From: Gammaproteobacteria bacterium
GTDB lineage: Bacteria; Pseudomonadota; Gammaproteobacteria; Chromatiales; Chromatiaceae
Length of the DNA: 64,000 nucleotides
Reading direction: 5' to 3'
Assembly (NCBI GenBank): GCA_021773975.1
Contig: JAJFJN010000041.1
Coordinates: forward strand, 1-64,000
A program made the translations under genes and the position numbers. Each line of letters begins with the position of its first letter. Positions within the stretch are counted from its first letter, which is position 1. The notes beneath the pieces were generated by a model that saw nothing but the letters and a program-made list of their open reading frames with translations, did no database searches and was not told the origin of the DNA. Positions 1-64,000 of the stretch are shown one piece after another.

Positions 1-95
1 AATCTGGCAATGACACTCCAGGCTGGAATTGAATTTGATTCATGGGCATGGCAGCTCTCCAAGATATTTTCTGTCTAGGATTATGCGCCCACCAC

Positions 96-114
96 AGGCT
101 CAGAACGTGAGCCT
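96..114. repeat. perfect 7-bp hairpin, possible upstream terminator
   Basis: AGGCTCA and TGAGCCT are perfect complements around a 5-nt loop. There is no T-run after it on the + strand, so it is not a classical intrinsic terminator. It may end an unseen upstream gene or be a protein-binding palindrome. Confidence 0.35.
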
Positions 115-308
115 ACTGAGCTTTGTAACTAATCACCAAAAGTTAATTGAATATGCCGGCAGTGCAGCACCTTCGTCCATCTGCTTCACTCCAGAATTTG
201 GAATTTCAGCTCAATCTGTAAGATTCACTTATTTCCGTTGTAATTTATGCGCACTGGCATGTACTACACTAAAGGCTACCGTAGGTAGTAAAGAGAGATG
301 TATTTTTC

Positions 309-343
309 CCTGTTTACCAGATAAATAGCACGGTAAATACAGG
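309..343. promoter_or_regulatory. imperfect inverted repeat before sps (operator or leader hairpin candidate)
   Basis: CCTGTTTACC (309-318) pairs with GGTAA-AT-ACAGG (332-343), giving a 10-bp stem with a 2-nt bulge and a 13-nt loop. It ends about 40 bp before the sps start codon. The position fits an operator or 5' leader structure for the sucrose operon. The regulator is unknown. Confidence 0.35.
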
Positions 344-382
344 TGCGCTGGGTTTTGCGTAGAATTTAATGGATTAAGTGAA

Positions 383-2608
383 ATGGCGACTAATAGCAAC
401 ATCGTTGAATGGATAGCAAGCAATAGAGAACATCAAAACACCGGAATTGATAATCTATACCTCTGCCTCATCAGCATACATGGCCTGATACGTGGCAGTA
501 ACCAGGAGCTGGGCCGGGACGCTGATACCGGGGGGCAGACAAAGTATGTGGTGGAACTTGCCCGCGCTCTTGCTCAGCATCCAAACGTTAGTCGTGTAGA
601 TCTACTGACACGCCGGGTAGATGACCCTGCAGTGGATGAGGATTATGCCCAGCCGGAAGAGTCTCTAGGAGGGGGCGCCCGTATTGTGCGTATTGAGGCC
701 GGCCCCGCCGCTTATATCGCCAAAGAAGCATTATGGGACTACCTGGATGCCTTTGTTGATAACGCTATCAACTATATATCTAAACAACCCCAACAACCGG
801 ATATTCTCCATAGTCACTATGCTGATGCCGGTTATGTCAGTAGTCGTATATGCCACATCCTGGACATTCCTCTGATCCATACCGGTCACTCACTGGGGCG
901 AGTCAAACGCATGCGCCTGTTGGCAACAGGTCTCGACACCACCCAGATCGATAAACACTACAATATGCTGCGGCGTGTTGAGGCTGAGGAGATGACCTTG
1001 GCCGCATCGGAACGTGTAATTACCAGTACGCATCATGAGATTGATGAGCAGTACGGGCTATACGATTACTATCAGCCGGAACAGATGCAAGTCATTCCAC
1101 CCGGCACCGATTTGAGCTGTTTTCATCCCCCTGAAGGTGGCGAGTGGAATACCACCATTGCTGCAGAGATCAGCCGCTTTCTACAAGAGCCGGAACGCCC
1201 CATTATCCTGGCGCTGTCACGACCCGATGCCCGCAAGAATATCTCCACCCTAATCACCGCCTTTGGCGAGGATAAGCTACTGCAGGAACATGCCAATCTG
1301 GTAGTGGTCGTGGGCAATCGTGAGGACATTCATGATTTGGATGCTGGCGCTCAGGATGTGATAACTGAATTACTGTTTCTGATCGATCATTATGACCTTT
1401 ACGGCAAAGTAGCCTATCCCAAGCATCACAGCGCCGATGATGTCCCCATTATCTACCGATTGGCAACACTATCCGGCGGGGTATTTGTGAACCCGGCACT
1501 TACCGAGCCTTTTGGGTTGACGCTGATTGAGGCTGCGGCCAGTGGTTTACCTATTGTCGCTACAAATGATGGTGGCCCAAATGACATAATCAAAAATTGT
1601 TGTAATGGCCTGCTGGTTGATCCTTTGGACAGCAAAGCAGTTGCCAAAGCCATAAGTAGCATTCTAATGAACTGGGAACAGTGGCAACAGCGCTCTACCA
1701 ATGGACTAAAAGGGGTGCGTGAGCACTATTCATGGGAGGCCCATGCAAAATCCTATCTTGAGATGATACGCCCAATCATTAAGAAAACCAGCAAGCCACT
1801 GGTGCGCTTACCGCAGACCCCGCATCCCATGCGCTACCGTGATCGCGCCATATTTACAGATTTGGATCAGAACCTATTAGGTGATACCGCAGCTCTGGCA
1901 AAGTTGATCAGCTTGATCCGGGGACAACGCAAATGCACCAACTTTGGCATAGCCACAGGCAGACGACTGGATTCCGCACTGGCAATCATGAAGCGATATG
2001 GCATCCCTGACCCGGATGTACTGATCACCAGTAGTGGCAGTGCCATCCACTATGCACCCAAGCTTACAGAAGATGCCGCCTGGACCCGCCATATCGAAAA
2101 ACAGTGGACACCCCAGGTCGTCAGGCGTGTTCTCGATGCACTGCCCGGCCTCAAGCTCCAACCCAAACAGGAGCAAAGCCGCTTCAAGGTCAGTTATTAC
2201 ATTGATCCCAGCAAGGCACCCTCTCTTGACGAGATCAATCAAATCCTTCATCAGGAGGAACAAGCCGTTAATGTAACGCACTCCTTTGGTCAGTTTCTGG
2301 ATATATTGCCACTACGTGCCTCTAAAGGATTGGCACTGCGCTACTTTGCAGCACAGCAGAAAATCCCATTGGAGCAGATATTGGTGGCAGGTGGCTCTGG
2401 TGCAGATGAAGATATGATGCGAGGCAACACACTGGCTGTAGTGGCTGCCAACCGCCACCATGAGGAGCTCTCCCAACTTGAGAGCATAGAACGTATCTAT
2501 TTTGCTCAGGGAGCCTATGCCGAAGGGATACTGGAAGCACTGGAGTATTATGATTTTTTTGCTAGCTGCCGTGTGCCAGAAACAAAGGCTGTTTTACATG
2601 GCAAATAA
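383..2608 (+). CDS. sps: sucrose-phosphate synthase with degenerate C-terminal phosphatase-like domain
   Basis: Makes sucrose-6-phosphate from a nucleotide-glucose (classically UDP-glucose) and fructose-6-phosphate in the cytoplasm. The N-terminal sucrose-synthase-type segment contains GRDADTGGQTKYVVELA at residues 44-60, followed by a GT-B glycosyltransferase group 1 domain with the NPALTEPFGLTLIEAAASG donor-site signature. The last 250 residues form a HAD domain resembling sucrose-phosphate phosphatase. Its motif I reads DLDQN (D493, D495), but the motif IV position reads GGSGADED (670-677) where active enzymes have GDSGND, so the domain is probably not a phosphatase. At 741 aa it is the long, two-domain bacterial form. 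It is first in the operon, and the next gene overlaps its end by 11 bp. Start is ATG with only a weak GGA ribosome site. Confidence 0.93.
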   Translation: MATNSNIVEWIASNREHQNTGIDNLYLCLISIHGLIRGSNQELGRDADTGGQTKYVVELARALAQHPNVSRVDLLTRRVDDPAVDEDYAQPEESLGGGARIVRIEAGPAAYIAKEALWDYLDAFVDNAINYISKQPQQPDILHSHYADAGYVSSRICHILDIPLIHTGHSLGRVKRMRLLATGLDTTQIDKHYNMLRRVEAEEMTLAASERVITSTHHEIDEQYGLYDYYQPEQMQVIPPGTDLSCFHPPEGGEWNTTIAAEISRFLQEPERPIILALSRPDARKNISTLITAFGEDKLLQEHANLVVVVGNREDIHDLDAGAQDVITELLFLIDHYDLYGKVAYPKHHSADDVPIIYRLATLSGGVFVNPALTEPFGLTLIEAAASGLPIVATNDGGPNDIIKNCCNGLLVDPLDSKAVAKAISSILMNWEQWQQRSTNGLKGVREHYSWEAHAKSYLEMIRPIIKKTSKPLVRLPQTPHPMRYRDRAIFTDLDQNLLGDTAALAKLISLIRGQRKCTNFGIATGRRLDSALAIMKRYGIPDPDVLITSSGSAIHYAPKLTEDAAWTRHIEKQWTPQVVRRVLDALPGLKLQPKQEQSRFKVSYYIDPSKAPSLDEINQILHQEEQAVNVTHSFGQFLDILPLRASKGLALRYFAAQQKIPLEQILVAGGSGADEDMMRGNTLAVVAANRHHEELSQLESIERIYFAQGAYAEGILEALEYYDFFASCRVPETKAVLHGK

Positions 2609-3458
2609 TACCCTATTGCTCTGTACCGATCTGGACAGAACACTCCTGCCCAATGGGACCCAGCCGGAGTTTCCACAAGCACGCCAGCATTTCTACCGCT
2701 TTGTTGCCCACTCAAATATTATTCTGGCCTATGTCACCGGGCGTGATAAGAACCTGGTGCAGCAGGCCATTTCAAATTTTCAGCTGCCAAATGCAGATTT
2801 TATCATCAGTGATGTTGGCAGCAATATCTATGACCTGAGGGGTGGGGGTTGGCAAGCCTGGCTTGAATGGCAAAAGATGATTGCCCAAGATTGGAGGGGC
2901 AGAACCCATCAGCAGTTGCGGACTCTTTTCCAGGATATCGATGCGCTACGCCTACAGGAACATACCAAGCAGAACACCTTCAAACTCAGCTTCTATGTGC
3001 CATTAAACGCCAACCATGCCGCCCTGCACAAAGTTATCCAGTCACGATTGTTAGATGCTGATGTCCAGGCCTGTCTGGTCTGGAGCGTTGATGAACCCGC
3101 TGGTGTGGGCCTGCTTGATATCCTGCCCCGGCAAGCCAGCAAATTGCATGCTATTGAGGCGCTTCAAAACTATCTCTCTATTCCACCGGAATGGACACTT
3201 TTCGCGGGTGATAGTGGTAATGATCTACCTGTACTGGCAAGTCATATCCCATCAATACTCGTGGCCAATGCCACAAAATCCGTAAAAGAACATGCTAAAA
3301 CTGAAGCAGAGAAACAGGGCAACAGTTTACAGCTCTACCTTGCTCAAGGGGGGTTTCTTGGCATGAATGGCAACTACAGTGCCGGTATTCTGGAAGGCAT
3401 TGTCCATTACCATCCCAGGCTAAAAGAAAGGATTGCAACAATGGTATTGGGCCAATGA
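2598..3458 (+). CDS. spp: sucrose-phosphate phosphatase
   Basis: HAD-superfamily (Cof/S6PP-like) phosphatase that removes phosphate from sucrose-6-phosphate, giving free sucrose. The 286-residue protein has an intact motif I, DLDRT with nucleophile D11 and D13, and an intact motif IV, GDSGND at residues 204-209. This is the catalytic set lost in the C-terminal domain of the preceding synthase. I chose ATG 2598 because it puts motif I at the very N-terminus. An upstream in-frame start at 2502 would add 32 residues that lie inside the sps coding region and look non-native. The 11-bp overlap with sps and the 4-bp overlap with the kinase indicate translational coupling. Mannosyl-3-phosphoglycerate phosphatase belongs to the same family, but the neighbours favour sucrose. 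Confidence 0.9.
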   Translation: MANNTLLLCTDLDRTLLPNGTQPEFPQARQHFYRFVAHSNIILAYVTGRDKNLVQQAISNFQLPNADFIISDVGSNIYDLRGGGWQAWLEWQKMIAQDWRGRTHQQLRTLFQDIDALRLQEHTKQNTFKLSFYVPLNANHAALHKVIQSRLLDADVQACLVWSVDEPAGVGLLDILPRQASKLHAIEALQNYLSIPPEWTLFAGDSGNDLPVLASHIPSILVANATKSVKEHAKTEAEKQGNSLQLYLAQGGFLGMNGNYSAGILEGIVHYHPRLKERIATMVLGQ

Positions 3459-4342
3459 TGGGTACACCACTTCTTTTTGGTGAGGTGCTGTTCGACTGCT
3501 TTGAAGATGGCGCGACCATCCTGGGTGGCGCCCCCTTTAATGTGGCCTGGCATCTCCAGGCTTTTGGCTGCTCACCACTGTTAGTGAGTCGGGTGGGGGA
3601 TGATACAGCTGGCAGTGAGATACAACATGCCATGCAACACTGGGGCATGTCGAGCGCTGGCCTGCAGAAGGACTTGGCACATGCTACCGGCAAGGTACAG
3701 ATCAGCTTAAAAGCGGGTGAGCCAAATTTTAATATCCTGGTTGATCGCGCCTTCGATCACATCCAGGCCACTGCTGTGCCACCCTGTCACCCCAGCCTGA
3801 TTTACCATGGCAGCCTTGGACTCCGCTCTCCTGAGTCTGCCAATGCACTGGCGGACATTAAACGCCAACACCCGGCAGCCCCCATATTTATGGATGTTAA
3901 CCTGCGACCACCCTGGTGGTCAGCTGATCAAATCAACCTGCTCCTCCAGGATGCACATTGGGTCAAGCTCAACCATGACGAATTGAAAACCCTTATTGAT
4001 ACACCTGGCGACCTGATAGAAAAGGCCGCTGAGCTGCAACAACAATTTTCGCTGTCACTTGTCATAGTAACTGAAGGTGAGCAAGGGGCTTTTGCCAGGG
4101 ATAAGGAAGGGGCTGTTTACCCTGTTATGCCTTCCAAAATTAAGCAGGTAGTAGATACGGTGGGAGCGGGTGACGCTTTCACCAGCGTCTGCATTCTGGG
4201 GCTACTGAGGCAATGGGACCTGAGAACTACATTAAATTATGCCCAAACCTTTGCATCCGCACTTGTAGAACAACAAGGATCCACGGTTCATGATCATGAT
4301 TTTTACCAACCATTCAAGATGCAGTGGATGTTATCAACATGA
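3455..4342 (+). CDS. fruK: fructokinase, PfkB/ribokinase family
   Basis: Phosphorylates fructose with ATP. In this operon it would recover fructose released by amylosucrase and feed it back to fructose-6-phosphate for the synthase. Of 295 residues, the N-terminal GGAPFNVAWHL is the PfkB substrate-binding signature, and VGAGDAF near residues 236-242 holds the catalytic base D240 and the anion hole. ATG 3455 overlaps the spp stop in an ATGA arrangement. A second ATG follows directly at 3458, so the true start could be one codon later. Substrate specificity is inferred from the neighbours; the family also includes ribokinase and other sugar kinases. Confidence 0.88.
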   Translation: MMGTPLLFGEVLFDCFEDGATILGGAPFNVAWHLQAFGCSPLLVSRVGDDTAGSEIQHAMQHWGMSSAGLQKDLAHATGKVQISLKAGEPNFNILVDRAFDHIQATAVPPCHPSLIYHGSLGLRSPESANALADIKRQHPAAPIFMDVNLRPPWWSADQINLLLQDAHWVKLNHDELKTLIDTPGDLIEKAAELQQQFSLSLVIVTEGEQGAFARDKEGAVYPVMPSKIKQVVDTVGAGDAFTSVCILGLLRQWDLRTTLNYAQTFASALVEQQGSTVHDHDFYQPFKMQWMLST

Positions 4343-4375
4343 ATTCATATGTAACGAATCAACAGTGGCCATATC

Positions 4376-6349
4376 ATGTATGAACAGATCTCCCATTCCC
4401 TGCTCAATGAAATTCTGGACGAACTGAAACCTCATATCCGCAGAAGGGACCTACGGCATTTCTATACCCGCCTGGGCGCTAATTTCTACGCTATCCACTC
4501 CCTATTCCATCTCCTCTATGGAAATCGTGACGACTTCAAGGCCAAGATGCTCAACCTGGTGGAGGTAATGGCCAACCAATACATTCAACGCAACGATGAA
4601 CTCAAGCAGTTGGATGTAGAACGGGAAAAAGACCACAACTGGTTTCTGAGTCAAAAGTGGGTGGGGATGGCTCTCTACACTGAAGGCTTCACAGGCAATC
4701 TGGTCAGCATGAAATCACGCCTCTCCTACCTACAGGAGCTGGGCATCAATATGGTGCACCTTATGCCCATTCTGGATTGTCCCCAGGGAGCCAGTGATGG
4801 CGGCTATGCCGTAAGCAACTTCCGTAATGTGGATGGCCGTGTAGGAAGCATGGAGGATCTTGAGTCATTGGGTGCCTCTATGCGTAAGCGCGACATACTC
4901 TTGGCATTGGATGTGGTGGTTAACCACACCTCCAATGAACATGAGTGGGCACAAAAGGCTCAAACTGGCGACCCAAAATATCAGGATTACTACCACGTCT
5001 TTGACAACCGGGATATCCCGGACATGTTTGAAGAGACCATGCCGGAGATCTTTCCCGAAACAGCACCTGGCAATTTCACCTGGGATGAGACGATGGAAAA
5101 GTGGGTGATGACCGTCTTCAACCACTACCAATGGGATCTGGATTACAGTAACCCCACCGTCTTTATCGAGATGCTGGATATCATCCTCTTTTGGGCAAAT
5201 AAAGGCGCTGATATTGTGCGGCTGGATGCAGTGGCCTTCCTGTGGAAGAAGATTGGCACCACCTGCCAGAATGAACGTGAGGCTCACCTGATCCTACAAC
5301 TGATGAAAGACTGCTGCCAGGTGACAGCCCCTGGGGTTTTGTTTATCGCTGAGGCCATCGTGGCACCCGTGGAGATCACCAAATACTTTGGTGAGGATGC
5401 AGTCATTGCCAAGGAGTGTGAAATCGCCTACAACGCCACCTTTATGGCACTGTTGTGGGATGCCGTCGCCACACGTAATACCCTGTTACTTAATCGGGGA
5501 ATCAAGAGTCTGCCAGAGAAGCTGGATCGCGCAACCTGGCTCAATTATGTTCGTTGTCATGATGATATTGGGCTTGGCTTTGATGACAGAGATATCCTGT
5601 TAGCGGGTTATGACCCCCAGGCTCATCGCCGCTTTCTTATCGACTATTTCACCGGTGCCTACGTCGACTCTATTGCCAGAGGGTTCCCCTTTGGTCAAAA
5701 CAAAAAAACAGGCGATGCTCGTATCTCAGGTTCGCTGGCTTCACTGGTAGGGCTGGAAGCCGCATTAGCGCAGGGTGATCAGGAAGCAATTGATCGCGCA
5801 ATAAAACTCATCCTGCTATTGCATAGTGTGATCTTCTCTTTTGGAGGTATCCCACTTCTGCACTATGGTGATGAGATCGGCACCCTCAATGACTATAGTT
5901 TTTTACAGGATGAACATAAAAAAGATGATAACCGCTGGATACATCGGCCAAAAATAGACTGGAAAAAGGCACAATTACGTCAGCAGCATGGTTCCATTGA
6001 GCAACGCATATTTGATGGACTGAAGAGAATGATTGCAACCCGCAAGCGCATCCCCGCATTTGCTGATTTTAATAATAGAGAACTGCTGGAGGTGACCAAC
6101 TCACACCTGTTTGTATTCCAACGTATTCATCCAGAGCAACCAACCAACTCGATATTGGTTGTCGCAAACTTTGATGCCAATCCTCAGTATCTGGACATGC
6201 ATGATCTGGGCGGTCACATAAGGCCCCAATATAGCCAGGTAAGGGACCTCTATTCTGGTGAGTCACCCGCCATGTTTAAAAAACAGCTCGTGGTGCCTCC
6301 TTATCGGTTCTATTGGTTAATAAGCCAACAGCCAGAAGCCGTGGTTTAA
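4376..6349 (+). CDS. ams: amylosucrase (GH13 glucansucrase)
   Basis: Transfers the glucosyl unit of sucrose onto a growing alpha-1,4-glucan and releases fructose. This turns the sucrose pool into storage polysaccharide and may run the reverse hydrolytic step as well. The 657-aa length and helical N-terminal domain are those of amylosucrase rather than sucrose phosphorylase (about 500 aa). Catalytic residues in the (beta/alpha)8 barrel are visible: nucleophile D284 in DIVRLDAVAF, acid/base E326 in FIAEAIV, and transition-state D396 in VRCHDDIG. The CHDDIG motif closely resembles the SHDDIG motif of Neisseria polysaccharea amylosucrase. It lies 33 bp after fruK, so it is the last gene of the operon. 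The order sps-spp-fruK-ams matches the sucrose operon described in Methylomicrobium alcaliphilum. Confidence 0.92.
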   Translation: MYEQISHSLLNEILDELKPHIRRRDLRHFYTRLGANFYAIHSLFHLLYGNRDDFKAKMLNLVEVMANQYIQRNDELKQLDVEREKDHNWFLSQKWVGMALYTEGFTGNLVSMKSRLSYLQELGINMVHLMPILDCPQGASDGGYAVSNFRNVDGRVGSMEDLESLGASMRKRDILLALDVVVNHTSNEHEWAQKAQTGDPKYQDYYHVFDNRDIPDMFEETMPEIFPETAPGNFTWDETMEKWVMTVFNHYQWDLDYSNPTVFIEMLDIILFWANKGADIVRLDAVAFLWKKIGTTCQNEREAHLILQLMKDCCQVTAPGVLFIAEAIVAPVEITKYFGEDAVIAKECEIAYNATFMALLWDAVATRNTLLLNRGIKSLPEKLDRATWLNYVRCHDDIGLGFDDRDILLAGYDPQAHRRFLIDYFTGAYVDSIARGFPFGQNKKTGDARISGSLASLVGLEAALAQGDQEAIDRAIKLILLLHSVIFSFGGIPLLHYGDEIGTLNDYSFLQDEHKKDDNRWIHRPKIDWKKAQLRQQHGSIEQRIFDGLKRMIATRKRIPAFADFNNRELLEVTNSHLFVFQRIHPEQPTNSILVVANFDANPQYLDMHDLGGHIRPQYSQVRDLYSGESPAMFKKQLVVPPYRFYWLISQQPEAVV

Positions 6350-6365
6350 CCCGGTCACACCGGGT
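6349..6365. terminator. GC-rich hairpin between convergent ams and speB
   Basis: ACCCGG and CCGGGT form a perfect 6-bp stem with loop TCACA, starting on the last base of the ams stop codon. No clean T-run follows on either strand, so termination is likely weak or factor-assisted. Its site between two converging operons supports a terminator role. Confidence 0.4.
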
Positions 6366-6377
6366 AAGAAATGCAAA

Positions 6378-7295
6378 TTAACGGGGCTTTTTGAGTTGAG
6401 TGCGTTCAACAACCCCCATCATCTTATAGGCCAACAGTGCAGCTGAGAATTCATAGGCATGGAAGCCCTTGATGGGCGCAAATTCCATTAGGTCGAAACC
6501 AATTACATTACGCTGACTGGCAACCGATTCAAACAACGACAGGGTTTGATACCAGCCTAACCCACCTGGCACCGGGGTACCGGTGGAGGGAAAGACCGAG
6601 GGGTCGATGCCATCGATATCCAGTGTGAAGAAAACGTTGGCGGGAAAATCATCGGGCAACTCGATCTGCTGGATCGCCTGAGGCACCAGGATATCGGCAT
6701 CCAGATACTGCACCTTGTGACGCACACGGGTGGCAATCTCCTCCTCACAGAAGGCACGCACCCCCAGTTGAAACAGTGGAATATCCAGATCCACCACACG
6801 TTTCATCACCGAGGCATGGCTGTAAGGGTTGCCCTCATAAGCCTCACGCAGGTCAGCATGGGCGTCGATCTGCACCACGCCGATATCGGTGATCCCGGCC
6901 TCAATCAGCCCTTTGATGATGCCGTAGGTCACACTGTGCTCGCCACCCAGCGCAATGGGAAAGCCACCCAGCTCAATGATCTTTTTGCTAGCCGCTGCAA
7001 TGTTCTGCATCACCGCTTCTGCCGCCGCATCCACCTCAACCGGGGGGTGGGTGTAGACGCCACGCCTGCAGGGGGTGCTTTTGCCATCCCAGGTCTCCAG
7101 CTGCCAGGATGCGCCGAGGATCGCCGCCGGGCCTAAACCGGTACCACCCGCATAGGAGACGGAGATCTCGTAGGGCACAGGCAGGATATGGAAAAAGGCA
7201 TCCTCCGGCCGGGGGTGCTCAAATTCAGAACCCAGAAAAATGGGATAACCGGGGGCGGCCAGTTGATCAAACTCTTCCATTTCAGGCATGCTCAT
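6378..7295 (-). CDS. speB: agmatinase
   Basis: Ureohydrolase that splits agmatine into putrescine and urea, the second step of the arginine decarboxylase route. The di-manganese centre ligands of the arginase fold are all present: GGEHS at 117-121, DAHADLR at 144-150 and DIDGIDPS at 226-233. The 305-residue length is normal. It is the last gene of the minus-strand operon speA-dehydrogenase-nspC-speB, and its start overlaps the nspC stop by 4 bp. Arginase or guanidinobutyrase belong to the same family, but the arginine decarboxylase in the operon fixes the assignment. Confidence 0.93.
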   Translation of the reverse strand: MSMPEMEEFDQLAAPGYPIFLGSEFEHPRPEDAFFHILPVPYEISVSYAGGTGLGPAAILGASWQLETWDGKSTPCRRGVYTHPPVEVDAAAEAVMQNIAAASKKIIELGGFPIALGGEHSVTYGIIKGLIEAGITDIGVVQIDAHADLREAYEGNPYSHASVMKRVVDLDIPLFQLGVRAFCEEEIATRVRHKVQYLDADILVPQAIQQIELPDDFPANVFFTLDIDGIDPSVFPSTGTPVPGGLGWYQTLSLFESVASQRNVIGFDLMEFAPIKGFHAYEFSAALLAYKMMGVVERTQLKKPR

Positions 7296-8461
7296 GAGAG
7301 GCGGGCTTTAAAATCTTCGTAGCCAAACTGCCGCACCATTCGTAACGCATCGGTTTCAGAGTTCCAGATGGCGATGGCAGGCAGGTTGATGCCGTTGAAG
7401 GTGGTGGTCTTGACCATGGTGTAGTGCGACATGTCATCAAACGCTAGCCGCTGGCCGACGGTCAATGGCTGGGCAAAGCTGTAATCGCCCATCACATCCC
7501 CGGCCAGACAGGTTGGCCCACCCAGGCGATAGCAGTGCGACTTCTCCTCAGGCTCTCCGGCATGAAAGATCTCAGCGCGGTAAGGCATCTCCAGGGTATC
7601 GGGCATATGGCAGGCGGCGGATGAATCAAGAATCGCCAGGTCCATGCTGTTGTGAGTCAAATCCAATACCTCTGAAACCAGGATGCCGGTGTGGATGGCG
7701 ATCGCCTCGCCGGGCTCCAGATAGACCTGTACTTGATAACGCTCTTTAAACTGTTTGATCCGCGCAATCAGCGCATCCACCTGATAATCATCACGGGTAA
7801 TATGGTGGCCACCGCCAAAGTTGATCCACTCCATCTGCGGCAGCAGCTCACCGAATTGCTGTTCAATCACATCCAGGGTGCGCTCCAGCGGCAGGAAATC
7901 CTGCTCGCACAGCGTATGAAAATGAAGTCCGCTGATCCCACTCAAATCGTTTCCCGCAAACTCGGTTGCAGGGATACCCAGCCGGGAGCCAGGTGCACAG
8001 GGATCGTAGATTGGAGCTGCCCCCTCTGAATGCAGTGGATTGATGCGCAGACCAAACTGTAGCTCTGGGCGGTGTACCCTGGCCTGTTGGACCAGCGGTT
8101 GAAACCGTTGCCACTGGCTAAACGAGTTGAACACCACATGGTTGGAGATTCTCAAAATCTCCCATAGCTCAGATTCCGTATAGGCAGCTGAAAAACTATG
8201 CACCTCACCAGTAAACTCCTCATACCCCAGTCGCGCCTCATGCAGGCCACTGGCACAGGTGCCTTTGAGATAACGGCTGATCAATGGCGCCAGACTAAAC
8301 ATTGAGAAGGCCTTGAGTGCCATCAGGATCTTTGCGCCACTCTCCTGCTGCACTCGATCAAGTATTTGCAGGTTCCGCTCTACCGCCACCTCATCAACCA
8401 CAAAGCAAGGAGAGGGAACGCGCGCAAGATCAAAGTTATAAAAGGTTTTGCTTTTAATCAC
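7292..8461 (-). CDS. nspC: carboxynorspermidine / carboxyspermidine decarboxylase
   Basis: PLP-dependent, fold-III (alanine racemase-like) decarboxylase that converts carboxyspermidine to spermidine, or carboxynorspermidine to norspermidine. The PLP lysine is K50 in ILMALKAFS. The glycine-rich phosphate-binding segment INFGGGHHI and the C-terminal AACHMPDTL and GPTCLAGDVMGDY active-site segments are typical of NspC rather than of lysine or ornithine decarboxylases. Length is 389 aa. It lies 4 bp after the dehydrogenase gene and overlaps speB by 4 bp, so it is tightly coupled within the operon. No norspermidine-specific diaminobutyrate enzyme is nearby, which suggests that spermidine is the real product. 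Confidence 0.92.
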   Translation of the reverse strand: MIKSKTFYNFDLARVPSPCFVVDEVAVERNLQILDRVQQESGAKILMALKAFSMFSLAPLISRYLKGTCASGLHEARLGYEEFTGEVHSFSAAYTESELWEILRISNHVVFNSFSQWQRFQPLVQQARVHRPELQFGLRINPLHSEGAAPIYDPCAPGSRLGIPATEFAGNDLSGISGLHFHTLCEQDFLPLERTLDVIEQQFGELLPQMEWINFGGGHHITRDDYQVDALIARIKQFKERYQVQVYLEPGEAIAIHTGILVSEVLDLTHNSMDLAILDSSAACHMPDTLEMPYRAEIFHAGEPEEKSHCYRLGGPTCLAGDVMGDYSFAQPLTVGQRLAFDDMSHYTMVKTTTFNGINLPAIAIWNSETDALRMVRQFGYEDFKARLS

Positions 8462-8465
8462 TACA

Positions 8466-9662
8466 TCACTTCAGATCAAAACCCGGCTCTTCAATCACCT
8501 TCCAGGGTAGGCCGTGCTGATTCATATCCTGCATAAAGGGATCGGGATCAAGCTGCTCCATGTTCCAGACACCCGGCTGCATCCATTTGCCTTCCAGCAT
8601 CATCTTGGCACCAATCATGGCCGGTACACCGGTGGTGTAGGAGATGGCCTGTGACTGCACCTCCTGATAGCACTCCTGGTGATCACAGATATTGTAGAGA
8701 TAGACCGTCTTCTCTTTGCCATCCTTCAAGCCACGCACTACACAACCAATACAGGTTTTGCCCTTGGTGCGCGGCCCCAGGGTGGAGGGATCAGGCAACA
8801 ACGCTTTCAGAAATTGGATCGGCACAATCTGCTGGCCCTGATACTCAATTGGCTCAATGCCTGTCATACCCACATTACCCAACACCTCCAGATGCTTCAG
8901 GTAGTTGTCGGAGAAACTCATCCAGAACTGGGCTTTTTTTATGGTTGGGAAGTGCTTGGTCAGCGATTCCAACTCTTCGTGGTACATACGATAGATGTCA
9001 AAGCTGCCGACACCTTCCGGGCAGGTGAAGCCCTGTTTCAGCGACATGGCCGGGGTGGTGACAAATTCACCATTCTCCCAGTGACGGCACTCAGCGGTCA
9101 CCTCACGGATATTGATTTCGGGATTAAAGTTAGTGGCAAAAGGGTAGCCATGATCACCCCCGTTGACATCAATGATGTCGAGAGTGTGGATCTCATCAAA
9201 ATAGTGTTTGGCAATGTAGGCGGTAAACATATTGGTTGCGCCAGGGTCGAAACCTGAACCCAGCAGCGCCATCAGACCCGCCTTCTCAAATCGTTCCTGA
9301 TAGGCCCACTGCCACTTATATTCAAACTTGGCCGTGTCGAGTGGCTCGTAGTTGGCGGTGTCCAGGTAATTCACTCCGGTCTCCAGACAGGCATCCATAA
9401 TGGTCAGATCCTGATACGGCAGGGCGACATTAATCACCAGTTCCGGTTTGACACGGTTGATCAGCGCCACCAGTTCCGGCACGTTGTCAGCATCGACCTG
9501 CGCCGTCTCAATCGGAGTGCTAAGTTGCGCTGCAATCTTCTTGCACTTGGCCTCGGTGCGGCTGGCCAGCACAATCTCAGAAAAAACCTCCGGCAGCTGT
9601 GCACACTTGTGTGTGACCACCTGACCTACGCCACCTGCGCCTATAATGAGTACCTTTGCCAT
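8466..9662 (-). CDS. carboxynorspermidine / carboxyspermidine dehydrogenase (saccharopine dehydrogenase family)
   Basis: NAD(P)H-dependent enzyme that condenses aspartate beta-semialdehyde with putrescine (or diaminopropane) and reduces the imine to carboxyspermidine (or carboxynorspermidine). A Rossmann fold opens the protein with VLIIGAGGVGQ, and the dinucleotide glycines fall near residues 8-14. The rest matches the saccharopine dehydrogenase-like family: GVNYLDTANYEP, GSGFDPGATNMF, NGGDHGYPFATNF. Length is 398 aa. It sits between speA (10-bp gap) and nspC (4-bp gap), and this pairing separates it from true lysine-pathway saccharopine dehydrogenases. Confidence 0.9.
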   Translation of the reverse strand: MAKVLIIGAGGVGQVVTHKCAQLPEVFSEIVLASRTEAKCKKIAAQLSTPIETAQVDADNVPELVALINRVKPELVINVALPYQDLTIMDACLETGVNYLDTANYEPLDTAKFEYKWQWAYQERFEKAGLMALLGSGFDPGATNMFTAYIAKHYFDEIHTLDIIDVNGGDHGYPFATNFNPEINIREVTAECRHWENGEFVTTPAMSLKQGFTCPEGVGSFDIYRMYHEELESLTKHFPTIKKAQFWMSFSDNYLKHLEVLGNVGMTGIEPIEYQGQQIVPIQFLKALLPDPSTLGPRTKGKTCIGCVVRGLKDGKEKTVYLYNICDHQECYQEVQSQAISYTTGVPAMIGAKMMLEGKWMQPGVWNMEQLDPDPFMQDMNQHGLPWKVIEEPGFDLK

Positions 9663-9672
9663 AATCTAATCC

Positions 9673-11580
9673 TCAATCCTCTTTCTCGTAGTAGGTATAG
9701 CCCTGCATGCTGGCATTGAATGTTTTGATCATCTGCTGCCGGTCACGGGCGGTGATGCGACCCTCTTTGACCGCCCGTTCTGCAGTATTACGGTAACGCA
9801 GCTGCATCTCTTTAGGGTGATATTCCACATAGCTCAGGACATCAGCAATGGTGTCACCATGGATCTCTTTGGCAAAGTCGAAGCTGCCATCGCTATTAAG
9901 GCGCACGCTGACCACATTGGTATCCCCAAACAGGTTGTGCAAATCTCCCAATGTCTCCTGATAGGCACCCACCAGAAAAACCCCTAGGTAATACTCCTCT
10001 CCCACCTTAAGTGGATGCAGCGGCAGCGTCTGGGCAACCTGATGCCCATCAATAAACCGGTCGATCTTGCCATCACAATCACAGGTGATATCGGCAATCA
10101 CTGCCTGTCGAGTTGGCTCTTCATTCAACCGGTGAATCGGCATAATAGGAAACAACTGGTCGATAGCCCAGATATCCGGTAGTGACTGAAACAGGCTGAA
10201 GTTACCGTAGTAGATATCTGCCAGTGAGAGCTTCAGCCCCTCCAGATCCTGTGGTGTATGCTCCATATCATTGAGCAGATCTTTAATGCGATGCAGGGCA
10301 TCAAAGAAGCGATTTTCTGCAATGGATTGCTCTCGCAGGTTAACCTGCCCACGCTTGAACAGCTCACGCACCTCATCGCGGTAGTAGTGTGCATCGTTAT
10401 AACACTCCTGCACCCGGTTGGGCGTCAGGTAGCCTTTAATCTCACGCAGCTTGATCAGCAGTGGATGCTCATCAGCCGTAGGTTCCGGCAGATTGGTTGG
10501 CTCGAAGGTGGTAGTTTCAAGGATGTTGAACAGCAGCACCGAGGTATAGGCCACAGTAGCCCGCCCCGACTCCGTAATAATGGTCGGGTGAGGGATGTTA
10601 TATTCATCCAGCGTATGCTTCAGGGTGTCGACCAAATCCTCGCAGTACTCATCAAGGCTGTAGTTGCGGCTCTGATCATCATTGTTTTGGGCACCGGTAT
10701 AATCCACAGCCAGCCCACCACCCAGATCGATATGGGATAGCGCTGCCCCCTCCTTCACCAGATCCGCATAGTAGCGGCAGGCCTCAACCACGCCGTTACG
10801 TATCTCCTGAATATTGGGGATTTGTGAACCCAGGTGACAATGCAGCAGTTGCAGGCAATGCAGCATATCCTCCTGCTTCAGCGTATCCACAATATCAATC
10901 AGCTGTGTTGCACTGAGGCCAAAGACACTGCGATCACTGCTAGTAGGCTTCCAATGGCCACTCACCTTGGTGGTCATCTTGATCCGAACGCCAATGGTGG
11001 GCTCGATATTCAGCACCTTGCTTCGTTCAATGATGATCGGCAGCTCTGTTGGCGTTTCAATCACAAAGAAGCAACGAAAGCCCAATTTGATCGCCTGTAG
11101 CCCCAGCTCGATGAACTCTTGATCCTTATAGCCATTGCAGATGATCAAGCTTCCCGGCTCCTCCAACGTAGAGAGTGCCGCAATCATCTCTGGTTTACTG
11201 CCCACCTCGAAACCATGCTGGTAACGTGCGCCAAAGGCGGCAATCTCCTCAATAATCTGCGCCTGCTGATTAACCTTAATGGGATAAACGCCACGGTATT
11301 GGCCCTGGTAGCCAAGCATCTTAATCGATCTACGAAAAGCCTCATTCAGGCGCATGATCTGGGCATCAAGGATATTTTCGATACGCAGCAGAACCGGCAT
11401 CTGCAAGTCACGTTCAACCATACCTTCTACAATATCGAGTAGTGCAACCTCGGTGTTTAATGTGTTGGCCGTGACTTTGCCATCTGTAGAGAGGCCAAAA
11501 TAGCTATTGCCCCAGCGCTTGATACCATAAAGTTCTGAAGATTGTTCTGTGTCCCAGTGGGAATGGTCTTGCTGATTCAA
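9673..11580 (-). CDS. speA: biosynthetic arginine decarboxylase
   Basis: PLP enzyme that decarboxylates arginine to agmatine, the entry step for putrescine and spermidine. The 635-residue protein is the long biosynthetic SpeA type. The PLP lysine is K102 in VYPIKVNQQ, and the barrel segment HLGSQIPNI and SHIDLGGGLAVDY follow. The C-terminal domain holds the substrate and dimer region, with CDCDGKIDRF. The start is a TTG preceded at 11 nt by AGGAG; no ATG or GTG lies nearby in frame. It is the first gene of the polyamine operon. About 217 bp upstream of its start lies the MITE-like element, so its promoter must lie in or beyond the 11581-11797 spacer. Confidence 0.94.
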   Translation of the reverse strand: MNQQDHSHWDTEQSSELYGIKRWGNSYFGLSTDGKVTANTLNTEVALLDIVEGMVERDLQMPVLLRIENILDAQIMRLNEAFRRSIKMLGYQGQYRGVYPIKVNQQAQIIEEIAAFGARYQHGFEVGSKPEMIAALSTLEEPGSLIICNGYKDQEFIELGLQAIKLGFRCFFVIETPTELPIIIERSKVLNIEPTIGVRIKMTTKVSGHWKPTSSDRSVFGLSATQLIDIVDTLKQEDMLHCLQLLHCHLGSQIPNIQEIRNGVVEACRYYADLVKEGAALSHIDLGGGLAVDYTGAQNNDDQSRNYSLDEYCEDLVDTLKHTLDEYNIPHPTIITESGRATVAYTSVLLFNILETTTFEPTNLPEPTADEHPLLIKLREIKGYLTPNRVQECYNDAHYYRDEVRELFKRGQVNLREQSIAENRFFDALHRIKDLLNDMEHTPQDLEGLKLSLADIYYGNFSLFQSLPDIWAIDQLFPIMPIHRLNEEPTRQAVIADITCDCDGKIDRFIDGHQVAQTLPLHPLKVGEEYYLGVFLVGAYQETLGDLHNLFGDTNVVSVRLNSDGSFDFAKEIHGDTIADVLSYVEYHPKEMQLRYRNTAERAVKEGRITARDRQQMIKTFNASMQGYTYYEKED

Positions 11581-11797
11581 ATTAGGTCTTACTCCTGGGA
11601 CAACATCGAGTCAATCGTGATCTGATACTAAAGAACGGCAGAGTCCGATCTTTGGGTAGTATCAAAGGGTGTATAATTCTGACTTAGTTTTAGGCTGAAA
11701 TCTATAATGTTTTAACATAAGCCTAACTAAAGGGTCTCTGCTGTTGATTCCTATGCCTCAGCTAATATGACCATAACAAGCAAATAGCCTATAACAT
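11581..11797. other. spacer between speA and the MITE-like element
   Basis: AT-rich spacer that should carry the speA promoter on the minus strand. I saw no strong -35/-10 pair in that orientation. A TATAAT at 11672-11677 is on the wrong strand for speA. A long imperfect inverted repeat (11685-11729) is its main structure. Confidence 0.5.
11685..11729. repeat. long imperfect inverted repeat upstream of speA
   Basis: The outer arms are TAGTT-TT-AGGCT (11685-11696) and AGCCTAACTA (11720-11729). The centre is the palindrome ATGTTTTAACAT (11707-11718). It could be a cruciform, an operator, or the relic of an older short element. It is not GC-rich and has no T-run, so a terminator role is weak. 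Confidence 0.4.
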
Positions 11798-11820
11798 GTG
11801 ATTAGGCACTTTAGACAGGT
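11798..11820. repeat. left terminal inverted repeat of the MITE-like element
   Basis: Begins GTGATTAGGCAC and continues to ACAGGT. It is a perfect complement of the right arm. The next outer base pair (11797 T, 11962 A) also matches by chance of the AACAT duplication. Confidence 0.85.
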
Positions 11821-11938
11821 AAGTAACAGGATATGAGTAAATACAGGTCACATGAATGGTAAATTTGTCCTGAAAGTCAAGCGAACTCATGATTTTATTA
11901 GGGGGCTATCCCGTTTTCCAGGAGCTAAAAAAGCCCTA

Positions 11939-11961
11939 ACCTGTCTAAAGTGCCTAATCAC
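11939..11961. repeat. right terminal inverted repeat of the MITE-like element
   Basis: Begins ACCTGTCTAAAG and ends CTAATCAC. It contains the current TGA stop codon of the minus-strand gene sdaA (11960-11958). Confidence 0.85.
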
Positions 11962-13181
11962 AACATATCTTTATCGCTTTGTTGCTCTGTTATGCGCTTT
12001 TTATAGATCATCGCCAAGCCTCCTTTTGACGTCTCTTTATAGGGCTGTCGTAATGCAAGCCCTGTCTCTAACAATACAGCTACAGCATCATCAAAAGAGA
12101 TACTGTGGTGCCCATCCGATAGCAACGCAAGATTGGCACAGTGCATGGCTCGCGCAGCACCGTGGGCATTACGCTCGATGCAGGGAATCTGAACCAACCC
12201 ATCCACCGGATCACAAGTCAGACCAAAATGGTGTTCCAACCCCATCTCAGCAGCATATTCAATCTGATGACGGCTACCACCCAGCAGCTGGGTAGCCGCA
12301 GCGGCTGCCATGGCACTGGCGGTTCCCACCTCACCCTGGCAGCCAATATAGGCACCCGAGATAGAGGCATTGTGTTTGACTACATTACCAAACAACCCGG
12401 CAGTGGCCAGTGCATTAATCATATCCTGCTCAGAGCACTGTAGCTTCTGCTGCAACTCATAAAGCACGGCGGGTAGCACACCACTGGAGCCACAGGTTGG
12501 CGCCGTAACTACCTCTTTTCCACAGGCATTCTCTTCAGCAACCGCGTAAGCAAAGGCTGCCAATCGCGCATCACTTTGATAATCTGGTTCAAGAATTTTA
12601 CTTTTAGATAAATAATTGTGTGCCTTACGCTGCAAATCCAAACCACCAGGGATTACGCCCTCTGCCTCTAGCCCTCGGGCTACTGCAGCTGTCATGGTCT
12701 TCCAAACATTCTGTAAAAAGGGCTGAAATAGATCTCCTTCCAACCGATCTGCATAGCCCCAAAAGCTCTCTCCATTTGCCTCACAGCAGCTCATTATCTC
12801 TGACAGATTTTTTTCTGGATAGGTATCAACTGCATCCTTATCTGATAACAGAGCACCACCACCGGTGCTGTATTCATAGATCGACTCAATCACCTTTGCC
12901 TGCTGATCAACGGCTTCAAGCTGCATGCCATTGGGATGATCAGGGAGGGTCTGTGCCATATTCCAGACCAGCTCAAACCTATAGCCCGCAAACACCTGAC
13001 CTATCGCCACATCTGTCAGATGCCCACGTCCCGTCGCAGCCAAAGTGCCATACAGGGTTACACGAAATGCTGAAGCCTCTGGGTGCTTCTGTAAAAACTG
13101 ATGAGCTGCCCGTTGCGGTGCCATCGTATGTGAGCTGGAAGGACCCGCACCCATTCGATACAACTGTCGCACTGTTCTCAT
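11958..13181 (-). CDS. sdaA: L-serine dehydratase (iron-sulfur, single chain)
   Basis: Deaminates L-serine to pyruvate and ammonia using an oxygen-sensitive [4Fe-4S] cluster. The N-terminal domain shows MGAGPSSSHTMAP. The C-terminal domain has TAPTCGSSGVLPAV, GCQGEVG and the CDPVDGLVQIPC segment with cluster cysteines. At 407 aa it is shorter than the 454-aa Escherichia coli enzyme, with a more compact first domain. The start is ATG preceded by GGAG. The 3' end has been rebuilt by the MITE-like insertion: the last base of the final Leu codon and the whole TGA stop belong to the element. The gene is divergent from uvrD with an 84-bp gap and is apparently monocistronic. Confidence 0.92.
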   Translation of the reverse strand: MRTVRQLYRMGAGPSSSHTMAPQRAAHQFLQKHPEASAFRVTLYGTLAATGRGHLTDVAIGQVFAGYRFELVWNMAQTLPDHPNGMQLEAVDQQAKVIESIYEYSTGGGALLSDKDAVDTYPEKNLSEIMSCCEANGESFWGYADRLEGDLFQPFLQNVWKTMTAAVARGLEAEGVIPGGLDLQRKAHNYLSKSKILEPDYQSDARLAAFAYAVAEENACGKEVVTAPTCGSSGVLPAVLYELQQKLQCSEQDMINALATAGLFGNVVKHNASISGAYIGCQGEVGTASAMAAAAATQLLGGSRHQIEYAAEMGLEHHFGLTCDPVDGLVQIPCIERNAHGAARAMHCANLALLSDGHHSISFDDAVAVLLETGLALRQPYKETSKGGLAMIYKKRITEQQSDKDML

Positions 13182-13265
13182 TAAAGTACTCCATGCAAAA
13201 CATCATTAACAGTAAGTATAGATTGCTGATTTCTGCAGCACGCTCATATCAGGTAATATGCCCGA

Positions 13266-15425
13266 ATGGATGTCTCCTCAATACTCGATGATCTAAACGA
13301 CGCACAACGCGAAGCCGTCTCTGCCCCAGCAGGCGGCATGTTAGTGCTGGCCGGTGCTGGTAGCGGTAAAACCCGTGTACTGGTACACCGCATTGCCTGG
13401 CTGATTCAGGTTGAGCATGCGTCACCCTGGTCTATCATGGCCGTCACCTTCACCAATAAAGCCGCGCGAGAGATGCGCGATCGCATCGAAAATCTGCTCA
13501 ACATGCCGGTGGGTGGCATGTGGGTCGGCACCTTCCATGGGTTGGCGCATCGGCTGCTGCGCGCCCACTGGGAAGATGCTGGTCTACCTCAGAATTTTCA
13601 GATTTTGGATTCAGATGACCAGTTCCGTCTGATCAAGCGCACCATGAAGGCACTCAACATTGATGATGCCCGCTGGCCACCCCGGCAGGCGCAGTACTTC
13701 ATCAATGCCCGCAAGGATGAAGGGCTACGCTCTAAACATTTGGATGATGGTGGCGACCCGTATCGAAAGCAGATGATCCACATCTACCACGAATACGAAC
13801 GCGCCTGTGAACGTGGCGGTCTACTCGATTTTGCCGACCTGCTGCTGCGTGCCCATGAACTGTGGCGAGACCGGCCGGATATTCTGCAACATTACCAGAC
13901 GCGTTTTCAGCACATCCTGGTTGATGAGTTTCAAGATACCAACGAGATCCAATATGCCTGGCTGCGGCTATTGGCGGGTAGCCGTAATAACCTGTTTGCC
14001 GTGGGTGATGATGATCAATCCATCTACGGCTGGCGTGGTGCCAAGGTTGAGCATATCCAGCAATTTCAAAGCGATTACACCGGCTCACAACTGGTGCGGT
14101 TGGAGCAGAACTATCGCTCCACCAGCACCATCCTCAAAGCGGCCAATGCGCTCATTGAAAACAACCCCTCTCGGCTGGGCAAGAATCTCTGGACTGATGG
14201 TGAAGAGGGTGAGCCTATCCAGCTCTATGCTGCCTTCAATGAGGTAGATGAGGCACGCTTTGTTATTGATCGTATTCGTGACTTTATCGCCCAAGGCCAT
14301 CAACGGGCTGAGGCGGCCATTCTCTACCGCTCCAATGCCCAGTCACGCCAGTTTGAAGAGAGCCTGATTCAGGCTCAGATCCCCTATCGGGTTTACGGTG
14401 GATTGCGCTTCTTCGAGCGTGCTGAGATCAAAGATGCGCTGGGCTATCTACGCATGGTCTCCAATCCAGACGATGATGCCGCCTTTGAACGCTCGGTAAA
14501 CATGCCACCGCGTGGTCTTGGCCCTCGCACCCTGGATGCCGTACGTGCCCATGCCCGCGATTTTCACTGCTCCCTGTGGAAGGCCGCACATGAGCTGCTC
14601 AAGGGTGGCAGAATGACCGCACGAGCAACCAATGCCCTGCGTGGGTTTCTTGAACTGGTCGAAGAGCTACAGGCTGCCACAGCAGAACTAACCCTGGCAG
14701 AGATCACCGAGCACGTTATTGCCGGCAGCAAACTGGTTGAACATTTTGAGAAAACCCGTGATGGTCGTGGTCAGGATCGTATCGAAAACCTGGAGGAGCT
14801 GGTCAACGCCACTCGCCAATTCACCCATGAGTCCGCTGATGATGAGCTGGATGATCTAACCGCTTTTCTCTCTCATGCCGTACTGGAGGCAGGTGAAGCA
14901 CAGGGTGATAAATATGAAGATTGTGTCCAGCTGATGACCCTGCACTCTGCCAAAGGGTTGGAGTTTCCACTGGTCTTTATTGGTGGATTGGAGGAGGGGC
15001 TCTTCCCTCACAGCCTCTCTGCCGATGACCCCGAACGACTGGAGGAGGAGCGACGCCTCTGCTATGTCGGCATGACCCGTGCCATGCAGCAGCTCTATCT
15101 CAGTCATGCTGAGACCCGTCGCCTGCACGGCAAAGAGAGCTACCCCCGTCCCTCCCGTTTTCTGCGTGAGATCCCCGCTGAATTGGTGGAAGAGATCCGC
15201 AGTCAACCCCAAATTTCACAGCCTGTCCGACACAGTACCAACACCTCATTTCGCACTGAGCCTTCAGGCTTTCAGCTGGGCCAACGGGTCAGGCACGCCA
15301 AATTTGGAGAAGGGGTCGTACTCAATGCTGAAGGCCAGGGCAACAACACCCGGGTACAGATCAACTTTGAAGATGTCGGCACCAAATGGCTGGTGGCCGC
15401 CTACGCCAATCTTCAAACTATTTAG
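13266..15425 (+). CDS. uvrD: DNA helicase II (UvrD)
   Basis: Superfamily 1A 3'-5' helicase for nucleotide excision and mismatch repair. The 719-residue length and the N-terminus MDVS...LNDAQREAV match UvrD closely, better than Rep or PcrA. Visible motifs are Walker A GAGSGKT (30-36), TFTNKAAREM, Walker B DEFQDT (220-225), GDDDQSIYGWRGA, QNYRST, TLHSAKGLEFP and VGMTRA. The C-terminal GQRVRHAKFGEGVV...WL segment is the Tudor-like domain that contacts RNA polymerase. It stands alone, with only 25 bp before the downstream TRAP gene. Confidence 0.96.
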   Translation: MDVSSILDDLNDAQREAVSAPAGGMLVLAGAGSGKTRVLVHRIAWLIQVEHASPWSIMAVTFTNKAAREMRDRIENLLNMPVGGMWVGTFHGLAHRLLRAHWEDAGLPQNFQILDSDDQFRLIKRTMKALNIDDARWPPRQAQYFINARKDEGLRSKHLDDGGDPYRKQMIHIYHEYERACERGGLLDFADLLLRAHELWRDRPDILQHYQTRFQHILVDEFQDTNEIQYAWLRLLAGSRNNLFAVGDDDQSIYGWRGAKVEHIQQFQSDYTGSQLVRLEQNYRSTSTILKAANALIENNPSRLGKNLWTDGEEGEPIQLYAAFNEVDEARFVIDRIRDFIAQGHQRAEAAILYRSNAQSRQFEESLIQAQIPYRVYGGLRFFERAEIKDALGYLRMVSNPDDDAAFERSVNMPPRGLGPRTLDAVRAHARDFHCSLWKAAHELLKGGRMTARATNALRGFLELVEELQAATAELTLAEITEHVIAGSKLVEHFEKTRDGRGQDRIENLEELVNATRQFTHESADDELDDLTAFLSHAVLEAGEAQGDKYEDCVQLMTLHSAKGLEFPLVFIGGLEEGLFPHSLSADDPERLEEERRLCYVGMTRAMQQLYLSHAETRRLHGKESYPRPSRFLREIPAELVEEIRSQPQISQPVRHSTNTSFRTEPSGFQLGQRVRHAKFGEGVVLNAEGQGNNTRVQINFEDVGTKWLVAAYANLQTI

Positions 15426-15450
15426 CATCCATAATTAGGAGAATAACCGT

Positions 15451-16536
15451 ATGCAACGTCGTGACTTCATCAAAAAAGCAGGGGGGGTTTCACTCGCTGT
15501 TGGCGCTGGCCTAGTTGGCGCTGGATCAGCTCACGCCAAGGCAGAACATAAATGGAAGATGGTCACCACCTGGCCAAAGAACTTTCCTGGGCTGGGCACT
15601 GCAGCCAATAAGCTGGCAGCACTGATTGATGAGATGAGTGGCGGTCGCATCCGGGTCAAGGTCTACGGTGCCAAAGAGCTGGTGCCTGCCTTTGAGACCT
15701 TCGATGCCGTCTCCCGCGGCACCGCTGAGATGGGCCACGGCTCTGCCTATTACTGGAAAGGCAAAAGTGAGGCCGCCCAGTTTTTCTCCACCGTCCCTTT
15801 TGGTCTGACTGCCCAGGAGATGAACGCCTGGATGTACTACGGCGATGGCCTAAAATTGTGGACAGAACTCTATGACCAGTTTGGGCTGGTGCCTGCCCCT
15901 GCTGGAAATACCGGGGTGCAGATGGGCGGTTGGTTCAATAAGGAGATCAACAGTCTGACTGATATGAAGGGACTGAAGATGCGCATCCCCGGTCTGGGTG
16001 GCGAGGTGCTGAGACGGTTGGGCGGTACGCCGGTCAACCTGCCAGGCGGCGAGCTTTTTACCTCACTGCAATCCGGTGCCATCGATGCCACCGAGTGGGT
16101 CGGTCCTTATAACGACCTGGCCTTTGGTCTCTACAAAGCAGCCAAATATTACTACTACCCCGGCTTCCATGAACCCGGAACCACACTGGAGGCGATCATC
16201 AATAAGAAGGCGCTGGAAGCCCTGCCAAAGGACCTGCAATCCATCGTGCTCAACGCCTGTCGGGTGGTCAACCAGGATCTGCTCTCCGAATATACGGCAC
16301 GCAACCCAGCCGCACTGGATACCCTGCTGAACAAACATAAGGTGGATATGCGCGTCTATCCAGAGGATGTACTAAAACAGCTGCGTAAGATTTCTGAAGA
16401 AGTGGTCGCTGACCTGGCCAATAAGGATGCCTTTACCAAAAAGACCTATGCCTCCTATTCTAAATTCTACAATCAGGCAAGGCGCTGGAGCGACATCTCT
16501 CAGCTGGCCTTTTTACAAGCACGTAATTTAACCTGA
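15451..16536 (+). CDS. TRAP transporter substrate-binding protein, DctP/TakP type, Tat-exported
   Basis: Periplasmic binding protein of a tripartite ATP-independent transporter that would capture an organic acid such as a 2-oxoacid or dicarboxylate. The N-terminus carries a twin-arginine signal, RRDFIK at residues 3-8, with a hydrophobic stretch and an AHA cleavage site near residue 29. The family core is visible as GNTGVQMGGWFNKEI and LKMRIPGLGGEVLRRLGGTPVN in two consecutive segments, then GAIDATEWVGPYND, which resembles TakP-like proteins. No membrane subunits (dctQ, dctM) are adjacent, and a strong terminator follows at once. It is therefore an orphan binding protein whose permease lies elsewhere. 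The substrate cannot be told from sequence here. Confidence 0.87.
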   Translation: MQRRDFIKKAGGVSLAVGAGLVGAGSAHAKAEHKWKMVTTWPKNFPGLGTAANKLAALIDEMSGGRIRVKVYGAKELVPAFETFDAVSRGTAEMGHGSAYYWKGKSEAAQFFSTVPFGLTAQEMNAWMYYGDGLKLWTELYDQFGLVPAPAGNTGVQMGGWFNKEINSLTDMKGLKMRIPGLGGEVLRRLGGTPVNLPGGELFTSLQSGAIDATEWVGPYNDLAFGLYKAAKYYYYPGFHEPGTTLEAIINKKALEALPKDLQSIVLNACRVVNQDLLSEYTARNPAALDTLLNKHKVDMRVYPEDVLKQLRKISEEVVADLANKDAFTKKTYASYSKFYNQARRWSDISQLAFLQARNLT

Positions 16537-16547
16537 TAACAGATATT

Positions 16548-16580
16548 GGGAGTAGAGGCGGCTTGCCTCTGCTCCCTTTT
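16548..16580 (+). terminator. intrinsic terminator after the TRAP binding-protein gene
   Basis: A 12-bp stem (16548-16559 with 16565-16576, one G-U pair), a 5-nt loop and four T residues. It ends only 8 bp before the hemW start, so hemW must have its own promoter or rely on read-through. Confidence 0.8.
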
Positions 16581-16587
16581 ACATTTA

Positions 16588-17760
16588 ATGCCTGCTTTCC
16601 AACTACCTCCACTCTCCCTCTATATTCACACCCCCTGGTGCATTCAAAAATGCCCCTATTGTGATTTCAACTCCCGTGCGCTGAAGGGTGGTTTAAATGA
16701 AGAGGCCTATACCAACGCCCTACTAGCTGATCTGGAGAGTGAGCTATTCCAGGTTTATGACCGACCACTGCACAGCATCTTTATCGGTGGCGGCACACCC
16801 AGCCTCTTCTCTGGTGGTGCAATTGAAAATCTACTGCAAGGTGTTCGGCAGCGAATTACCTGCCCACCTGATATAGAAATTACACTTGAGGCAAACCCAG
16901 GCACTCTGGAGGCTGGGCGCTTTGAGCATTATCGAGCCGCTGGAGTCAATCGTCTCTCTATCGGTGTCCAGAGCTTTGATAATGGGTCTCTACAACGACT
17001 GGGGCGCATCCATGGATCTGATGAGGCTATTGCTGCCTTTCACTCAGCCAGGGCCGCTGGTTTTGAACGGATCAATCTGGATCTGATGTTTGGTCTGCCC
17101 AGTCAGAGTATAGCAATGGCTCAGTTTGATCTTGAGCAGGCTATTGAGCTAAAGCCGGAGCATATCTCCTACTATCAACTAACATTGGAACCTGGCACTC
17201 CATTTTATCATTCACCACCCAATCTACCCTTGGAAGACAATCTATGGGAGATACAACAACAGGGGCAAGCGCTACTCAGCGAACAGAGTTACAACCAGTA
17301 TGAGATATCCGCCTATGCCCAGCCTGGTGAGCAGTGTTGCCATAATCTCAACTATTGGCGTTTTGGCGATTATCTGGGTATTGGGGCAGGTGCTCATGGC
17401 AAGTCTTCACACCCAGATGGATCAATAACACGCCGCTGGAAACTCACTGAACCCACACCCTATCTTGCAGCTGCTGGTACTAACCACGCCCTCTCCGGAC
17501 AAAAAACATTGAATAGAGATGAGATCCCGCTGGAGTTTATGATGAATGCCCTAAGGCTGCATCAGGGATTTACCCAAGCATTGTTTGAAGAGCGTACCAA
17601 CCTTCCTTTCACTACTATTGCAGCACCTATTGAAAAAGCCATTCAGGCTGGGCTACTAAAAAATTATGATGCCACATTTATACCCACCCCTCTTGGTCTA
17701 CGCTTCCTTAACAATCTGCTAGAACAATTTCTTTATGAACAACCTAAGGGCCTACTGTGA
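16588..17760 (+). CDS. hemW: radical SAM heme chaperone HemW
   Basis: Radical S-adenosylmethionine protein that binds heme and delivers it to apoproteins. It was formerly annotated as oxygen-independent coproporphyrinogen oxidase-like. The cluster motif is C18-x3-C22-x2-C25 in TPWCIQKCPYCDF, without the extra cysteine typical of true HemN. Other marks are FIGGGTPSLFS, TLEANPGTLE, RLSIGVQSFD and NLDLMFGLPSQ, and a C-terminal HemN_C winged domain. I chose ATG 16588 (390 aa). A longer frame from 16546 would add 14 residues that overlap the terminator hairpin. Confidence 0.92.
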   Translation: MPAFQLPPLSLYIHTPWCIQKCPYCDFNSRALKGGLNEEAYTNALLADLESELFQVYDRPLHSIFIGGGTPSLFSGGAIENLLQGVRQRITCPPDIEITLEANPGTLEAGRFEHYRAAGVNRLSIGVQSFDNGSLQRLGRIHGSDEAIAAFHSARAAGFERINLDLMFGLPSQSIAMAQFDLEQAIELKPEHISYYQLTLEPGTPFYHSPPNLPLEDNLWEIQQQGQALLSEQSYNQYEISAYAQPGEQCCHNLNYWRFGDYLGIGAGAHGKSSHPDGSITRRWKLTEPTPYLAAAGTNHALSGQKTLNRDEIPLEFMMNALRLHQGFTQALFEERTNLPFTTIAAPIEKAIQAGLLKNYDATFIPTPLGLRFLNNLLEQFLYEQPKGLL

Positions 17761-17853
17761 AGAAGAGGACTACGCAGCAAAACCCCACTTACATCAAGCA
17801 ACAATAATACCCATCCACTCTAAACACATTCACTCTTTACTAACATCTGCTGC

Positions 17854-17886
17854 TTGCACACAGCGCAATATTAGCCTAATATGCGC
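17854..17886 (+). promoter_or_regulatory. candidate rpmE promoter overlapped by an inverted repeat
   Basis: TTGCAC (17854-17859) and TAATAT (17877-17882) are spaced by exactly 17 bp. The inverted repeat GCGCAATATTA-GCC-TAATATGCGC (17863-17886) covers the spacer and the -10, a typical operator position. A further hairpin, CCCGCA-acag-TGCGGG (17894-17909), lies in the leader. The hexamers are only moderate matches to sigma-70. Confidence 0.42.
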
Positions 17887-17934
17887 CGTTTTCCCCGCAA
17901 CAGTGCGGGAGAATGGATAATTTTCGAGGCAAAC

Positions 17935-18135
17935 ATGAAAGCGGAAACCCACCCTGAATACAATGAGATTAAAGTGAACTGTAGCTGTGGCAATGAGTTC
18001 ACCACCTCCTCCACACTGGGTAAGGATCTGCATATCGAAGTCTGCTCAGCTTGCCACCCTTTCTACACCGGCAAACAGAAAATGATGGATACAGCCGGTC
18101 GCGTCGACAAGTTCCGCAAGCGGTATGCCCGCTGA
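17935..18135 (+). CDS. rpmE: ribosomal protein bL31 (zinc-binding form)
   Basis: Large-subunit ribosomal protein that helps bridge the two subunits. The 66-residue protein has the four zinc cysteines C16, C18, C37 and C40 in CSCG and CSAC-HPF, so it is the C+ form, and it ends in the conserved [13 protein letters not shown] 17935 starts with MKAETHPEY, as in other L31 proteins. A longer frame beginning at 17881 would add 18 unrelated residues that run through the leader hairpin. An intrinsic terminator follows, so it is a single-gene unit. Confidence 0.95.
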
Positions 18136-18163
18136 TCCTAATTCAGAGATATTATGCTTTACT

Positions 18164-18193
18164 AAAAAGCGCCTCCTAGTGAGGCGCTTTTTT
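18164..18193 (+). terminator. intrinsic terminator after rpmE
   Basis: AAAAAGCGCCTC (18164-18175) pairs with GAGGCGCTTTTT around loop CTAGT, ending in six T residues. Confidence 0.88.
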
Positions 18194-18240
18194 ATTGCAC
18201 GCTCATAATCCTAAAGTAAATCATTAAGTAATCGAAAAAA

Positions 18241-18270
18241 TTGTCGCCATAATGCTAATCTTACTAATAT
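18241..18270 (+). promoter_or_regulatory. candidate gltA promoter
   Basis: TTGTCG (18241-18246) and TAATAT (18265-18270), with an 18-bp spacer, lie about 60 bp before the gltA start codon. The -35 matches four of six positions. Confidence 0.45.
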
Positions 18271-18332
18271 AAAAACCAACTGCCGGAATGGATTCGTTGC
18301 AACCTGTTGATATCGATTCGAGGAATAGCAAT

Positions 18333-19634
18333 ATGGAAAAAGAACACGTAACTCTTACTATTAATTCTGACGGCTCATCATTAGAGCTTCCGGTATTGGA
18401 AGGCAGCACAGGGCCAAAAACATTTGATGTAACCTCTGTATATAAAAAAACAGGGATGTTTACATTTGACCCTGGATTTATGGCAACCGCCAGCTGCCGT
18501 AGTGCTATCACCTATATTGATGGTGAAAAAGGCATTCTACGCTACCGTGGGTATCCCATTGAACAGCTGGCAGAACATAGTAGCTTTCTGGAAGTATCCT
18601 ATCTGCTACTCTACGGCGAACTGCCTTCCGCAGAAGAGCTTACAGAGTTTGAGTACATCATTGGTCATCACACGATGATCCATGAGTCTCTTCAGATGTT
18701 TTACCGCGGTTTTCGCTACGATGCCCACCCAATGGCCACCATGGTTGGTGTTGTTGGCTCCCTCTCTGCTTTCTATCATGACTCACTCGATATCCATAAT
18801 GCCCGCCACCGCGAAATATCTGCCCACCGGCTGATTGCAAAGATGCCCACTATTGCTGCCTGTAGTTACAAAAGATACAAAGGTGAACCCTTTATCTACC
18901 CGCAAAACAATTTGGACTACACCTCCAACTTTATGCGCATGATGTTTGCCACCCCCTGTGAGGAGTTTGAACCCAACCCTATTGCAGCCAAGGCACTGGA
19001 TAAGTTATTTATCTTACATGCCGACCATGAACAAAATGCCAGCACCTCAACCGTGCGTATTGCTGGCAGCTCAGGAGCCAACCCCTTTGCCTGCATCTCA
19101 GCAGGGATTGCTTCCCTGTGGGGGCCAGCTCATGGTGGTGCAAATGAGGCCGTGCTCAATATGCTCGATGAAATTGGAGATGTATCCAATGTCGAAAAGT
19201 ATGTTGCCAAAGCCAAGGATAAAAATGACCCCTTCCGACTTATGGGGTTTGGCCACCGGGTTTATAAAAATCATGACCCTCGGGCAACCATCATTAGAAA
19301 AGTTTGTCATGAAGTGCTGGAAGATATGACGGATACTGGTAACAGTCCGCTGTTTGAATTGGCAATGAAGCTCGAAGAGATTGCCTTGAAAGACGACTAT
19401 TTTATTTCTCACAAGCTCTACCCCAATGTCGATTTCTACTCAGGTATTATCTATCGGGCACTGGGCATACCCATGAATATGTTTACCGTGATGTTTGCCA
19501 TCGCCCGAACAGCCGGTTGGGTCGCCCACTGGATGGAGATGATTGGTGATCCTGATCACCGCATTGCGCGTCCACGACAACTTTATCTGGGTGCTACTGA
19601 ACGACCTTATGTGCCACTGGATAAAAGATCTTAG
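18333..19634 (+). CDS. gltA: citrate synthase (type II)
   Basis: Condenses oxaloacetate with acetyl-CoA to citrate, the first step of the TCA cycle. The 433-residue protein is of the long hexameric gram-negative type with an N-terminal beta domain. The catalytic triad is recognisable: H267 in [11 protein letters not shown]308 in [12 protein letters not shown] and D367 in NVDFYSG. ATG 18333 has GAGGA upstream and gives the conserved short N-terminus. An in-frame start at 18288 would add 15 residues. It is monocistronic and convergent with the mrcA operon; only 0 bp separates the stop codons. Confidence 0.95.
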
Positions 19635-20240
19635 CTAACCCTTTTTCATTAGCTCCTGCAACTGGCTTAAAGTGGCTCGTTGCAGGGGTCTATCACCCAA
19701 AGGTCCCAGTGGTTTTTGACGTAAAGCCTCTATTGGAAAAAGTGTAAGCTCGATCTCTGTTTCCCCTGCACGAAAGCTGCACACCGGGTAAATCCGTTTC
19801 ACATGACCTTTGTAATAAACTGTTTTCTCTTTATCATCCCAGGGTATCTGCTGATCCATTAGAAATAGGATCACTTCTTCAGGTGTGTCCGCAAATAAGT
19901 GTAACTCTATTTTATTGCCCGATTCTGCAGTACCCACAAGCACTGAACCAACCAGACGGGGGTTGAAATGCATCAGCGTTTTCATTGCTGCTTCCGCCTG
20001 CTGACGTAAGTTATTCAATTCGATAGGTTGCTGCTCACGCTGAAACAGTGATTGGTGTACTTTTAGTGCTTGCTCAATTTCCTCTTCGGTAGGTAATTCA
20101 AACTGAGTTGTAGCACCCACTTTTTCTGCTGCTTTACGGCGGGCAATACGAATATCCTGACAGCTCCCATCGGCCAAAATACAGGCTGCTTCATAGGCAA
20201 CACGTTGGCGCTGATCACTGCTTCTTCTGTTATGGGACAC
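19635..20240 (-). CDS. conserved hypothetical protein with nucleotidyltransferase-like segment
   Basis: A 201-residue soluble protein that I do not recognise by name. A central segment, LVGSVLVGTAESGNKIELHLFAD (split here as LVGSVLVGTAE and then NKIELHLFAD), has the GS...strand layout of small nucleotidyltransferases. The acidic D-x-D pair expected for catalysis is absent, so any such domain is probably inactive. The N-terminal half (about residues 1-85) is helical and charged, with AACILADG near the start. The gene begins 3 bp after the mrcA stop, so it is cotranscribed with the penicillin-binding protein. The link to cell-wall synthesis is inference from position only. Confidence 0.72.
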   Translation of the reverse strand: MSHNRRSSDQRQRVAYEAACILADGSCQDIRIARRKAAEKVGATTQFELPTEEEIEQALKVHQSLFQREQQPIELNNLRQQAEAAMKTLMHFNPRLVGSVLVGTAESGNKIELHLFADTPEEVILFLMDQQIPWDDKEKTVYYKGHVKRIYPVCSFRAGETEIELTLFPIEALRQKPLGPLGDRPLQRATLSQLQELMKKG

Positions 20241-20243
20241 GTA

Positions 20244-22667
20244 CTAAAAAATCTCTTCCGGTGCATCAGAAGCCGTTGGCTTCCAGCCATCTCCTAAATT
20301 CTCGCCAGGAGCAACCCGCTCCTTAGGGGCATTTTCAGGACGAAACACCTCAAATATTGCATCCTGTTGATCTACACTCGCACGCTGGCCTGTATTTGGG
20401 TCAATTCGTACTGTCACCATACCAGGAGGCATCTGTAGCGGATGCTCTGGAACGTCTTTCAACGCAACCTTCATATAATCAATCCAAGCTGGCAATGCAG
20501 CTCTACCACCCACCTCACCTCTACCCAATGGTTTAGATGAATCAAATCCCACCCAGGCAATAGCCACCAGATCTGGATGAAAGCCATTAAACCAGGCATC
20601 ACGCTGATCATTTGTGGTGCCTGTTTTTCCTGCCAGATCATCTCGCCCTAACACAAGTGCTTTTCTAGCTGTGCCTCGTTTGATCACATCCTGCATCATG
20701 GAATTCATCAAATAGTGATTCTCTGGGCTAATGACCCGAGGTGCCATAGGCTGTAGCGGCCCTTCAAACTCTTCCGCAGCCAACCCCTCTTCTTGCTCAA
20801 GCATGCAGACATCACACACCCGAAGGGGACTGGCTTTGTAGACAATATTGCGCTGCCCATCCTCAATATGCTCAATAAAATAAGATTCAACACGATGCCC
20901 ACCATTAGCAAGCACGGAATAGCCCATTGCCATCTGCAATGGCGCTACAGCACCACTTCCCAGTGCCAATGACAGATTACGGGGCAAATCAGTAGGATCA
21001 AAACCGAATTTTTCTGCTTGCTCCAACGCACGATCGACGCCAATAGCCCGCAACAAGCGGATAGAGACCAGATTTCTAGATTTGGTCAGGGCAAAACGCA
21101 GGCGAGTGGGGCCAAAAAATTTGCCGCTGTAGTTTTCAGGGCGCCAAGCACTTTCCAGACTTGGGTCATCAAATACCACCGGCGCATCATTGATCAGACT
21201 GGCAGCGGTATAACCTTCATCCAGCGCTGCTGAATAGATAACGGCTTTAAAACCTGACCCCGGCTGGCGCTTGGCCTGAACCGCCCGGTTGAACTTGCTA
21301 TTATAAAAATCAAACCCACCCACTACTGCGATTAATGCACCGCTGTTCGGGTCAACTGAGACCAAGGCCCCCTCTACAACCGGGATCTGCGCCAAGTGCC
21401 AATCTGGCTCTGCCTCTACCCCCCGGTTTTGAACACGAATCAGATCCCCCACCACCAGGATCTCTCCAGCAACCTTGAGCGCAGGGCCACGCCGATTTTC
21501 ATTGACATAAGCTCTGGCCCATTTCAAACCATCCCATTCAATCTTAACAAATCTACCTGTGCCTAAATAAACGGCTACTGAGCGCTCAAATACCTGGGTA
21601 ACCAAGCCAGGCCAGAGTCCTCCCACTATTTTCTGATCGCTTAGAAAATCATCCCACTCCTGCTCCGTGGATACTTCAGATAAATCCAAATGCTGTGCCA
21701 CACCACGAAACCCATGTCGTCGATCGTAGGCAATCAATGCCTTGCGTACAGCATCATTAGCCGCCTTCTGTAGTCGACTATCCAGCGTGGTATAAACCTG
21801 ATAACCCTGGGTATAAGCCTCTGTTCCAAAACGCTGAACCAAATCAGCGCGCACCATCTCTGCAAAATAGGGGGCTTCAATCTCAGGTTTTGGGCTATGC
21901 AATGAGGCCGTCACTGGCACCTTGATCGCCAGGTTGTATTCACTTAACTTAATAAACCCCAGCTTTAACATACGCCTGAGCACGTAGTCGCGTCGCTCGA
22001 TCGCTCTCTTTGGGTTGGTCAGCGGATTATTACTGGATGGTGCTTTAGGTAGACCCGCAATGGTGGCAATTTCTGCTAATGTCAGCTCTCCCACCCGTTT
22101 ACCATAATAGACCTGGGCCGCCGCACCCACGCCATATGAACGGTGTCCAAAATAGATCTTATTAAGATAGAGTTCAAATATATCCTGCTTTCCCAACTCA
22201 GCCTCAATACGCAACGCAAGAAAAATCTCCCTAAGCTTGCGAATATAGGTTTTCTCTGGAGTCAGAAAGAAATTTCTTGCAACCTGCATCGTGATGGTAC
22301 TACCACCCTGTCGGCGGTGGCCACTTTGCACTAATTTGAGTACAGCACGTAAAATACCTTTATAATCCACGCCTGGATGCTGAAAGAAACGATCATCTTC
22401 AGCGGCAAGAAAGGCCATGACCATCTGATCAGGGATCTCACCATAAGTGAGAGGAACACGACGCTTCTCACCAAACTCAGCTATTAATCGGCGATCCCGA
22501 CTAAAAATTCTCAACGGCACCTGTAGACGGACATCACGCAGACTTTCAACCGATGGCAGCTCCGGTTCAATATAATAATAAGCCGTAGCTAATAAAAGGA
22601 GACCAGCCAGAAAGCCAAGGCTCACAAATATTATTCCAATTTTGATTAATTTAATGAGCCGCTTCAT
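20244..22667 (-). CDS. mrcA: penicillin-binding protein 1A, bifunctional glycosyltransferase/transpeptidase
   Basis: Class A PBP that polymerises glycan strands and cross-links peptidoglycan in the periplasm. One N-terminal membrane helix (about residues 5-33) anchors it. The GT51 domain shows FLAAEDDRFFQHPG with catalytic E90, and GGSTITMQVARNFF. An OB-like insert follows. The transpeptidase domain has the SxxK serine S471 in QPGSGFKAV, SRN, and KTGTTNDQRDAW. I chose the ATG at 22667 (807 aa) over a GTG four codons upstream, because AAGG lies just before the ATG; the spacing is short, so this remains uncertain. It is divergent from pilM, as in many gammaproteobacteria. Confidence 0.94.
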   Translation of the reverse strand: MKRLIKLIKIGIIFVSLGFLAGLLLLATAYYYIEPELPSVESLRDVRLQVPLRIFSRDRRLIAEFGEKRRVPLTYGEIPDQMVMAFLAAEDDRFFQHPGVDYKGILRAVLKLVQSGHRRQGGSTITMQVARNFFLTPEKTYIRKLREIFLALRIEAELGKQDIFELYLNKIYFGHRSYGVGAAAQVYYGKRVGELTLAEIATIAGLPKAPSSNNPLTNPKRAIERRDYVLRRMLKLGFIKLSEYNLAIKVPVTASLHSPKPEIEAPYFAEMVRADLVQRFGTEAYTQGYQVYTTLDSRLQKAANDAVRKALIAYDRRHGFRGVAQHLDLSEVSTEQEWDDFLSDQKIVGGLWPGLVTQVFERSVAVYLGTGRFVKIEWDGLKWARAYVNENRRGPALKVAGEILVVGDLIRVQNRGVEAEPDWHLAQIPVVEGALVSVDPNSGALIAVVGGFDFYNSKFNRAVQAKRQPGSGFKAVIYSAALDEGYTAASLINDAPVVFDDPSLESAWRPENYSGKFFGPTRLRFALTKSRNLVSIRLLRAIGVDRALEQAEKFGFDPTDLPRNLSLALGSGAVAPLQMAMGYSVLANGGHRVESYFIEHIEDGQRNIVYKASPLRVCDVCMLEQEEGLAAEEFEGPLQPMAPRVISPENHYLMNSMMQDVIKRGTARKALVLGRDDLAGKTGTTNDQRDAWFNGFHPDLVAIAWVGFDSSKPLGRGEVGGRAALPAWIDYMKVALKDVPEHPLQMPPGMVTVRIDPNTGQRASVDQQDAIFEVFRPENAPKERVAPGENLGDGWKPTASDAPEEIF

Positions 22668-22679
22668 GCACCTTGTCAC

Positions 22680-22881
22680 AGTTTTTTTAAATGGAAGACC
22701 CCAGAATATAAGGGGAGAGATGACTTATGATAACAAAAAAACAGCATCCGTTTTTTGATGGAAATAAAAAAAACACTTCACTTGTTTTTTATTTACTGCT
22801 ATATACTTAAACAACCTAGTTAAAGCAAAATCTTTAACATTCTCATTAAGGCCATGTTAATACAGCGAGAATAAGCACCGC
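22680..22881. other. divergent promoter region mrcA / pilM
   Basis: A 202-bp AT-rich spacer with several A- and T-runs. It must hold both promoters. A TATACT-like -10 for pilM lies near 22802, but no well-spaced -35 could be fixed. Confidence 0.5.
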
Positions 22882-23964
22882 ATGCTCTCTTTTTTTCAAC
22901 GCAAGAAACCTGCCATCATTGGGCTTGATATTAGCTCAACGGCGATTAAGCTATTAGAGTTTAGCAAAACGTCCTCTATGGGGCGCAGCGGCGCTCAATA
23001 TAGGGTAGAAAGCTATGCTGTTGAACCGCTGCCGGCCAATGCCGTTGTTGAAAAAAATATTGCCGATGTCGATGCCGTTGGAGAAACCATAAGAAATGTG
23101 GTGAAACGCTCTGGCTCACGCGCTAAACATATTGCTGTCGCTGTTTCTGGCTCTGCTGTCATCACCAAAATCATCACCATGCCCGCATCTTTGTCTGACC
23201 AGGAGATGGAGGCGCAGATTCAACTTGAAGCTGACCAATATATTCCCTATTCACTAGAAGAGGTGAATATGGATTTTGAGGTACTGGGAACATCTGAAAA
23301 AAATCCTGAGATGATGGATGTTTTACTGGCCGCTTCACGTAGTGAGAATGTAGATGATCGTGTAGCCGCTATTGAAATTGCAGGCTTCATCGCTGAGGTG
23401 ATCGATGTCGAAGCCTACGCCATGGAAAATGCTTTTTCCCAAATTACCGAACAACTCCCTGATCATGGCGAAAATCAAACCATAGCTGTTGCCGATGTGG
23501 GTGCGGCAACAACTACCATGAATGTTTTACACAATAATAAAATTATCTACACTCGAGAGCAAAACTTCGGCGGCCGTCAATTAACCGAAGAGATTCAACG
23601 CCGCTACGGCCTCTCTTACGAAGAAGCAGGCATGGCCAAGCGCCAAGGTGGCCTACCCGACAACTACATCCCTGAGGTGCTAGACCCATTTCGTGAAGCG
23701 ATGGTTCAACAAGTAAGTCGGTCACTGCAATTTTTCTTCTCCTCCAGCCCTTATAATAGTGTCGATCATATCGTCATGGCTGGCGGCTGCTCATCCATTC
23801 CCGGTGTTGACGAGCTAATCGAAGAGAAACTGGGAACCCCCGCCATTATTGCAAATCCATTTGCAAACATGTCAGTGTCATCACGAGTAAAACCTCAGAG
23901 CCTAAGTAACGATGCCCCCTCCATGATGATTGCATGCGGCCTGGCATTAAGGAGCTTCGACTAA
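22882..23964 (+). CDS. pilM: type IV pilus assembly protein PilM
   Basis: Cytoplasmic actin-like ATPase-fold protein of the type IV pilus alignment complex. It binds the short N-terminal tail of PilN. The start GLDISSTAIKLLEF and VADVGAATTTMNV are the phosphate 1 and 2 segments of the FtsA/actin fold, and MAGGCSSIPGV is the adenosine segment. Length is 360 aa, as usual. First gene of pilMNOPQ; pilN follows after 1 bp. Confidence 0.95.
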   Translation: MLSFFQRKKPAIIGLDISSTAIKLLEFSKTSSMGRSGAQYRVESYAVEPLPANAVVEKNIADVDAVGETIRNVVKRSGSRAKHIAVAVSGSAVITKIITMPASLSDQEMEAQIQLEADQYIPYSLEEVNMDFEVLGTSEKNPEMMDVLLAASRSENVDDRVAAIEIAGFIAEVIDVEAYAMENAFSQITEQLPDHGENQTIAVADVGAATTTMNVLHNNKIIYTREQNFGGRQLTEEIQRRYGLSYEEAGMAKRQGGLPDNYIPEVLDPFREAMVQQVSRSLQFFFSSSPYNSVDHIVMAGGCSSIPGVDELIEEKLGTPAIIANPFANMSVSSRVKPQSLSNDAPSMMIACGLALRSFD

Positions 23965-23965
23965 G

Positions 23966-24526
23966 ATGGCACGAATTAACTTATTGCCCTGGCGCGAAAC
24001 CCTTCGTAAACAGCGTCAACGTGAGTTTGGCGTTGCAGTTGGCGGCATGATGGTTATTACCGCTCTGCTATTAGTTGTTGGTCATATGCATATTGCAGGC
24101 ATGATTACACACCAAAACAATAGAAATAATTTTATAAAAAAAGAGATTGCCGCCGTAGAAGGTAAAATTAAAGAGATTAAAGATCTGGAATCAACCAAAT
24201 CAAAACTACTGGCACGCATGGAAGTTATCCAAGAGTTACAAAGCAGCCGACCCGGTGTCGTCCATCTTTTTGATGAGCTAGTAAAAACGGTTCCTGAAGG
24301 CGCACTGCTAACAAAGGTTGAACAGAGTGGAAAACTTATCCGAATTGATGGTCGCGCCCAATCCAATGCCCGGGTATCTGCCTATATGCGTAAAATTGAA
24401 GCCTCAGAGTGGCTGGGCAAGCCACGCCTATTGGTCATTGAAACAAAAGACAAAACAGGCACTGGTCTTAACAACTTTCGCCTGAGCGCTCAGCAAGAAA
24501 ATCCTTCCGAGGGGAACAACCAGTGA
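23966..24526 (+). CDS. pilN: type IV pilus assembly protein PilN
   Basis: Bitopic inner-membrane protein of the alignment complex. The cytoplasmic tail MARINLLPWRE is the conserved PilM-binding motif, followed by a membrane helix at about residues 24-45, a coiled-coil region with many K and E residues, and a ferredoxin-like periplasmic domain. Length is 186 aa. The stop overlaps the pilO start by 4 bp. Confidence 0.94.
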   Translation: MARINLLPWRETLRKQRQREFGVAVGGMMVITALLLVVGHMHIAGMITHQNNRNNFIKKEIAAVEGKIKEIKDLESTKSKLLARMEVIQELQSSRPGVVHLFDELVKTVPEGALLTKVEQSGKLIRIDGRAQSNARVSAYMRKIEASEWLGKPRLLVIETKDKTGTGLNNFRLSAQQENPSEGNNQ

Positions 24527-25143
24527 ACCTTGATGAACTAAACGAGCTGGATTTCGGCAACATCGGTGTCTGGCCCTGGCCGGTCAAGATTGTACTAATC
24601 CTTCTTGTCTGCACACTGCTATCTGTTGCCTTCTACTACGTCGATACCCAAGAGCAGCTTTTGCAGCTTGAGCGAGCAGAAAAAGAAGAGGCCACCTTAC
24701 GAAAAGATTTTGAACAAAAACAAGCCAAAGCAGCCAGTTTAGACAAATATAAACAACAGCTGGAAGAGATGAAGCAATCATTTGGTGCCATGCTACGCCA
24801 ACTGCCTAACAAAACAGAGGTTGCCGAACTACTCGTTGATGTCTCCCAAACCGGCCTGGCTGCCGGACTGGAATTTGAACTCTTCCAGCCCGCAGGGGAG
24901 GTACCCAAAGAATTTTATGCTGAGCTTCCAATAAAGCTCAAAGTTCATGGTGGATTTCACGAATTCGGGGAATTTATCAGCGGACTGGCTGCCTTGCCCC
25001 GCATTGTCACTATTCATGATGTAAGAATTCAGCCTGTAAATATAGGTGCCATAAGTGGAAAACGGGGCGACTCACGCAACCAGAAGTTGATTTTAGAGGC
25101 AACAGCAAAGACCTACCGCTATCTTGAAGAGGGAGGTGAATAA
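24523..25143 (+). CDS. pilO: type IV pilus assembly protein PilO
   Basis: Inner-membrane partner of PilN. It has a short cytoplasmic N-terminus, one membrane helix (about residues 20-42), a long periplasmic coiled coil rich in E, K and Q (about 45-90), and a ferredoxin-like C-terminal domain. The start is GTG in a GTGA overlap with pilN and is preceded by AGGGG. Its stop shares one base with pilP, so translation is coupled along the operon. Confidence 0.93.
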   Translation: MNLDELNELDFGNIGVWPWPVKIVLILLVCTLLSVAFYYVDTQEQLLQLERAEKEEATLRKDFEQKQAKAASLDKYKQQLEEMKQSFGAMLRQLPNKTEVAELLVDVSQTGLAAGLEFELFQPAGEVPKEFYAELPIKLKVHGGFHEFGEFISGLAALPRIVTIHDVRIQPVNIGAISGKRGDSRNQKLILEATAKTYRYLEEGGE

Positions 25144-25691
25144 TGAAATTTAACTTCTCCCCCCGTCTCTTAAAAAGTACAGCCACTATTATCAGCTGCC
25201 TACTACTAATTGCCTGTGAGAATGATCAAATGGGTGACCTTCACAATTTTATCAATGAGGTCAAAGCCCGTAAAGCAGGTCGCATTTCACCGCTTCCAGA
25301 GATCAAACCCATAGAGACCTTTCTTTATACTGCTTCAGATAAGCGGAATCCTTTTGCCTTCTCTGTCGGAGAAGAGCCTGAAATGGATCAGGAACTTACC
25401 GATAATGGCATTCGGCCTGACACATTACGTCGCAAAGAAGAGCTTGAAGACTTCCCTCTAGACTCCCTTCGCATGGTAGGAACACTGGAAAGAAATGAAG
25501 AAGCCTGGGGTCTTGTTCGATCGCAAGAGGGCACCATCTATCGTATTCAGCCAGGTAATTACATAGGCCAAAACCATGGACGCATTACCCGAATTTTAGA
25601 AGACCGAATTGAGCTTATTGAGATCGTACCCGATGGGTTATCAGGCTATATAGAGCGACCAGCCTCACTGTCACTGAGTGATGATGAATGA
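25143..25691 (+). CDS. pilP: type IV pilus lipoprotein PilP
   Basis: Inner-membrane lipoprotein that links PilNO to the PilQ secretin. The lipobox LLIAC places the acylated cysteine at C25. A proline-rich linker with KRNPF (the TASDKRNPFAFS segment) precedes the beta-sandwich domain with LRMVGTLERNEEAWGLVRSQEG and YRIQPGNYIGQNHGRI. Length is 182 aa. It overlaps the upstream annotated start of pilQ by 4 bp. Confidence 0.93.
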   Translation: MKFNFSPRLLKSTATIISCLLLIACENDQMGDLHNFINEVKARKAGRISPLPEIKPIETFLYTASDKRNPFAFSVGEEPEMDQELTDNGIRPDTLRRKEELEDFPLDSLRMVGTLERNEEAWGLVRSQEGTIYRIQPGNYIGQNHGRITRILEDRIELIEIVPDGLSGYIERPASLSLSDDE

Positions 25692-27928
25692 ATAAAGCAG
25701 AGGAAATAAAGATGAATAGCAAGCCGGTCAAATCCGGATCACAGCGCCAGGCAAACCGTTGGGCAGCCACTTACCGCCAAACTACGGTGCTGATCCAAAC
25801 ACTATTGCTAATCCTGGTAACCACTGGATTTTCATCCGCTTATGCTACAGCTAGTGTGGTATTACAGAGCATTAAGTCAACCACTCTACCCGGCAACCGT
25901 GTTCAAATTATCCTCACTGCATCTGGACCACTCACACAGCCAACAAGCTTTACTACCGACAATCCTGCGCGTATTGCCCTGGATTTTTCTGGCATCAAAA
26001 ACGCCCTGGAAAAAAAGACTCATCCTATTAGTGTTGGCATGGCCAGAAGCATTACTGCAATTGAAGCCGGTTCACGCACACGTATCGTTATCAACTTAGT
26101 TGCCTCAGTTCCACACAATATTAGCTTGGAAGGAAACCAAGCCATCATCACAATTGAAGGTGGAAATACTAATACCGACCAACTAACAGCACTGCAAACA
26201 GGGCAATCTCAAGAGGCGGTAACTTCCCGTATCCACAGCGCATCTGAAGTGCGAGCTATTGAAAACATTGACTTCCGCCGAGGCGATGCAGGAGAGGGGC
26301 GCATCATGATCACCCTCTCAGACCCAAGCACACTGGTAGATCTACGTGAAGAAGGCGGCCGCATTGTTGTTGATTTTCTAGATACAACACTACCTCAACG
26401 ACTAACGCGTAAATACGATGTAACTGATTTTGCAACGCCTGTACAAACTGTTGAGGCATCCCCATCTGATAATAATGTCAAAATAGAGATTTTTCCTACA
26501 GGTGACTACCAACACCTGGCCTATCAGACAGGCTCACTCTATACCATAGAAGTTCAACCACTAACCAAGGCACAAAAAGAAGATATCGCGCGTAATAAGC
26601 AAATTTTTACCGGTGACCGGCTATCCCTCAACTTTCAGGATATTGAGGTACGCTCTGTTCTACAGCTATTGGCCGATTTTACCGGCCTAAACATGGTAAC
26701 CAGCGATACAGTACAGGGGCGCATCACCCTGCGACTGAAGAATGTCCCCTGGGATCAAGCCTTGGATATCATCCTAAAAACCAAAGGCCTTTCAATGCGA
26801 CGCACCGACAAGGTCATACTTGTTGCGCCAACCGAAGAGATCGCTGCCCGCGAAAAACTCATACTCGAATCAGAGCGCCAAATCGAAGAACTAGCTCCTC
26901 TGCGTGCTGAATTTATACAGGTTAACTATGCCAAAGCAGCCGATCTGGCTGCTCTACTTAAGAGTGAAGAGAACAAACTACTCTCTGAACGAGGCAGCGT
27001 CACCATAGATGAACGCACAAATACCCTACTGGTACAAGATACCGCTATAAAACTGGAAGAGGTTCGTAACCTTGTTGAACTATTGGATATCCCTATCCGA
27101 CAAGTGCTTATCGAATCACGCGTAGTCATTGCTAATGACGACTTTGCCAAAGACCTTGGGGTAAAACTAGGCTTTGGTGCTCAAAAATCAAACGTAGGTG
27201 ATATGGTAGGTAGTGGCCGCATTTTGGAAGGCAGTCGACTAAAAGTGGGTGGCGGTTTAGCAGGTGATATTGCTCATGGTGAAGTGGCATCAACAAGCCT
27301 TGAATCCCCCGCGGGTAGCGGCAACCAAGCACTTCTTGTTAATCTACCTCAAACACTAAGTGCATCCCGTGGTGGCGCTATTAACTTCATTTTAGGAAAA
27401 ATGGCCTCTCACTTAATAAGGCTCGAACTCAACGCAATGCAAGTAGAAGGCAAAGGTGAAATCATCTCCAGCCCACGCATCGTTACCTCCGATCAAAATA
27501 AAGCCGTTATTAAACAGGGCCTTGAGATTCCTTACGAAGTCTCGTCTTCCAGTGGCGCAACAACCGTCTCCTTTAAAGAGGCACTTTTAAAATTAGAGGT
27601 CACACCCCACATCACACCCGATGACCGCGTTATCATGGACATCATCATCAATAAAGATAACCCAGATTGGACAAACGAGCGTAACGGCGTACCACCCATT
27701 GACAGACGCTCTGTCGAAACCTCTGTTTTAGTAGAGAATGGAGAAACCATTGTGCTTGGCGGGGTATTTGAGCGCACTAAATCTGAAAATATTCAGCGTG
27801 TCCCATTCTTCGGTGACCTGCCTTATATCGGATTCGCATTCAAACAACGTGTTGAAAGAGATGAAAACAAAGAACTGCTCATCTTTGTCACACCAAAAAT
27901 ACTAAAAGATACACTGGGCATACGTTAA
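25688..27928 (+). CDS. pilQ: type IV pilus secretin PilQ
   Basis: Outer-membrane secretin ring through which the pilus passes. In order: an N-terminal signal region whose hydrophobic core is near residues 35-52, two AMIN domains that bind peptidoglycan, an STN/N0 domain (LNFQDIEVRSVLQLLADFTGLN), a secretin N1 domain, and the secretin core with GEIISSPRIVTSDQNKA and GETIVLGGVFE. Length is 746 aa. ATG 25688 overlaps the pilP stop. A second ATG at 25712 has a better ribosome site (GAGGA) and would shorten the unusually long charged n-region of the signal peptide by 8 residues. Either start is possible. Confidence 0.94.
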   Translation: MNKAEEIKMNSKPVKSGSQRQANRWAATYRQTTVLIQTLLLILVTTGFSSAYATASVVLQSIKSTTLPGNRVQIILTASGPLTQPTSFTTDNPARIALDFSGIKNALEKKTHPISVGMARSITAIEAGSRTRIVINLVASVPHNISLEGNQAIITIEGGNTNTDQLTALQTGQSQEAVTSRIHSASEVRAIENIDFRRGDAGEGRIMITLSDPSTLVDLREEGGRIVVDFLDTTLPQRLTRKYDVTDFATPVQTVEASPSDNNVKIEIFPTGDYQHLAYQTGSLYTIEVQPLTKAQKEDIARNKQIFTGDRLSLNFQDIEVRSVLQLLADFTGLNMVTSDTVQGRITLRLKNVPWDQALDIILKTKGLSMRRTDKVILVAPTEEIAAREKLILESERQIEELAPLRAEFIQVNYAKAADLAALLKSEENKLLSERGSVTIDERTNTLLVQDTAIKLEEVRNLVELLDIPIRQVLIESRVVIANDDFAKDLGVKLGFGAQKSNVGDMVGSGRILEGSRLKVGGGLAGDIAHGEVASTSLESPAGSGNQALLVNLPQTLSASRGGAINFILGKMASHLIRLELNAMQVEGKGEIISSPRIVTSDQNKAVIKQGLEIPYEVSSSSGATTVSFKEALLKLEVTPHITPDDRVIMDIIINKDNPDWTNERNGVPPIDRRSVETSVLVENGETIVLGGVFERTKSENIQRVPFFGDLPYIGFAFKQRVERDENKELLIFVTPKILKDTLGIR

Positions 27929-28008
27929 TAGACCTGAATTGATCTGGGCTTTAGACTAAAATAAACCTTCGCTATATAAACCAGGACTAAATTTTAGATA
28001 CCCTCTAC

Positions 28009-28527
28009 ATGCAACGTACTGAAAACATCTTTCTTGTTGGCCCAATGGGGGTTGGCAAAAGCACCATCGGAAAACAACTCGCAACCAAAATCGGTCTTGA
28101 TTTTAAGGATAGCGATCTAGAGATCCAGAAACGCACTGGGGTAGATATCCCCACCATCTTTGAATTTGAGGGTGAAGCTGGTTTTAGAAAACGAGAGACA
28201 GCCATCCTGGATGAACTAACCCAGCTAAAAGGATTAGTTTTATCTACTGGTGGTGGAGCTGTACTAGCTGCAGCCAATCGGCAACACCTCACAGCACGCG
28301 GTCTAGTCATCTACCTATATTGCTCTCCAGATCAGCAATATGCCCGAACACAAAAAGATCGATCTCGTCCCTTGCTGCAAACTGAAAGCCCATTAGCTAA
28401 ATTGCAGGAATTAATGGAAGAGCGCGACCCTCTATATCGACAGGTTGCTGATCACGTTGTATCAACTGAAAAACGCAATGCCGCTTCTGTAACAAAAGAG
28501 ATTTATCAGCTGGTTACTGAAGCATAA
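28009..28527 (+). CDS. aroK: shikimate kinase
   Basis: Phosphorylates shikimate at the 3-hydroxyl with ATP in aromatic amino-acid synthesis. The P-loop GPMGVGKST covers residues 11-19, followed by the shikimate-binding D-x-D (DSD), FRKRE and STGGG, and the lid arginine in KDRSRPLL. At 172 aa it has the normal AroK length. It is placed between pilQ and aroB as in most gammaproteobacteria. Confidence 0.95.
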   Translation: MQRTENIFLVGPMGVGKSTIGKQLATKIGLDFKDSDLEIQKRTGVDIPTIFEFEGEAGFRKRETAILDELTQLKGLVLSTGGGAVLAAANRQHLTARGLVIYLYCSPDQQYARTQKDRSRPLLQTESPLAKLQELMEERDPLYRQVADHVVSTEKRNAASVTKEIYQLVTEA

Positions 28528-28634
28528 ACTGTACTGAACACGCTTCATATAAAAGCAACCAACCACTACTAATAGCGCCAAACAGCACTTTCTAGGATAA
28601 TAGACCTCTATCCAATTACAGGTATGGAGCATAC

Positions 28635-29735
28635 GTGGAATCTACCACTCAAACCCTGCACGTTGACCTTGGTGAAAGAAGTTACCCTATCTACATTGGT
28701 ACAGGTCTGTTAGGGCAAGCCGAATTATACCAACGCCACATCCCTGGCCAACAGGTTATGGTAGTCAGCAATGAAACTGTTGCCCCGCTCTACCTTGAGC
28801 CGCTTCTAAAAGCACTCAACGGCTTTCAAACAGCATCCGTCATCCTTCCAGATGGAGAAGAGTTTAAAACACTAGGGATTTGGAACCATATATTTGATGC
28901 CCTATTAAACAACCATTTTGATAGGCGATGTACCATACTTGCCCTGGGAGGCGGTGTTATTGGAGATATGGCAGGATTTGCTGCCGCTGCTTACCAGCGT
29001 GGTGTTCACTTTATTCAAGTTCCAACCACCTTATTGGCACAGGTTGACTCCTCTGTTGGCGGAAAAACCGGGCTAAATCACGCGCTAGGCAAAAACATGA
29101 TTGGCGCCTTCTTCCAACCACGTTGTGTCATTGCCGACACCAACACACTCAACACACTGGATGATCGCCAGCTGGCAGCTGGCCTGGCAGAGGTCATAAA
29201 ATATGGCCTTATTACAGATGCGGAATTTTTTATTTGGTTAGAGCAAAATCTAAATAAGCTACTAGATAGAGACATTTCAGCACTCTCTTATGCCATACAA
29301 CGCTCCTGCCAAAATAAGGCACAGGTAGTTGCTGCTGATGAACTTGAAGCAGGCCAACGCGCCCTACTTAATCTTGGTCATACCTTTGGGCATGCTATTG
29401 AAACTGGCATGGGCTATGGCGACTGGCTTCATGGAGAAGGGGTTGGTGCAGGGATCTGTATGGCTGCCACACTTTCTCAAAAACTGGGGTGGCTAACAGA
29501 TAGCGAAAAAAAGCGTATTGTTGCCATAATTGAACGCGCTGGTTTGCCAATAGCACCACCTGCACAATTGAGCCCTGAGCGTTTCAAAGAGTTAATGTCA
29601 GTGGACAAAAAAGTACTGGATGGAAACCTTCGCCTTATACTACTCCAGGGTATTGGAAAATCCCTGGTTACTGATGACTTTAAGCATGACGATCTAAAAG
29701 CCACGCTAAATGAATATGGAAAAGCAAACAGATAA
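28635..29735 (+). CDS. aroB: 3-dehydroquinate synthase
   Basis: NAD- and zinc-dependent cyclisation of DAHP to 3-dehydroquinate. Recognisable are LGERSYPIYIG at the start, DGEEFKT, GGGVIGDMAGFAAAAYQRG, PTTLLAQVDSSVGGKTG, the AEVIKYGLI metal-ligand helix, and NLGHTFGHAIE with zinc ligands. Length is 366 aa. The start is GTG with GGAG 5 nt upstream; the nearby ATG at 28624 is out of frame. The 3' end overlaps damX by 26 bp. Confidence 0.94.
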   Translation: MESTTQTLHVDLGERSYPIYIGTGLLGQAELYQRHIPGQQVMVVSNETVAPLYLEPLLKALNGFQTASVILPDGEEFKTLGIWNHIFDALLNNHFDRRCTILALGGGVIGDMAGFAAAAYQRGVHFIQVPTTLLAQVDSSVGGKTGLNHALGKNMIGAFFQPRCVIADTNTLNTLDDRQLAAGLAEVIKYGLITDAEFFIWLEQNLNKLLDRDISALSYAIQRSCQNKAQVVAADELEAGQRALLNLGHTFGHAIETGMGYGDWLHGEGVGAGICMAATLSQKLGWLTDSEKKRIVAIIERAGLPIAPPAQLSPERFKELMSVDKKVLDGNLRLILLQGIGKSLVTDDFKHDDLKATLNEYGKANR

Positions 29736-31344
29736 CATCACCCATTCTGGGGATATGCCAGTAGATTCCACTGATAGCACAGTGGAATCTGGCCAACCCC
29801 AGTTTTTTGCCTATCCCGAACTGACTCAATGCCTAGATCTCATAAGTAACCTGGCTGAAAACACCAAACTCATCCCATTAATAAAAGGCCAAGAAGGATC
29901 AGGTAAAACAACACTTCTTTTACAACTCCAATCACAATCACCTAAGCACTGGCTATGCTGTCGCATCAATTCAAATCCTACAATGCACCCGGAGCAACTC
30001 TATAATCAACTTGCTCAATATTTTAATCTTGGTGAAACTGATGACCAAGCTAAACAAGCTCTTTTAATCCATTTTGAATCACTGCGGTACGATGGTGCTC
30101 TTCCCGTTATTGCTATTGATGATGCACATGTACTGCCCATAGACACAGTGATTGAACTGCTGGAATTGCAATCATTATCAACCTCAAAACATAACCACCT
30201 ATTACATATTATTTTATTTGCTGCACCTGCAATCGATGATCTGCTGCAAACAAAAGACATCCAAGCTATTAATACTCAAAATATTCAGACCTTGAATATA
30301 CCGCCATTAAATCCTGAACAAACCACGGCCTATATAACCAAGCTGCTTAATTGCTGGGGTACGTTGGAAACCTTTGCATTAACTTCAGACCAAATTGAAA
30401 AGATTGCTCGTGCCAGTCGTGGCCTACCCGGGCGAATCAAAAACCTATTAACAAAACTACCTGACCATCAAACAACCGCACAAAAACAAACAAAAAATTC
30501 TAATCTTGCAGATCGACCTATAGCATTAATAATCGTTGGTTTGGGGCTTATTTCAGTTATCGTTGCACTCTTACTATTTCAAGATGATATCAATACTGTG
30601 TTTAATAAAGCTCCATCTACTGATTTGCATATAGACGATATAATCGCTGAAGATAAATCAGAGGCTACCCAGGAATTACTCCCCTTATCAGAGCCAAAAA
30701 TAGTAGCTGTTCAAGCAACCGATGAGCCTCCCAAAATCAGATCTATTGAAGTGCTTAAACCCATCATAGAAATACCTGAGCAAAATAGTGTTATAACAAC
30801 TTTATCTAATGCACCTGAAACACAAGCTAAGGAGTTGATACAAGAAGTACCGATTCTAGAGGATGATAAAGCTGACACTCAGTTAACAGAAACCCCTGAA
30901 CCACCAAAAACCACAACACCGCCTGCATCAATTACAGCTCCTGCCATTCAAGAGCCTATCCCTACTAATGAATTAATTACTGATATTTCAGAAAGTTTAT
31001 CTATTGCAGCAGAAACAACACCCAAACCTAAAACAGGCCTAGAAAATATAAAGCAAGAGAGCTGGATACTCTCACAGGATCCAACAACATATACACTTCA
31101 AGTTATTGGATTAAAAGATAAGCCTAGCCTCTATGTCTATATCAAACGACACAAGCTGGCTGGAGATCTCGCTTATTTCAAAACCTCTCGTAATGGACAA
31201 CCATGGTATCCCTTATTATATGGCTCATATTCTGGCCGGGCTGTCGCTATTGCTGCTAAGGAAGAACTATCATTACAACTTCAGCAAAAAGACATCTGGA
31301 TACGTAACCTTGGTGCCGTGCACAAAGAGATCAATGCAAAATAA
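29710..31344 (+). CDS. damX: DamX-like cell-division protein with AAA ATPase and SPOR domains
   Basis: Bitopic membrane protein that recognises glycan strands at the division site. The N-terminal ExeA-like ATPase has Walker A GQEGSGKT (60-67) and Walker B VIAIDDAH. One membrane helix lies near residues 270-290. A long, poorly conserved P/T/E-rich periplasmic linker leads to a C-terminal SPOR domain (about 455-540) with YTLQVIGLKDK and WYPLLYGSYSGRAVAIAA. At 544 aa it is in the usual range. It overlaps aroB by 26 bp and ends 6 bp from the converging glmS. A second in-frame ATG at 29716 is possible. Confidence 0.88.
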   Translation: MNMEKQTDNITHSGDMPVDSTDSTVESGQPQFFAYPELTQCLDLISNLAENTKLIPLIKGQEGSGKTTLLLQLQSQSPKHWLCCRINSNPTMHPEQLYNQLAQYFNLGETDDQAKQALLIHFESLRYDGALPVIAIDDAHVLPIDTVIELLELQSLSTSKHNHLLHIILFAAPAIDDLLQTKDIQAINTQNIQTLNIPPLNPEQTTAYITKLLNCWGTLETFALTSDQIEKIARASRGLPGRIKNLLTKLPDHQTTAQKQTKNSNLADRPIALIIVGLGLISVIVALLLFQDDINTVFNKAPSTDLHIDDIIAEDKSEATQELLPLSEPKIVAVQATDEPPKIRSIEVLKPIIEIPEQNSVITTLSNAPETQAKELIQEVPILEDDKADTQLTETPEPPKTTTPPASITAPAIQEPIPTNELITDISESLSIAAETTPKPKTGLENIKQESWILSQDPTTYTLQVIGLKDKPSLYVYIKRHKLAGDLAYFKTSRNGQPWYPLLYGSYSGRAVAIAAKEELSLQLQQKDIWIRNLGAVHKEINAK

Positions 31345-31350
31345 TCAAAC

Positions 31351-33177
31351 CTACTCTACAGTCACTGACTTCGCCAAATTTCTTGGTTGATCAACATCTG
31401 TTCCTTTCAATACAGCCACATGATACGAAAGAAGCTGTAAGGGAATACTATAGACAATAGGTGCCGTGCTTGGGCATATATCATCAAGGGTTAGATTTTG
31501 GTAATGATCCAGATCTATACTGACCGTGCGGTCACTAAACAGGAATAGCTCACCACCACGTGCCCTAACCTCTTGCAGGTTAGAGAGCACCTTTTCTAAT
31601 AACGGATCATCGGGCAAGGCACAAACTACAGGCATTTCAGCATCTACCAATGCCAGTGGACCATGTTTCAACTCTCCAGCTGGATAGGCTTCTGCGTGAA
31701 TATAGGAGATCTCTTTCAACTTTAAAGCACCCTCAAGTGCAATAGGGTAAAAAGTACCTCGCCCTAAAAACAGCGCATTCTCTTTTTTAGCGAAACCATT
31801 TGCCATCTCACGAATCGCATCTGATAACTCAAGCACCACTTCAACCTGGCGGGGTAAAGCATGTAGCTCATCAACCAGCTCTTTCTCTTGCTCCCGAGAC
31901 ATCCCTTGCCGACGGGCAAGTGCTATTGTAAGTAGGCGAAAAGCAACTAATTGAGTAGTAAAAGCCTTAGTGGAGGCCACACCAATTTCTGGTCCGGCAC
32001 GTGTCATTAGCGCAACATCAGACTCTCGAACCAGTGAGCTTTCTGGTACATTGCAGATACAGAGACTCCCCAGATAACCTGCGTCTTTTGCACCACGAAG
32101 TGCAGCCAAAGTATCTGCCGTCTCACCCGACTGGGAAACCGTAATAATTAATGTATTTTTTGGTACTACAACCCGACGATAACGGTATTCACTCGCCACC
32201 TCTACACTGCACTGCACGCCAACCTCTTCCATCCAATATTTTGCAACCAACCCAGCATGGTAACTAGTGCCACAAGCAATAATATGTATAGCCTCTGTTT
32301 TATCTAGCAGCATTTTTGCTTCGTGACCAAAACTCTCTTCTAATAATCGACCCTTATGAATGCGCCCCTCTAGGGTCTCAGCTATAACCGCTGGCTGCTC
32401 GTAGATCTCTTTGAGCATGTAGTGAGGATAGGGACCTTTTTCAGCAGTCGAGGCGGCAAGGTGAGACTGTTGAATTGTCCGTTCTACTACATTCCCTTCA
32501 CTATCAAAGATGGTGACACCATCACGTCGCACTTCTGCAATATCACCCTCTTCAAGAAATATAAAGCGCTGTGTAACTGGCAAAAGAGCAAAAACATCCG
32601 AGGCAATATAATTGCCCTTCTCAGCAACACCGATAACCAATGGACTACCTGCGCGAGCAACAACTAGCCGCTCTGAATCTTCGGGATTGACCACAGCCAG
32701 CGCATAAGCGCCAACAAGTTGAGTAATAGCTAGTCGCACAACCTGAATCAGATCCTGATTGCTTTTCATTAGACTAGCAAGCAGATGGGCTATTACCTCG
32801 GTATCTGTTTCAGATGTAAAGATATAGCCCTGTGACTCAAGCTGCTTGCGCAGCTCACTATGATTTTCAATGATGCCATTATGTACAATGGCAACCTGCT
32901 CTCCACTCATATGAGGATGAGCATTCCGCTCAGCAGGCATGCCATGTGTTGCCCAGCGGGTATGCGCAATGCCAAGATCACCTTTAACTGTACTCTTATC
33001 CAGCAGCTCTTTTAAAGCAGCTACTTTGCCTACTGAACGAACACGTTGCAGTCGGCCATCTGCTGTCCTGATTGCAACTCCAGCAGAATCATACCCCCGA
33101 TACTCTAGGCGCTTCAGACCTTCCAATAAAACTGGTGTTACATCTTCCCGTGCAATTGCTCCAACAATTCCGCACAT
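31351..33177 (-). CDS. glmS: glutamine-fructose-6-phosphate aminotransferase
   Basis: Makes glucosamine-6-phosphate from fructose-6-phosphate and glutamine, the committed step to UDP-N-acetylglucosamine. The N-terminal Ntn glutaminase uses Cys2 in MCGIVGAIA and carries HTRWATHG. Two SIS isomerase domains follow, with ACGTSYHAG, ISQSGET-type VSQSGETADT, and the C-terminal NLAKSVTVE tail. Length is 608 aa, complete. It lies 13 bp after glmU and is therefore cotranscribed. Confidence 0.96.
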   Translation of the reverse strand: MCGIVGAIAREDVTPVLLEGLKRLEYRGYDSAGVAIRTADGRLQRVRSVGKVAALKELLDKSTVKGDLGIAHTRWATHGMPAERNAHPHMSGEQVAIVHNGIIENHSELRKQLESQGYIFTSETDTEVIAHLLASLMKSNQDLIQVVRLAITQLVGAYALAVVNPEDSERLVVARAGSPLVIGVAEKGNYIASDVFALLPVTQRFIFLEEGDIAEVRRDGVTIFDSEGNVVERTIQQSHLAASTAEKGPYPHYMLKEIYEQPAVIAETLEGRIHKGRLLEESFGHEAKMLLDKTEAIHIIACGTSYHAGLVAKYWMEEVGVQCSVEVASEYRYRRVVVPKNTLIITVSQSGETADTLAALRGAKDAGYLGSLCICNVPESSLVRESDVALMTRAGPEIGVASTKAFTTQLVAFRLLTIALARRQGMSREQEKELVDELHALPRQVEVVLELSDAIREMANGFAKKENALFLGRGTFYPIALEGALKLKEISYIHAEAYPAGELKHGPLALVDAEMPVVCALPDDPLLEKVLSNLQEVRARGGELFLFSDRTVSIDLDHYQNLTLDDICPSTAPIVYSIPLQLLSYHVAVLKGTDVDQPRNLAKSVTVE

Positions 33178-33190
33178 AGTAGTCTTGCCT

Positions 33191-34564
33191 CTAGTTATTG
33201 ATTTTTTTTACAGGTCGCTTCCAACCCTTTACAGAGAATTGTTTATTGCGGCTAAGTGTCAGCATTTCTGGTGGTGCATCAGTCGTAATTGTAGACCCTG
33301 CACCGATAGTAGCACCTTCCCCAATCTTAACAGGAGCAACCAGCTGTGAATCAGACCCAATAAAGACATTATCACCAATAACCGTTTGAAACTTATTGGC
33401 TCCATCATAATTACAGGTAATAGTGCCTGCACCAATATTCACATTCTTTCCAACAAGAGAATCACCAATATAGCTTAGATGATTAATCTTGCTGCCTTCA
33501 TTGATGTCAGACTTTTTAATCTCTACAAAATTGCCTACCTTGTTTCTACCTGCAAGCTTAGTGCCTGGCCGTAAACGCGAAAATGGGCCAATAACACTCT
33601 CCGCTCCAATGGTGGCATCTTCAATCACACAATTTTCGAGTATTTGAACCCCATCAGCAATGCTACAGTTACGGATAACACTATTAGCACCAATGCGTAC
33701 ACCATCCCCCAATTCTACGCGGCCTTCTATGATTACATTGATATCAATCTGGACATCCTGACCAGCAATCAACTCACCTCTAAGGTCAAATCGCGATGGA
33801 TCCAGAAGTGCAACACCTTGCTGCATCAACAACTCGGCTTGCTTCAGTTGGTAATATCGCTCTAGAAAAGCCAATTGAGTGTGATTATTCACACCCATTA
33901 CTTCAGTTGAATCGTCAGGTTGTGCAACCTTTACATCCACTCCATCGGCAACAGCAAGCTCAACAATATCTGTAAGATAATACTCATTTTGAACATTATT
34001 ATTATCAACACGCAACAACCAATCTATCAGCCTTTTTTTATCAGCAATCAAAAAACCTGTATTGATCTCTGTAATTTCTAGCTCTTCAGATGTTGCATCC
34101 TTATGCTCAACAATACGCTGCACTACACCTTCTGCATCTCGCACAATACGCCCATAGCCTGTGGGGTTTTCCAGATTAACTGTAAGCAGTGCCAAGTCAC
34201 TCTCTGATGCCGCTTGAATAAGCGAAGAGAGTGTTGAAACTTTAATAAGTGGTACGTCACCATACAGAACTAACACACGATCAACATCTACAAGACTAGA
34301 GGTTGCCTGATCCACAGCATGCCCTGTACCCAGTTGCTGAACCTGCTCCACCCAGATAATTTTCTCATCAGAAGAAAAAGCCTGTAGAACAGCTTCCCCA
34401 CCATGCCCATAGACAACAATAGTTTGTGTAGGATCAAGCTTATTAGATGTATTAACCACATGCCGCAGCAATGGGCGATTAGCAAGCCTATGTAAAACTT
34501 TTGGTAGTGAAGAACGCATACGCGTTCCTTTTCCAGCAGCAAGAATGACAACACCAAGTTTCAT
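33191..34564 (-). CDS. glmU: bifunctional GlmU, UDP-N-acetylglucosamine pyrophosphorylase / glucosamine-1-phosphate acetyltransferase
   Basis: Makes UDP-GlcNAc for peptidoglycan and lipopolysaccharide. The N-terminal uridylyltransferase shows LAAGKGTRMRSSLPKVL. The C-terminal left-handed beta-helix acetyltransferase shows GRNKVGNFVEIKKS and NIGAGTITCNYDG. Length is 457 aa. First gene of the glmU-glmS pair. The -10 TATAAT at 34603-34598 lies just after the terminator of the ATP synthase operon, so the pair has its own transcription start. Confidence 0.96.
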   Translation of the reverse strand: MKLGVVILAAGKGTRMRSSLPKVLHRLANRPLLRHVVNTSNKLDPTQTIVVYGHGGEAVLQAFSSDEKIIWVEQVQQLGTGHAVDQATSSLVDVDRVLVLYGDVPLIKVSTLSSLIQAASESDLALLTVNLENPTGYGRIVRDAEGVVQRIVEHKDATSEELEITEINTGFLIADKKRLIDWLLRVDNNNVQNEYYLTDIVELAVADGVDVKVAQPDDSTEVMGVNNHTQLAFLERYYQLKQAELLMQQGVALLDPSRFDLRGELIAGQDVQIDINVIIEGRVELGDGVRIGANSVIRNCSIADGVQILENCVIEDATIGAESVIGPFSRLRPGTKLAGRNKVGNFVEIKKSDINEGSKINHLSYIGDSLVGKNVNIGAGTITCNYDGANKFQTVIGDNVFIGSDSQLVAPVKIGEGATIGAGSTITTDAPPEMLTLSRNKQFSVKGWKRPVKKINN

Positions 34565-34597
34565 TCGATTTCCATGTCATTATTAATATAGGTTTTG

Positions 34598-34626
34598 ATT
34601 ATACCTGAATTATTAAGGGCACAAAA
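34598..34626 (-). promoter_or_regulatory. candidate glmU promoter
   Basis: A perfect -10 TATAAT (34603-34598 on the minus strand) lies about 34 bp before the glmU ATG. The -35 region falls in the A/T-run of the preceding terminator and is poor (TTTTGT at a 17-bp spacing). Confidence 0.45.
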
Positions 34627-34656
34627 AAACGGCTCTTAATAAAGAGCCGTTTTTTA
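34624..34656 (-). terminator. terminator of the ATP synthase operon
   Basis: CGGCTCTT and AAGAGCCG form a perfect 8-bp stem with loop AATA, flanked by A-runs and T-runs so that it can work on both strands. It lies 27 bp after the atpC stop. Confidence 0.88.
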
Positions 34657-34682
34657 TTTAACGCAACTTAAACTAACTGATA

Positions 34683-35105
34683 TTACTTTTTACGTAATCT
34701 TTCGATAGCTCTTAGCTGTGCTGCTGCCTCTGCTAGTTCAGCCTGGGCTTTAGCATGCTCAAAATCAGCTTGTTGACCAGCCAGCGCATCTTCAGCACGG
34801 CGTTTGGCTTCTAGTGCTGCTGCTTCATCAAGGTCGGCTGCACGAATAGCAGTATCAGCAAGTACAGTGACAACATGCGGCTGAATCTCAAGAATTCCGC
34901 CCGAGACAAAGAAATGCTGTATCTCTTTACCATCGCCTTCATCTACTCGAATTTCACCCGGCTTAAGCTGGGTAACCAGCGGAGTATGGCGAGGCGCTAT
35001 ACCTAGTTCTCCCATTACTGCAGGTGCATAGACCATTTCAGCCAGCCCAGAATGGATTGCACCCTCTGCACTAACAATGTCTACGTGTATTGTCATTGCC
35101 ATCAT
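34683..35105 (-). CDS. atpC: ATP synthase F1 subunit epsilon
   Basis: Central-stalk and regulatory subunit of F1. N-terminal beta-barrel ([33 protein letters not shown]) and C-terminal two-helix domain rich in A, E and R. Length is 140 aa. Three Met codons cluster at the start (35105, 35102, 35096). GGAG precedes the first by 5 nt and the second by 8 nt, so the second is equally likely. Last gene of the operon. Confidence 0.95.
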
Positions 35106-35130
35106 ATATCTCCAGAGCTAGAAGAGCGGT

Positions 35131-36504
<1,374 letters not shown>

Positions 36505-36591
36505 TTAATCCTCTTTCTTGCCTGATCTGGTCAGGTTGAAAATTTAATACTCTAAAAAATTCGGTTCGCTCAAGCTGAAATCAACTTAGCA

Positions 36592-37452
36592 CTATACCGC
36601 TGCTGCACCACTCACGATCTCGGAGATCTCTTGGGTAATCGCTGCCTGGCGTGCCTTGTTGTAGATCAGCTGCAGTTCATCAATCAGCTCGCCTGCGTTA
36701 TCTGATGCAGATTTCATTGCAACCATTCGTGCAGACTGCTCGCAAGCACCGTTTTCAACAACGCCTTGGTAAGTTAGTGACTCAATGTAGCGTGTCAGCA
36801 ATCCATCCAGAACCTCTTTCGAATCAGGCTCATAGATGTAATCCCAGTGATGTTTCAGCTCTTCCTCTGACTCACCGGCAATCGGAACCAACTGTTCAAC
36901 GGTTGGATTCTGAGTCATGGTGTTAACAAAGTGGTTGTAAGCAATATAAATACGGTCTATTTCTCCGTTTTCATAAGCATCCAACATCACCTTAACAACA
37001 CCAATCAAGTCTTCAATGCGTGGCGCCTCACCCAGCTGTGTTGCTTCTGCCATCACCCGACCACCGTAACGACGAAAAAAACCTAACGCCTTTTTACCAA
37101 TGGTGCAGAATTCAACTTCGATGCCACTCTCTTGTTGCACCTTGATATTTCTGGCCAACTGACGAAACAGGTTATTATTCAAGCCACCACAAAGTCCGCG
37201 GTCAGATGAAATAACAATGTAACCTACTCGCTTAACTTCACGTTCAATCATGAAGCTGTGCTTGTACTCAGGATGTGCATGGGACAGGTGACCGATGACA
37301 CTCTTCATCTTTTCCGCATAAGGGGCCGTAGCCTCTTTGCGTTCCTGAGCCTTACGCATTTTGGCGGCCGCTACCATCTCCATAGCAGAGGTGATTTTCT
37401 GCGTATTTTTGATGCTTGCGATCTTGGTGCGAATTTCTTTTGCGCCTGCCAT
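36592..37452 (-). CDS. atpG: ATP synthase F1 subunit gamma
   Basis: Rotary shaft of the enzyme. N-terminal helix [21 protein letters not shown] and C-terminal helix with ALKSAS-type [15 protein letters not shown] and [19 protein letters not shown] pair as the coiled coil. [11 protein letters not shown] marks the conserved Rossmann part. Length is 286 aa. Confidence 0.96.
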
Positions 37453-37504
37453 GATTGCTCTCTATTGAATATGCCTAAATGCTGTCTCTTGTCTATCTCT
37501 TAGC

Positions 37505-39046
37505 CTACCAAGTGTGGTTGGCTTTGAAATCCTTGATCGCATCATGCAATGACTTAATGATTTCGTCATTGTAGTTACCTTCAGCATTGATCTTGTCACT
37601 CAGTGCCTGCTGGTTGCTCTTCATATAGCTATGAAGTGAACCTTCAAAAGCAACAATCTGGTTAACGTCAACGTCATCCAGGTAGCCTTCGTTTGCAGCA
37701 AACAATGAAACTGCCATCTCGGCAACTGAGAGAGGGGAGTACTGAGCCTGTTTCATCAACTCGGTCACACGCTCACCACGCTCCAACTGCTTACGGGTTG
37801 CTTCATCAAGATCTGATGCGAACTGAGCAAATGCAGCCAACTCACGATACTGAGCCAGTACGAGGCGAGTACCACCACCCAGTTTTTTAATGATCTTGGT
37901 TTGAGCAGCACCACCCACACGCGATACCGAAAGACCCGCGTTGATGGCCGGGCGAATACCTGAGTTGAACAGGTCAGCCTCTAGGAAGATCTGACCATCA
38001 GTGATGGAGATTACGTTGGTCGGTATGAACGCCGATACATCACCACCCTGAGTTTCAATGATTGGAAATGCGGTCAAAGAACCGGTCTTCCCTTTCACTT
38101 TACCGTTGGTGATCTTCTCAACATGCGCCGCACTGATGCGTGATGCACGCTCTAGCAGACGTGAGTGAAGATAGAATACATCACCAGGATAGGCTTCACG
38201 ACCCGGTGGACGACGCAGCAACAATGATACCTGACGGTAGGCCCAAGCTTGTTTGGTCAGATCATCATAGATGATCAGTGCATCTTCACCACGATCACGG
38301 AAGTACTCACCCATGGTGGCACCAGAGTAAGGTGCAATAAACTGTAGTGCAGCTGAATCAGCGGCAGAAGCTGCAACAATAATGGTGTGAGCCAGAGCGC
38401 CGTGCTCTTCCAGTTTGCGAACAACCTGTGCGATGGTCGAGGCTTTCTGACCAATCGCAACGTAGATACATTTAACACCTGTACCTTTTTGGTTGATGAT
38501 GGCATCGATCGCAATCGCTGACTTACCCGTTTGGCGATCGCCAATGATCAGTTCACGCTGTCCGCGACCAACAGGTACCATGGCATCAATAGCTTTAAGA
38601 CCTGTTTGAACCGGCTCATCAACTGACTTACGGGCGATAACACCAGGTGCAATTTCTTCAATCGGCTTAGTGCCAGCGGCTTCGATAGCGCCTTTGCCAT
38701 CAATAGGCTGACCCAGTGAGTCAACAACACGACCCAGTAGACCTTCACCAACAGGTACCTCTAAAACACGACCTGTACATTTTACAGGGTCGCCTTCGGT
38801 GAGGTGTGTGTAAGGACCCAGAACAACAGCACCGACAGAGTCACGCTCAAGATTCAAAGCAAGACCATAGGTATTGCCTGGAAACTCCAGCATTTCGTAG
38901 GACATGGCATCTGCCAGACCGTGGATGCGGGCAATACCGTCAGTCAAACTGACAATGGTACCCTCTGTGCGAGCCTCAGTTTCTGGCTCATATTTCTCGA
39001 TCTGGCTTTTGATCAGATCACTAATTTCTGATGAATTGAGTTGCAT
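37505..39046 (-). CDS. atpA: ATP synthase F1 subunit alpha
   Basis: Non-catalytic nucleotide-binding subunit of F1. P-loop GDRQTGKSA, the alpha signature [17 protein letters not shown] with the conserved serine and arginine that complete the catalytic site, and [12 protein letters not shown] at the start. Length is 513 aa, as in E. coli. Follows atpH after 14 bp. Confidence 0.97.
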
Positions 39047-39060
39047 GATGGCTTCTCGTC

Positions 39061-39600
39061 TTAAATTCCTAATTCGGTGGCTAGTTTTTGCAGTCGGCCT
39101 TTTACAGATCCATCGATCACCAAATCTCCAGCGCGTATGATCACGCCGCCGATTAGATCCTGATCAATTTCACTCGTCATCCGGATTTCAAGTCCAAGAC
39201 GCTTTTTCAAGGCTGTTGCAAGTGCGCTTTCTTGGGCTTTGGTCATCTTATAGGCAGATAGCACCTGCACATCAAGATTTCCCTGGCTTTCATTTTTAAG
39301 CCCTTCATAGAGTGAGGCGATTTCGGGTAGAACACTGAGACGACCATTCCGTACCAGTAATTTCACCAAATTCTGACCTTCACCATCCAGGTGCTTTCCG
39401 CAGATATCCAGTATCAGTGAAACTTTCTGATCACTCTCAAGCTTTGGATTCGAAATTGCCGCAGCTGCCCTTTCATCTTGAACAATGGCAGCTAACAACC
39501 CTAGCGTATCAGACCAATGATCCAACTTGCCGCTATCGCTTGCTCGGCAAAAAATAGCCTCTGCATAGGGACGGGCGATGGTTGATTTTTCTCCAGCCAT
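39061..39600 (-). CDS. atpH: ATP synthase F1 subunit delta
   Basis: Connects F1 to the peripheral stalk. N-terminal helical bundle beginning [11 protein letters not shown] and the C-terminal [22 protein letters not shown] motif, shown as [12 protein letters not shown], are diagnostic. Length is 179 aa. Lies 9 bp after atpF. Confidence 0.96.
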
Positions 39601-39609
39601 AGTCGTGCC

Positions 39610-40080
39610 TTAGATCTGGTTGGCGATAGAATCGACAACGTCCTTATGTACCGCTGCATCGATTTCACGTTGAAGGATTTTCTCTGCGCCAGCAATTGCC
39701 AGAGTAGCAACCTGTGTACGCAACTGCTCACGAGCCCGGTTGACCTCTTGATCAACCTCTGCACGTGCTGCTGTTAGCAGACGCTCACCTTCAGCACGAG
39801 CCTCATCTTTTGCCTCATCAACAATTTCAGATGCTCGCTTTTCACCCTGAGATTTGATTTCAGAAGCTTGATTTTTAGCTTCAACCAAAATCTCTTTGGC
39901 ACGCTCCTGTGCAAGCGCTTGATCATGCTTGCCCTTTTCAGCAGCAGACAGACTATCGGCTATTCCGGTGCGACGCTCTTCTAGTGCGCCCATCATCGGT
40001 GTCCAGACATACTTTAGCGTGAACCAAACGAACGCGGCAAAAGAGATGAGCTGGCCGAATAAAGTTAGATTGATGTTCAT
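39610..40080 (-). CDS. atpF: ATP synthase Fo subunit b
   Basis: Peripheral stalk subunit. One N-terminal membrane helix ([20 protein letters not shown] region, residues 5-24), then a long charged coiled-coil cytoplasmic helix. Length is 156 aa, which matches the single-copy b subunit of proteobacteria with no b' duplicate. Confidence 0.96.
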
Positions 40081-40136
40081 ACTGTTATTACCTCGCTTTC
40101 AGTTCGACTGAAAGTCGCTTCGCAGTCAATTGTGAA

Positions 40137-40385
<249 letters not shown>

Positions 40386-40428
40386 TTAAATTGGTGAGTT
40401 AGTTAGTGAATAAATGTAAATGTGTAAA

Positions 40429-41301
<873 letters not shown>

Positions 41302-41320
41302 TCAAACTCAATTATTAAAT

Positions 41321-41683
41321 TTAGTTAAATAAGCTCATCAATCCGGGCATCAAGTGGACTATCATAAACACGCCAAATAAGGCACCGCCACTGAGCGGAT
41401 CTATCAACTGGACAACCGCTGCAAACAGCGCACCTACCAGGATAAGCTTTGCTATCTCTGCTCCGTAGAGCCGAGCCACCAGCTTATTCGGATGTTGAGC
41501 ACGATAGTGGCTAAACACCCAAAATGAAAAAAATGCATTCGCACTGCTAGCAATCAAGCCACCTGCCAATGCTGAATAGGCGTGGTGCAACCCAGCAATT
41601 ACCAGTACCGTGGAGAGCAACAGGGTCATTACAAGCTGTGCCATAACAGACTTCAAGGCTTGGCTTTTATTTGTAATTTGCAT
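41321..41683 (-). CDS. atpI: ATP synthase accessory protein AtpI
   Basis: Small membrane protein of four predicted helices, thought to help c-ring assembly or magnesium supply. The 120-residue product contains GLIASSANAFFSFWVF, typical of the gammaproteobacterial family. I chose ATG 41683, because the longer frame uses a GTG at 41704 close to the expected transcription start. First gene of the operon, 49 bp after the -10 box. Confidence 0.85.
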   Translation of the reverse strand: MQITNKSQALKSVMAQLVMTLLLSTVLVIAGLHHAYSALAGGLIASSANAFFSFWVFSHYRAQHPNKLVARLYGAEIAKLILVGALFAAVVQLIDPLSGGALFGVFMIVHLMPGLMSLFN

Positions 41684-41731
41684 CCTGAAGCCCCAGCGCC
41701 TCACTAATACCGGGCGAATTCAAAGGCGCGC

Positions 41732-41760
41732 AGTATAGGCGGATTCAGATATTAGGTCAA
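41732..41760 (-). promoter_or_regulatory. sigma-70 promoter of the ATP synthase operon
   Basis: On the minus strand TTGACC (41760-41755), a 17-bp spacer and TATACT (41737-41732). Both hexamers match the consensus at five of six positions. Confidence 0.75.
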
Positions 41761-41799
41761 TCGATGTGGTTAAATAAATGAGGATTTATAGTGCATTAA

Positions 41800-42684
41800 C
41801 TATTTTATGTGGTCTAAGATTCCATCTAGCTCATCAAGGCTATTGTAGGCAATAACCAGCTTGCCTTTTCCGCCTGCTCCCTGTTGAAACTTTACTTGCG
41901 CACCCAAACGTTCAGACAGGTCATTTTGAAGCTGAGAGATATTAGGGTCTTCCTTTGACTTTTTTTTCTGCTTTACGGAACCATTGCCCTGCAGGTGGCG
42001 AACGAGCCGCTCTGTCTCTCGTACAGATAACCCTTTTTTAACCACCTCTCTGGCAGCATCTGTTTGAGCCTGTGCCTGTAAACCCAGCAGCGCACGTGCA
42101 TGACCCATTTCGATTTTTTTTGCTTCTACGAAATTTTTAACATCTTCATTAAGTTCCAACAACCGCAACAGATTAGTCACTGTGGTGCGGGATTTTCCAA
42201 CCGCTTGGGCTATCTGTTGGTGAGTCAACTCAAACTCATTTAACAAGCGATAAAGTGCGCCCGCCTCTTCCAGTGGATTCAGGTCTTCACGTTGGATATT
42301 TTCAATCAGACCCATCGCCATCGCCGTCTGATCAGATACATCACGAATAACAACTGGAATTTCGCTTAGACCGGCCTGTTGAGATGCACGCCAGCGGCGT
42401 TCGCCTGCAATGATCTCATAACGCCCCTGCCCAATTGAGCGAACCACAATGGGTTGCACCACACCCTGAGCTGCAATCGAATCAGCCAACTCACGCAGGC
42501 TATCCGGATCAAAATCCCGGCGCGGCTGAAATTTTCCTCGCTGAATCAGATCTACTGGCAGAATTCCAAGGTTGCTACCGTCTGAATTACTACCACTATC
42601 TTCTGTAGCAGACGCCCCTTCAGAGAGAGCACCACCCAACAAGGCGTCCAGACCTCGTCCAAGACCACGTTTTTTTGCTGCCAT
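41800..42684 (-). CDS. parB: chromosome partitioning protein ParB
   Basis: CTP-dependent DNA clamp that loads at parS and spreads, directing origin segregation. Begins KKRGLGRGLDALL as in chromosomal ParB. The N-terminal CTPase domain has GERRWRA at 94-100. A helix-turn-helix follows in LTHQQIAQAVGKSRTTVTNLLRLL, given here by its LTHQQIAQAVGKS part. The C-terminal dimerisation domain ends at residue 294. Its likely sites are the two parS palindromes in recF. Follows parA after 41 bp. Confidence 0.95.
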   Translation of the reverse strand: MAAKKRGLGRGLDALLGGALSEGASATEDSGSNSDGSNLGILPVDLIQRGKFQPRRDFDPDSLRELADSIAAQGVVQPIVVRSIGQGRYEIIAGERRWRASQQAGLSEIPVVIRDVSDQTAMAMGLIENIQREDLNPLEEAGALYRLLNEFELTHQQIAQAVGKSRTTVTNLLRLLELNEDVKNFVEAKKIEMGHARALLGLQAQAQTDAAREVVKKGLSVRETERLVRHLQGNGSVKQKKKSKEDPNISQLQNDLSERLGAQVKFQQGAGGKGKLVIAYNSLDELDGILDHIK

Positions 42685-42725
42685 GTTGAATTAGTTACAG
42701 GTTAAGGTTAAAAATTAATTGAGAA

Positions 42726-43511
42726 TCAAGCAGAAGCTGGTTGGCACTGTGCATGCCGTTGCAAAACTTCACTAGCCAATGCCAGATAAGAAAGCGCCCC
42801 ACGAGAAGACTTATCATACATCAACACAGGCAGGCCATAGCTAGGCGCTTCTGCCACTCGCACATTTCGAGGTATCACAGTGTCGTATACCTTATCCTTA
42901 AAATGGGTAAGCAGTTGGGTCGATACCTCTACCGCAAGATTATTACGGGGATCATGCATGGTGCGAAGTATGCCTTCAAGTTGCAAATCTGGATTACGGC
43001 TTATTTTAAGTTGTTCTATTGTTTTCATCAGTGCCGACAAACCTTCCAGTGCATAATATTCTGTCTGTAATGGCACCAACACCCCATCCGATGCCACTAA
43101 TGCATTTATTGTGAGCATATTGAGTGAGGGTGGGCAATCAATGAAAATATAGTCGTACTCATCCTGCGCCCCTTCCAGAGCCAAACCCAACCGCTTTTCT
43201 CTAAGCGGTAGATCCATCAACCCCACTTCTGCTGCTGTCAGATCTGCATTGGCTGGCAGGATATCCATCCCGATATTATCTAATTTAACCACTGCCTCAT
43301 GCAGGCGAATCTCCCCCAGCAATACATTACAACATGTATTATTCAGGGTATGTTTATTTACCCCACAACCCATTGTGGCATTACCCTGGGGATCAAGATC
43401 AACCAATAACACGCGGTTGCCCTTGCGTGCTATTGCCGCTGAGAGGTTTACCGACGTAGTCGTTTTACCGACACCGCCCTTCTGATTAGCAACTGTGATA
43501 ATTCGAGCCAT
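42726..43511 (-). CDS. parA: chromosome partitioning ATPase ParA (Soj)
   Basis: Walker-type ATPase that forms a nucleoid gradient and moves ParB-parS. Deviant Walker A KGGVGKTT (11-18), with the signature lysine, then LVDLDPQGNATMG and FIDCPPSLNMLT. Length is 261 aa from ATG 43511, which gives the conserved MARIITVANQKGG start. A longer frame uses a TTG at 43538. Confidence 0.95.
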   Translation of the reverse strand: MARIITVANQKGGVGKTTTSVNLSAAIARKGNRVLLVDLDPQGNATMGCGVNKHTLNNTCCNVLLGEIRLHEAVVKLDNIGMDILPANADLTAAEVGLMDLPLREKRLGLALEGAQDEYDYIFIDCPPSLNMLTINALVASDGVLVPLQTEYYALEGLSALMKTIEQLKISRNPDLQLEGILRTMHDPRNNLAVEVSTQLLTHFKDKVYDTVIPRNVRVAEAPSYGLPVLMYDKSSRGALSYLALASEVLQRHAQCQPASA

Positions 43512-43685
43512 GGCTTTATCGATAGAATTATCTACCAAACAACTTTGATTAGCGCTGTTTGGCCGATATAAAAATAGAACTGTGCAGCATACATCCAGCC
43601 TGCATATCAGGGAAGGGGAAAAGCTTACATATAATGAGAATCAAATTTCTACATTTTACCCATGGTGGCCATAGGCAAAAGGCGA

Positions 43686-44336
43686 TCACTCAACTTGACC
43701 CTGTATTAACACCGCATAACGCTCACCATCAAGCTGCGGCACCTGAAGCTGAATGACCTCAACTGATCTATTTTGCAGATCTGAGGCTGCTAATTCATCC
43801 TGTGTCTGACGGCTTTTCATTGCTAGTAGGCATCCCGTAGGGGAAAGCAGATGTGAGGTCAGGTCAACTATTTCAGACAGTGCTGCAAAGGCTCGCGTTA
43901 CCACTGTATCGAACATAAAAGGTGGCTTATAAGCCTCAACACGCAGCTGCTCTGCCTGTACATTTTTCAGGCCCAACTCCATTACAGCCTGCCGAACAAA
44001 GCGTATTTTCTTACCGTTACTATCCAATAACGTAAACTGAAGTTCTGGATGAACAATAGCCAAAGGTATTCCTGGTAACCCAGCTCCAGTGCCTACATCA
44101 AGAATCTTTGAGCCTTGCAAGTAAGCGCTTACTGACAAGCTATCCAGTAGATGACGGGGAATCATCTCAGCTTGATCACGCACCGCGGTAAGATTAAATG
44201 CCTTATTCCACCGATTCAATAAGCTGATATAAGCAAGCATGGCATCTTGCTTCTCTTCCGAGATTTGCAGATTCATATCTGCGATGCCGCTTGCCAGAGT
44301 CCGCTTAAATATCTGATTGTTGTCTTTTTCCATCAC
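43686..44336 (-). CDS. rsmG: 16S rRNA (guanine527-N7)-methyltransferase
   Basis: Methylates G527 of 16S rRNA with S-adenosylmethionine. The motif I SAM-binding loop ILDVGTGAGLPGIPLAI, FTLLDSNGKK and VVTRAFAAL are typical. Length is 216 aa. It sits 53 bp after mnmG in the usual order. Confidence 0.95.
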   Translation of the reverse strand: MMEKDNNQIFKRTLASGIADMNLQISEEKQDAMLAYISLLNRWNKAFNLTAVRDQAEMIPRHLLDSLSVSAYLQGSKILDVGTGAGLPGIPLAIVHPELQFTLLDSNGKKIRFVRQAVMELGLKNVQAEQLRVEAYKPPFMFDTVVTRAFAALSEIVDLTSHLLSPTGCLLAMKSRQTQDELAASDLQNRSVEVIQLQVPQLDGERYAVLIQGQVE

Positions 44337-44389
44337 GAAAGCTCAGCTCTAACAAAAGTTTTAAATAACGAAAACATTTACTGTGGTTT

Positions 44390-46267
44390 TTAGGTTTTAG
44401 GTCCACGTTTTATGTGTATCAACAGCAGTGAAATTGCAACGGGCGTAATGCCAGGCATACGTGATGCCTGACCCAGAGTTAGCGGACGATTCCGTTTCAA
44501 TTTCTCCCGCACCTCTGATGAAAGTCCCCGCACTTGGTCATAATCCAGGTCTTCACCTAATATGACCTCCTCACTTCGTTGCTGCCGATCTATCTCTTCG
44601 CGCTGGCGTTCAATGTAACCCGCATATTTAGCTTGAATCTCTAGCTGCTCCGCAACCTTTGGATCATCCACACCTGGGCCAACCCCTGTTAACCCCATCA
44701 AATCTGCATAGGCAATCTGTGGCCTGGCCAATAGATCCAACACCCTGGCCTCACGCGACAGTGCACCATTTAAAATAGACTGCACCTCTTCTTGCGGGAT
44801 CTTACTGGGATGCACCCAACAGTCACGCAGTCGCTGTTGCTCTGTTTCGATGGTTTCACGTTTGGTTTCAAAGATCGCCCAACGATGATCATTCACTAAT
44901 CCCAGTTGCCGCCCCTTTTCTGTCAATCTCAGATCTGCATTATCCTCCCGCAGCAGCAGGCGATATTCAGCTCGGCTGGTAAACATCCGGTAGGGTTCAC
45001 TGGTACCGCAGGTTATCAGGTCATCCACCAGTACACCCAGATAGGCTTCATCCCGACGGGGGGACCAAGGTGCTTCATCACGCTGTTTCAAGACTGCATT
45101 TGTTCCTGCCAACAACCCTTGTGCTGCCGCCTCTTCGTAACCTGTGGTGCCATTGATCTGGCCGGCAAAAAAAAGTCCTTCAATATGACGCGTCTCAAGT
45201 GAGGGACGTAGATCACGGGGGTCAAAAAAATCGTACTCAATAGCATAACCGGGCCGGGTAATCCGGGCATTTTCAAAGCCTTTCATGGACTGCACCAATG
45301 CATACTGCACATCAAACGGCAGACTGGTTGAGATGCCATTGGGGTAGATCTCATGGGTCTCCAAACCCTCTGGCTCAATAAAGATCTGGTGTGAATTACG
45401 CTCTGCAAAGCGCACAACCTTATCCTCTATCGAAGGACAATAGCGAGGGCCAACCCCCTCAATCACTCCGGCATACATGGGGGAACGAGAGAGGCCACCC
45501 CGGATAATCTCATGGGTGCGTTCATTGGTATGGGTGATATGGCAGCTGACCTGCCGGGGGTGATCTGCCGGGCTGCCGATAAAAGAGAATACCGGAACGG
45601 GTTCATCACCCGGTTGCGCCTGAAGATCGGTAAAATCAATACTACGCGCATCAATTCGGGGTGGCGTCCCCGTCTTCAACCGCTCTACATTAAATGGCAA
45701 CTCTCGCAATCTTTTTGCCAGTGCATTAGAAGGTGGGTCACCCGCCCGGCCTCCCTCATAATTTGAGAGACCAATATGGATGCGTCCACCCAAAAAAGTC
45801 CCTACTGTTAATACAACAGTTGGAGCACGAAAACTTAGCCCCATCTGGGTTACCACACCTGCTACCTGCTCACCCTCTACTATCAGATCATCAACGGCTT
45901 GTTGGAATATCTCCAGATTGGGCTGATTTTCCAATACTGACCGCACAGCCGCTTTATACAGAACCCGATCTGCCTGCGCACGGGTTGCCCTGACAGCAGG
46001 CCCTTTGCGGGCATTGAGGGTGCGAAACTGGATGCCCCCCCGGTCAGCAGCTTGTGCCATCACGCCGCCCAAGGCATCCACCTCTTTCACCAGATGGCCT
46101 TTCCCAATGCCGCCAATCGCCGGGTTACAGCTCATCTGCCCCAGGGTTTCGATGTTGTGGGTGAGCAGCAGGGTGCGGGCGCCCATGCGTGCTGCCGCCA
46201 ATGCAGCTTCAGTGCCAGCATGGCCACCACCCACTACAATGACGTCAAAGCGATCTGTATGAAACAT
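44390..46267 (-). CDS. mnmG: tRNA uridine 5-carboxymethylaminomethyl modification enzyme MnmG (GidA)
   Basis: With MnmE, modifies the wobble uridine of several tRNAs, using FAD and methylene-tetrahydrofolate. FAD loop [12 protein letters not shown] (11-22), [26 protein letters not shown] and the C-terminal helical domain with [13 protein letters not shown]. Length is 625 aa. Its partner mnmE lies 4.8 kb further on. Divergent from moxR. Confidence 0.96.
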
Positions 46268-46381
46268 TATGAAAGTGATACAGGCCTAATTACGGAAAAC
46301 GCTATTTTAGCTTATGTAATCGCTGCCGAAACATTTAATACTGCAAATGCCTATAATCTTAAATATAACGGACAAACCTCT

Positions 46382-47344
46382 ATGTTCGAATCACTTGCTA
46401 TAAAGTCACTTCAACCCGACTCCGCCACTCATGCAGAGCTGGATCAGATCATCTCCAAGGCCGGAGAGATCATCCTCGGCAAAGAACAGGTGCTACGTCT
46501 TGCACTCACCTGCCTGTTGGCACGCGGCCATCTGCTGCTTGAGGATCTTCCCGGCGTGGGCAAAACCACCCTCGCCCATCTGCTCGCCAAACTGTTGGGG
46601 TTACAATACCAACGCATTCAATTCACCAGTGATCTACTGCCTGCAGATATTATCGGGGTCTCTATCTTTAATCAGAATGAGGGGCTGTTCCAATTTCATC
46701 AAGGTCCAGTTTTCACCCAGTTGGTATTGGCAGATGAGATCAACCGTGCAACGCCCAAAACCCAAAGCGCCTTACTTGAGGCCATGGAAGAGCGCCAGGT
46801 CACAGTAGAAAGGGAGACCCGCCCCCTGCCCAATCCATTTTTTGTGATAGCCACACAGAACCCAGCCACCCAGATCGGTACATTTCCTCTTCCAGAATCC
46901 CAGCTCGATCGCTTCTTCATGCGCATCCGCCTGGGTTACCCTGATAAAAAGGCTGAACGCGCACTGCTGGCAGGTGAAGACCGGCGAGAGCTCTTGCAAT
47001 CACTGAAGCCAGCCATCACCTCACAACGCCTATTGGAGCTGCAGGCACAGGTACCTAAAGTACATGTCTCCGATGCTCTGCTGGATTACTGTCAGGATCT
47101 ACTGGCATTTACCCGCTCTTCACCTAAATTTCACAATGGGCTTTCACCCCGAGCTGGTTTGGCACTACTGAGAAGCGCTCGGGCCTGGGCCTTGCTGGAT
47201 GGACGTTTTCAGGTAATCCCCGAAGATCTGCAGGCGGTACTTCCTGCCACTGTCGGTCATCGCCTCCACTCAACTGCCGATACAGGCATGGATGAGAGTG
47301 ATGCCATAAGTCACTACTTATTAGATTCTGTGCCCATACCCTAG
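46382..47344 (+). CDS. moxR: MoxR-family AAA+ ATPase
   Basis: AAA+ ATPase of the MoxR class, probably a chaperone-like activator of partner proteins. Walker A LEDLPGVGKTT (53-63), Walker B VLADEINRA, sensor segments TQNPATQIGTFPLPESQLDRF (given here as TQNPATQIGTF and LPESQLDRF). The 320-residue frame starts at ATG 46382. A longer frame from 46052 would overlap mnmG on the other strand and is not credible. It heads a three-gene operon with DUF58 and transglutaminase genes, a common combination whose exact substrate is unknown. Confidence 0.9.
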   Translation: MFESLAIKSLQPDSATHAELDQIISKAGEIILGKEQVLRLALTCLLARGHLLLEDLPGVGKTTLAHLLAKLLGLQYQRIQFTSDLLPADIIGVSIFNQNEGLFQFHQGPVFTQLVLADEINRATPKTQSALLEAMEERQVTVERETRPLPNPFFVIATQNPATQIGTFPLPESQLDRFFMRIRLGYPDKKAERALLAGEDRRELLQSLKPAITSQRLLELQAQVPKVHVSDALLDYCQDLLAFTRSSPKFHNGLSPRAGLALLRSARAWALLDGRFQVIPEDLQAVLPATVGHRLHSTADTGMDESDAISHYLLDSVPIP

Positions 47345-48300
47345 TGGATTTAACACTTAATTTTTCACGTTTTATTCGCCGAGCCACTCCGGACAAAGAG
47401 GGTTCAGCTGAGCTGACTGCTAGAAGAATCTATATTCTACCCACCCGCTATGGTTTTCTCTTCGGCGTACTTCTGTGCGCCATGTTGGCAGGCTCTATTA
47501 ATTCAGCCAACAACCTGGGGTTTATGCTGACCTTTTTACTTGTGGGGCTTGGCATCATTGCCATCATTCATACCTGGCATAATCTTTTGGGCCTGCAGTT
47601 ACAGCCTAAGCAGGCTAGACCTATTTTTGCAGGCCAGGAAGCCAGCTTCCCCATTCAGGTGGAAAACCGGCGCAACTCACCCCGACCCGGCATTCTTCTT
47701 GAAGTTGCAGGCAAGATCATGTCGGGTATTGATCTCAACAGCAATGAATCCGGGGAGCTATCACTGCGTCTCCCAGCCACTAGGCGCGGTATATTCAAGC
47801 CGGGGCGATTTACTATATCTACTAGCTATCCACTGGGGTTGCTGCGTGCCTGGTCTTATGTCGAATTGGATCTGTGCTGTCTTGTCTACCCTGAGCCGGG
47901 GCCTAATACACAGCATTTGAACCCCCCCAGCTATACACCCAGTGCAACCGGTGATCGAGGTGTCGGCACCGATGATTTTGCCGGTCTGCGTCAATATCGC
48001 CAGGGTGATTCGCCTCGCCATATTGACTGGAAGGCAGCCGCCAAAGGTCAGGGGCTAAAGACAAAACTTTTTGGGGGCGACAGAGCCAATCAACATTGGA
48101 TCGATTGGGATGCTCTACCTGGTTTTGCTACCGAAGAGCGGTTATGCCGCCTATGCCGTGCCGTACTCTTAGCCTGTGAATCCCAGGATGAATATGGGTT
48201 GCGACTGCCGGGAATTATTATCAATCCTGCACGAGGAGAGGCCCACCGTCATCAATGTCTGGCTGCATTGGCCTGTTTTGAGAGTGAGCCACCAAAATGA
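47344..48300 (+). CDS. DUF58 domain membrane protein
   Basis: Two membrane helices near residues 32-75, then a soluble part with the DUF58 signature DDFAGLRQYRQGDSPRHIDW, a region related to von Willebrand A-like folds. Length is 318 aa. The start is GTG sharing its first base with the moxR stop. Overlap with the next gene is 4 bp. The family works with MoxR ATPases, but its biochemical role is not settled. Confidence 0.87.
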   Translation: MDLTLNFSRFIRRATPDKEGSAELTARRIYILPTRYGFLFGVLLCAMLAGSINSANNLGFMLTFLLVGLGIIAIIHTWHNLLGLQLQPKQARPIFAGQEASFPIQVENRRNSPRPGILLEVAGKIMSGIDLNSNESGELSLRLPATRRGIFKPGRFTISTSYPLGLLRAWSYVELDLCCLVYPEPGPNTQHLNPPSYTPSATGDRGVGTDDFAGLRQYRQGDSPRHIDWKAAAKGQGLKTKLFGGDRANQHWIDWDALPGFATEERLCRLCRAVLLACESQDEYGLRLPGIIINPARGEAHRHQCLAALACFESEPPK

Positions 48301-50264
48301 GCGCGGTGGTCCACAATAGCATTCCCACCCGGGTCCTATTTGTACATCTCCTGCTACTCAGTATTGCGGTAGCTCCCCATTATCAACACCTAAGTTTTTG
48401 GTTGGTAGGCTTCTATTTCGCACTTGCTCTTCTTCGGCTGGCCGCAGCCAACCAGACAGAAAAACTGCCTGGCCGTTTTCTGCTGCTGTTACTCAGCCTG
48501 TGTGGTTTTGCCATTGTTGCCCTGCATCAAACCCGACCTGTGAGTAAAGAGACGGCCGTTGGCCTGCTGGTGGTGGTCTTAGGATTAAAGCTGATGGAGC
48601 TTCGCCACCGGCGTGATGTTTATATCACTGTACTCATCGGGTTTTTTATCATCATCACTCAGTTTCTCTATGACCAGAGCATGTTATTGGCCTCTATCAT
48701 GATGCTCGTCACCTTGGGGCTAACTATGATGTTGGTTGAGGTCAATTTTATTCAACCCTTGAAAAGCCCTTGGTTCTCCCTGCGCAAAGCGCTTATTTTG
48801 ATTGGGCAGGCCCTGCCCATCATGGTTGCTCTGTTTCTTCTATTCCCCAGGTTAAGTGGGCCATTATGGAATTTAGGACTGGATGGCCAAAGTGCCATTA
48901 CCGGTTTTTCTGACACCATCTCTCCCGGCAGTGTCAGTCATCTTAGTCAATCTCGTGCTGTCGCCTTTCGCGTAGATTTCAGTGGTCAAATCCCGGAACC
49001 CAAGAAACGCTATTGGCGCGGTCTGGTGCTGTGGGATACCGATGGTTACAGCTGGACTACAGGAAAGCCTGTTTATGGAAAACCTGAGAGCTACCGTGTC
49101 ACAGGAGTGCCTGTACAGTATGAAGTCACTTTAGAACCCAACCATCAAAAATGGTTATTTTCACTTGATCTACCCGCTGGCAATATTCCAAATACACACC
49201 AACTTCCAGATTTTCAGATCCAAACCAAAAAACCCATTACAAAGCGTTTCCACTATAAGCAGCTCTCATATACCGATTACTCCAGCTCTGGCCTAAGCAA
49301 TGCAAAACGCCAACAGGGACTCAACCTGCCAGACAATATCACACCACGCATGCGTGAACTGGTAAGCCAATGGCAAAACTCCGCTGCCTCAAATAGGGAT
49401 ATTGTCAATGCAGCCCTACGACATTTTAATCAGCAAGCGTTTATCTACACCCTCTCTCCACCTGCACTTGGCAGCAACCCAGCTGATGACTTTCTATTTG
49501 AGACCCGGCGAGGCTTTTGCGAACACTACGCCACCAGTTTTACCCTGCTCATGCGCATTGCAGGTATTCCAACCCGTGTTGTAGCAGGTTATCAGGGTGG
49601 AGAGATTAACCCTCACGGCGAATATCTTATCGTGCGTCAGTCCGATGCCCATGCCTGGACTGAAGTGTGGCTGGAAGATCAAGGTTGGGTACGTATTGAC
49701 CCCACTGCCGCCGTTGCACCGGAACGCATTGAGCGCGCTATTGATCTTAGTAATTTGGCTGAAGGGGCACCCATTCAGTTCCAAAATTTGGATCCGGGCC
49801 TGCTTAAAAATCTAATCAGACAACTTGGTTTTGGTGTGGATTTTATCAATGCACGCTGGCACCGCTGGGTATTGGGTTACACCAATCAACGGCAAACAGA
49901 GCTGCTCTCACTCTTTGGGTTGGATTTTCTAAAACGCTCAACCCTTGGGTTTGCAATGGTTGCCGTTGCAAGCCTCATTACTCTCATCATCACCATTGGG
50001 ATTTTACGCAGTAGCCGCAAAAGGATAGATCCTATACTTAAATCCTATCAGCACTTCTGTAAAAAACTTGCCAAGCAAAATCTACCCAGATTCCATTCAG
50101 AGGGGCCAAAGGATTATGCACAGCGGGTTATAAAACAGCGGCCAGATCTGGCTGACTCAATTACTCAAATTACCCGGCTCTATATTGGGCTGCGCTATGG
50201 TCAGGTCAACTCAGGTGAAACACGGAAATTTTTTAATCGCCTGATACGCCAGTTTTCACCATAA
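48297..50264 (+). CDS. tgpA: transglutaminase-like membrane protein (TgpA family)
   Basis: About six N-terminal membrane helices (DUF3488), a periplasmic transglutaminase-like domain, one membrane helix near residues 555-578 (LGFAMVAVASLITLIITIGI) and a C-terminal DUF4129-like tail. The catalytic triad is C408 in RRGFCEHYA, H452 in DAHAWTEV and D468 in RIDPTAAV. Length is 655 aa. Related to Pseudomonas aeruginosa TgpA, an essential protein. Last gene of the operon. Confidence 0.9.
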   Translation: MSAVVHNSIPTRVLFVHLLLLSIAVAPHYQHLSFWLVGFYFALALLRLAAANQTEKLPGRFLLLLLSLCGFAIVALHQTRPVSKETAVGLLVVVLGLKLMELRHRRDVYITVLIGFFIIITQFLYDQSMLLASIMMLVTLGLTMMLVEVNFIQPLKSPWFSLRKALILIGQALPIMVALFLLFPRLSGPLWNLGLDGQSAITGFSDTISPGSVSHLSQSRAVAFRVDFSGQIPEPKKRYWRGLVLWDTDGYSWTTGKPVYGKPESYRVTGVPVQYEVTLEPNHQKWLFSLDLPAGNIPNTHQLPDFQIQTKKPITKRFHYKQLSYTDYSSSGLSNAKRQQGLNLPDNITPRMRELVSQWQNSAASNRDIVNAALRHFNQQAFIYTLSPPALGSNPADDFLFETRRGFCEHYATSFTLLMRIAGIPTRVVAGYQGGEINPHGEYLIVRQSDAHAWTEVWLEDQGWVRIDPTAAVAPERIERAIDLSNLAEGAPIQFQNLDPGLLKNLIRQLGFGVDFINARWHRWVLGYTNQRQTELLSLFGLDFLKRSTLGFAMVAVASLITLIITIGILRSSRKRIDPILKSYQHFCKKLAKQNLPRFHSEGPKDYAQRVIKQRPDLADSITQITRLYIGLRYGQVNSGETRKFFNRLIRQFSP

Positions 50265-50283
50265 CCATCAATTACCTACTGTA

Positions 50284-50637
50284 CTATTTTGGCTTCTGCA
50301 TCAGGTTGCTTTTAACTGCCGCCATAAAGCCTGCTGGATCCTCTGGGGCAAAAAAGAGAAACCTAAACCCTTTTCTATTACATTCAATACCCACATGCTC
50401 AAACATATCGGCCAGATCCAGCTTTAGCCCTCTGCCAACTGCCTTGAGCCCACCCATGCGTGAGAGTGACCTAAGTGTTGTCGGCTTGCTTGTCCAGATA
50501 TCAACAAGGTCATTGGCAGGGATAACAAAGGTCTTTTTTATAATAAGAAAATCCAGATCCAGCCGGTCAGAATAAACTCTATAACAGTTTTTATTGCCCC
50601 AACCGCAGGCTCGTGAGCTATAAATTGGCTGATTCAT
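50284..50637 (-). CDS. unrecognised small protein, possibly membrane-associated PH-like
   Basis: A 117-residue protein that I do not recognise. The middle reads DLDFLIIKKTFVIPANDLVDIW, which I quote as DLDFLIIKKTFVIPAND. That layout of alternating strands is seen in small bacterial PH-like domains. No signal peptide or clear membrane helix. It starts on an ATG and converges on tgpA with a 19-bp gap. Function unknown. Confidence 0.6.
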   Translation of the reverse strand: MNQPIYSSRACGWGNKNCYRVYSDRLDLDFLIIKKTFVIPANDLVDIWTSKPTTLRSLSRMGGLKAVGRGLKLDLADMFEHVGIECNRKGFRFLFFAPEDPAGFMAAVKSNLMQKPK

Positions 50638-50793
50638 ATTTCAATCTCGGATACTTGCCTAACACTCACTGAAAAATACCGGCAGGGGATGCATAGTAAT
50701 CAGCAGCCTGCATTGATGGGCGCATCGGTGCTCCACTTTTCTGTATCTGAAAACTCTGTGGGTGTCAGAGCCACACTGGGGGGCGTGACAACC

Positions 50794-51000
50794 ATGAAAA
50801 AGTTTATCTATCTTTTTCCGCCGATATTGGTTGCTTCGTTACTTATAATGACAAGCTTTCTGCAACCCGCTTTTTTCCCCTGGCATATCCTTTGGGTACT
50901 GTTATGGGCGGGGGTCGCACTCTTTATCGGTAGAAGCTTTGAGCGCACTACTAACCAGGCCATTGACCGGCTGGTGCGAGCCATGGCCCAGGCTAAGTGA
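50794..51000 (+). CDS. small predicted membrane protein
   Basis: 68 residues from ATG 50794 with two predicted membrane helices (LFPPILVASLLIMTSFL and WHILWVLLWAGVALFIG) and a charged tail FERTTNQAIDRLVRAMAQAK. A longer frame from 50689 adds 35 residues without hydrophobic character; I prefer the short start, which begins MKKFIYLF. Not recognised. Convergent with mnmE. Confidence 0.5.
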   Translation: MKKFIYLFPPILVASLLIMTSFLQPAFFPWHILWVLLWAGVALFIGRSFERTTNQAIDRLVRAMAQAK

Positions 51001-51037
51001 TGCTGTCTATAAGGCAAATAAGGACTTTGCAGTAAAA

Positions 51038-52384
51038 TTATTTTCCGATGCAGAAGCTGGAAAATATCTCACTTAACAGATCATCTGCAGAAAATTCACC
51101 GGTAATCTCTGACAGGCTATTTTGCGATTGCCGCAGATCTTCAGCAAGTAGCTCACCATTGCCTGTTTCACAAAAAACAGTTTGTCCATGCATTAGATGA
51201 GCATCTGCTTTTTTCAGTGCCGTGAGATGTCGCCGGCGAGCAATAAACTCCCCTTCAGCAGCACCGTGATAACCCATGCTCTGCTTGAGGTGCTCTCGCA
51301 ACAAATCCATACCCTCGCCTGTGCTGGCTGAGACAGACACCTCAACACCCTCACGTATCTCCAAAATTTTGGGCGTGCCCTGAGTTAAATCAATCTTGTT
51401 TCGTACGAGCGTTAAGGGAATGTCTGTTGGTAAATTATGACAATCCAAAGTGCTATGATCTGGATCTGCCTGAGCATCAAAGACCCAGATGATATGGTCT
51501 GCTCGATTAATCTCTTCTTTTGCACGGCGAATACCTTCCAACTCAACCCGATCCGCACTCTCTCTCAAACCAGCCGTGTCGATTAGATGCAACGGCATAC
51601 CATCAATTTGAATTTGCTCTCTGAGTAGATCTCGTGTGGTACCCGGTACCTCAGTAACAATTGCAGTATCTCTCCCAACCAGTGCATTTAGAAGACTGGA
51701 CTTTCCAGCATTGGGTTGACCCGCAATCACCAGATGCATCCCATCTCGCAGTAATCGACCAATCTGTGCTTTTTTTTGAATATCCTTTATTTGATCGATG
51801 ATTAACTGTAAGTCAGTACTCACTTTTCCATCAGAAAGAAAGTCTATCTCTTCCTCAGGAAAATCAATTGCTGCTTCTACATACATACGAAGTTGAGTGA
51901 TGAGATTAACTAAATCATGGATACAGCGGGAGAATTCACCCTGTAAAGATCGATTAGCCAAGCGCACAGCGGTTGCAGTATCTGCCTCGATAAGATCAGC
52001 AATGGCTTCTGCCTGAACCAAATCAAGTTTGCCATTAAGAAAGGCTCGCTCACTAAATTCACCCGGCCGTGCCAGCCTGGCTCCCTGCTCTATTACCTCT
52101 GCCAACAACATATCCATCACAACAGAACCACCATGCCCCTGAAGTTCTAGAATATCTTCACCGGTAAAAGAGTGCGGATTAGGAAAATAGAGAGCGATGC
52201 CCTCATCAATAACAGTGCCAGAAGCATCTAAAAAAGATGAAAACAGTGCTTTGCGTGGTTCTGGGAGAGTGCCAAGAATTGCTTCGGCTATTGCTTGGCT
52301 AGCCTTCCCGGATACTCTGATGATACCAACGCCGCCACGCCCCATCGGGGTGGCAATGGCAGCGATGGTATCTTGGGGATACAT
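51038..52384 (-). CDS. mnmE: tRNA modification GTPase MnmE (TrmE)
   Basis: GTPase partner of MnmG in wobble-uridine modification. N-terminal folate-binding domain ([21 protein letters not shown], quoted as [15 protein letters not shown]), inserted Ras-like G domain with [20 protein letters not shown] and NKID, and the C-terminal motif CIGK that carries the redox cysteine. Length is 448 aa. 22 bp after yidC. Confidence 0.96.
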
Positions 52385-52406
52385 CGATTAAAACAAACCG
52401 GGTTAA

Positions 52407-54059
52407 CTAACTCGCTGCTTGTTCAATCCTTCTAGTAATAATGTACTGTTGAGTAATAGATATCAGGTTATTGACAACCCAATACAACACTAAACCAGAA
52501 GGGAAAAAGGCAAAAAAGATACCAAACACAAATGGTAAGCTCAGCATAATCTTAGCCTGCATTGGATCTACAGGTGCTGGATTAAGCTTTTGCTGCACAA
52601 ACATGGAGGCCGCCATAATGACTGGCAACACATAATAAGGATCTTGCAATGAGAGATCCTTTAACCAAAGGATAAATGGCGCCTGACGTAGCTCAACGCT
52701 CTCCAGTAATACCCAATACAGCGCAATAAACACCGGAATCTGAACCATGATGGGAAGACAGCCACTTAGTGGATTAATCTTCTCTTTTTTATACATCTCC
52801 ATGGTTGCCTGATTCATTTTGGCCTTATCATCGCCGTAGCGATCTTTAAGCGCCTTCATCCGTGGAGCCAACTTACGCATGTTGGCCATGGATTTATAAC
52901 TAGCCTCAGATAATTTAAAAAATGCAGCCTTGATGATGATTGTCAGAAAGATGATAGCCCAACCCCAGTTTTGAAATATGGAGTACATCTGCTGTAGCAG
53001 CCAATAGATAGGTTTAGCTAAAACAGTCAGCCAGCCATAATCTACTGTAAGTTCCAAACCCTGAGCCGCATTTCCCATCTCTTCTTGCAGCTTAGGTCCA
53101 ACAAAAAGTTGGCTGGTAAATTCATAACGCTTACCGTCAGCCACGGTCACCAATGGTGAATACATGCCAACCAAATACCGGTCATTTGATAATTTATTAC
53201 TGTAAAAATGTGTCTTTTCACCGGCCGGTGGAATCCAGGCGCCGAGAAAATAGTGCTGAATCATAGAGATCCAGCCACCAGTGGTATCCCGGTTAAGTGC
53301 TGCATCATCCATATCCTCAAAGGAGTATTTTTCATACTTACCTTCTTGGGTATAAATAGCTGACCCTGTATAGGTATAAAGTAAACGATTACCTTCACCC
53401 TCTGGTGGCCTACTCCGTTGTAGCTGGTGGTATTCACGCGCTGCCCAATTTTGACCACTGCTATTTTCTACTTCATGGCGTAGCTCTATCTCATAACTGC
53501 CACGTTTAAAAATGTACCGCTTATTAACGATAATGCCTGATGGATGCTGCCAGGTAAGCACTGCTTCCAGTGTGTCCTCACCCTCAGCTAACCTATATTC
53601 CTGTTGACTGGTTTGAAAGATTGCCTCATGAGTAGGTGCTGTCTCTTTGTTTGAACCAATCAAACCAGATTGTGCGATAAAGCGGTTTGTCGCACCTGAA
53701 TTCAATAACTTAAATTTTACATCTGGTGTCTTTAGTGACAGTGGATAATCACGTAGATAGACATTCAGAATATCACCACCCTGTGTTCCTACTTCAATAT
53801 CAAGCAAATCAGTGGTGATTTTAATCGTTGGGGTTGTAATCTCCTCCATAGCTTGTGGCACAGCTGTTAAAGCATTAGATGCTTTTGCCTGAATATTAGG
53901 AACAGTACCCAGTGTATCGGTATTTATAGATGGTGTTATTGAGCTGGTTGTCTCCACAGGAGGTTGCAATTGTGGACCATAATCTCGCTGCCAAGCCTGC
54001 CAAATCATCAACAGGAGCAGTGCAAGAGCACCAAACAGTAAAAATCGAATGTTATCCAT
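52407..54059 (-). CDS. yidC: membrane protein insertase YidC
   Basis: Inserts and folds inner-membrane proteins, including Fo subunits. N-terminal membrane helix (residues 4-20), large periplasmic beta domain P1 (about 80-340), and the conserved C-terminal five-helix core with NPLSGCLPIMVQIPVFIALY and PSGLVLYWVVNNLISITQQY. Length is 550 aa. The ATG overlaps the rnpA stop by 8 bp, so yidD is missing from this place. Confidence 0.96.
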   Translation of the reverse strand: MDNIRFLLFGALALLLLMIWQAWQRDYGPQLQPPVETTSSITPSINTDTLGTVPNIQAKASNALTAVPQAMEEITTPTIKITTDLLDIEVGTQGGDILNVYLRDYPLSLKTPDVKFKLLNSGATNRFIAQSGLIGSNKETAPTHEAIFQTSQQEYRLAEGEDTLEAVLTWQHPSGIIVNKRYIFKRGSYEIELRHEVENSSGQNWAAREYHQLQRSRPPEGEGNRLLYTYTGSAIYTQEGKYEKYSFEDMDDAALNRDTTGGWISMIQHYFLGAWIPPAGEKTHFYSNKLSNDRYLVGMYSPLVTVADGKRYEFTSQLFVGPKLQEEMGNAAQGLELTVDYGWLTVLAKPIYWLLQQMYSIFQNWGWAIIFLTIIIKAAFFKLSEASYKSMANMRKLAPRMKALKDRYGDDKAKMNQATMEMYKKEKINPLSGCLPIMVQIPVFIALYWVLLESVELRQAPFILWLKDLSLQDPYYVLPVIMAASMFVQQKLNPAPVDPMQAKIMLSLPFVFGIFFAFFPSGLVLYWVVNNLISITQQYIITRRIEQAAS

Positions 54060-54408
54060 GGCGGATTATTTTTTCCCAGTGCTTATTAAGGGAACGAAAT
54101 ATTTTAGGATTAGAGTGTTCAATAATCTGACGGCGACTCAGTATCACAATATCTACGTTCGGGAGGCGGTTTGATTCTAGGCGAAAGTTTTCTCGTGCAA
54201 GGCGTTTGATACGATTGCGATCCACAGCACGCTTGGCATTTTTCTTGGAAATCGCTAATCCTAAACGAGGATAATCTAAACTATTTTTTCGCCAGAGAAT
54301 GGTAAAGCAGTTATCAACAGACTTTATCGGTTGCTCAAATACTCGACTATATTCAACAGCTTTAAGTAACCTGGCAGACTGCGGAAAATTATAATTTTCC
54401 GCTACCAA
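54052..54408 (-). CDS. rnpA: ribonuclease P protein component
   Basis: Protein partner of the RNase P ribozyme for tRNA 5' maturation. The basic RNR motif lies in ISKKNAKRAVDRNRIKRLAR. Length is 118 aa. It begins 13 bp after rpmH, as usual, and its end overlaps yidC. Confidence 0.95.
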   Translation of the reverse strand: MVAENYNFPQSARLLKAVEYSRVFEQPIKSVDNCFTILWRKNSLDYPRLGLAISKKNAKRAVDRNRIKRLARENFRLESNRLPNVDIVILSRRQIIEHSNPKIFRSLNKHWEKIIRHG

Positions 54409-54421
54409 ATGAGTATTCAGC

Positions 54422-54556
54422 TTACGGAGTCAAACGGGCACGCCCTTTAGCACGTCGTGCTTTAATAACTTTACGGCCACCTTTGGTTGCCATGCGAGCG
54501 CGAAAACCATGGGTACGTGCGCGTTTGAGAGTACTAGGTTGAAATGTTCTTTTCAT
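54422..54556 (-). CDS. rpmH: ribosomal protein bL34
   Basis: 44-residue, highly basic large-subunit protein. [20 protein letters not shown] is the almost invariant start. ATG 54556 is chosen over a longer frame that begins 16 codons upstream. It heads the rpmH-rnpA-yidC-mnmE transcription unit. Confidence 0.97.
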
Positions 54557-54620
54557 TGCTATCTTCCGGTATTCAGCCCAACCGTACCAGAACGGACAAG
54601 CCATTTAAAAAAGGTCGCAT

Positions 54621-54650
54621 AGAATACTTATGTAATAGGCTAAATGTCAA
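54621..54650 (-). promoter_or_regulatory. sigma-70 promoter of rpmH
   Basis: On the minus strand TTGACA (54650-54645, perfect), 18-bp spacer, TATTCT (54626-54621). About 65 bp before the rpmH ATG. Confidence 0.78.
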
Positions 54651-54866
54651 CACATATAAAAGCTGAATGAAAAATTATTTACCACTTTTTCTTTTTAGAA
54701 ATTAGCTGCCTACAAAGCTATTACCCTGTGGATAAGTCTCAGTAACCAGGGTAGACTCACTTAGATTCACTAAGTATGGTGCGTTTTCATAACAGCTTGG
54801 TTTTTATCTACTCTTTAAACCACATACCACAGACTACAACTGTCTTTATTTGGAGTATTTTCTAAA
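54651..54866. other. rpmH-dnaA spacer, candidate oriC
   Basis: Between the divergent rpmH and dnaA genes, the classical site of oriC in many bacteria. It holds one perfect DnaA box (54727-54735), a nearby palindrome ACTTAG-attca-CTAAGT, and AT-rich blocks. Only one perfect box was found; a two-mismatch form, TTATCTACT, lies further on. The dnaA promoter should be here but no clear pair was seen. Confidence 0.55.
54727..54735 (-). other. DnaA box (perfect)
   Basis: TGTGGATAA, the exact complement of TTATCCACA. Confidence 0.8.
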
Positions 54867-56219
54867 TTGAACCTTTGGCAAAGGTGTCTTAATCACCTTG
54901 AAGCAGAACTACCTTCCCAGCAGTTCAACACCTGGATAAGACCTCTACACGCTATCCAAGACTCAGAACGTATCCAACTTTTAGCACCTAATAAATTTGT
55001 CTTGGACTGGGTTAAAAATAATTACATCCATCTAATAAATTCTTATATCAAGACTCTTGAAGGGGTAGATCCGTTACCCGTAGCACTTGAGATTGGTTGC
55101 AAACCAAGAAAACCTGACATTTCAACTATTCATGGCCTTCAGCATATTCAAAAACCCACAGCACCTCAGGCTATAAAAAACGCTGATGTCATTCTAGCAA
55201 ATAATATTAATAAAAATTTTACTATAGATACTTTTGTTGAAGGGAAATCCAACCAGATAGCCAGAGCAGCCGCTATTCAAATTGGTGCAAACCCAGGCAC
55301 TGCTTACAACCCTCTTTTTATCTATGGCGGCGTAGGCTTAGGAAAAACCCATCTATTGCATGCTGTTGGTAATATTATTTTAGATAACAATCCTTCAGCT
55401 CGCGTGGTTTACCTACACTCTGAAGCATTCGTTTCAGAAATGGTAAAAGCACTACAAAACAACACCATTGATGCTTTTAAAAAGCGCTACCGATCACTTA
55501 ACGCACTTCTCATTGATGATGTTCAATTCTTTGCTAGAAAAGAACGTTCACAAGAAGAATTTTTTCATACATTCAATGCTTTATTTGAATCACAGCAACA
55601 AATTATTTTAACTAGTGATCGTTTTCCAAAAGAGGTTAGTGGCTTAGAAGAGCGATTAAAATCGCGTTTTGGTTGGGGTTTAACAGTAGCTATTGAACCA
55701 CCTGACCTTGAAACACGTGTCGCCATTCTCAAGCGTAAGGCACAACTTTTATTTGATGTTGATTTACCCAATGAGGTCGCTTTTTTTATCGGAAAAAGAG
55801 TTCGATCAAATATACGTGAACTCGAAGGTGCTCTGCGCAGAATTATTGCAAGTGCGCGCTTTACTGGAAAACCCATCTCTCTTGATTTTGCAAAAGAAGC
55901 ATTAAAAGATTTACTAGCTGCACATAATAAACAGGTCACTATTGAAAACATTCAAAAAACAGTAGCTGAATATTTTAAAATACGAGTCAATGATATGTTA
56001 TCCAGTAAACGAACTCGCACAATTGCAAGACCAAGACAAATAGCTATGTCACTCGCAAAAGAGTTAACTAGCCATAGCTTACCTGAAATTGGTAATGCTT
56101 TTGGTGGTAAAGATCATACAACTGTTTTATACGCAACGCGTAAAGTTGCAGAACTAAAAGAAGGTGATGCCCGAATTGCAGAAGATTATGGAAACTTGTT
56201 AAGAACGCTCACTAATTAA
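54867..56219 (+). CDS. dnaA: chromosomal replication initiator DnaA
   Basis: Opens oriC and loads the helicase. Domain I at the N-terminus ([22 protein letters not shown]), a variable linker, AAA+ domain with P-loop GGVGLGKT (154-161) and [12 protein letters not shown], then the C-terminal DNA-binding domain with [13 protein letters not shown]. Length is 450 aa. The start is TTG, with GGAG 11 nt upstream; no ATG or GTG start in frame is better placed. Confidence 0.97.
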
Positions 56220-56445
56220 TGTGAGTAAACTGAGAGTAACTGAGTAACCAAAAAGTTTTAAATATTACTCACAACTCTTAAACAGCTAACATAGCATGTT
56301 ATTCATAAGCAAAACACAACGAATTATCATTCTAACTAATTGATAATTAATATTTAAATAAACATATTCACATAAAATCCATCCCTTAATAATAATAATA
56401 AGGTTATTTAAAAGATAATATTATTATTTATTAGAGAGCAATATC
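56220..56445. other. very AT-rich dnaA-dnaN spacer
   Basis: 226 bp with (TAA) and (TTA) trinucleotide runs at 56386-56433 that can pair as a hairpin, and degenerate DnaA boxes such as TTACTCACA and TTATTCATA. It may be a DNA-unwinding element, part of a bipartite origin, or just the dnaN control region. Confidence 0.5.
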
Positions 56446-57540
56446 ATGAAAATACTACTCAGTAGAGATGCTTTATTAAAACCTCTTATGCAAGTTGGTG
56501 GAGTCGTAGAAAGAAGGCAAACACTCCCAATTCTTTCTAATGTGCTTATTAAAATAAAAAATAATGAGTTACTCATTACAGCTACTGATTTAGAGGTTGA
56601 GCTAAAAACAAAAACACAGATTGAAAGTGATGTTGATAAAGAATTTACTTTACCTGCTCGAAAACTAATTGATATCTGTAAAGCTTTACCTACAGATGCA
56701 GATTTACAAATTGATCTCAATGAAGAACGTGCAATACTAAAGTCTGGTAGAAGTCGATTTACATTAAGTACGCTACCGGCACAAGATTTCCCAGCTATTG
56801 AAGCTAGTATAAGCAATGAACGATTTTCTATACCGGGCAATATTTTAAAAAGACTCATTGAAAAAACACAATTTGCAATGGCCCAACAGGATGTTAGATA
56901 TTATCTAAATGGCATGTTGTTAGAGGTAAAAGAAGGAAAAATACGTACTGTTGCAACAGATGGGCATCGTTTAGCTTTAAGTGAGGCTAATTATGATAAG
57001 TCCTTGGATGTAGAGGTTATTTTACCTAGAAAAGCGGTATTAGAATTAAACAGAATACTGAGTGATTCAGAAGATAATGTGCACTTAGAGATTAGTGCTA
57101 ATCATGCAAAAATTGATATTGGAAATATAAGTTTTACTACAAAACTTATTGATGGGAAATACCCAGATTATCGTGGCGTGTTACCACGTAGTACCGATAA
57201 TAAAGTTGAAGCAGATCGAGAAGAGATGCGTCATGCTTTACAACGTGCATCTATTTTATCAAATGAGAAATATCGTGGAATCAGGTTTAAGGTATCAAAG
57301 AATACATTAGAACTTCTTGCTCATAACCCCGAACAAGAAGAAGCAGAAGAAGAAATTGCGATTGAATACAGTGGTGAAGATCTTACTATCGGTTTTAATG
57401 TGGGATACTTGATAGACGTTTTATCAGTTATTTCTTCAGAAAAAATCCATATTGAATTAGGCGATGTAAATAGTAGCTGCCTTATTTATGCTGCAGGCAA
57501 TAATGAAAGCCGCTATGTTGTAATGCCTATGCGCCTTTAA
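56446..57540 (+). CDS. dnaN: DNA polymerase III beta sliding clamp
   Basis: Ring-shaped processivity clamp. Three repeated clamp domains, with the conserved RRQTLPILSNVLI and VATDGHRLAL and the C-terminal YVVMPMRL tail that forms the partner-binding pocket. Length is 364 aa. GAGAG precedes the ATG. Confidence 0.97.
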   Translation: MKILLSRDALLKPLMQVGGVVERRQTLPILSNVLIKIKNNELLITATDLEVELKTKTQIESDVDKEFTLPARKLIDICKALPTDADLQIDLNEERAILKSGRSRFTLSTLPAQDFPAIEASISNERFSIPGNILKRLIEKTQFAMAQQDVRYYLNGMLLEVKEGKIRTVATDGHRLALSEANYDKSLDVEVILPRKAVLELNRILSDSEDNVHLEISANHAKIDIGNISFTTKLIDGKYPDYRGVLPRSTDNKVEADREEMRHALQRASILSNEKYRGIRFKVSKNTLELLAHNPEQEEAEEEIAIEYSGEDLTIGFNVGYLIDVLSVISSEKIHIELGDVNSSCLIYAAGNNESRYVVMPMRL

Positions 57541-57597
57541 TTATTTATTGGTAATTCGTTTACTCCTCTAATTACCAGTTAAGCAAAGTTAAGCAAA

Positions 57598-58668
57598 ATG
57601 TCTTTAAGTTTGCTTCGCATACACCATCTTAGAAATATTAAAGATGTTGAAATAGTGCCAAATTCTTCTATAAATATTTTCTGGGGTAGCAATGGTGCAG
57701 GCAAAACCTCGATATTAGAGGCAATCTATCTATTAGGAAGAGGGCGTTCTTTCAGGGGAGTAGAAATTGGGCCTTTAATTACATCAGGTGAAACTAATAC
57801 TGTTATTTATGGAAAGCTAGATATTGAAAATAATCACCAGAATTCCATTGGTTTAAGTAAACAATTAAGAGGCAAAACAAAAATAAAACTTAATGGAGAG
57901 TCTGTAAATCGCCTGTCCCTTCTTGCACAAACCCTTCCCCTACAAGTTTTAACTCCGAAGTCACATGAGATTTTAGAGAGAGGGTCTACATACAGAAGAA
58001 GATTTATAGATTGGGGTGTGTTCCACGTGGAACAAAATTTTATCAAATTTGCTACTAATTATAATAAAGCTCTGAAACAGAGAAATGCTGCATTAAGAAA
58101 ATCACCGAAAACAGCTTTTGCTTGGGATTCAATTATGATTAAAAATGGAATTCAAGTTGAATCTATGAGAAAGCAATATTTAGAAAAGCTATCCCCTATC
58201 TTCAATGACAAAACCAATAGTTTATTTGGTAGAGATGACATCATAATTAATTATTATCGTGGTTGGTCTGAGAATGAAACATATGCTGAGAGTATAAAAA
58301 AAAGAGAAAAAGATGATCTTAAAAGAGGTTTTACAAGCGTTGGCCCACATAGAGCTGATATAAAGATTGAAATTGCAGGCCAGTCCGCAGAAAAGGTTGT
58401 ATCACGCGGGGAGCAAAAATTAATTATTGCTGCGTTGTATTTAGCGCAAGCAAAAATAGCAGCTAATGAAAGTAAAATTAAACCCATTTTTTTAGTTGAT
58501 GACCTTCCGGCTGAACTGGACGATAAAAAAAGAGTGTTATTTTTAAATGAATTAATGCAATTAGGTTTACAGGTATTTATTACTGGAATCAGCAAAGATT
58601 ATTTTTCTACATTGCATTCATCGACAATGTTTCACGTGAAACATGGGCAGATATCTGAAGTTAATTAA
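57598..58668 (+). CDS. recF: DNA replication and repair protein RecF
   Basis: SMC-like ATPase that helps load RecA at gaps. Walker A GSNGAGKTS (30-38), the signature VSRGEQKL and Walker B FLVDDLPAELD. Length is 356 aa. Two parS palindromes are embedded in its coding sequence, encoding VFHVEQ (141-146) and MFHVKH (344-349). Confidence 0.95.
   Translation: MSLSLLRIHHLRNIKDVEIVPNSSINIFWGSNGAGKTSILEAIYLLGRGRSFRGVEIGPLITSGETNTVIYGKLDIENNHQNSIGLSKQLRGKTKIKLNGESVNRLSLLAQTLPLQVLTPKSHEILERGSTYRRRFIDWGVFHVEQNFIKFATNYNKALKQRNAALRKSPKTAFAWDSIMIKNGIQVESMRKQYLEKLSPIFNDKTNSLFGRDDIIINYYRGWSENETYAESIKKREKDDLKRGFTSVGPHRADIKIEIAGQSAEKVVSRGEQKLIIAALYLAQAKIAANESKIKPIFLVDDLPAELDDKKRVLFLNELMQLGLQVFITGISKDYFSTLHSSTMFHVKHGQISEVN
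58019..58034. other. parS: parS site 1 (inside recF)
   Basis: TGTTCCACGTGGAACA, a perfect 16-bp palindrome and a known ParB-binding form, differing from the commonest consensus only in the symmetrical inner pair. Confidence 0.85.
58628..58643. other. parS: parS site 2 (inside the recF 3' end)
   Basis: TGTTTCACGTGAAACA, exactly the parS consensus defined in Bacillus subtilis and conserved widely. Confidence 0.92.
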
Positions 58669-58703
58669 CTGACTATGTAATGGGCTTTACATAAGCGGTG
58701 TAG

Positions 58704-61148
<2,445 letters not shown>

Positions 61149-61171
61149 TACAACTTATTGATTAATAGGTA

Positions 61172-61897
61172 TTAAAAATCTGCTGTTTTTGGAAGTGTCT
61201 CCATAGTGGATTCAATCCACTCCTCTACTTTTTTATTAATAGCAGAACTTTTTAATCCTTCTATTGGGATAGGAGAACCAATAACCACCTGTATAGTACC
61301 CGGATATTTTTTTAGATCTCTTCTTCGCCAGAAGATACCTGAGTTAAGTGCAATAGGGATTATAGGAAATTGAGTGTGGTGTGCCAGGATGGCACCACCT
61401 GCACCATAGCGGCCACGCTCTCCAGGAGCTACTCGAGTGCCTTCAGGAAAAATAATGACATTTCGCCCTTTCGCCAGCTGTTTTTGCCCCTCTTTGACCA
61501 CCTGATTCATGGCTGTTCGGCCAGATTTCCTATCAATACCGATAGCTTGTAGAGCCATTAGTGCCCAACCAAAGAAAGGTACCCAAAGAAGTTCTTGTTT
61601 TAAAACCCATGTTTGGCTTGGAGGCAGCAATCCACGAAGCGCCATTGTTTCCCAGGCTGATTGGTGCTTGGAAAGAATGATACATCCACCATCTGGGATG
61701 TTTTCTAATCCTTTGATTTCATAGTTTAAACCACAAATTTTTGATAGTAGCCAAAGGTTACTCATACCCCAAAAGTTAGCGAGTTTTGAACGTTGCTTAT
61801 GGGAGAAAAGTAAACCGACAGTAATAATCGCAGTAGCGATAAGTACTGTGATGATAATTAAACATAAAAAGTAGAGAGAAGAACGAAATAGAATCAT
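61172..61897 (-). CDS. plsC: lysophospholipid (1-acylglycerol-3-phosphate) acyltransferase family protein
   Basis: Membrane acyltransferase that makes phosphatidic acid or related lipids. N-terminal membrane helix (residues 5-30), motif I HQSAWE, where the usual HxxxxD is HxxxxE, and motif III FPEGTR. Length is 241 aa. Overlaps the gmhB stop by 4 bp, so the two are coexpressed. Confidence 0.85.
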   Translation of the reverse strand: MILFRSSLYFLCLIIITVLIATAIITVGLLFSHKQRSKLANFWGMSNLWLLSKICGLNYEIKGLENIPDGGCIILSKHQSAWETMALRGLLPPSQTWVLKQELLWVPFFGWALMALQAIGIDRKSGRTAMNQVVKEGQKQLAKGRNVIIFPEGTRVAPGERGRYGAGGAILAHHTQFPIIPIALNSGIFWRRRDLKKYPGTIQVVIGSPIPIEGLKSSAINKKVEEWIESTMETLPKTADF

Positions 61898-62436
61898 TTG
61901 GTTGTAGCTATTAGTGCATCTACTGCGCTAGCTAGATCATTATAAGTTGGGATGTTATCACTATCATTTAGTTGTGAAATGGTTGTTTTGCCATTGCCGG
62001 TAAGTACCAGGGCAGCTTTTGCTCCGGCATTTTGTGCAGCTTGAATATCTTTTAAACTATCACCAATGAAGATAGTTTCAGATAGATCAATATTCAAACG
62101 GTCAGCTATCTCCAAAAGTAAACCTGGCTTGGGCTTGCGGCAGCCACAGTTTTCATCAGGTGTATGTGGACAAAAGAATATTGAATCAATATACCCCCCT
62201 TGTTGAGCAAGGGCATCAAACATCTTTTGGTGAATGGCATGGAGCTGGTCAATATTAAATAGACCACGCCCAAGCCCAGATTGGTTTGTTGCAACTACCA
62301 CTCGATAATTTGCATGGTTTAATTTAGCAATAGCCTCTAAGCTTCCAGTAATAGGAATCCACTCATCAGGGTGTTTGATATAGGTAGCTGAGTCTTTGTT
62401 AATAACGCCATCGCGGTCTAGTATGACAAGTTTCAT
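61894..62436 (-). CDS. gmhB: D-glycero-beta-D-manno-heptose-1,7-bisphosphate 7-phosphatase
   Basis: HAD phosphatase in lipopolysaccharide heptose synthesis. Motif I DRDGVIN (D7, D9), a zinc-binding insert CPHTPDENCGCRKPKPG, and motif IV FIGDSLKDIQAA. Length is 180 aa. Located between glyS and plsC, as in Pseudomonas. Confidence 0.92.
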   Translation of the reverse strand: MKLVILDRDGVINKDSATYIKHPDEWIPITGSLEAIAKLNHANYRVVVATNQSGLGRGLFNIDQLHAIHQKMFDALAQQGGYIDSIFFCPHTPDENCGCRKPKPGLLLEIADRLNIDLSETIFIGDSLKDIQAAQNAGAKAALVLTGNGKTTISQLNDSDNIPTYNDLASAVDALIATTK

Positions 62437-62462
62437 AGTTATAGTTAGTAAGTACTTACAGC

Positions 62463-64000
62463 TTAATTTAAGCTTGTTTGTAGGCGTGATAGATCGGCAA
62501 CGCGCAGAAATAATCCAGATAATGATGAAAGAAGTGCCAGACGGTTTTGACGTAGATTCTCATCATCACACATCACCATAACATCATCAAAAAACTGATC
62601 TACAGGTTCATGCAATACAGCAAGCTGCTGCAATGCCTCGGAATAAAGACCTTGTGATAAAAGCGGTTCAACCTTAGGTTGAAGTGCTTCAATCTGTTCG
62701 GCTAATCTCTTTTCCGATTGCTCTACCAGTAGGTTGATATCTACCTGTTCAGGGAATGTCTCATCTGTTTTTCGTAGGATATTTTGAATGCGTTTATTGG
62801 CAGCAGCGAGAGCTTCAGCCTCTGGTAACTGACGAAAGTGGGAGACCGCTTTAATACGCAGATCAAAGTCAGCAGGTTGGGTTGGGTGACGTGAAAGCAC
62901 GGCATCTATCAAATCAGCTGAGATACCTTGATCGGCATAATAGGCATTCAACCGTTCCATCATATAGTTAAATACCTCATTGGCTGTATTGCTGGTATCC
63001 AACTTATCAGCTAGCCCCTTTGCTGTAGCCTGGAGCAGAACCTCAAGATCAAGTTTTAATGGGGTTTCAATCAAGATACGAAGTACACCTAATGCTGCAC
63101 GGCGCAGGCCAAATGGATCTTTTTCGCCCGTTGGTTTTTTACCAATAGCGAAGATGCCAACCAGGGTATCCAGCCGGTCTGCAATGGCAATGGCTCGGCC
63201 ACAATTGGTTTGTGGTAGATTGTCTCCAGCATGGCGTGGTAGATATTGCTCTTCGATGGCAGCAGCGATATCACTGCCCTCCCCTGCATGTTGTGCATAG
63301 TAGCGCCCCATCACACCTTGCAGTGAAGGAAACTCTCCCACCATATTGGAAAGCAGATCGCACTTAGCAAGTGTTGCTGCACGGGCTGCATCCGTTGAAT
63401 CGAAGTTAAGCTGTTCCGCAATCAGTTGAGCCAGCTGTGAGATGCGCTGCGACTTGTCATACAGTGATCCCAGCTGCTTTTGAAAGACCACATCCTTAAG
63501 CCTCGGGATCAGGGCCTCCAATGGTTGCTTGAGATCTTGCCCCCAGAAAAAAGCAGCATCACTAAAACGTGGGCGAATAACCCGTTCGTTACCTGCACTG
63601 ACTTGTGTGGGATCTTGGCTTTGAATATTGCTGATGGTGATAAAGTGGGGCTGTAGGCAGCCTTTGCTGTCTACAACAGGGAAATACTTTTGATGCTCCT
63701 GCATGGCCTTTATCAGAGCCTCTGAAGGCACCTCCAAAAAGCGTTTATCAAATGTACCCATAACAGCAACAGGCCACTCATTGAGTGCAGTCACCTCATC
63801 GAGTAGTGCCTCATCAATGGCGGCAACCATTCCAGCTTTGGAAGCAATCTGTTCGACCTGTGCCTGAATTTTTTCTCGACGGGCATTGATGTCTGCAATC
63901 ACATAGCCAGGATCAAGTAGTGTTTGGGCGTAAGAAGCCGGTGAAGTCAATTCAATAGGATCGGGGTGATGAAAGCGATGGCCGTGGGTTGTGCGCCCTG
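62463..64000 (-). CDS. glyS: glycyl-tRNA synthetase beta subunit (5' end outside the window)
   Basis: Beta subunit of the tetrameric bacterial glycyl-tRNA synthetase. The frame stays open to the last base of the window; the first visible residues read GRTTHGHRFHHPDPI, a conserved internal segment, so roughly 180 residues lie beyond. Core segments include HQKYFPVVD, NERVIRPRFSDAAFFW, QGVMGRYYA and GEKDPFGLRRAALG. The C-terminal anticodon-binding part is complete and ends at 62463. Confidence 0.95.
   Translation of the reverse strand, partial: GRTTHGHRFHHPDPIELTSPASYAQTLLDPGYVIADINARREKIQAQVEQIASKAGMVAAIDEALLDEVTALNEWPVAVMGTFDKRFLEVPSEALIKAMQEHQKYFPVVDSKGCLQPHFITISNIQSQDPTQVSAGNERVIRPRFSDAAFFWGQDLKQPLEALIPRLKDVVFQKQLGSLYDKSQRISQLAQLIAEQLNFDSTDAARAATLAKCDLLSNMVGEFPSLQGVMGRYYAQHAGEGSDIAAAIEEQYLPRHAGDNLPQTNCGRAIAIADRLDTLVGIFAIGKKPTGEKDPFGLRRAALGVLRILIETPLKLDLEVLLQATAKGLADKLDTSNTANEVFNYMMERLNAYYADQGISADLIDAVLSRHPTQPADFDLRIKAVSHFRQLPEAEALAAANKRIQNILRKTDETFPEQVDINLLVEQSEKRLAEQIEALQPKVEPLLSQGLYSEALQQLAVLHEPVDQFFDDVMVMCDDENLRQNRLALLSSLSGLFLRVADLSRLQTSLN

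Follow-up and report, generated by a model that had tools for sequence, protein, structure and literature searches.

The window analysed here, a 64-kb stretch of DNA (64,000 nucleotides), carries on its minus strand the gene sdaA (11958..13181), which encodes an L-serine dehydratase of 407 aa with SDH_beta and SDH_alpha domains, and, as the next gene downstream on the same strand, a speA-like arginine decarboxylase gene (9673..11580). In the 377-bp gap between the two lies an element of 166 bp, TGTGATTAGG...CCTAATCACA (11797..11962), whose extent is drawn from its inverted repeat and from the boundary of four related elements, and exceeds that given in the first-pass annotation (11798-11961) by a terminal T and a terminal A. 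The 23-bp perfect inverted repeats described there are exact in both arms, with GTGATTAGGCACTTTAGACAGGT at 11798-11820 and its reverse complement at 11939-11961; extended outward and inward, the arms span 27 nt each (left, 11797..11823, plus strand; right, 11936..11962, minus strand), are complementary at 26/27 positions (96%) and exceed in length every other inverted repeat of the window at spacings of up to 1.5 kb. Short, free of a transposase and bounded by terminal inverted repeats, the element has in these respects the build of a MITE. Besides the end of sdaA, only one reading frame of at least 80 aa enters it, on the plus strand, and continues antisense to sdaA. The stop codon of sdaA lies inside the element: the gene ends ...GAT ATG TTG TGA, and the last two bases of the Leu codon (TG) together with the TGA stop come from the right terminal inverted repeat.

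The gene that ends in this element is of a short type, nearest to those of Kiritimatiellales and Deltaproteobacteria. Its closest homologue in the genome collection, from Kiritimatiellales, is 61% identical and too distant for an empty-site reading, and the homologues at or below this identity come mostly from Desulfuromonas-like, Bacteroidota and similar lineages. No detectable relative of sdaA was found in the five congeners searched (G001-G005), and the matches within the bacterial family are of a different type (42-45%). Because its nearest homologues belong to distant lineages, sdaA was probably acquired horizontally from outside, a judgement based on homologue proximity rather than on a tree. 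The congener G001 is collinear with the window from 13246 onward (uvrD 88%, TRAP protein 92%), and the sdaA-speA block is not at the collinear place in this genome, which was sampled contig by contig. The break in synteny with G001 falls 20 bp before the uvrD start (window 13246; L275:10438), at a distance of 1.3 kb from the element; the block not found at that place comprises sucrose synthase, amylosucrase, speB, carboxynorspermidine genes, speA and sdaA, and a sigma factor and serine/threonine kinase pair stands there instead.

Copies and relatives of the element

The interior of the element is single-copy: no full-length second copy was found in its own genome (113 contigs), in 92 relatives or in the 210-genome family. 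Its 22-base end TGTGATTAGGCACTTTAGACAG occurs exactly three times in its own genome, in both arms and at C58:1-22, the latter at a contig edge about 130 bp before an unrelated gene, with one side only visible. Contig C58 begins exactly inside the element's end (G000:C58:1-22). Such a start inside a transposon end would fit a longer repeat left unresolved by the assembly, and the parent of the element, an insertion sequence missing from the assembly, may lie at this site.

More distant relatives are recovered through the outer end. A scan of the own genome for TSTGATTAGGC, with one mismatch allowed, yields two inverted pairs, at C1:56662-56820 (L171:1163-1321; 159 bp) and on C31 (L172:1272-1415; 144 bp), which are 97% identical over 131 bp, have ends TCTGATTATGC and are flanked by the 8-bp duplications ACTTAGCA and TGTTAAAC. 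We note these two MITEs, whose ends read TCTGATTATGCAGTTAGCTCATCC and whose 8-bp duplications are clean, as apparently undescribed. Among the 210 genomes of the family, element matches are confined to the own genome and to G114 and G030, both of another genus. G114 carries a 139-bp element (C109, L147:1498-1636) with the 8-bp duplication ACTTAGGA, whose left arm, TGATTAGGCACTTTAGACAG, agrees with the sdaA-end element in 20/20 bases, as well as a second, incomplete copy that meets a contig edge; G030 has its element (C185) at another locus, with 84% identity to that of G114 and the 8-bp duplication CTCCAAGG. The right arm of the G114 element on C109 is of the other end type (GTTAGCTCATCC), unlike its left arm, and from the look of its arms this MITE is possibly a hybrid of two end classes.

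The sdaA-end element shares its outer 8-13 bases, with one mismatch, with the elements on C1, C31 and in G030. The group made up of these three and the C109 element of G114 resembles it in the outer end TSTGATTA.GC, in a length of 139-159 bp and in belonging to the same genome or family. It differs in its 8-bp duplications, which the sdaA-end element lacks, in an unrelated interior, and in the inner part of the terminal inverted repeat, mostly GTTAGCTCATCC in the group and CTTTAGACAGGT at sdaA. The relatives of the sdaA-end element can thus be shown to be insertions, and the group that they form is sparsely distributed. The first-pass annotation had called it a MITE-like mobile element and had held that a single copy only would speak against this. 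By that test the outcome is mixed, although the mobile-element reading itself is supported. The count is one full copy, one end (C58:1-22) and the non-identical relatives C1 and C31: the interior is indeed single-copy, but a second terminal inverted repeat recurs at an unrelated locus, and the related family has duplicated targets.

Several further matches were rejected. The 369 genomes searched across the class gave no close match and only one with 3 mismatches, in G571, which has no inverted partner in the 500 bases around it; the exact 18-mer of the element end is absent from the genome collection. A 29-base match in G022 is without an element-type end, and the near-matches in G186, G118, G163, G188, G206, G027 and G035 have no element-type inverted partner, those of G186 and G035 lying within coding genes. 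In viral contigs, four exact-end matches represent one phage lineage, lie inside a dUTPase-like gene and have no inverted partner, and two matches to the related end come from a single lineage, likewise with no inverted partner; plasmids gave no meaningful match.

Next to the rve-domain loci in the element's genome, no parent transposase with matching ends was found, nor were such ends found in plasmids, phages or viral contigs. Insertion sequences of the IS3/IS481 type have ends of the form TGT...ACA and a short duplication; a parent of this type did not turn up, and the relatives, with their 8-bp duplications, make one less likely. Since the genome is in 113 contigs, a parental insertion sequence may be unassembled.

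Target duplication and the former end of sdaA

The pentamer AACAT stands on either side of the inner 164 bp, at 11793..11797 and at 11962..11966; with the terminal T and A assigned to the element, only ACA (11794-11796 and 11963-11965) is left outside it. Flanks 164 bp apart match over 5 bp at 0.10% of random positions and over 3 bp at 1.7%. Both flanks can be read in four related elements, and in every one an exact 8-bp duplication lies just outside T...A (TCTGATTA...TAATCAGA). Because these elements run T...A, the terminal T and A at sdaA are more plausibly counted with the inverted repeat, and by the boundary of the relatives the duplication more likely shrinks from AACAT to the 3-bp ACA. 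The 5-bp duplication of the first-pass annotation is therefore exact on both sides as described, but two of its bases are likely the element's own and the relatives duplicate 8 bp. No 8-bp duplication of the kind seen in the TSTGATTA group is found at the sdaA-end element, whose flanks CTATAACA and ACATATCT share only ACA. Terminal bases of an inverted repeat that are counted as target duplication can in this way counterfeit a perfectly silent insertion.

What could the end of sdaA have been before the insertion? The flanks leave two nearly equally likely readings, a subfamily with a short duplication and an 8-bp duplication lost on one side. According to the latter, which we place just short of an even chance, the element duplicated 8 bp on insertion and one flank was subsequently lost by deletion or by recombination between copies, the ACA match being a coincidence. 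It draws on the 8-bp duplications of 4/4 related elements with two readable flanks and on the rearranged state of the region, where collinearity with G001 stops shortly before uvrD, 1.3 kb away. Loss of the duplication is also common in MITEAba12 of Acinetobacter, in which it is kept in 36 of 90 copies (40%), so that most copies are without it (PMC6382973). Such a history, however, requires a further event and has to accept a match with a chance level of 1.7%; arms so nearly perfect point to a recent insertion, and the flank at C58 has no reciprocal match to either flank in the window. Had one flank been lost, the old sdaA ending may have been other than ATG TTA TAG.

Alternatively, a MITE with a 3- or 5-bp duplication (ACA or AACAT) entered ATG TTA TAG and rebuilt it as ATG TTG TGA, leaving the protein unchanged. 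We regard this history as a serious but tentative candidate, with rather less than an even chance. Removing the element and one AACAT does turn the end of sdaA into ...GAT ATG TTA TAG, so the arithmetic of the first-pass annotation is correct; AACAT is exact on both sides at a chance level of 0.1%, and the C58 flank in the same register reads ACCAT, likewise A..T. The reading would hold, and the proposed empty site would be right, if the element represented a separate short-duplication subfamily. Against it stand the G114 element, with its end identical in 20/20 bases, and three others sharing the outer 8-13 bases, all of which duplicate 8 bp and keep T...A inside the element; moreover, the search for a congener that has an sdaA relative, and with it a readable empty site, found none. 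As the true former allele, ATG TTA TAG is accordingly not borne out: the genomes searched contain no sdaA empty site, and the 8-bp duplication is missing.

The exactness of the present ending carries little weight in either case. The C-termini of SdaA homologues scatter between about residues 392 and 430 on the scale of the query, and comparison with them places the last 11 SdaA residues beyond the conserved core. As the end of SdaA is not conserved, a change of a few residues would be tolerated, and a precise Met-Leu-stop does not call for any explanation of its own. The remark in the first-pass annotation that few insertions are so neatly silent loses its force among homologues with such variable ends, and that the protein was unchanged is unproven.

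A probable mobile element and the sdaA stop codon

We consider it quite probable that the sequence, which contains the sdaA stop codon, is a trans-mobilised MITE whose insertion at this gene end was tolerated. The inverted repeat, the further copy of its end, the relatives with duplicated targets and the position of the stop codon are shown directly, whereas the mobility of this particular copy, its trans-mobilisation and its neutrality are inferred. The 166 bp would represent a non-autonomous, transposase-free transposable element, moved in trans by a transposase recognising ends of the type TSTGATTAGGCACTTTAGACAG. Its target would have been the 3' end of sdaA or the bases directly beyond it, in a gene without a relative in the congeners searched, and the TGA and TAG near its outer tip would have made the sdaA frame stop two codons after ...KD. 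The insertion would be tolerated because the exact end of SdaA is not conserved.

Comparable elements are known from other bacteria. MITEAba12, non-coding and 113 bp long, has inverted ends and lacks a transposase; it contains stop codons in all six frames and, in one copy fused to the 3' end of a CDS, supplies its stop codon (PMC6382973). It resembles the sdaA-end element in lacking a transposase, in its inverted ends and in having a copy that provides the stop of a coding sequence. The two differ in that the duplications of MITEAba12 measure 9 bp, its ends 16 bp, and its parent, ISAba12, is known (PMC6382973), whereas the element at sdaA has ends of 23-27 bp, a related group with 8-bp duplications, no parent that could be found and a very low copy number. 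Bacterial MITEs such as Correia/NEMIS, ERIC and RUP measure 100-200 bp, have inverted ends and form strong RNA stem-loops; they are mostly intergenic and sometimes fused to reading frames (PMC2229807). The sdaA-end element is like them in these general features, but only one full copy of it is present here. MITE ends that give stops or fused reading frames are thus already known (PMC6382973, PMC2229807), and the sdaA-end element, a MITE-like insertion where a gene ends, is nothing out of the ordinary.

The position of the element between two same-strand genes and its strong predicted folding as RNA on both strands (-64.4 and -64.9 kcal/mol, z -7.6 and -7.0) would also suit a hairpin of fixed regulatory function, acting between sdaA and speA as a terminator or in RNA processing, instead of a mobile element. 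We hold this to be very unlikely: any transcribed MITE with long arms folds in such a way, no terminator-like site was found at the element and an Rfam search of it returned no known RNA family, while its end recurs at an unrelated locus and the related elements carry target duplications. The element may possibly affect the sdaA-speA transcript. The further suggestion of the first-pass annotation, that the ends are adapted to terminate genes, is extremely improbable, and equally so that they were selected for multi-frame stops and let the element spread by harmless replacement of stop codons: although stop triplets near the tip in frames 1 and 3 (offsets 6 and 2) bring 2/3 frames to a stop within 9 nt, as in only 2.4% of random window segments, they sit in the common end TSTGATTAGG present in most of the element group, the C1 and C31 copies (TCTGATTATGC, TATGC) stop early in one frame only, and the other elements are intergenic, away from gene ends.

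The MITE at the end of sdaA is, in this respect, a neat accident at a place where the protein tolerates any ending, and not a gene-ending device. The locus provides a clean example of a transposon tip supplying the stop codon of a host gene, and its relatives document a small, apparently undescribed group of MITEs in one bacterial family. The biological consequence of the insertion is probably nil.
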